Shown here piece by piece: positions 1-64,000 of a stretch of DNA of 64,000 nucleotides. The notes under the pieces were generated by a model, which was given only the letters and a program-made list of their open reading frames with translations, searched no databases and was not told the DNA's origin. A program made the position numbers and the translations under genes. This DNA comes from Xiphias gladius (Eukaryota; Chordata; Actinopteri; Istiophoriformes; Xiphiidae): positions 15,579,001-15,643,000 of the forward strand of contig NC_053406.1 of NCBI RefSeq assembly GCF_016859285.1, read 5' to 3'. Positions within the stretch are counted from its first letter, which is position 1; each line of letters starts with the position of its first letter.

Positions 1-774
1 CTACCCTCAAACGATTCATGCCCCCTTCAGGATCATGCAGGCTACATATGTCGTATGTGTTTGTGTACCTACATATGTGTATATACAGGGTGTGAATTTC
101 TGCATACAGTTGGTGCGTGTAGGCCCACTTCTCAGTTAACAAGCCTAGGTTGAGACCTACTATACGGTTGGAGCACCCTTTATCTGTTTGCTTCTCTCCT
201 ACTGTCTGTGCTCAAATATACATAATTTTAATACAGCCATTTCCTACACTTGTTCTTATTGACATGTTTTTCTGTTTCTGTTGCCAGACAATGGAACATT
301 TATGATATATTAACTAAATGTTAACCAGCAGTCACCTCCAAGCCATTTCCAAGCTGCTGCTCTGCACTGCTAAAATCATGGTTTTATAACTGTGACATCG
401 TCTGACAAAGTTACCATACACATAAGTTAAAGACAACGGCTTTGCAGTGATTTCAGCTATAATTACCTGTAAAATGATCACTCAGATAGAAAGTTAAGAG
501 CTCATTCATATCTGTGTCAGCTGGCGTGCGGTCAACTGAATGGGACTAGAGAGCCAGACCTCACGCTCCCGGGGCAATACTGGCGCCTCTCTTCTACGGA
601 GAGCCCAAAAAAGTTGACCCCCCCCCCAGTGAACTAAAATAGAAACTGTTCGCACCAATTCATTTCGAAAAGAGCAACGGCCAATGGGGAAACTCCAACA
701 CTCACTCACTCACCCAGTCAGTCACGGACATTTGTGTTTTTACAACTGGCTCCGCTGTTGGGGTCCAGCCAAAA
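1..774. other. Downstream flank of the unrecognised gene
   Basis: No coding exon is supported here. A run of C (about 619-628), short TG-rich tracts near 50-80 and (ACTC)n-like bases near 701-711 are visible. On the minus strand no AATAAA signal was found close to the proposed stop at 775, so either the 3' UTR is longer than the window or the last exon is wrong. Confidence 0.4.
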
Positions 775-3700
775 CTAGGCAACTGCAGCTGCATCTGACC
801 TACCAGTGGGCTCTCCTATAGGAAGCCCAGCCCCACAGACCCAGCCCTTCAGCTGTAGCTCCACCACCTTCAGCAGCTGGAACAGAGGAGAGAGCTCCAG
901 CAGCTTGGTCCACTCCTCTTCTGAGGAATAAAAGCAACATGGTTGGATAAAGTCACCAAATGTCACACACTCTAACTATGTGTTATTTTACATCACGATG
1001 TTACCTGGAATTCTGGGGATAGAGATTTGTGTAGTCTGAGCAGACTCTTTCATTGGCTGGCTCTCTGTTAGGAAATCAAGATAAAAATGACTCATTGTCA
1101 TTCAGGGAATAGTTTGACATTTTGGGAAATATTTTTATTCATCTTCTTGCTTAGAGTTTAATAAGGAAATCTACCCTCAAATCTGTCTATTTGGTATGAA
1201 GCTACAGCCATCAGCCGCTTATTTTATCTTCACACAAAGACTCTAGAGCTCACAGATTAACTCGTTGTATCTCTTTCATTTACTCCATAGATAGAAAACA
1301 ACAAGTTGCAGAGCTTTAGATGTTCTGTTTTCAGTGGATTTTTCTACCTTTGGACAGAGGCTAGCTTATTTCCACTGTTTCCACTCTTTGTGTTAAGCCA
1401 ACAAGCCGTAGCTTCGTATATCATGGACAGCTAGAGTGGTATCTATTTTCTCATTTAACTCTCAGCAAGAAAGAGAAAAACCATATTTTCCAAAGTTATT
1501 TCTTTAGAGGTATGTGTTGCTGTACAGCTAGAATTATGAGCACTTAAATTCCCTCTGTGTGTATGTATGGATGCGATGTGTCTTTGTGTGTAGTGTTGGT
1601 GCTGAGCTGTCCTGCAGACTAGTGTCCTGGAACTGAGCTAAATTGACAGGCTCCCTTAAAGACTGGGCAGGGATCCCTTTAGAAAAACAAATTGCTAGAA
1701 ACCTTGTGAACATCACAAGCCAGAGATCAAGCCGATTCATTTGAAAAACGTCAAAGTATCTCCTTAAGCTGCTATTAGGCTTTGTTTTGTAAAGTTAGTT
1801 CTCTAAAGACCCAAGACACATTATTTTGAGGTAATGAACTTTACTTCAGAGGGCTAGTTTTGACAGACACACGAACCATTTATGTTTTCTCATTTTATAA
1901 CTTATCCTAGTGGTTTCTGTACCTGCCATATACTTTTATTTATACATCTATGTTTTGGCATAAGCAACATTATTTTAAACACTTGTCAGAATTTTATAAT
2001 CATGTCATATTTCACTGATTTCTTACCTACGGTGGCCCTGGGGGTCAGAACACAATAACATTTCACAGAACACAACATGTCATGAAACACAACATTTCAA
2101 AAAACACGACATGTTGTGTTTTGTGATATGTTGTCTTTTGTGAAATTTCTTCTTTTATGAAAAATTGTGTTTTGTGAAATGTTGCTGTGTTTTGACCCCC
2201 AGGGTCACGGTACCTCCTTCTCTTCCATCGCTAATCTCCAGAGACATTAAAGAAATGCAACGTAGAGAAACAGAAAAACACCCTGCAATTATAACGAATT
2301 ACATTTTTTTACTCCAGGACACATCAGCAAGGTGGATGTGTACTTCGTACTGCTTTATCCTGCTGCATTTTGACAATCAACCTACTTCACAACATTTCAA
2401 GGCAGTCTGTATACACACACTTATTCCACAATACAAACATGTTATCACAAAGCTTGAGCGATTTAAAAAGCGTATACCTTTCACCACAGGCACAGAGACT
2501 GTCCAGACTCTAGAGCCTATCTCCAACCCATATGCCCGCTTTGTTGACAAACAAAACCAAACTTAACGAACAAGCCTGACAATATTCTATATTCTAATTA
2601 ATGTCAACTAATCATATGAAAAGGCCAAAACCAACAACAAATTGATCCTACTAACAAGTATAAATTGTTCGGTCAAAGCCTGATATAGTGTAGTTAATTT
2701 TTCTGTGCCAAAGAGCTCCAATGTTTTTCATAAACTCTTGAAAAAACACAAATATGCCTCAGTGTTGCACTGGGTGACATGTCCCTTCATTACAAAGAAC
2801 GCGTGATCTGTAGTTTATTTTGAGTCAAATTTAAGTCTTTTGAAGAAATTAGGGGGCTTGGTTTCAGTCTTTTCATGGGATTCATTGACAACCAGAAAAA
2901 TATAGAATAACACCAGTCTCATCCTTTGACCACAAGACCGGAATGTCTGGAAAATTGTCTGGTATTGATGCAGTACCTGAGATGTGCTGATTGCAGATGT
3001 TGGGGGAGATTATGGCAGCCTGTTTGTCCTCTAGGAGCTGGTTCAGTCTCTCTAGCAGAGGCAGAGCCTTCTGTTGAAGCAAACCCATGACCTTCACAGT
3101 CGGTCTCTGCCCACAGGACTGGGCCAGACCATATTCCTTGTACCAAAAGTTCCCACACAGTAATGCCTGGACAATCAAGAAGAGAAAAATTGCTCAAAAT
3201 AAAACTGGGACAAACAGAGATAACCAAAACAAATATTTTGATAGCCCTCTATAGTAATTATGTAATTAAGCACCATTTGCTTTGACTGTTCAGCTAAGCC
3301 TTTAAACAAACCTGATGGCAACACGGTTGATGATGACAGACAAACAAAAAATATCCATCTTCTCCCCTGTGTCATATATTTATTTATACTCAGTGTCATT
3401 TATTGAGTGTGTTTGTTCGTGGTTTGACCTGGGCAGTGTCGGCGCAGAGCTGCGAAAGGTGTCTGACAAAGTGCAGCGCAATAAGAGCAGCCTCCAGCTC
3501 TGTCTGTCTGGAACAACACTGCTCCCACAACTCTTTCTGTCTCAGCTCCCTGTCCTGGAGGACAAACAAACACAGGCTAGTGCAAAAAAAGCATAAAATC
3601 TTGTTTACATTTTGGCAACAATGTTATAGTCTGCATCTCAGCACAGAGCTGACATCAAAGTTCAAATACTAGACTTTCCAAAGATCCCTATTGTATCACG

Positions 3701-6700
3701 AGTCATATACATCTGGAATACGTGTTCTGCGAGGGAAACAAACACCTGACATAACTGTGTCTATTAAAAATTAAGCTACAGGGCCAATAATAAACCACAA
3801 AGCAATTATTCTGACCATAGCATGCAGGGCTTTAGCCCAGTCTCCTCCCTGTGTTGTCCATTTCTCTTGGTCTTGTTGCAGCTGCTCCATGCAGACATCC
3901 GCCTTATCAAGGCCGGACAAGAGCTCTGAGTACCAAACACTCTGCTGATCCCACTCCTCCTCATCACCTATACACATAGACGGAGATGCACAAAGACATG
4001 CTGCCAGCCCTAATACAATATTGAGCATTGAAATTATGCTGATTATTATAAAACTGAAGGGTGCGATATGAGAAGCTAGCATAAAGCGTCTCTCTTTTGG
4101 ATAGTAATGAATATAATCACAGTGCAGGTCATAACTAGGACTATAATTTCCTTCATGCTCTTCATTCTGCCAGCTTGCCGGGCAATTTACCCAATGTGAG
4201 TATATGGAATACATGTGGAGGCAGGATCAGAGCCAAGTGAGAGTGCTGAGCTGCCCTCCTCTGGGCCTCGGTCTGCGATGAATCCTGCAGCTCCACGGCA
4301 GCTTCCCTCAGCTGTCCCCCGGACCACTGGACCTGCTGTTGAGTACACACTTACACTTGGAACACGAAATGTGGAAACACATCCACACACAAATACTCGA
4401 TTCAAGGAACAAAGGTATGGGAAACACACACCCATACACAGTTATACTCTGACTTTGCAGTTTGCATGAACTCTTAGTTGTTTACAAAAAAACCTAACCA
4501 CCAACTTTATTACTTGCAGTGCATGGCAGGATATTAAAAGCCTCCCTTGGATTATTTTCAAATGCTTTTTTCCCCCACATTTACATATCCGCTTACTCAT
4601 TTCCACATGCTCAAAAGCCTCAACTCCTTTGAAATCTCCTCCTACACTCAGGGGCTATGCTATGTAAGATATTTACAACCAAAACAGTAAACTCTCCCTG
4701 CTGACCTGAGAAGAGTTAACTTCTGTGATTCTAAGGAGAGAATGGAAAAGAGCTGAGTCCAGATCAGAGAGAATATCTTCTTCCAGCTGCCTCTGATTCT
4801 GCCAGTAAGTGTTTCGCACACATACCTCTCTCTGGAGTGCCTCTACCTGGTATACAATGGCAACAACAAAAGGAGGTTAACCAGATTAACCAAATTCCAT
4901 CTCACTAAATTCAGTGAGCTGCAAAATGAAAAACTGAAGGTTAAACACATATAAAATGGAATAGCTTTCATCAAGTTCACAAAATTCCCTCCAGTGGAAT
5001 TCATTAGGCTTTAAAATACAAAAAAAACTGGTAGAGAGTCGAATCACTTTCATTTTCCGTGGTCACATTAAAGATACCTTGAGTGAGAGCATTTATGGAA
5101 ATATCTCTCTAAATCACTTCCCCACCTGTCCACTGTCAGTTTGAACCGCCACCATTAGCCAGTAGGAGGCTGTAACAGGCAGAACGTTTTTTCTGGACAC
5201 ATCCAGCCTGGCTCCAACCACTGGGGCCAACAGCCCTGTCACTGGGTCAACCGTCTGAGATCCATAACGGATTGCCACTAGGCCTGTGAAGTGAAACAGC
5301 ATAGACACAGAACAGGATACAACTTGTTTTATTCTGTATTGTTTAATAAAACATAAAAGTGGAGTTGATAAACTTGGTCAGGGGAAGCTTGATTTTCACA
5401 CTACCTTTTCCATCGGGGTCCTCCATGGTCCCTGCCAAAGGTATCGTAATCCCAGAGACAAGGTCAGTCTGACATCCCAGCACAGGTACACTAAGACCAG
5501 ATCCCATGGGGTCAGGGTACTCCATCCCCAGCAGAGCTGGTACACATATATCAGAGCCTGAGAGAGGTATTTCTCCTGGTTTGAACGACACAGAAGAAGT
5601 CAGAGGCTTAGAGTGGAGCAAACAAGATATCATAAGGTGCTCGATTATTTATTTCCCAAAGTATTCCCAAACGTTTTTATGTGTAATACATTTCTAGCGA
5701 GTTAGAGAGGAGCAGAATTAGGACAACAAGACATTTTGACCTGTGTAGAAAACTGATATGTTTTACATTCACTTTAGTTTAGTGACAGAATAAGTTAAAA
5801 CTTTTTATTGGTGTTTCTTTTGGCTAAAATCAAACAATCCCTATACAAAGCTCCCTGATATCTACTATGTGGTTAACATTCATACTTATATAATTTAATT
5901 CCATTTAGGGCTTATATTAAACAGACAATATGATGTACAGTGCGTAATGGCAATGGGAATTTGTGGCCTGAGTTAGAGGTTTTATTGTCTGCATTATTTT
6001 GAGCTCATAGCATCCATGCTGAGAACACTGAAGATACAGCAGTTCTGTTATCCCATATCATAAAACATGGGTATGGGCTATATGAGTTAGTTCCTGTCTT
6101 AATATAATGTGGTTATGTGGGGCAAACAGGTCATATGCTTAGTGTCTGTGGAAGTTGGCTGTTGTGACATATAAAGGTCCTGTGAAAATTCTTTGAGGTA
6201 TGAAATGTCATCCTCCTTAGGTTCATGAATCCTTTCCAAAGCCAATTTCAAATAAATTTAAAAAAAGCAAAAAAAAACAAAACACAAAACTCTTTTGTTT
6301 ATACTAGCACTGGGCATTTAAGGACAACACTGTGACATCCAGAAGGAGCCAAAAAGTTAGTCAAAGATTGTGCGTTTTCTTTTGTGCAGCATTAAAAAAA
6401 CATGAAGTTAACTTACTTTCAAAAGCAGCAATGGCCTTAATTCTATGAATTTCTCCTCACATATCACAATAAAAGCTGCAAAGAAGAAACACATAAGCAA
6501 AACGAAGTAATAGGCCAATGCTGCATATTTTTCTACACAGCAACAAGCACATTTATGGCAGAGTGATGACAAGTAGAGATTTAAAAAAAAGTAGATGAAA
6601 AGATGATGTTTTTTTTCCATTTAGGATGATATTTTCTCACACACTAGCAAAAGTTTCAGCAAATGTAGAAAATAGATAACTCCAAAGTACAGGAAAAAGA

Positions 6701-9700
6701 GAACAGCTCTTTTGCACCAACACAGGGAAGAGGAGGGGGGAGGGGACCATATCAGCACAGAGAGGCAGTGGTCCACAAAGACACTCATCATATCCATTCA
6801 TCTTCTCACTGGCACTTCTTTACCCAGAGTCCCTCCATCTTGCTGGAGACCCACGGCCCAGTCCAGCAGGATCTCCAACCTGGTCTGTAACTGGAGCTGA
6901 CAGTGCAGGCTCCTTCCCCAGGCATGCTGGAGCTCCTCGGCTGCAGCGAGAAGATGATCTGGCCGACCAATCCCTCTCTCAGTGCCTGGATGTGGCTGCA
7001 GATGCTGCAAAGTCGGATCTGAAACCCACTCCTCAGTTAGTGGCTTCAAGAGATCCAGTGCTTTGAACATCCCTGCCAGAACCTGATTGAGAAAATTTTG
7101 CTGGGTTAATTTGTATCACTGGATCGCATTTTTTTTTATTAGAAGACATTATGAGACTACCCTCAACCCTCAATGAGACTACCAGGTAGTCTCTTTTTTT
7201 TTTTTTTTTCGTCAAGAGAGACCTGACTAAAATGGCAGCACAAAACCGTTGTTATAGGAATAAATACAAAAATCATAAGCAGGGCTAGAAAATTGTCACA
7301 TGCCAAAGTATAAACAATATCCAGTTAAAGTGCATAAACAGGTAGGATTTCCAAAACTAAATGGACATAAAAACAATTAATTTATTTTCGAGATCATTTA
7401 AAAATGACTTGAATTCACAAACAGTAATCAACTCTGATAATTCTAATAAATTCTAATAAATCTAATAAAGTCCTTCTTTAAATTATTTCAGGAGAAAGGG
7501 GAAGAGTATTTAAAAGCTTTTTGCTCTCAGGTAACTCGGAAAACCAACGTCTGTAAAATATAGTGAGAACATATGACATAATGGTTTCCCTTTCTACACA
7601 AACATTAAATATTCACTTATAAGGTGGAACCAGCCCAAGAAGAGATTTGTCTCATTTTATCACACATCATACTTTGGAAATATCCTACTTATTTTCTAAA
7701 TGCAATTAAATGAGTTCGTCTTAGTGTAATCAAGCACCTTGCTGTCTAGTAATGCTTGGTATCCTCCTGCATTAGGCACCAGCTGTCCCGCCCGCATGCT
7801 GGCCCCTCTTACTCTCAACATCCGCCCACTGAGAGGTTCGATGAAGGACTCGGCCAGCAGGGCTCCACCTACTGGCAGCACAGCTCCTACACAAGCATGT
7901 AGAACAAGGTTAAGTTATTGAAGGTATAGTAACCCTCACACTGGCTGTACTGGGGTCTCACCAGCAGCACCGACCTGTTACTGGATCTAAGTGGACCCCA
8001 ACTGTGAGCACAACGTTCCCCGTCCTGGGGTCAAGCGTGGGATAACCAATCTGTATGGGCTGAGGCAGCCGTGAGATGGGGCAGACATGCACCCCTCCCA
8101 GCGGGTAGACTAGTCCGGTCTGGGGGTGGATGGTCACAGCCAGAATGGGTACCGGGACCCCCGTGTCTGGGTCTGCCATGGGAAATCCCAGCTGCAGCCT
8201 CTGACCAGGTCTGAGGCCTCTGAGCTGAGTGCTGGTTAGAGGCTGGTCTGAGTGGCAGGAGGTTGGGTAAGGAATGAAAGGAAGAAGGGGACTGTCCCAC
8301 TTCCTGTTGTCACCTGGGATAAAGAATGGCACACAATAGTTTTTTAAAGGGGAGGTCAACCCTTGGAAATTTTATTTCAAGAGCTATATTACTCTTACAC
8401 TGTCATATGTAATCAACCTAAGTGATCTTTATTGAATGCTATTAGTTATACTGTATAACACAGTGTGGCACCTTTATTTTGCTATACTGCTGACTTGTCC
8501 ACTTTGAGTCTATCCACTTTGATATGTCATACTTGTCTTCTACAGTAACTGTAGTAACGGTTAGCAGCACAATTCAGCTAATTTCTCCTTGGTACTTGGA
8601 TTCCTTAATCTCTAATATAGCCAGCGATTGCTAATGCTGCTTATTAGCTAGCCTGTTGACAAATCTATTGCCTCCATGTTTTTTCTTCTAGTTTTCTGAG
8701 CAGAAAACAAGTCAAGTGAGCAAGTGTCCCAAAAAAAAAGTTTTAACCTATTATGATATTAGGGCTGGAAAATAAACCTAATGTATCAATTTACCAACAC
8801 TCTGAAATCTCTTTTTATTTGCTTTCATCACAGATTTCAACAAATAAATAGCTCATGTACAATTATCCTGAAAAAAAGCTACGACAAGAAGTGACATTTA
8901 ACCAGATGTTTAACCACACAATCAGCCCAACATCCAGTCCTGAGGTCCACATTCTTAAACTTTTCGCATCATAATGAATCCAGAAAAACATATAAACCAG
9001 CGTGAGAAAGGAAATAAGTCATAAAATGAGTAGCTATTAAAAAAAATATTGTGGAAAAAATTGACAGCATAGCAAGATATACATTTCAGATCAAATCATC
9101 CATTCCTGTTATATTATGTATACCTGGTTATCCACAGGTATCACTGCAAATGCAAAGCCAACGATCAATAGCGGCCTTTTAGCAGTGTAGTGTGTTTAGT
9201 GATGTTTTTTTCTTTCTTTCCTGATGAAATGCTTTTTCCTCACTCTTATTTTAACACTGCCATCTTCCACAGCACACAAACACCCTTCATGTTACCTGTA
9301 CATGAGTCAGTCGTGAACACTAAAGTAGAGCTTGCAGGATCATAGGCCACATTGCCAACAATGGGCATAACCCGGCCAGTCTGTGGGTGGAGGAAGAAAT
9401 CAGGTGGCACTGCCGTGATGTGGCAGCTGCTCAGCAGCATATGGGTGTGAGCATTGGGCCTTATGAGGCCTGTGACTGAATCACAATGAAGTGCCCGGCA
9501 GACACGCAGGGACCCGTCAGGACCTGCAGTGAGGCAGAGGGAGAGATCAATGTGAGCAGTTATCAAACTGTAGATGACTATGATGATGATTTTAAAGCTG
9601 TTTTGAAATACAGTACAATCATATGCTGGGCAGGCAGCATGTCATGCTGATTTTTTTTTTCTTGACTAGAGCACTGTAGTGGCGAAGTATGAATCAAGTA

Positions 9701-12700
9701 GCAAATCATGTCTGTTTATCACTTATCACATTAGTGGGATAGCTTTATCAGAGTGCTTATATTATATTTTATCAGATAATTGTTATTGAAGGGGGAAAGG
9801 GTCTTACCATGAATGCCAAAAGTTAAAAAAAATACATGACAAGTGTAATTTCAATGTATTTAATATTGTCAGTACATCATTTAATATATTTTCAAGAATT
9901 TAAATGGTTTTATTGTATCACAACTTTAATGTTTGTTTCTTTTTACTTAGGCCATCTTGTCACTGCAGTGCATACTTTTAGCAATAGATGGTGTTATTTG
10001 TTTTCAGATTCATGGACAGCATTTCGGAATATTTAAGTCAGGGTTGATGGATTCACCAAAGATGTCGTCCTTGGTTAGCACAGTTCCAGTGTCAGGGCAG
10101 AGCAGCTTGGCCCCTGTACCCTCACCCAGCAACTCCCAAGCCCCCTGACGCTGACACTCTCCTGATACCAGCTCTCCCATCTCACCGACTACAGATGTCA
10201 GCCTCTGGATCAAACTGAGGATGGGAAACAGCGGGTTGAAGATGTCAGGGGATTTTCTCCGTTGTACTTGTTGCCTTTGACACTTTGCAAAGGATAAACG
10301 GAAGCTTTACCTTTGCTGGTATTGTTCACAGAATGGCTGGTTGTGGTTATAAACGTTGCAAAGTAATCTGGTGCACTCTCTGAGATGAGTTGTAAAGACA
10401 CTGTGGACCCTCTGCTGGGCCTTTTTCTCTTGCCTCAGTACCTGGAGAAGAACAGCAAAACAGTCATTCTTGATCTAACGTACTAACATAGTTAATTAAT
10501 CATCTGAGTCACTTTTCAGGCAAAAATGCTAAACATTCTCCTATTCCAGATTATCAAATGTAAGGATTTGCTGCTTTTCTTTGTCTTGCCTTTGTCTTCG
10601 TCTGTCTGAACACGTGAAAGTAAAGTGAATATCTTTGAGTTCTCTTCGGCTTTAAGAAATGGTGATGGGCATTTTTCACTATTAATGATTAATCGATTAA
10701 TACTTGCAGAGTACTGACAATGAATATAATCATTAGTTGCAGCCCAAGACAGATTGTTCTCTCTTTAAAATCTGTCTAGACCACATAATACACCTTATCT
10801 TTAACTTTCACCGTCCTTGTCACTGGAATAGATTTAGGTTGAGTTTTAGAATTTAGAATGGGATCGAGGGTTTTTCTAATTTTTAGAAAGATGTCCAGAT
10901 GGGAATGTAATGTAAACCTGTAGCTGACTGTCGAGCAGAGTCCTCAGCTGTGAAGCCAGAGTCTTTCGTCGCACCACCTCCTTCTCCACCTCCCTCCTCA
11001 TCCTCTCATAGCCCTCCCCATCCTCTCCTCAGTGATCAGGCGTGGTTGGAGTAGCCGCAGTTTCCCGAGCACTCCCTGGTATAGCTCCTTTACCTGGATA
11101 CACACAATACACATATATCAAAACTAAATGTCTGCCACACAAACATCTTAAGATGGTAGTAATCAGATCTCCCATCTCAACCCAGCCCCGGGCAGATAGC
11201 ACACACACACCTAACTAACACCGATGAGACATTCACGTTTGTGTGCCATCTCCCCTTACATCCGTGTCACTAAAAACAACTTCTGTCTCCGACACTGCAG
11301 CCAACAATTTGATGACAGAAACAGGAAGGAGGCAGGCAAGAGAGGGGTGCGACTAAAGACACTAGAATTCCAGTGCGACGTCTTATCTGTTTCAATAGAC
11401 TTGACCTTTATGAATAGGATATACTGTATACAAAGATGGGACAGTAGCAGGTGACAGAAAAAACGAAGCGAAAACAAGAAGTAAGGATGAATCGGATTGG
11501 ATCAATGCATGTAAAATTGGGATATGTGAAGTAGACTAACAAGCAGACTAGCAAGCATTGCAAAACCAAATTCAGATGAACATATGCAGATATACAGTAC
11601 ATGGACTCAGATAAAAAGTGCAAATCAGTTGTTGTGATGTATGAGGGATGTTTTCCTTCTCTTGGCCTGGTGTAAACAAAATATTATATAAATTGTTGCC
11701 TGAGGTCTTCTACTGCATTAAAATATTCATAAATTATTCATAAAACTATAATCTTGGCCTATGTATACACATTGATTTTGTTTTGAAACAGTCCAAAGGA
11801 GAACACTTTCTGGTGTTTCAGGATAGCGAAACCTCCGAGAAAAAGGTTGCCTCAGAGTGTGCCTGAAGGAAAAGAGGAAGTACATGTATGTGTCATTCCC
11901 TTAAAATAGCGAAGGTTATTTTGCATTGAAAAGCTACAGACCTCAGTGGTGAGCTGTCCCAGGCGTTGGGTGACAGACAGGCTCTGTTTGAGCAGGAGAT
12001 TGTAGAAGGTGTTGCTGCTGAATGCCTCAAGGTCCACCTGGTGTTCATAATCCCAGAACTCCCCCAAGGTGTCAGCACAGACTGGCCGTCAAGAGAATGA
12101 ACCACAAAGAGACAGAAAGAGAAAGATCGCATGAATATGAAAACACATTTAATAAAGTCTCTGACCTCTCTCTTAAGGAGAACTTTGAAGAGCGAGCATA
12201 ATGTGCTGTGTCAGGAGGACCAATGAGCTTAAAATGTGTCGCCCACCTATTTGCATGTTTTGGTACAACAGCTTTGATGTTCCGTTTCGGTGTGGATTTG
12301 ATTGATGTATATTCGCATTAGAAGCTTTAAAAAATAATTTCACGTTTCACAAGCAAATAGCTTCCACTTGTTTCTCCCTGGGCTTCGGAAGTTCTTTTTT
12401 TGCAAAAAGCCTATATGTTTGTGTTTGAAGAACATGCCTCTTTTCAACACTATTATGCAAAAGAAATATAAATAACTCTTTGAAGCTAGGTTAAATGCTT
12501 TTTTATTGCGTGACATTTTGATAATAAAAATGAACAATCTCAAGATATTGTGGTTTGATGTGATTTCCCTAGTTCCATGACATTTGGACTGTTGTCATTT
12601 TTACTGTTGGTCACAGCACGTGATATGAGGTCTATGACAAGAGCCTTTTCAACAGTAATTGGTTGGGTGGTAGCAACGCCCAAGGGTCACTGTCAGCGTT

Positions 12701-15700
12701 ACATAAGAAGACACAAGGATCTGCAATGACCAACAAAGTCTCAGTGTGTTTCTGTGTGTATGCGTCTGTGGTTGTTTGTGTGTCATGTGTGCACACTGCA
12801 GGTGCATCAGTTGACATGGTGCAGATTATGTGAATATAAGTTATGTAACAATTGGCCTTTAGGCTTTGAATTTGTGCGTGGCATCTGTGGTTACAGCTAC
12901 AATATTGCACCTGCTTGAATGGAGTCTTGTGTCATTCTGGCTTGTTGGTTTCGGTGAGTCTTCCTAAGCGAGATCACCCTCGAACCTTTTGACGAGTAGT
13001 CGTCCATGTGGTAGGCCAACTGCGACAAGCGATACCTCGCTCTGATTGGCTTCTTCTCTGGCCATCCATATTCACAAAACAGGATCTACATGCGGGATAG
13101 ATTTATGAATGTGTTGTATTTAACGTACAGCGGCATGTGTTTGTGTTATGTACACTAACCAGCACGGTAACACATAAACAGAGGATGACCACAGCTCCAA
13201 ATAGCAATCCTCCAGTCACCAACCAATCTGGCCGAATTAACAAGTTGCGTCTTCTACTGATCCCCATCCTGGTCACATGACGAGGAATGGTGGGGAAGAA
13301 GGGGCCGGGCTCATAACACTGGGCCCCTGCAGGCATCACCCGCACATACTGAGTAAGAACAAAATGAAGGGTAAGTTTGATTGAAACATTGATTGATACT
13401 TATCATTTTATCTCTGTATAAATAGCAGAATGGGATCACATTACAATTACAAAAAGGAAACAGTAGAAAAGGCTTTCCAAAGGGGTCAGTAATTATATGA
13501 AACAATAACGCACACATACAGGTTCTTAATGGCACAAAAACATACAAAGTGTGTTTCAAGCTGGGTACGCTTCAAGAGCTTTTCTGTATTCAACAGCTCC
13601 CCTCCTTTCCTCTTCATATCACAGCAAAATTACAAGGAGCAGGAAGTGGGAGAGTGCTTAAGAATATTTTAACTATGCAGGTTTTGCCAATTCCCATTTA
13701 TGTAAGAATTAACTTGATGTAGACTTCAGTCAAGGCATTTGTCAGATTTTGTTTTAAAGTTGACTTTAAAAAATTTGGATGGACTCTAGCAAGAATAAAA
13801 AATGTTCAAACCATTACACTGTGTGAGAACTTAAAGGTGCCCTGTGCAATCTTTGGCCACTAGTGGTGCTGCAGAGCGATAATTTGATTAGCAGGTCCCG
13901 CTGTTATTTGTATCAAGTGCTCTACCAGCAAATGCATGAGGACACCCTTGCAAACCAAGGGTGAAGTAGTGACATGATGTCACATTTCTGTCATTTTGCA
14001 CTTTTATCTCAATCTGTCAGAAAAAACAAAAAAACAAAACCCAAAGATCTGAAAATGTGGGTCGAAATATTTTTTTAAAAATGGCTTTGCAGATGTTGAA
14101 AGAGGTAAGAAATGCATTTGACATGTTTGCAATTTGGTGAGGGATACTGAATGTAAAGAACTACATTTATTTAAAATGAAAACTTCACAGACGACCTTCA
14201 ATGCTTATAATATTTTAAATTTAGTTACCAAGTGTTTGTGCTGATGGCTGCTCAGTGTAAAAACATACACACCAGGCTGGCTAAAGACCACTGAAAAGAA
14301 GCTGGGAGGAGTCCAAGACAGAGTCAGCTCCTCTTTCAGCTGTCTGAACGCACCCCAGTCAAAGTCACTGTTTGTGTTGTACAGACTGTCACTGAAAAAC
14401 AAGAGGTAAGGATTGAGGGCCAGTGTAAAGCAAGTCACAGCACAGATTCATAGCAGGAAAATGGACATGAAAAAGTTTTCGACAGCTTCTGACTTACAGA
14501 TCATACTGAGGATAGTGACGCGTGTCGACAGTGAACAGTATAACATCACCCAAATGGAGACATGTTGTTGGGTTCAGAACTCCAGTTACACTTCTCACTT
14601 CCTCCTTCATATCAATCTTGTTTCCCCCCGTCCTGCTGGAGTCAATTTCTCTCCCGCCATGACTTATATTTCCGACTTTGGTGACCTCCCACAGAAAGTC
14701 AGAATCTTCCTCTAAAAATCAACAGGACAGCACCTTCATTACTGCAGAAAATAGTTTTTGTTTAAATGACGAGAAAATATTGTTTTGTTGAGACAAACCA
14801 GCTGAGCTATGGGAGTCCCATGGCGTGGTGACAGGAAACAGTTGCTGAAGCTCCTTTGGCAGGCCGCTGAGGACGCCAAGGAAGCCTGCGTCTGCAATCA
14901 GGCAGGGAAAAGAGAGACAGAGTTTAGAGAAAGGAAGACATGCAGGACAATCGAGTGAAGGACAGAAAAGCCATTGTGTGTGTTTGTGCATGTGTGAATG
15001 TGTGTCTCTCCACCTGTTGTCAGAACAATGTAGACAGGACGCGGGGAGTAGAGATGACTGTTGCACTGCAGAGTCCCTTGGGAGTCCCACTGTTTAAAAA
15101 CCGTCTCCAGCACGCTGCCTGAGACGACCGCCACCTGCACACACACACAATAACAGTTTTTACCATTTATAGGCCACTGCAACACAACAGACACTTGTCT
15201 TAAGCTTTCACTGCCGGCACAATAAAGGCAACATTGTGTAAAGGTTTTATATGCATTGTCTGACCGGGTAGCATAGCTCTGACTATTCGTTATGTTTATT
15301 CTAAGACAGTTTCAATGGAAATACTGTATGGATATGGGTATGGGGTAACATGAATTAGAAGAAAACCTCTCAGATACAGTGGGTATTCATTTTATTGACC
15401 CAAATTACTGGAATGTGTGCTTTCCTTTCAGTAGCTTCTCCTTGAGTTTTTGAATAGAATATGTTGTGTTATGTGTGTGTTGATGAAAATATGCAGCTGC
15501 CTTCGCTCACCTTGCTGTCGTAGCTCCACATCAGTTCCACATCTCCACCTGAAAGGCACCGGAGGTGCAGCTCAGCAGCCGGCCTGCTCCTGCACAGGCC
15601 TCCACACACAGCTCTTCCAGGAGGCTCTCTGCAAAGACACAGACCCAGCTCTCCATCATAACCCCGATAGTCCTCTGCAGATTGACACACCTGCAGGAAA

Positions 15701-18173
15701 GCAACCAGTGCAAAGCTAGTATCAGCAAAAGGCTTTATTAGTCAACTCTAATCCTTTTGAAACCAAGCAAATGTTAGTTTCTTGTTTTCTCTGTTTGGAT
15801 CAGGTTTGGCTGGGTCATTTTTTTAAATTTTATTTAACAACCATATAAAAACTGGCAGCATTCTTAATCTATGTTCAGTTTGAGTGTGTAACTAGGTGAA
15901 AGGTTACTCGTACCAAAGACTACTATGGAGGACAGTTAGAAAAATAAACACTGCAAGGGGAGAGCAATTGACGGCCTCGCTAATCGACAGTCACAGGAAG
16001 CAGTTTATGGTTAAATATTAAGTGGAATTAAAACAACCCTGTACTAGATAAACCATTGTCAGGTTCATGGAGGAAAAGGGTAGAAACATCTAGGTTGCAC
16101 TCATTAGCCTTATCTGTGACTGTAGAGTGTGTTTTGTCCATGTCTTCTGGAAACAGATCACAGTTTACAACTTAGCTTGTGTCTCTCAAGCATCATTCAA
16201 ACAGATCTTCAGGGCTAGTTTCTCGCCAAGTGTCGATTTGTGAAAGATATGCCAATTACCTTTGCTCTACTTTTAGTGTGTACATTTGAGTTTGTTATGA
16301 TTGCACAAAGGCTGACCTGCTGCCTACAATGAAGGGACCACTGATGTGTGTCCAGACAGTCGCCATACTGTGTACGTGCTTTTCCATCTCTGCAGACATC
16401 GTACAGTTTGTGTACACACACATCTCCGTTCTTGGCAGTTTGGTAGCCGATGGTACAGTGGCACCGCCCATCACTGGTCTGCAGGGAAGGCAGCGGGGAT
16501 CAGACATTCAGACATTGTGTTGGGTATTGATACATACAGTTTATGTTGCGGTCAGTTTGTTACCAAATATGCTAATTTGGTTATTCATTCATTCACTAAC
16601 AAATTCTATCAAACCACATCTGTTTTTCCTTCCTTCCTTCCTTTCTTCCTTCCTTCCTTATCTCACCTATTTTCCTTTCTTTATTTCTTCCAATCTTTCA
16701 TTCATTTATTCATTTATTTTATATTAGTTCTCACACCAACACCCATGCAAGAGTCATATAAAAAAAAATCTCATTCTCCTTATTATGAGCTGACGAGTGT
16801 ACGGCTAAACGCTCATGCCAGCTGTAGCAGACTAGGAAACAAGACCCTGGTGCAAGTGAACTTGATCTACAGCTCTTTCAGCTTGAAGCTACAGATTGTG
16901 CAGTCTAAAGTTTCTGACAGACAGTGAGGAAGCTCTCTTGACAATATTAGTTTGCTCACCGTATCCCAGGACTCAAGAGTGACACAAAAAAAAAATCATA
17001 GGCTTAAAAAATTTGAGTTCCTCTTTGGGTTCATAGAATAAAGGAGGAGCTCACAGGACAAAGAAGGAACTGGGTGACTGGTTCTGTAGGAGGTGGTGCT
17101 GGTGTCGATATAGAAATGAGGGCTACACAGTCACATAAACACACCAGAGGGGACATACTTGCTGCAGAAATTATTAAATTAATCCTGCTATCATGTGAAA
17201 ACACATTGTCACCTGAAAACTCTGTCCCTCCCCTGGGCAAATGCAGGTGTCCTGGCCAGAGAGAGGCTGCTGAGCCACGGGACCACAGAGCAGAAAGGCA
17301 GACAAGCCTGGTCGTGGACAGTAGTGGTGAGGAGGACACTTTAGACAGCTGTCTAAGGACAGAGCACCAGCAGTCGGCCCATAGGTTCCCTTCGGACAGG
17401 GCACTGGAGTGAAGCTCCCCTCTGGGCAGTAGAAACCTAACAGAAACAATAATATGTTCTTACATGCAGTTTTATATATTTTTTTATTTATGCACACATT
17501 TCCAATTGTAATTTTTCTGTGTATTTACACTATACCAATCACCGTTACAGGGATGGGGCTGCATCTTGCTGGTTGTCTTAACACACATACACATCCCCTG
17601 GCTCCCTTTTCTGTCAAGCTCTACTGTCACTGTGTCTCTAAAGTCCCTGGGAGACAAACTGGCTTACAGATATTATTTACACTTTTTCTCAAATGTACTG
17701 GGAACACAATTTTCAAAAATTTGTTACAAATTTTCTATATGCAATTTACGATTATATTATACTACGCAGCAAAACACTTTAATTGTCCTGCAAAAGGCTG
17801 TCATTCACTCAAACTATTTACAGCAAAAAGTCAGTGGCTGATGGAAAAAAAAGACCTCACGTATTTGCTTGTGCCACCTCTCCAAAAGTTAAACGTACAC
17901 CATAATGGAAGCAGGGGGATATGTGCATAACAAAGCAGATAATGTAATGTAAATCTTTTGATATGGATCAAATATCAGTTAATGTCTCTTTGTGATATTT
18001 TTTTTAAAAATGACAAAAAACAGAGTATGCAGTCAGGACGTCCTACCTGGCTTGCAGGGCAGCTTCTCCTGGTTATTTTGACTGAAGTTGTTTCCATTTG
18101 CAGTTGTTAGCAGCACAGAAGCCAACAGCCACCACACACATCGGACTCTTTTGCATCTGCATGTACTTTGCAT
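775..18173 (-). CDS. Unrecognised single-pass membrane protein with D-P-x-T-G repeat tail (26 coding exons)
   Basis: I do not recognise this gene by name. Coding exons in transcript order: 18047-18173, 17213-17436, 16317-16478, 15511-15690, 15014-15134, 14799-14891, 14498-14711, 14229-14391, 13160-13348, 12911-13085, 11942-12081, 10918-11093, 10311-10441, 10057-10214, 9296-9523, 7975-8313, 7738-7886, 6824-7082, 5405-5575, 5126-5283, 4706-4846, 4191-4332, 3816-3967, 3429-3554, 2977-3166, 775-920. Every junction is GT-AG and phases agree throughout, apart from one missing base in exon 12. The predicted product is about 1,484 residues: signal peptide, Cys-rich ectodomain, one membrane helix near residues 470-495, then a very long cytoplasmic tail. 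The start at 18173 is the first ATG and opens a clear signal peptide. It runs head to head with the apolipoprotein gene 2.4 kb away. The layout suggests a receptor or scaffold, but no function can be assigned. Confidence 0.8.
1104..1502. mobile_element. Palindromic MITE-like repeat, copy 1
   Basis: The left end reads TTTGGGAAATA and contains a CTTGCTTAGAGTTTA segment. The right end carries the inverse (TTTAACTCTCAGCAAGAAAG, then ATATTTTCCAAAG). The interior contains the phrases GAAGCTACAGCCATCAGCC and GGACAGAGGCTAGC. The same order of segments occurs again at about 51541-52027. This is a non-autonomous, palindromic repeat family that I know from percomorph genomes. It sits in the last intron of the unrecognised membrane-protein gene. 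Confidence 0.7.
2029..2213. repeat. 185-bp perfect-stem-like inverted repeat (MITE)
   Basis: The left arm begins CGGTGGCCCTGGGGGTCAGA and the right arm ends in the inverse, TTTTGACCCCCAGGGTCACG. Between them, runs of AACACAACATTTCA-type units on the left are mirrored by TGTGTTTTGTGAAAT units on the right, so almost the whole element can fold into one hairpin. No coding capacity. It fits a short MITE or a relic of one inside the last intron of the membrane-protein gene. Confidence 0.7.
4191..4335 (-). other. NAGNAG tandem acceptor at exon 22
   Basis: The intron before exon 22 ends in the bases CAGCAG, so splicing may use either AG. The upstream choice starts the exon at 4335 and adds one Gln; the downstream choice starts it at 4332 with Val. 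Both keep the phase. I used 4332 in the gene model because several other exons of this gene also begin with GT-V codons. Confidence 0.5.
5126..7082 (-). other. Exons 18-20: helical insert followed by further repeats
   Basis: Exon 18 (6824-7082, residues 991-1076) has no D-P-x-T-G motif. It is Leu/Gln/Glu-rich (AAAEELQHAWGR, QLQLQTRLEILLDW) and probably alpha-helical. Exon 19 (5405-5575, phase 1-1) returns to repeats with YPDPMGSGLSVPVLG, TDLVSGITIPLAG and EDPDGKG. Exon 20 (5126-5283) carries the best single copy, VDPVTGLLAPVVG, then VLPVTASYWLMVAV. So a helical spacer splits the repeat domain. The 1.25-kb intron between exons 18 and 19 is AT-rich. A possible 59-bp exon inside it (6417-6475) breaks the reading phase and was left out. 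Confidence 0.65.
7738..10214 (-). repeat. Exons 14-17: D-P-x-T-G protein repeats in the cytoplasmic tail
   Basis: Residues of about 699-990 hold a run of degenerate repeats with the core D/H-P-x-T-G followed by two to four hydrophobic residues and Pro: CPDTGTVL, CDSVTGLIRP, HPQTGRVMPIVG, ADPDTGVPVPI, HPQTGLVYPLGG, LDPRTGNVVL, LDPVTG-AVLPVGG, EPLSGRMLRV. Spacing is about 20-45 residues. Exons 15 (228 bp) and 16 (339 bp) are both phase 1-1, so they could have been duplicated or skipped without shifting the frame. Further copies lie in exons 19 and 20. I remember no named domain with this pattern; the periodic turn plus beta-strand look suggests a repeat fold, which is inference. Confidence 0.7.
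10490..10750 (+). repeat. Approximately 250-bp interspersed repeat, copy A
   Basis: Contains the order GATTTGCTGCTTTTCTTTGT, then a GAATATCTTTG segment, then GATGGGCATTTTTCACTA, then ATTAATCGATTAAT and CATTAGTTGCAGCCC. The same order appears at 53870-54150 and 59110-59420 (plus), and inverted at 42730-43060 and 57650-57920. A partial copy is at 63530-63690. I know this family as abundant in percomorphs but cannot give its library name. This copy lies in the intron between exons 12 and 13 of the membrane-protein gene. Confidence 0.7.
10918..11093 (-). other. Exon 12 with apparent 1-bp deletion and premature stop
   Basis: This exon is 176 bp although both neighbours require a phase 0-0 exon, that is a multiple of three. 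Read from its acceptor it encodes VKELYQGVLGKLRLLQPRL..TEER, then meets TGA at 11000-10998 (codon 32). From the donor backwards, a second frame is open and of the same helical character (VEKEVVRRKTLASQL..LLDSQLQ). The two frames meet in the purine-rich stretch around 11015-11025, where one base appears to be missing. Translation as given would stop at about residue 627, removing the whole D-P-x-T-G region. The other 25 exons are intact, which favours a recent lesion, a polymorphism or an assembly error over an old pseudogene. Confidence 0.75.
13160..14891 (-). other. Exons 6-9: membrane-proximal beta-rich domain and membrane helix
   Basis: Exons 7 and 8 encode a stretch with CLHLGDVILFTVDTRHYPQYD, then FDWGAFRQL, then PGVYVFTLSSHQHKH, followed in exon 9 by the strand YVRVMPAG. 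The alternating hydrophobic strands and His-rich PGVYxFxxxxHxH segment resemble a cupredoxin-like beta-sandwich, but this is only a pattern impression. Exon 9 then encodes basic residues (SRRRNLLIRPD) and a hydrophobic segment WLVTGGLLFGAVVILCLCV (about residues 470-490) continuing into exon 10. With the N-terminal signal peptide this predicts a type I topology, with exons 10-26 in the cytoplasm. The cluster of arginines before rather than after the helix is unusual for type I topology, although exon 10 also supplies a basic stretch (PEKKPIRARYR). Confidence 0.65.
13830..13990 (+). repeat. Short interspersed repeat fragment
   Basis: Begins AAAGGTGCCCTGTGCAATCT and contains CCACTAGTGGTGCTGCAGAG, a phrase I associate with a common fish repeat. 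It lies in the intron between exons 8 and 9 of the membrane-protein gene. No coding potential. Confidence 0.4.
15014..18173 (-). other. Exons 1-5: signal peptide and Cys-rich ectodomain
   Basis: Exon 1 begins with a basic, Cys-rich n-region followed by a hydrophobic core (VWWLLASVLLTTANG), a typical cleavable signal peptide of about 30 residues. Exon 2 (residues 43-117) has paired cysteines in the pattern FYCPEGSFTPVPCPKGTYGP and CPPHHYCPRPG, with CICPGEGQ at its end. This spacing is what I know from GCC2/GCC3 (ephrin-receptor-like, TNFR-like) modules. Exon 3 continues with DGRCHCTIGYQ, and exon 4 carries CLCREPPGRAVCGGLC. These exons have phase-0 borders (2-3, 3-4, 4-5), so single exons correspond roughly to single modules. 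The module name is inferred from cysteine spacing; no domain search could be run. Confidence 0.7.
16620..16710 (+). repeat. TTCC/TTCA-rich simple repeat
   Basis: Imperfect TTCCTTCC units followed by TTCATTTATTCATTTATTT in an intron of the unrecognised membrane-protein gene. Confidence 0.8.
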
Positions 18174-20534
18174 TGTTAGTATGTCCACCTACTCTACCTG
18201 AAGTACAGGGCAGGTGAACGAGAAACCCAACTCTATTCCAGGGACTCAGGGAGAAATTTGTATTTCTTCATCCAGGATCTGTAAATAGCCCTTTGGTTGT
18301 CTGCGTTGTTTTGGCCATAGCCAAGAAAGTAGTTAGTGAGATGCTGTAGCTAACTTACCATCTTAACAAACCTTTCCTGTCTGCTGTAGTTTTGCACACA
18401 TAACCTGATCTGCCTGTTGGTAGATCGAGCTGCAAGGTAAGTAGCAGGCTAGTTAGTCTACATAACTTTCAATTACTTGCTAAATGATTAATGAAGCTCG
18501 TGAGGTAAGGTGACAGTGACAGGGACAGGGACAGGGAAAGCGACTTAGTTGATGGTGGAACGCAGCAGGGAAAACAGAGAGTATGGCTGCCTAGTGCTGC
18601 CAGATCACATTACTGCATTTGTTCTTCTCGATCCTACCATGAAACTGATTGATGATTTGGCTCCCAATGTACATCAGCACAGCTTTGCTTTAGAGGAGTC
18701 TACTTAGCGCTATGTGCGTCACAGCAGCTGCTGAATTCACAGCTCAGATACTGTATCTGCTCAGATATAGTACCTGCGTTTATGCAAGCCACCTGCAACT
18801 TTCAACCTCACTTGTAAATGAACCTATTTGACAAACACATATTGAAGATTATTGCTGTTGTCCGTTTGTGTTTACTTGTTGATAATGTCTTGCAATCTTG
18901 TGGAAAACAAAATAAGACTATGGTCATGGTCTGTATGGTCCACAACTAACTAATCTGCATTAATAAATGTCTGTTTTATCAGTAAGCTGCTATGGCCCAC
19001 AAAGATGCTTTTTGTATTCATATATTTATATAAGTAACCTGCATCAGGTGCAAACATTTTACTTTATTTGGAAAAAAAATACATGTTCAACACAATTAGC
19101 GCTTTTCATCTTTCATGGAAACCTTTGACCTGCATGTACACATCTGCATATCTGTGTACAATAACGCAGATAAGATTATTAGCCTTTGCTCCACATTCAA
19201 ATGAAACAGATGATGTAGGGCTAGCTTACCATGATATGATGTGTATAGAGCTGTCCAGTCATTCACATCCAGAGTTTTAGTAATATTTTCTACAGCCATA
19301 AATTCTTGGACATGTGTGAGCGCACAGAGTACGTTAATGTATGCAAAGTGTTCAACAATCAACCCATCACTGCATAAAGTCATTCGCAGTCATGTATGTA
19401 GAATAACCAATGTCTTACTCACTCTGTACTGTTATTGTATTGAAATAAGTGATGGACTTTGGATAACTAGAATTACCTGCATATTTCATCACGGTAGCCA
19501 TGGACTATGATCCTCCAATGACGACTTGTAACTTACCTAACTGAAAAGGATTCAACTTTCACCCAGATATCCATGTCACTGGTGGAGAAACCTTCCACAT
19601 TACATTTACAAAAGAAAACAGCATAATGATACAATAGACCGGAATTCATTGGAAACATGAAGCCATTTAATTACCAATTATGGAATGAGTAAGTCAAAAG
19701 CACCTCACATTGTACCTACCTAAGCATGCACTCGCAATAATGTGCCTAAAGTTGTCCTGTAAATTGTTATTCCCTGTTGTTAAAAGGGAAAAACACAGAG
19801 TTGAGCATAATCAGCAGTGTTTACCTGGACCGTTTTGAGCCGTTCTGTCCTGACTAGTAACACAAACACTGATGTGTAAACCGTTGATTGTCAAGTATCC
19901 AAAACAAGCCATGATAATCAAGCAACCAAAATTGGATGCCCTGAATTCTTATACAATTTAAAACACACAAAACATAAAAACCCACTTCATATCTTGCATA
20001 CTTCTTAAAAAGCCACAAAGACGTTGTGGATCAAACAAGTGACCCAACTGTAAATATTCATATAATTTTGGTTCCTGGCAAAGTGGGGCTTTGACATAAA
20101 AAGCCACAAATCCAGCCAAATTTCTTATCTGACTGTGGACATACAAACTTGAACTTTTCGAACCTTTTTGGGTATATGTTGTTTAGTTGGCTCTAGTCTT
20201 TCTATATCATTATTAAAACAGTATTCCCATGTATTTTTACTCTAATTCCATCACACTAGTGATCATGGTACTTTCTCCCTTTGAGACTTTATCTTAAAGT
20301 GGTGCATCCCTTTTGACATTTCCTTAAATCAATTCTGCAAAATTGCTGCTAAGTTTTATGAAGCAGTGGCATGGCATCACTCTTTGTATGTATGTCTGTG
20401 TGAGTGTGAGTGTGTGTGTATGTGTGTTGTTCTCTCTGTGTATATGTATGTTGTGTTCTGTCATGATTGTGACCCTCCACGTGTTGACTGTTGACACAGG
20501 CAGAGTTTGGGCAGCCGCTCTGATAACAAGGACC
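18174..20534. other. Divergent intergenic region between membrane-protein gene and apolipoprotein gene
   Basis: About 2.4 kb separate the start codon of the minus-strand membrane-protein gene from the apolipoprotein promoter. It should hold both promoters and the 5' UTR of the membrane-protein gene. I see a short GGGACA tandem near 18516-18538 and no clear TATA box on the minus strand. Small open frames (for example near 19070-19510) have no splice support or recognisable content and are not called. Confidence 0.5.
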
Positions 20535-20585
20535 TTTATAAGTCAGATGAGGAGAGAAGTCACTCTGCAGACCCCTGATCCTCAG
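20535..20585 (+). promoter_or_regulatory. Apolipoprotein core promoter and non-coding first exon
   Basis: A TATA-like box (TTTATAAG, 20535-20542) is followed about 45 bases later by a clean splice donor (CCTCAG|GTAAAG, exon end 20585). This predicts transcription starting around 20565 and a very short untranslated first exon joined to the acceptor at 20747. A GATA-type site (TGATAA) lies just upstream at 20521. The start site is inferred from spacing only. Confidence 0.5.
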
Positions 20586-20757
20586 GTAAAGGCAGCCACT
20601 TTTTCACATATATTCTTGTCCTCTGTTTTAGACTGAGAGGGAAATGTATGTAGAAGAACTTTTAAATAACTGGAAGTGTTCGGTATTTAGTAATTGTTCA
20701 TTCTAGTGTGAAATTCTTACGTATATCTCAAATCTGTCCCTCCACAGAAAGATAAAA

Positions 20758-21974
20758 ATGCATCTGAAAGTCATGGTCTTTGCCCTGTCATTCTTGACAA
20801 CCTCAGGTATATATTAGTCCTCAAATATTATTTATCCTTTATTTTGCAAGTGCGTTTTTTTTTCATGTCTGATTTCTTTGTCTATAGCATACCTACTCCG
20901 CCGTAACACCCGGGAGGCAACCTGGACTGATTCAAAGGCCAACCAGGCTCATGACAAGTTGGAGCCGACTAAGAATGTGGAGTAAGTTGACCAAATCAAG
21001 TATTTTAAACCAGCTGAATACCTGAAATACATTTGCTTCAATACACTCAAGTCAAGGGGAATGTTTGAATTGTCAAACGCTTTATAATGGAGTGCTTCTG
21101 TCTGTCTTTACAAAGTAAGATCTACAAGAGCTACATAGACGGCAGTAGCCTTTACAACCAAGAAGGTGATGGCAACAAAAACCCTGTGGCCGAGGAGATG
21201 CGGTGCAAACTCAACATGGAGTCGGAGCGTCTTCGTACCCGTCTGCGCCAAGAACTGGCTGAGCTGCAGGAGAGGTTGTCCCCATCTCCAGCCCACCTCA
21301 GCTCCACCCTGGCCAGCATGAGGGAGCGTTTGGCTCCTCTCACCCAGCAGCTCCAGAGCTCTCTCAGCAGCAACACCCAGGATCTGTGCAACCAGCTGAG
21401 CCTCTATCTGCAGGGCCTGGAGACAGCAGAGGCCCAGGCAGAGGCCAGTCCAGCTCTCTACCAGGAAGCCCTCCACTGGATGTCACTAGCCCTGGAGCAG
21501 AGCAGCTCCAAGCTGGCAGATATCATCAGCGACTTTCATACTAAAACGGTCGGGGTGATCGAACATCTGAAAGAGATCAGTGGTAGTGAGGAAGAGGCAG
21601 CCAAGTCAGAGCTCTGGCAGGTGATGAGCTCCAGGTTAGGACAGGAAGTGAGTTCACTGAGGGTGGAGACACAGAACAGGGTGGGGGCTCTCAAGACAGA
21701 GCTTGCTGCTCTGCTACAAACTGAACAGCCTCTTAAGGCTGAAGTGACAGCCAGTATGGAGTGGTTCTGCCAAAATGCAGCCTTGCAGAGCCAAGTGTTT
21801 CAGGCCCGAATGGAGAAACTGTTTCAAGGGCTGGAAAAGGAGCTGGAGGTCCAGAAAGCCTCCAGCCTGTCTCCATCTTCTTCCTCCTCGTCCATACAGC
21901 CAGGTGGCTCTTTGCAGGAGGACTTCTCAGTTAAACTCTCTGCTCTGATCCAGGACATTCTGCACTCAGTGTAG
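20758..21974 (+). CDS. Apolipoprotein A1/A4/E family member, apoA-V-like
   Basis: Coding exons 20758-20806, 20888-20981 and 21116-21974 give a 333-residue protein. The first coding exon also carries 10 bases of 5' UTR from 20748. Residues 1-16 (MHLKVMVFALSFLTTS) form a signal peptide. The rest is almost entirely amphipathic helix rich in Glu, Arg, Leu and Gln, with proline-punctuated 11/22-residue units typical of exchangeable apolipoproteins: LRQELAELQERLSPSPAHL, MRERLAPLTQQLQSSL. Such proteins coat plasma lipoproteins and modulate lipases and receptors. The MRxxLxxELxELxxRLxP segment and the C-terminal LSALIQDILHSV look most like apoA-V, but A-IV or E cannot be excluded without alignment. 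The exon pattern (UTR exon, signal exon, short exon, long final exon) fits the family. A poly-Ser tract near residues 306-312 is unusual. Confidence 0.85.
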
Positions 21975-22192
21975 CGACAGAGACACCTGTATATTTTTGT
22001 AAAATATTAATCAACTGCCATCATCAAAAGTGATTCTTGTCCATGAATTTGTTTTTTGTTTTCCGCTGTACCAGCCAAGTAAGTAGCCTGTAAATATTTA
22101 AGAATGTATGGATCTGATTGATGTATTTGTTTCATTCTATATGTGAATGAGTTTATTTGTCAGTATACGTTTATTGTACCATGTAAAAAGAG

Positions 22193-22198
22193 AATAAA
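22193..22198 (+). terminator. Poly(A) signal AATAAA of the apolipoprotein gene
   Basis: First AATAAA on the plus strand after the stop codon at 21974, about 220 bases downstream, followed by a TTGTTGATG stretch. Predicted 3' UTR is about 240 bases. Confidence 0.6.
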
Positions 22199-22283
22199 GT
22201 TATTGTTGATGATACAAATTACCTTTTGCTATTTTTTAATTATGTCATCAACCACAAAGAGACACGCCAACCTGATTTTAAAC

Positions 22284-22289
22284 TTTATT
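22284..22289 (-). terminator. Poly(A) signal of the zpld1-like gene (minus strand)
   Basis: TTTATT on the plus strand is AATAAA on the minus strand, about 440 bases after the zpld1-like stop. It faces the apolipoprotein signal, 85 bases away, so the two transcripts end almost against each other. Confidence 0.5.
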
Positions 22290-22374
22290 TTGAATCTGTA
22301 CAAAACATATATTCAGTATTCGAATTTGCTCAAAAATACGTTTTAAGCAATGCAATTGAGACTCTGTACAAGAT

Positions 22375-22402
22375 AGAGAGATACATAGATAGATAGATAA
22401 TA
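22375..22402 (+). repeat. (GATA)n-like microsatellite
   Basis: Short imperfect GATA/GATAGA run in the presumed 3' UTR region of the zpld1-like gene. Confidence 0.6.
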
Positions 22403-22726
22403 GAAAAGTAAAGTTATACTTTCATAAAATATTAAAATTTCTCTGTTCTTTAGTTGCTGCCATAGTTAATATTTGTTTTTTTTACACATTGTTCAGGCTT
22501 AACAGTTCCTTCATTGCCAGTAAATGACTACTGAAAGCAGATGCAGTGAGTATAGACAGGAAAAGTTACCAGAATATTTGTTTGGTTTCAATACTCACCT
22601 GACTAGAACATTTGGTTATTACTGAAAAAATCCCAACATTATCAGATTTTATGAGGTATGAGGTGACGAGGCAAAGACAATTTGCCACTCAATCTGTCAG
22701 TCAAAGGAATGAGGTATTCCTCCCAC

Positions 22727-25598
22727 TCAATAAAACTTCTTCAGGACGAACCAGCCACCCAGAACCAGCAAGGCAGCAGCGGCCGAGCCAAACACCACCC
22801 CCACCACCAGGCCCGTCACGCTCACATCGTCCCTCTCTGATGCCATGTCATTACCTGATGCACGCAGGGGGAGATTAGTGGAGATTACTTTTGGAGTTGA
22901 CCAAATCTTCCAACATTAGGGTGTATTTTTGGATTTATGACATGATTAAAGCATACTCACTGTAGGCAGCTGCATAGGGCCTGTCTTTAGTGAGGGAAGA
23001 TAAGAGAGTCGCTGAAAAAGTTTATCATGATGATGTTGTTTGAAAATCACAGGAAAAAGTATAAAGGTATATATTTTTTAAATAGGTCAAACCTTCTCGA
23101 GCTGTGTAAAGAGGTCCAACTGAAACAGTGGCTGATTCTCTGCTTTCTACTCCGAAAGGAGTCAAGGATCTTTTTCTTCTGGTATTGCAGGCCTGAAAAA
23201 CAACAAACAGTTTGAACTATGTCATATAATGTAACACTATTGCTTTTCAATACAAATTTTAAGCTTAAGAATTAATATGTGATTTATTTGTTTTAGTGAT
23301 ACTTTCTTTTTTTTTTTTAAACCCAAAAAAAGACTAAAAGGAGGTGCCCTTATGGCCTAGGGGTTTAAGGTGCCAACTATGAACCACAACATCCCTGGTT
23401 TGAATCTGTCCAAAAGACTTTTGTTGCATTTGTTGACCATCTCTCTCCCTAGATTTCCTGTCATGTCCCTAATATCAGCTATCTAAACTACTGTTATGCC
23501 ACCTATTTTTGTGTGTATTGAGTCTTTTCTTGTGGCTTTGAATGTGACTTATTGTCTGCTCAACACTGTGGACAGAGAATTTTCTATTTCTATCAAATAT
23601 TTTTATTTCTATTTTCGTACATTTCCTAAAATACAGAAAGCAGGTAAGTTAAATGCATGGCGATAAATTGTATCAGTGGAATCTTTGCACCAGAAAAACT
23701 GCCATGGGGTACCTTTGAAAGTTGCTTTACTAAACTGTGTTTCCGTTACTTCCCCTGATGCCTTTAAAGTAAAAGCATTTGCTCTTGACTTCTCAACTTA
23801 CAGACAGCAGCTCTTGGCATTTGCTGGGCTCGCAGAGTCTCAGTATGCAGTGCAGATAGATGCTGGACTTTGCCTGGTCACGGTGCTGAACAAAGCGGAA
23901 GGCCTCAAAGTTGAACCGGGCAATCTTGGAAAGTCCATTGCTTGCCACAGACGTCCTTTGGTCCACTGAACATCTAGTCGAGACCAGAGTTATTTAGTAT
24001 ATACATTAAAAAGTCATGTGAAAGTCCCCCCCCCATGTATGAAGCAATGCTAAGGGCGTGTGCTTCCTTACCCAGTGAAGAAGTTGTGCTGCTCACTGTG
24101 CGACATGTTGTAAGGAGTGGGAGTACTAAAGCAGTGATCCAGCAGTACATGGAAACTGAAAACAGGAAAGTGGGCCAATGAGTTACTGTTTGCCACAGGG
24201 ATACACTGTGCTCACTTTTACTTCAATATTTGTTTTCTAATAAACAAATTTACTATGAGCATCTCTTCATCCAAATGGGCTTTACTTACTTCCCCGTGAG
24301 GTTAACAGCCTTGACCTCCACATAGACCCTGGTTCGTAGCTCAAGTCCTGTGGAAGGTACCACTAAAGGATAGCCATAGTGAGAGTCCTGGAGAAATAAG
24401 GCATAGAGTAAAATGAATCAAGAGAGATAGCTCTGAAGTGTATCTAAATCATTTGAATGCCAGCACCTGTACCTACATTAAAAATAGCCATTTTTAGTGT
24501 ATCAATGAAGGTTCCATTATTATCACTGGTCGCCACCGAGACTGAGGAGCTAAAAATTCATGGGAACGGATGCAAAAGAGAGAAAAAAAACTTTCAGATT
24601 TACTGTATGTACATGTCAGCTTCATGTGTTACCTCGGTTAAAACCCAAGAGGATAAATTTACAACTTGCCTAAATAATTGCAAAAAGTAAGGATTCCCAA
24701 TTACTCACGCCACAATCTCTGTGTTGTTGATCAGGTACTCCAGCGGGTAACGGCAGGAGAAATGATAGTAGAGGTCTGTGGAATAGCTGATCACCCCCTG
24801 GTCAGATCTGGGTGTGTCAATGTACCCTGTGATGATAACTGACTGGATACTTAGGAAGTTGCTGAAGGGACCTGTGGGATCCGGAGTCTCATCCACAATC
24901 TGAAAGAGACAGGAAAGCTCCTTATATACAGGCCAAATAATTCTACATAAAGGATTGTCCATCTAACATCCAGATATGTGTCATTTTTCTTCCTCATCTC
25001 TCAACATTATTCAGCATCTTCTACCAGAAACCTTCTGACCTGCAGAGACTGGCGACAGGGGTTATCCAGACTGTGGTTAACAGGAAGCTGGTAACGGATG
25101 ATCGGAGGGTCCGCACTAGTGTCGACAGAGCCCTGGCACTCTGTATTGTTGTGGTTCCCGTTCAGAGCCAGGTCCGTGGTGTTGAAGCCTGCCCACTGAG
25201 CTGTGCACAGGTTGATCTCCAGGGTGATCATTCTGGTGCCACAGTCAACTGTCAGGTCCGAGTTGTCTATGAAAGAGGGTGACAGAGAAACCGAGGAGAT
25301 TTAAATGATAGATCTGGTTTATGTTTTTTATTATTGTGAGATATTTTTTCCATTGGAAACATTAAGGGAAAATTAATATGATTATCTAGTTGCTGTGATG
25401 AAACGAGAAAAAGTCCATAACATTAGGCAGGCAAAAAACTCACCACAAATAGTACTCATATAAAACAAAATGATCTGACTCAGTGAAAGTTATAGTTAAC
25501 CTACCTGGGGTCCTCTCATACTCAGAGGAGCAGTTGTAGAGACACAGAGCAGGCTGCAGGAGCACAACCAGCAGAGGAAGACAAAGTGAGAGAGTCAT
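22727..25598 (-). CDS. zpld1-like: ZPLD1-like zona pellucida domain protein (10 coding exons)
   Basis: Exons: 25505-25598, 25040-25266, 24709-24899, 24477-24549, 24290-24387, 24072-24155, 23802-23973, 23093-23192, 22961-23011, 22727-22854; all GT-AG with consistent phase, 405 residues (human ZPLD1 is about 415). The order is signal peptide (MTLSLCLPLLVVLLQPALC), ZP domain, polybasic cleavage site, membrane helix and a very short tail. ZPLD1-typical phrases include DLALNGNHNNTEC, GYIDTP, FSCRYPLEYLINNT, NNGTF and ARFNFEAFRFVQH, with the ZP-C cysteines HCxLRLCxPSKC. RRKR in exon 8 fits the consensus furin site that releases ZP proteins for polymerisation. The C-terminus has the helix VTGLVVGVVFGSAAAALLVLG and ends KKFY. 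Human ZPLD1 is linked to extracellular matrices such as the inner-ear cupula; here the role is inferred. Which paralogue this is cannot be decided. Confidence 0.88.
23336..23600 (+). mobile_element. tRNA-like SINE in a zpld1-like intron
   Basis: The 5' part reads TTATGGCCTAGGGGTTTAAG (box A-like) and, about 40 bases later, CTGGTTTGAATC (box B-like), followed by the TGTTGCATTTGTTGACC...CTCTCTCCC...TTTCCTGTCA body that I know from fish SINEs. It lies in the intron between exons 7 and 8 and is antisense to the host gene. No intact 3' tail is obvious. Confidence 0.6.
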
Positions 25599-25946
25599 GC
25601 TGTCTGGAGAAGGCTCAGTCAGACTGATAAGTCCTGTCTTTATATGGAGGAAAAAGAACAATGTTAACAATAAAAAGGAACAATATAACACTATAATAAT
25701 ATTTTCAACTGAGTCAGAGCAGATGCACCAAAATGCTAGTGATTATTTTTTTAAAAACATGAATCAGTAAAAGTACAATTTTTATGTGAGTATAATTTGC
25801 GTTATCAAATTGTTTCATTTTTTTTGTGCCTATATGACATTGTTGATATGTCAGTTTTGCACTAATTTATAATCCCTAAAATGTTGCAATTTAAAATCAA
25901 TGAATTTCAAATAGAGGCCTATGTAACAACCTGAGGAGGGTCTTAC

Positions 25947-26005
25947 CTTGCTGGTACCTGAGCAGGTGTTTGTCACAGATGTAGTCATGCAATGTGACTT
26001 TTATA
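25947..26005 (-). promoter_or_regulatory. zpld1-like TATA box and non-coding first exon
   Basis: On the minus strand a good TATA box (TATAAAAG, positions 26005-25998) is followed about 50 bases downstream by a strong splice donor (CAGCAAG|GTAAGA, exon end 25947). This fits a short untranslated exon starting near 25970, spliced to an acceptor just before the ATG at 25598 (TTCTCCAG|ACAGC, or CATATAAAG further up). Confidence 0.5.
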
Positions 26006-28332
26006 TCATTAGACACCTAAAACCATGGAGGTGTGACTCTCAAGACCTCCCTTCAGCTAATTATAGACCCCTGTGTACACACAGACACAATTACCCACAC
26101 TTTCTCCATGTTTCTGCAGTGACTTCTCGATTAAACAGCGGCAGCTCCTGTCAGGGATAACTGTCAGATCTTCACTGGGCAGAGTAATGTGTCAGTGGGT
26201 TTTGACACAGATCCCCCAGGCTAAGCACAACTGCTGTCTCACATTTCCCTCTATCAAAAAAGATGATTATGAATGGAGGTGAAAGTTAAAGTTGTTGGCT
26301 GGCTATGCAGAGGCAAATGAGGTTCGAACTTGGATTCAATGTACATATGTATTGGTATTGATTTCCTCCACATTTCATGCTTTTTCTTTTGCTAGATTCA
26401 GGGAACTCTACTAAAACCCTGCAGGTCCTGGATTAGCACGATTGAAATACTGTTGGTAAAGCAATAACGTGAAAGAGAAATGACTAAAAACATACAGAAT
26501 GACTGTATTCCTAACTGAGATACTGTATTGTGTTCTATATTAATCACAAGTCAATATTCAGAACCAAAAACTTCAAATCTTTTCAATCTCAAAAGGCAGA
26601 CATACATTTTTCAAGAGGTAAAAATCACTGTGTAGTGATGCATTGCCTTGAGAAATGAATGAAACACCATGAATACTTGAAAGGTGATCATGCTTGCCAC
26701 AAGCTATGAAGTACTCAGCCAACCAGGAGTAACCTTTGTTAATTTCCCCTTGCATGTCAAACCTCACCTCTATTGTCTCTATAGAGCTCTATTGGCGGTA
26801 GTCTATATAGCTATCGGCCAGAACTGTTACTGCTCAACTGAGAAGCCCCCATTGTCCCTCAGAAACACAGAATGAAAAGGAGTACCAGTGTTTTTGCCAA
26901 AGTGCCCATGGTGAGAGAAGACATTTGTTACACTATCTCCAGATGCGTCAGTCTTGTACAATCTCTTCGGTCCTCGCCTGAGTCCGAGGACGTTACCTCC
27001 CAGGACACCTGTTCGGAAACATCTTGTTGGCCATTCTTTTGCACTCTAATCCCATTCTCCATTTCGCTTTCCTATAATCCCTCTTGGCTGGAGGGTCAGA
27101 GGTAATTGCAGGTTATGTAATGGTCTCTGGACATGATGTTCACCTGTCCACAGGTTGATGGTTCAGAATAAACGACAAATAATAATAATAACTAAATGAA
27201 ATAATCATGTAAACTGCTAATAGCACATAGTTTATAAAAATGTAAAATTTTGCTCCCCAGTGAAAACCATGAATCTCCAATTTTAGCGATTCTGATATAT
27301 AAACTGAAGTATTAAGTGTTCCTTTATGGAGTGGGAAAATTATCCCACTTCTGGTAAGATAAAGAAATTATTTACGTTTTTTTTTAAATATGCATCCTCA
27401 CAAAGCTAAAAGCATGGCTAGCATTTTTGAGATGCATGGTTGACATAGGATAGCAGCAGTATGTGAATTTTACTGAAAAAAAAGAAATATAATAGCACAT
27501 GAAGGCTACATCAATACATTATTAATAGAATAGCACAGAACAGGGTAGAAATTAATCATACAGTCACCATTCTGTTTAATAGGGAGGCTAAAGTTTAAAG
27601 TTAGAGAGACCAGATTGCCATGATTATTATGTCAGTGTGCTGCGGTAATGATTAGTGCAAATCTTTACTGGGTCCTTTCACCAAGCAGTGAGTTGTCACT
27701 GACATACAATCACATTAGGGAACAATGAAAACAAGGCCCTGGGGAGGAGACAGATTTAGTTTTGGAAGAAAGAGGATACACTGGGAAGCTTGTGAGGAGA
27801 CGGTATTGTACGCTGCGGGGATGTACAGTAAAGCAGATCATTAGTGCAGCTAATGACCCCTCAGGGCGCGAATATCACATAAACTGAGTAAATATGTTTC
27901 GTGCAACCGTCCTAAGTTGCAGAGGAGTTTTTGTCTATTCTGCCTACAAGAGAAGGTGTACAGTGTTTACTTGTGTAGCAATAATTAGCAAAATACATAA
28001 TGCTGAAGAAAAAGTTCAATTCTGCTACTCACATTTATAAGCATTTTTTGGACTTTTCTCTAATCTTTGCTTTTTTGTGAAATGCAGGATAATTTGAACA
28101 GTTATTTATGTGAAACCCTGTGAGAAATGTAGAGGGGAAATGTCCCTGGTGGAACTGCTAACAACTTGAAACAAGAGTAGGTGCCACAGCTAGATACACA
28201 ACTAGATTTTTAATAAGCAGTCACAAGTCAAAAAGATTGGGAGCCATTGGTTTAATCTTTAATGTGTTGTATTTTATAAGCTGATCATATGTGATTTTAA
28301 AGTCTTAAATCGTAAATATAATGACAAACTCC

Positions 28333-28437
28333 TAGCGCCAGATAAATGTAGCGCAGTAAAAGTACAATTACATTACCTCAAAATTGTACGTAAGTACAGT
28401 ACTTGAGTAAATGTACTCAGTTACTTTCCATCACTGG
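28333..28437 (+). repeat. Common fish interspersed repeat fragment
   Basis: Carries AAAAGTACAATTACATTACC, CTCAAAATTGTACGTAAGTA and CAGTACTTGAGTAAATGTAC in the order I know from a very abundant teleost repeat. Only about 105 bases are present, with no coding capacity. Confidence 0.6.
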
Positions 28438-30029
28438 AATCATTGGACAACAACTGATTCATTTCAAAAGTGAGTGGGAGATGGTGTTCTACCTTATTTC
28501 ATGAGCAGTTTGGTGTCATCTGCTGGCCAACACCAAACAGAGCTCAAATGCCTCGTTGTTCTCTGGGTCTAATTGACTCGTGATTTACTAGTGCTGAAGA
28601 GTGCAAGCCAAGAGAAACAACGTCCTCCAAGATGTACAAATGATCTGGCATAAACTAAGACACAAAAACAAAGTCATCCACAGTCAATAGAAAATCCTGT
28701 TTCTCCCTGCACCATGAGACCAAAGCCCCACTACCACCCAACTGCTCCAGGGCCCCGAAAGCTCTGGGTTTACCGAATGTTAACAGTTTTGTGCTAATTT
28801 AACTGAAAATCTGTGTGACAATATACCCCACTTAAACTAAACATGACAAGGGCCTTGTGGTGGATCCTGATCTTGAGGTGCTGAATGAGGGTCAGTGTTT
28901 TAAAATCTAGTCTTAGAAGCTTTATTTTTCTTTTTTTTTTTTTTTTAAATTATTCCGTGTTTAATTAAATTACCACATAGCAAATCTAGGTCCAGGTAGT
29001 ATTCTGGCAGATAAAAACTGCACACATTACACCGAGAGTGAAAGAAAAAAGGGGGTAATGTTCGTAACAGACAGTCACAGCTCTTAATCATATGACAGAC
29101 ATTTGCATGCACCGGCCAATAATCAAATGAATCTTAGAGGCTTTGAAACTCCAAGTTAAGGAAAAAATCATTCACACGTGAAAAGCGTCCAGAGGCGCAG
29201 TCTGTCAACAAGACGCCCACACACAAGTGTGTCTGTCAGAAGAGAGAAACAGCGAGACAGAGAGATGGCCCGAAGCCAGGTAGTAGACAACAGAGATACA
29301 CACAGAAAAACAGCCTGTGACTGTCTGTCCTCTCTCAGCTCTCCAGAGAGGAGGTGGTGTTCATTACTCTGCCTCCAAGGTCGTCTGTTGACGGCTGTTA
29401 TTAAAATGATACAACACAAGAGGAGGATAAACCGCTGCCTTTGGTTAGGTGAAAGCTGACTTTGAGTGTGATGAGTCTATGTGTGTCTTTTTATGTCTTG
29501 TAACAACTTCTCCAGATTTACATCTCACAGCATATCTCCATCAAATATTCAACCCATCATCCTTTTTTGTTTAATTGTTTTTTGCCCTCTGTTTTTTTCA
29601 ATTTTCTATTACAAATCTTTTCTGTTACATTATATATACATTTTTCCTTCTCCCATGCGCATTTTCTACATTTGTAAGTTTCAAAACGCGGATGTTGCTG
29701 ACTCATGTATCAACCAAAACGTTCCCTCATACAAATCTTAAACAGCTGTATTTTACTGCACATCGTTCAGCGCTGTGTTTAGAGCGTGTGCTGCTGTATG
29801 TTTTAAATTGGGAGGTGTGTGTGGTTTAATGGCAGTATAGCAGTATGGTATTTAGTGTGTGTAAACCTGGCATGTAACCTTTGTAAAGATAAGGCAGTAA
29901 TTTTTTATTTTGGTGAGAGTAAAGTTTTCAGTAAGTACTGTATTGATACCACGTTTGTTGGGGAAATGGGAGGTTTTTAGCGAACTAGTTGTATAGTTTG
30001 GTGAAACATGTGATCTTGGGGTTTATTTA

Positions 30030-30260
30030 GAAGGTTGTGTAGGCAGAAGAGAAAAACAGTAGCAGCTAATAAGTAGATCAGGGTCAAAATCTCCCATAGG
30101 GGGTCAGCTGGGTTGATATTTGGTGACCGCAAAGGCCAAAGCATATGATTCACATCGCTTTCATACTCGTCAAACCATTCAGTTTCTAATGTAGCCCCCA
30201 TGTGCTGCACCATTTGCTGCGATAGTGCTGAAAGGGAGTCCAATAAACTTACCACATGAA
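30030..30260 (-). pseudogene. Tc1/mariner transposase C-terminal relic, subfamily 1
   Basis: The minus strand reads QHMGATLETEWFDEYESDV, then NHMLWPLRSPNINPADPLWE. This matches the C-terminal part of Tc1-type transposases, where the conserved phrase is WPxQSPDLNPIEHLWE. Several conserved positions are changed (PNINPADP for PDLNPIEH) and the frame opens into unrelated sequence on both sides, so it is a short dead fragment. Its wording differs from the relic at 55636-57022, so the two are from different Tc1 subfamilies. Confidence 0.7.
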
Positions 30261-30896
30261 AAACGCAGACAAATATTGCAGTCAACCTCGTTTAAATGAA
30301 ACAAGTGCTGGCTGAATTCAAACATACTGTAGTTGTACTACAGTATGTACTGCCGTAGCTTTAGCCTGTTTAACGAGAACGGATTCGGGTCGGGAATACA
30401 AACAGCAAGGTTTTTAAGGCAACAACAGCCACATAAACAACAACAACAACAAAGAGTACATTCATTCAGCCACAAGTGAAGCAGGCCACCATTTACCCTG
30501 TTTGCCTCAGTCTTGCGGGAAAAGTTTCATTCTGAGGATGTTGCTGTATCAGGCAGTGTAAAAGGATTTATTTTTTGTTGCCTAACCTACATGACTGCTC
30601 CAAACTTTCACAACCATTCATATTGTGGGAATTCAGCCGCAATGCCCTGAAACCAACCCAGCGCACTGAACAGGAAGTACGGTTCTGAGAAAAAGAAAAA
30701 AAAGCCCTTTCCCCTTCCTCCGCTGCATGTTTTCCTGCTCCACGGGCAATCTCTCTCTCACACTCTCTTCCTCTTTATCTCTTACTCTGTCCCTATCTCA
30801 CTTCTTGTCCTTGCTTTGTTGCTCGTTGCATGGTATTTTCACAACGTGGTCTGAGATTTCTTTCAAATACTTTGGCTTGTTTTATTGGAGACTTGG

Positions 30897-30948
30897 ATGT
30901 TTCTGTTTTGTTTTTTGTTTTTGTTTTTGTTTTTTGTTTTTGTTTTTA
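30897..30948 (+). repeat. (TTTTTG)n-like tandem
   Basis: About eight imperfect TTTTG/TTTTTG units in a row (TTTTGTTTTTTGTTTTTG pattern). Confidence 0.7.
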
Positions 30949-31162
30949 GATGTGAGATTTACCGGCCACATCAGACATGTGATCAATAAACTTAGCCCTA
31001 TCACAGCACACGACTTCAGCATGTTTATCAAACAAAGAGAAGGAAAAACTGACTTGTACTTTTAACACGGACCATTATGGTTTTTGAAGTCAGCCCTGTT
31101 GCTGTTTCTGCTTGCTCACTTCATTTTCTCCTCCGAGCTATTTTCCCCCAGACAGCACTCAA

Positions 31163-31165
<3 letters not shown>

Positions 31166-31216
<51 letters not shown>
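31166..31216 (+). repeat. (TG)n microsatellite
   Basis: About 24 uninterrupted TG units about 465 bases before the layn start codon. Confidence 0.95.
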
Positions 31217-31217
<1 letters not shown>

Positions 31218-31680
31218 AGTGGAGTCAGAATGAGAGATTTTCATTCTTTATTTCATTACAGGGAGCGTGATACATAGTGTAAGCACAAAGAACTCTATTG
31301 ATTCCACTTTAATGACATTACTATATGTGAAATGGGATTAAAGGGGACACAGGGTGCGCATTGACTGCACAAACTCATACCTCAGTGGTCTGAGTTTGCA
31401 TCTAGAGGGAAAAGAACCACTGAACAGCAACAATACTTTCTCTTTTTCAAAGCAAAAACCTTGGACTATCTCACTCAGACTTTTTTTTTTTTCTTTTTTT
31501 CCCCCTCAGCTAGACGCCATATGCACGCCCTCACTAGTCGACCCACTTTTGACTGGACAGACCGCGTAGCCGCCTCTGCCAGTAGTCCGTGTCTCCAAAT
31601 CTGAAGCTCATCTCCCAACGAAGCAGCTCGAACTTGATTCGCACAGTAATCGTCCAGCACACTCCGATGAACATGTAGAG

Positions 31681-34600
31681 ATGGATTTTATGAAGCTGTT
31701 TGGCACTGTTATCGCCGTTTTGTTCCACCCTGGATCCGTTTCTAAAATAAATGGTAAGAATACTTCGGATACACGAAAACACCCCCTTTGGACTCTGCTC
31801 AGACAGTGCAGTTTTGTGTTATTTATTTCCAGGGTAAGACTCGTTTGTTGTTGTTGTTGTTTTTTTTTTTTTGCATGCAGCGCTCACTGTGCGTTTGTTG
31901 TACAGCGAATCTAATTTTCATGTTTTCTCTGGTGTGTTTGCGCTTCAGATCACTGTTTTGAAGTCAGGAGGTTTTAATAACAACTTGAAAGCTAAAAGTA
32001 CTACTATTAGACTAGTATTAAAGCAACTATACAGCTAATAGTAATGATAACAACAGCATCCATGGTCCTAATAACTACGCAACTATGCAACAGACGCCCA
32101 TCTCGCTAAACTAGCCCAACTTTACATTTATCTGTTTGGGAAAAAAATGGTAAGGAAATAAGCAATACTTCACCGAGAAAAGAGTTGTTAGATGAGATGA
32201 GATTGTTTTGTTGTGTGGGGATTTCATGGTTTTAACCCAGGGGTTCCCAGGGGACATCTACATGGGGTCCTGAGACGAACGCAGATTATTACAGATGCTT
32301 AAATAAGAATAAACAAAACTCTGCAACACGAAATTGTTCATTATTTGCAGTTTTATCTAATCTTTGTTTTGTTTTTTTCTGGAAAAGGAAAACAACTTCT
32401 CTCACATCACAATCTCACATGTTTTAAACTCCCAGATATGCAACCTGTTATGATATTGTGAGGGGTCACAGGTAGGCATTATTAAGGGGATTCACAAGTT
32501 TAAAAAAGATCACCTATAGGTGATCTGCCAGTCCTGCCTTTAGACAATCAAGATTGACTTATGGTGAAAAGCCATAATTAATATACTTTAGTCAATAATT
32601 AACCTACTCAATGTGCCTCCTTAGCGAACCACTGTATTTCAGACATGTTCAGATTCACATATTTAAAATGTTTCCTTGACAGTCTGTCACAATGCACTAC
32701 AACATCAAAACTGTTTTGACTGACACAAGAACAATGTAGGCAAAAAAAATCTTTTTTAAGCCCTTTAACAATATAGTGCTTTTACTACAACTTCAATACC
32801 ATGTGATTTACTCTACCCTAGTTGCAGGAAAATTTGGTAAGAACTTTGGCAAAGCATTGCAACCCAAAAATTTGTCTCTGATACTATAGGTTGCTTATAA
32901 TCTTCCTGTCATGTGGGTGCAACAGGAAGTCTTCATAAACCAAAAACCCTGCACTAATCATCTTGTTATCTCTCCGATGCTGACTGTGGTGTCCAGGCCA
33001 AAGGATCTGTCGGTGTGGGACAGAGCGGCCATGCTACAAGGTGTCCTACATTCAGGACAGCAGCCGGAGGCTGACCTTTGAGGATGCCCGACAGGCCTGC
33101 AGGTTGGATGGAGGCGAGCTGCTCAGCATTGAAACAGAAAGCGAGCAGCGACTGATAGAGAGGTTCATACAACAGCTGCAGACTGGAGACGGAGACTTCT
33201 GGATCGGGCTCCGACGTAGCCCACAGCGCTACAGGGCAGGGACCCCAAACCCAGGTTGCCCCTCGCAGTACTATTGGCTGGATGGAAGCAAGGCCAAGTT
33301 CAGGTCTTTATTCTTATAACATTTCACTCTTTATGTATGAATGTTTCGGCTGCATCAATGAAAATGGTTCGGGGGACCTCGAGGGACGCAGGACAGTAAA
33401 ACAGGAAATGTCAGTGGAAAAACCATGTGGCCAGTTGTGATTTATAAAGGATTATTGGATTAAATGATTCTTGTGTGGGAGTGATGGAATGTGTACAGTC
33501 CTTTGCAAGAATGTGGAAATGAGAAATTCAAATATAGAGTAAAACTGTGCTTGTGATAATGTAAATTGTCCGATTTTTGCAATACAAAATGTGATAAAAG
33601 TCTAAACGTGTGCCTCTTATTTGCTGCAGGAACTGGCACTGGGATGAGCCATCATGTGGTAGTGAAATGTGTGTGGTTCTGTACCACCAGCCGTCCGCAC
33701 CTCCTGACGAAGAAGGTCATTTCCTGTTCCAGTGGAATGATGACAACTGCAACTCCAAGAACAACTTTGTCTGCAAATACCCAGAAGGTGAGCCAGTTGA
33801 TCACAGACACTGGGCCGTTGTACCTGGCTGTGCAGCACTGGGAATTATTTGGCATGCTTTGTTTTATTTGGACATTGAATCCACAAGCTCTGAAGCTGAC
33901 CACTATTAAAATGTGGCCACTGCTGTTTACAGCTAGCACAAAACACTTAATGTACAATTTTAATGTTGGTTGCCTGGATTACTGTAATGCTCTGCTCTCT
34001 GGTGACCTAAAAAGATATACCTGCCTGTGTGTAAGGTATACTTGATACCTCAAATATTAGTTTTTAACTTAACTTACTGTTTTGTTTTGTTTTTAATTTA
34101 CTTTATTTTATATGTATCTCCTTATAGTTCTTTGAGGGATTTGACAACTGTGAAGCAACCCTAATCTATGTGCCCAGTTAATTAACTATATCTTTTACTT
34201 TAAATAGTCTAATCATCCTATTCGTGGCTCATATTATTTAGTTGATTAATTTTACAGCCTTTTCTGTTGGCTCTCCCTGTTGTGTATCTTTCCTTTTCAC
34301 TTTCTATTTCTGATGTAAAACGGTTTTTGAGCATTCCTCTATGTATTTAATATTTTTTTTTATCATCTGAGTGAAGCAGAATTAATTACATAATTTTAAA
34401 AAATCTGGCTGAGTGATGTGAATTTATGTACTTCTTTTCTCTGTCTTTTGCAGAAAAGGTCCCAGTAATAACTGATGAAGGAAAGACGGCACATGCAGGT
34501 ACAACATACATTTGACTAACCTGCACATACTGTCCATGTATGCATGATGTTTCCATTAGACTGTACTGTAGATAACAAGTGACAGCAGATTTGTTTATAC

Positions 34601-36368
34601 TCAGATCAAAAAAAGTCAAACTAAACCACAGAATCACTACTTTTTCAAAAAGAAAAAAAGTCTGTCTTTAATGTCTTCTTTGTCAATTTCCTTTTGTGTA
34701 AATGAAGACCTCTAGTGGTAAAAATGTATTAGGGAGTGGGTTGTTTATTTTGTATTATCTGCTGGTCAAATAGAGTACAGTATATCTATGATGTATTTAG
34801 CCTTAATTCAGTACAGCTGTTATTCAAGAAGAAGTTAAAATAATAAAATAATAGCTAAAATCTTCAGTTTTACAAAAGGTGAATCCGCACATATTCAAAA
34901 CTTATACGATATACATGTTTTCACATACACTCTAAAAAAACTTCGAAGAGGCCACTTTAGCTAATATGCATAGAGGTGCAAGAGATAACATCATCTAACA
35001 ACAAGGACATTCAAACCGGGGAAATTCAAACAATTAGGCACAATACAAGAAATATATCATACATAATACTTTTATTATTTTGAATCATACTCTCATGTTT
35101 TATTTCTTTTGGTAGAATTCAGTTCAAATCTGCAATGGTTAGTTAAGCAATGTCATCTGACATATTTTATCTTGTCATATTCAACTGTTTTCTGTTTGCT
35201 CCAGTTCCATCTCTGAGGCCAAACTTATTTTCAACTACAGAAGGTGATGAGAGGATAAAAATAGTACTACCTGAGCCATCAGGTAAGAAAAGTAAAAAAA
35301 ATTACTCTTTTATTTTTGATACTTAGAGTTAATTCCCTTTGTTTTCAGGGAAACTACTAAAAATCTTTGTTTCAAGTGGTTAACAGAATCATTATGCGTC
35401 CTAAATATGGAAGGATAAAGGTCATTTTAAGAGAAGTTATGCCAAGTAATGTGCTTTCCTTTGCAGTATCTCTCTCAGACAACACACTGTATGTTTCCTA
35501 CATCCTTTATGCGACTATTCCTGCTCTCCTGCTGGTGCTGTTTGCAGCTGCCGGGTTCTTCTGCTACAAACACCATGCTAAGAGGTAAAAGCAGAAAGGT
35601 GTTAAAATAAAAACCACACCATGTACTTATCTGTTGTACTTCAGATATAAAACTGTGTGTTTCTGGATGCAGATTAATTAAATGGCATACTAAGAAGTAT
35701 TTTTTGAAGAAATAATGTCATTTTTGCAGAGGAAGTTAGTATTTATGTGTATAATGCACTTATAGAATATTTATTTACCAATATGACACACTGATGCAGG
35801 TCTTCTCCAAGTATTTCTTTAGTTGTGGCCAGTGCCAGTGCACATTTGCTACGGATATACTGTACCTCTTGCATCCTTGGTCTTAGAAAAGTTTGTGGTT
35901 AGAAACATGTAGGGGGAATGTGTTTTCTCACTTTATATGGCCTGTGACATGGTAATTTCACTGATGAGCAGTATGCCTCTCTTCAAACCATGTTGTAGTG
36001 ACCCCACAATGCTTTCTAATGTCATTTCTTTCATATTCAGGAGGAAGACAGAAACAGAAAGCTATGCCGGCAGATCAAAACCGTGGATGTCAACAACAGC
36101 TTCACTCTGCCCCATACAAGGACCGTACGCCTTTAGTGACATTACCAAACTGCCTCACACTGCTCCGGAGAGCAGCATGCCAGTAGATATCATGACAAAG
36201 TACTCCTGCCCTCCCTCCCAGGACTCCCAGTGTGACGATTACGAGGATGTGTCATGCACAGACAGGGAGAGTGGTTTTGTGACCAATGACATCTATGAGA
36301 CCTGCAGAGCTCAAAGCCGGCGGTGCCGCAGTCAGACTGGTTGGGTGGAAAACGAGATCTATGGATAA
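31681..36368 (+). CDS. layn: Layilin, C-type lectin membrane receptor (7 coding exons)
   Basis: Exons 31681-31753, 32997-33303, 33630-33787, 34454-34498, 35205-35282, 35467-35584 and 36041-36368; all GT-AG, phases consistent, 368 residues (human 374-382). Residues 1-24 are a signal peptide. The C-type lectin domain spans about residues 29-177: CYKVSYIQDSSRRLTFEDA, GDGDFWIGLRR, DEPSCGSEMCVVLYHQPSAP, FQWNDDNCNSKNNFVCKYPE. A short Thr/Pro stalk follows (exons 4-5), then a membrane helix (YILYATIPALLLVLFAAAGFF) in exon 6. The tail ends with ESGFVTNDIYE and TGWVENEIYG, motifs known from mammalian layilin, where the tail binds talin and radixin. The lectin domain of layilin binds hyaluronan, so the product links matrix to cytoskeleton. 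The adjacent sik2 gene is the same neighbour as in human. ATG 31681 is chosen because it directly opens the signal peptide. Confidence 0.96.
33850..34150 (+). mobile_element. LINE reverse-transcriptase 3' fragment in layn intron 3
   Basis: One frame reads NVGCLDYCNALLSGDL, close to the LDYCNxLLSG phrase near the end of L2/CR1-type reverse transcriptases. The flanks contain frame breaks and AT-rich tail-like sequence (TTTTAATTTACTTTATTTTA). It is a short, degraded, plus-strand fragment. Confidence 0.6.
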
Positions 36369-38540
36369 CGCTGTTGATGCCTATCTGGTCTCTGCAAGTG
36401 TCCGTCAACATCAGAGCAGCTAAACAATATGACCCAGCTAGACAGAAGAACACAGTGTGCTCCATCCCTTTTTTCCTTTGCACCCCACTGTTTACTTGTG
36501 TGGTGCTGGATTACTGAACAGGTGGCTGTGTCGGCCTTGTTATTTGAACATAGATCTATCTCCTGTGTGCATCTCCAGTGCTGCTTCCTGAACATCCAGC
36601 ATTCAAAGCTGCAAGTCAGATTAATGCTGACTGCAGGGTTTCCCAAAGTTTTGTCAACTGCGACTCCCAATTTAGGCCCCCGAACTGGCCCATAACCCCA
36701 CCAACAGAGTTCTTAAATTGTCAAACAAATTGTGAATCTGAGCATGGCCTTGGATTCAAGAATGATAGATGGGCTATCTGAAAATAATCATATATTTCAA
36801 ATCTTTTAAATACATTTTATTATTAAAGAAGAGTCTACAGTTATGTGTGCAGCTTTTTGAGGCTGTATCTAGGCACAGTGCTGCTTTGAGTTTAATGAGT
36901 CAGCATGCTCACATGCTCACAAAGGCTAATGACAACCTGCTGATATATAACAGGTATAAAGTTTACCATGTTCACCATCTTACTTTAGTTTGTTGGCATG
37001 TTAACATTTGCTAATTAGCACTAAAAACGAAGTACATCTGAGGCTAATGGGAATGCAGGTATTTGGTTATACGCCAGAGTATCAAATAGAGGAAAAGTAA
37101 GCGGGACACCAGAGTTATTGTAATCCTGATGTGAACATGTGTACCAGATTTCGTGGCATTCCATCGAATAGTTGTTGCGACACTTATGGCGGGTGCTATG
37201 TCACTGAGATACATCGTCTAGACACCATGAATGTCTGTCTAAAATTTTATACCAATCCATGTATAATCGTTCAGATATTTCACAGGACAAGTGAAAACTT
37301 TGACCCGTTGGAGGCCATAGAGGAAAAGCGAGAGGAATACAAAAGTCATTAGCATTCATCCTCAGGGGGCCGTGGATATCTGTTTTCATTGCAGTTCGTC
37401 TAATAGTTGTGGAGATATTTCATTCTGGACCAAACTGGTGGACAGACCAAAAATGCTAATATATTTCAACTTTATTTAATATATTTTATTATTAAAAATC
37501 CATCAAACTAATATCAGTCAGAGTCAGAAATCTTATGTTTGCAACATAAAGAAAATAGATTTTTATTCCATTTGACTTGAATCTAGTTCTTTCCTATGTC
37601 CAGTTTTAACCATTACCTCTTAAAAATTATGTACCAACAGCGTAGAGGCAAATAGGTATTAATGAGCCAGGTCAGTTTGGTGGCGCAGCAGCGCTGCTAT
37701 ATTTGGCATGGTGCATTACACATCTAACCCTGGGAATAAGTGCAAGTTTTGAGGACCCGAGCAAGGTTAGTCATCTTGTAAACAATCCACAATTAAACTA
37801 CTCAACCGTTTTTCCAATAACGTCACCAGATATTATGAGACACAAGGACAAAAAGATTCTGTTGGCTCTCCACTGCTGTGGAGTTGTCCCATTCAGGCAC
37901 TATTCTGACCTACTCTGTAAACGTGAACAGTGGTGTCAGCCCTATGCAAGGCTTCCTGTTTGGACTCTGATGTCAGGGAACAGGACAGTACATGCGGAAA
38001 ACACTGATGACAGAACCCTGCTCACCCCAGTAGACCTCAGTGCTGTCGGCTTCCCCGGCTCCACTTGACTGTGTGAGGAACTCGACCCTCCCACTGATCT
38101 GACAATACAGACACTATTTAGGAGTGACCAGATTTGAACATGCCATTGATTTATTCATCAGTGTTTGCTTGTAAAAGCATATGCCTGTATTATAAATGTG
38201 TAAAAAGATCTTGTTTTTTTTTCTGAGTATGAACTGAGTGGGCTGTTGGGTCGGTGTCTTGGAAAGATATAGTAAGCCCAGTAAGGAGAGGCTGAGTGGG
38301 TTCTTGGAGAATGTTAGACAGGAAATGCCAAAAGCACATCTGGAACTCTTACATTCAGGAAGTCTATGCGTGACAGCAGAGGCCTTTGGAGCGCTGCTCT
38401 GCCCGCCCGCTTAGCAATCTACTGTTCTCTGCTAGACTGTCACTGCGGGGGCTTAAGAGAACAACACATGGGTATGAATGTGCGGTGTAACTCAAACATG
38501 ACATGATTTTTGCGTGACAAATAAAGTTTGGTTACAAGTT
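36369..38540 (+). other. Proposed long layn 3' UTR
   Basis: No further coding exon is seen after the layn stop. The first strong AATAAA in good context (38520-38525, followed by a GTTTGG/GT-rich stretch) would give a 3' UTR of about 2.15 kb that includes the repeat at 36865-37450. An ATTAAA variant near 36823 could give a shorter transcript. The open stretch at 37703-38068 lacks an ATG at its start and looks like chance. Confidence 0.45.
36865..37450 (+). repeat. Percomorph interspersed repeat in the layn 3' UTR region
   Basis: Contains the well-remembered order of phrases: CATGTTCACCATCTTACTTT, GCTAATTAGCACTAAAAACG, GAGGCTAATGGGAATG, then twice a unit like ACCAGATTTCGTGGCATTCC with ATCGAATAGTTGTTGCGA, ending in AGATATTTCATTCTGGACCA and GGTGGACAGACC. 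The unit ATGAATGTCTGT...CAATCCATG...TTCAGATATTTCA is repeated internally. No coding frame survives. It begins about 500 bases after the layn stop and is probably within its long 3' UTR. Confidence 0.75.
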
Positions 38541-39480
38541 ATAGGGGTTGCATTCCTTATATAATAATAGTATGGGTATATTCAAATGTGTTTGTATTTT
38601 TGTAAGTGTGTAGCGGAGTGACATTAGATATGTGTGAATGTAAAATGCCTGTTACTAAAGTATTAACACTGCTGTACTGAGAGCAACTTTTTAAAAAGGA
38701 AATGGTAAACATTAGACAACAAAGCTCGGGAGTAGGCAGAGATAACCGGTTAGGGGTAGGATAAGGTTGGGGCCAGGTTAAGCACCGTAACACACGACTT
38801 CTTAGGGTAAGGGTTAAGGTTAGGTTCAGGCTAAGGTAAGGGGGAAACGGACTTCAATTCCCCCGCAGTCTACTCCCAAGTCTTGGAACCCAGCAGCAGT
38901 ACAAAGGAAATGTGTCGCCTTGCTTCAATTTTCAGTTTCTGCCAACAGATGGAGCTGTTATGTAGCTGGACAAGGTGCCTTTGTTGCTAATAAAATGTCT
39001 GGTTTCACATGAGGTCCTGCATGTTACATTATATAAGGGTATATGTTATGACATATTATTTTCGTATTTTTAATGGGCAGTGCATTTTTTTCTGGATTTT
39101 ATAACTACAAGTAGATATGATGATGAATTTATGTGTTTTTTTGTGTTTTTTTTTTCTTTCTTTTTTTTTTACTCTTAAACCGTAGCATGTTGTTTCGTTT
39201 AAATGTATTTTTCCCATTAATTCTTGCAGAGAGTACTTCCCTGAGCCGGTAAAAGTGGCAGCCTCAGGCAGTTTTAGAAAGAATTTAACCCTTTTCCTTG
39301 CGTCCCCCCCCCTCTCTCTCTCCCCACAAAAGCTTATTAAACACCTGCAGGGCAAAACTTCAAAGTTACCTATGCGTGCAATCAAAGAGGGCAGACAAGC
39401 AAACAGATTTCAGAATAGCAATTTTACCGGTTGACGTAAGAGGTGGGTCTGGTTGTCCTGGCAACCAATTGGCACTGAAG
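38541..39480. other. layn-sik2 intergenic region
   Basis: About 0.9 kb between the proposed layn end and the GC-rich sik2 promoter. It holds degenerate GGTTAG/GGTTAAGG-type bases (38740-38845), a poly-T stretch (39135-39170), and AT-rich sequence. No gene is seen. Confidence 0.5.
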
Positions 39481-39500
39481 TGTGGAGCGGCTCCGTGGCC

Positions 39501-39548
39501 CCGCCCCCTGTACAAATACCCCCATGGCTTTGACGTCAATGCACGTCA
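39501..39548 (+). promoter_or_regulatory. sik2 promoter: GC box, TATA-like element and CRE
   Basis: A GC box (CCGCCCC, 39501-39507) is followed by an AT-rich TACAAATA (39511-39518), a full palindromic cAMP-response element TGACGTCA (39531-39538) and a half site CGTCA (39544-39548). The region is GC-rich, as expected for a housekeeping-type kinase promoter. The transcription start is unknown. If TACAAATA acts as TATA, initiation would be near 39545, inside the CRE cluster, so it may instead be a TATA-less promoter with dispersed starts. Confidence 0.55.
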
Positions 39549-39558
39549 ACCAGAGAAC

Positions 39559-39862
39559 ATGATGCCTCTTCGCGAGTCAACTCGTGTGCTCTGTGGCTGA
39601 TAGAGGCACCGCGAGCTGAAATATTATATCTGTATTGTGTTGGAGAACGTGGTGTGACAACCCCCGGGCTCGGCAAATGGCCTGCGTGGTATCGCCGCGC
39701 TGACGGACAGTGTCGCCACATTGGCGTTCAAATTGACAGGGGCGACAAAGAAATCAACTTTGTCTGTTTTTAATGGACACGCTTCGAGCGGCGGCGTCGG
39801 CGGCGGCAGCGGCGGCAGCAGCAGCAGCGGGCGGTTTGTTTTCCTTTCGTCTTTATCTGTAG
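39559..39862 (+). promoter_or_regulatory. Three upstream ORFs in the sik2 5' leader
   Basis: If the leader starts near the CRE, it carries three ATG-initiated uORFs: 39559-39600 (13 codons, starting with two Met), 39677-39703 (8 codons) and 39773-39862 (29 codons). The third encodes a polyalanine run (three Ala, Ser, ten Ala) from the GCG/GCA repeat at 39786-39831. All end before the sik2 start at 39981. uORFs commonly lower translation of the main frame; whether these are used is unknown. Confidence 0.5.
39786..39831 (+). repeat. GC-rich trinucleotide repeat (GCG/GCA)
   Basis: Imperfect GCG GCG GCG TCG GCG GCG GCA repeat ending in pure GCA units, in the sik2 5' leader. Read in the frame of the upstream ORF it encodes alanine; in another frame Gly/Ser. 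Confidence 0.8.
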
Positions 39863-39980
39863 CTGCTCAGAGCAAGCGAGCCCGTGTGAGCACCCCCCCC
39901 CCACCTCCTCCTCCCCCTGTGTGTCCCCGGCTCGTCTGGCTACCTCCTACCCGTCCACAAACAGTCAAATTTAGAACAGC

Positions 39981-64000
<24,020 letters not shown>

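Follow-up and report, generated by a model that had tools for sequence, protein, structure and literature searches.

Eph receptors are characterized by an ephrin-binding domain, FN3 repeats, a kinase domain and a SAM domain. Chlamydomonas MST1, whose structure has been solved, carries a domain annotated as ephrin receptor-like, and we know of no DPxTG tail in it; among intracellular repeats a DPxTG-like turn occurs inside those of the plakins. The Cys-rich domains of Mst1 build a filament (PMC11015965), a plakin repeat consists of an 11-residue hairpin and two helices and binds intermediate filaments (PMC4782060), and chignolin is an artificial hairpin of the sequence GYDPETGTWG (PMC4616061).

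The gene described here lies in a window of 64,000 nucleotides of the Xiphias gladius genome (C7:15579001-15643000), and coordinates without the prefix C7 are positions in this window. Its predicted product shares with Ephrin_rec_like and GCC proteins one Cys-rich module of the same type at the N terminus, which, unlike one piece of a giant sister gene (the paralogue), scores below the PF07699 cut-off. When the pieces of the window gene were scanned with Pfam, this sub-threshold module was the sole match apart from chance ones, and none of the Eph ligand-binding, FN3, kinase and SAM domains appeared. With plakin repeat proteins such as envoplakin and desmoplakin (PMC4782060), the product would share short intracellular β-hairpin repeats (the hairpin being putative here) and a possible cytolinker role; in contrast, its units measure about 16 residues in the clear blocks against 38 in plakins, lack the helix pair, have no Pfam plakin match and are joined to a receptor-like ectodomain. 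The likeness to MST1 consists in a marginal profile match (E 0.019) that does not establish homology. Chignolin likewise holds D-P-x-T-G inside a small β-turn peptide (PMC4616061), but it is an artificial peptide of ten residues and the comparison concerns the turn only.

The gene is read on the minus strand from 18173 leftwards as a chain of exons in compatible phases. Twenty-seven exons were modelled within 775-18173, where an earlier note on this DNA had counted 26. Most of the chain was recovered at two of three intron penalties, together with a few surplus exons, by a home-made exon finder whose codon and splice tables, like those of the coding test, were entered by hand; boundaries and phases were subsequently inspected singly, and exons 12 and 19 were then revised. 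With exon 12 excluded, the coding score is positive in the called phase for all 26 exons, and the called phase is the best-scoring one in 25 of these (the exception being 5405-5575), although the phases had partly been picked for openness beforehand. The surplus exons provisionally dropped are 17822-17837 and 17543-17646 (both proposed at two of the three penalties), 13984-14013, 6417-6475, 11818-11862, 506-593, a start at 19477-19501/18359-18429, and a 9-base exon outside the window; either the phase between exons 1 and 2 fits in their absence or they interrupt the chain. The weak acceptor of exon 19 at 5606 was replaced by that at 5575, and a model of tiny exons arising from a low intron penalty was discarded. 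An intron of the gene contains a foldback element (2028-2212) with 85-base arms that are 80% complementary and 15 bases apart, perhaps a small inverted-repeat transposon.

The extracellular part is encoded by the first exons of the chain. Exon 1 (18047-18173) provides a signal-peptide-like N terminus beginning MQSTCRCKRVRCVWWLLASVLLTTANG..., the signal peptide being judged by eye, and exon 2 (17213-17436) a Cys-rich module of the Ephrin_rec_like type, which is matched by modules of the paralogue and reaches 19 bits (E 0.0012) against a gathering score of 23.1. Exons 3-6 (14799-16478, comprising 16317-16478, 15511-15690, 15014-15134 and 14799-14891) encode a Cys-rich linker that aligns to the paralogue. 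The ectodomain contains 27 Cys in 472 residues, compared with 29 in the 1250 residues of the tail. The earlier description of an ephrin-receptor-like Cys-rich ectodomain is thus borne out by one module that resembles Ephrin_rec_like, but the score of that module stays below the Pfam cut-off. Exons 7-8 (14229-14711, comprising 14498-14711 and 14229-14391) encode a membrane-proximal domain conserved in the paralogue, with the motifs HYPxY..LYNxN..FDxGAFRxL..PGxYVF. By eye this domain seems cupredoxin-like, and no cupredoxin appeared among its PDB and Pfam matches. It had been called His-rich, a label that does not describe a conserved feature, the stretch concerned (SSHQHKH) not being kept in the paralogue.

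A single membrane helix, as previously claimed, is well supported. It is encoded by exon 9 (13160-13348), where the hydropathy peaks at 3.15 in the window starting at residue 476 and a hydrophobic stretch of the paralogue is aligned; the only other hydropathy window above 1.6 (1.61) lies at residue 930 within the repeats. Both flanks of the helix being basic, the type I orientation is deduced from the Cys-rich module and from the start, which resembles a signal peptide. Behind the helix, exons 10-11 (11942-13085, comprising 12911-13085 and 11942-12081) encode a basic juxtamembrane stretch and the first tail segment, DLEAFSSNTFYNLL....

The gene had also been taken as complete down to 775, which does not hold: the TAG near 776 is intronic, exon 27 (804-920; EEWTKLLELSPLFQLL...) ending at 804 with the good donor ACTG/GTAGGT, and the C-terminal domain lies beyond the window edge. 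Exon 26 (1005-1064; 60 bases, phase 1 to 1) is the least certain exon and falls inside the C-terminal alignment with the paralogue, and an optional exon 28 (467-535; 69 bases, phase 1 to 1) is uncertain. As the paralogue has a C-terminal domain, the search was carried past 775. Five exons outside the window (C7:15575493-15578457) encode such a domain, which by itself matches that of the paralogue at 7e-10, with an alignment score of 144 against a shuffle maximum of 65. A tblastn search with the C terminus of the paralogue missed this domain, a false negative, and it was gene modelling and protein comparison that showed it. The gene model suggests that the gene continues outside the window to about C7:15575493, its 3' end being approximate, with a predicted product of at least about 1,750 residues. 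In Pfam, the C-terminal domain was assigned to no family for the window gene and gave a sub-threshold TPR_NAA35 match for the paralogue (15.4 bits, cut-off 27), and its PDB profile found no match up to E 5. The string H-C-L-S-H of the window gene stands at the C-terminal place equivalent to Q-S-M-A-H in the paralogue. The next gene leftward carries TPR repeats and is presumably similar to TTC12.

Several other features were observed in the window. An apolipoprotein A/E-like gene extends from 20758 to about 21974 on the plus strand (Pfam Apolipoprotein E, 2e-10, 41 bits against a cut-off of 90), and a Zona pellucida domain protein whose ZP-N and ZP-C matches exceed the cut-off is encoded at about 22700-25598 on the minus strand. 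The plus strand also carries a C-type lectin gene with a Lectin_C match (about 33000-34030), which we take to be layilin-like, and a kinase gene with a Pkinase match on its first part (about 40035-62069), presumably a member of the SIK family. A short stretch on the minus strand (56285-56326) is, we assume, a remnant of a Tc1-type transposase.

When the ectodomain was searched against the assembly (690.8 Mb in 1298 contigs for this and the other own-assembly search), 47 matches at E up to 10 were obtained among 50 candidates scored, a number beyond which other genes with such Cys modules may escape. Eleven of the 47 belong to the window gene, and the remaining 36 lie in C7:15377688-15418821 on the plus strand, in a paralogue that is predicted to be a giant. 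In the 80 kb holding it, 76 tight C.xGxxC motifs occur on its strand and none on the other. Ephrin_rec_like reaches 45.2 bits in one predicted piece of the paralogue, above the cut-off, and stays below it in a hand-joined second piece (17.1 bits) and in the 3' part (12.2 bits). This 3' part, whose end lies about 151 kb from that of the window gene, is ordered as linker, membrane-proximal domain, helix, first tail segment, SPLF segment and C-terminal domain. An Ig-like gene (C7:15433467-15433988), which we take to be related to a sodium channel beta subunit, adjoins the paralogue.

The two genes are colinear on both sides of the repeats. Their membrane-proximal domains are 40% identical, and BLASTP aligned the window protein with the paralogue over residues 39-612 (3e-30, 25% identity) and 1433-1692 (3e-11, 20% identity), the E-values referring to a single comparison of two predicted proteins. 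The ectodomain end, helix, first tail segment, SPLF segment and C-terminal domain are common to both genes and follow in the same order. Between the two matches, the 818 residues of the window protein have no likeness beyond chance to the 86 of the paralogue (474 of 2000 shuffles scored as high). The DPxTG block was found in the window gene and not in the paralogue, in whose 80 kb [DHN]P.[TS]G yielded nothing but one NPGSG. With EP.[TS]G, the same 80 kb yielded a single EPQTG, in the paralogue tail (C7:15421606) near the place expected for the repeat block. The loose motif occurs once in the paralogue tail and 13 times in that of the window gene; as 1018 of 5000 shuffles reach the count of the paralogue, its EPQTG need not be a relic. 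The paralogue being colinear yet devoid of the block, the DPxTG block is therefore an internal gain or loss between the pair. Because this colinearity holds on both sides of the repeats, the window locus is probably one gene, and the earlier idea of a single receptor-like membrane protein with a long repeat tail gains support from the comparison of the two predicted gene models.

The part of the tail absent from the paralogue, a stretch of about 820 residues flanked by segments shared with the sister, contains three DPxTG regions, of which two are clear (about 95 residues each) and one is degenerate. Exons 13-14 (10057-10441, comprising 10311-10441 and 10057-10214) encode a second tail segment, probably helical, with the first repeat unit CPDTG, and exon 15 (9296-9523) encodes the degenerate block (DSVTG, HPQTG...). 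The main block, DPDTG, HPQTG, DPRTG, DPVTG and EPLSG, is encoded by exons 16-17 (7738-8313, comprising 7975-8313 and 7738-7886) and is present in a single copy in the assembly. It is separated by a probably helical spacer in exon 18 (6824-7082) from the second clear block in exons 19-20 (5126-5575, comprising 5405-5575 and 5126-5283), which aligns with exons 16-17 over about 96 residues. Exons 21-25 (2977-4846, comprising 4706-4846, 4191-4332, 3816-3967, 3429-3554 and 2977-3166) encode a proline- and glycine-poor, probably helical region.

These repeats are real and go beyond chance repetition. The strict motif [DH]P.TG occurs six times in the tail, compared with a mean of 0.022 and a maximum of 2 in 5000 shuffles; for a looser motif the count is 13 (mean 0.42, maximum 4 in 5000 shuffles), and for the longer motif with a following P..G it is five (shuffle maximum 1), all of these motifs having been chosen after the sequence had been viewed. 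Independently of any motif, the two clear blocks align with a score of 98, where 2000 shuffles reached at most 63 and the non-repeat C-terminal stretch scored 30. The long D/H-P-x-T-G repeat tail named in the earlier note is thereby confirmed. Repetition is less clear in the first region, whose two halves align with a score of 52 that 1 of 2000 shuffles also reached (maximum 63). The spacing of the units is irregular (28, 31, 27, 51, 15, 32, 15, 20, 157 and 32 residues), with 15, 32, 15, 20 and 32 within the two clear blocks and 28, 31 and 27 in the degenerate one.

Searches of Pfam, NCBIfam, PDB, GTDB and IMG/VR yielded no relative of the repeats. In Pfam, neither repeat piece nor any of eight single units was assigned to a family at E up to 10, in searches whose HMMER filters discard most weak matches. 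In the PDB, phmmer with the first 531 tail residues behind exon 12 gave no match up to E 10 and with the membrane-proximal domain one chance match (E 1.1), and the best E-values in profile searches were 0.16 for the repeat unit and 0.45 for the membrane-proximal domain. One sub-threshold match was obtained in NCBIfam (E 0.061), and exon 16 found no confirmed relative in GTDB genomes and IMG/VR. In the assembly itself, a query of the 849 residues that follow exon 12 gave 15 matches with E up to 10, every one of them an exon of this gene. AlphaFold2, run on exon 16 alone with no alignment, gave a mean pLDDT of 38.8 and a pTM of 0.26, which support no fold. In the literature covered, which is thin on subscription papers and no proof of absence, no description of the gene, its parts or the repeat was recognised. 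The expectation that the protein would fall outside well-described families therefore agrees with these libraries, none of which gave a match above cut-off. By undescribed we mean absent from Pfam, NCBIfam, PDB, GTDB and IMG/VR, and uncharacterised UniProt entries are likely to exist. The tail may represent a new kind of receptor tail.

Tentatively, and somewhat short of an even chance, we regard the product as a type I single-pass receptor-like protein whose intracellular DPxTG hairpin modules serve as a docking scaffold or cytoskeletal linker. The ectodomain would recognise an extracellular partner. Each D-P-x-T-G may form a tight β-turn as in chignolin, each unit of about 16 residues a small hairpin and each block a compact β module, an idea based on the chignolin D-P-x-T-G turn and on the roughly 16-residue spacing seen in the clear blocks. 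Such modules, spaced by probably helical spacers, could act as the docking scaffold or cytoskeletal linker, and the giant sister, lacking the block, would have the membrane-proximal and C-terminal functions in common with the window protein but not the docking surface. A more specific proposal, possible but doubtful, is that the DPxTG blocks are an undescribed intracellular repeat module, a compact array of chignolin-type hairpins. The receptor family, itself undescribed, would then have two branches, a giant one with dozens of extracellular Cys modules and a shorter one that gained, or alone retained, the module as a docking scaffold.

The tail may, on the other hand, no longer be made. In exon 12 (10918-11094), every one of the three reading frames contains a stop. 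The first part of the exon, VKELYQGVLGKLRLLQ, about half of it, aligns with the paralogue, and the remainder stays open and runs in phase into exon 13; the simplest reading is thus a one-base frame break inside the exon, and the allele as assembled would therefore stop after the first tail segment. A break that is real and fixed would mark a decaying gene, and a stop in each frame of this exon and the failure to find a second gene copy in the assembly are in line with this. We consider it unlikely, given that the other 26 exons tested are open and score positively in the called phase, 25 of them scoring best there, and that the 15 exons behind the break within the window are among these; in addition, assemblies frequently contain one-base errors in G-rich runs.

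If the tail is made, its DPxTG blocks could still be a spacer or low-constraint filler with no binding role, as the colinear paralogue does without the entire block. This appears distinctly unlikely, because the order of the units is kept between two blocks over about 96 residues, which argues for constraint. A binding role of another kind, that of a plakin-like cytolinker attached to intermediate filaments, would fit the β-hairpin unit on which plakin repeats are likewise built (PMC4782060). We judge it improbable, since the repeat pieces and all eight single units have no Pfam match at E up to 10, and since the units are consecutive, whereas each 38-residue plakin repeat includes a pair of helices.

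The pair might instead be ciliary or surface-filament proteins, the sister a long Cys-rich fibre and the window protein its shorter, membrane-bound partner. Consistent with this are the giant array of Cys modules in the sister, the weak PDB matches of a profile of the shared ectodomain (CFAP43, E 0.0072; Mst1, E 0.019) and the filament formed by Mst1 Cys-rich domains (PMC11015965). Both matches are, however, marginal and come from a profile of two rows, and Cys-rich modules readily match one another, making this explanation decidedly improbable. Very improbable indeed is a split into two genes, one for the ectodomain and membrane helix and one for a separate cytoplasmic repeat protein: the frame break follows directly behind the paralogue-aligned part (residue 612) and the exon finder divided the chain at exon 12 whichever of the three intron penalties was used, but in the paralogue a single predicted chain holds the membrane part and the C-terminal domain, and in the window gene these two flank the repeats in the same order.

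We retain, as the tentative reading, a receptor-like membrane protein with a docking or linker tail of DPxTG modules. Should other fish carry the gene intact, it would define a family of receptor-like proteins, one giant and one short, and a repeat module absent from the libraries searched. The sister, colinear and without the module, would offer a natural with/without pair for testing the function of the repeats, and, if the hairpin array is true, this would be a natural protein that uses a tight hairpin turn as its repeating unit.
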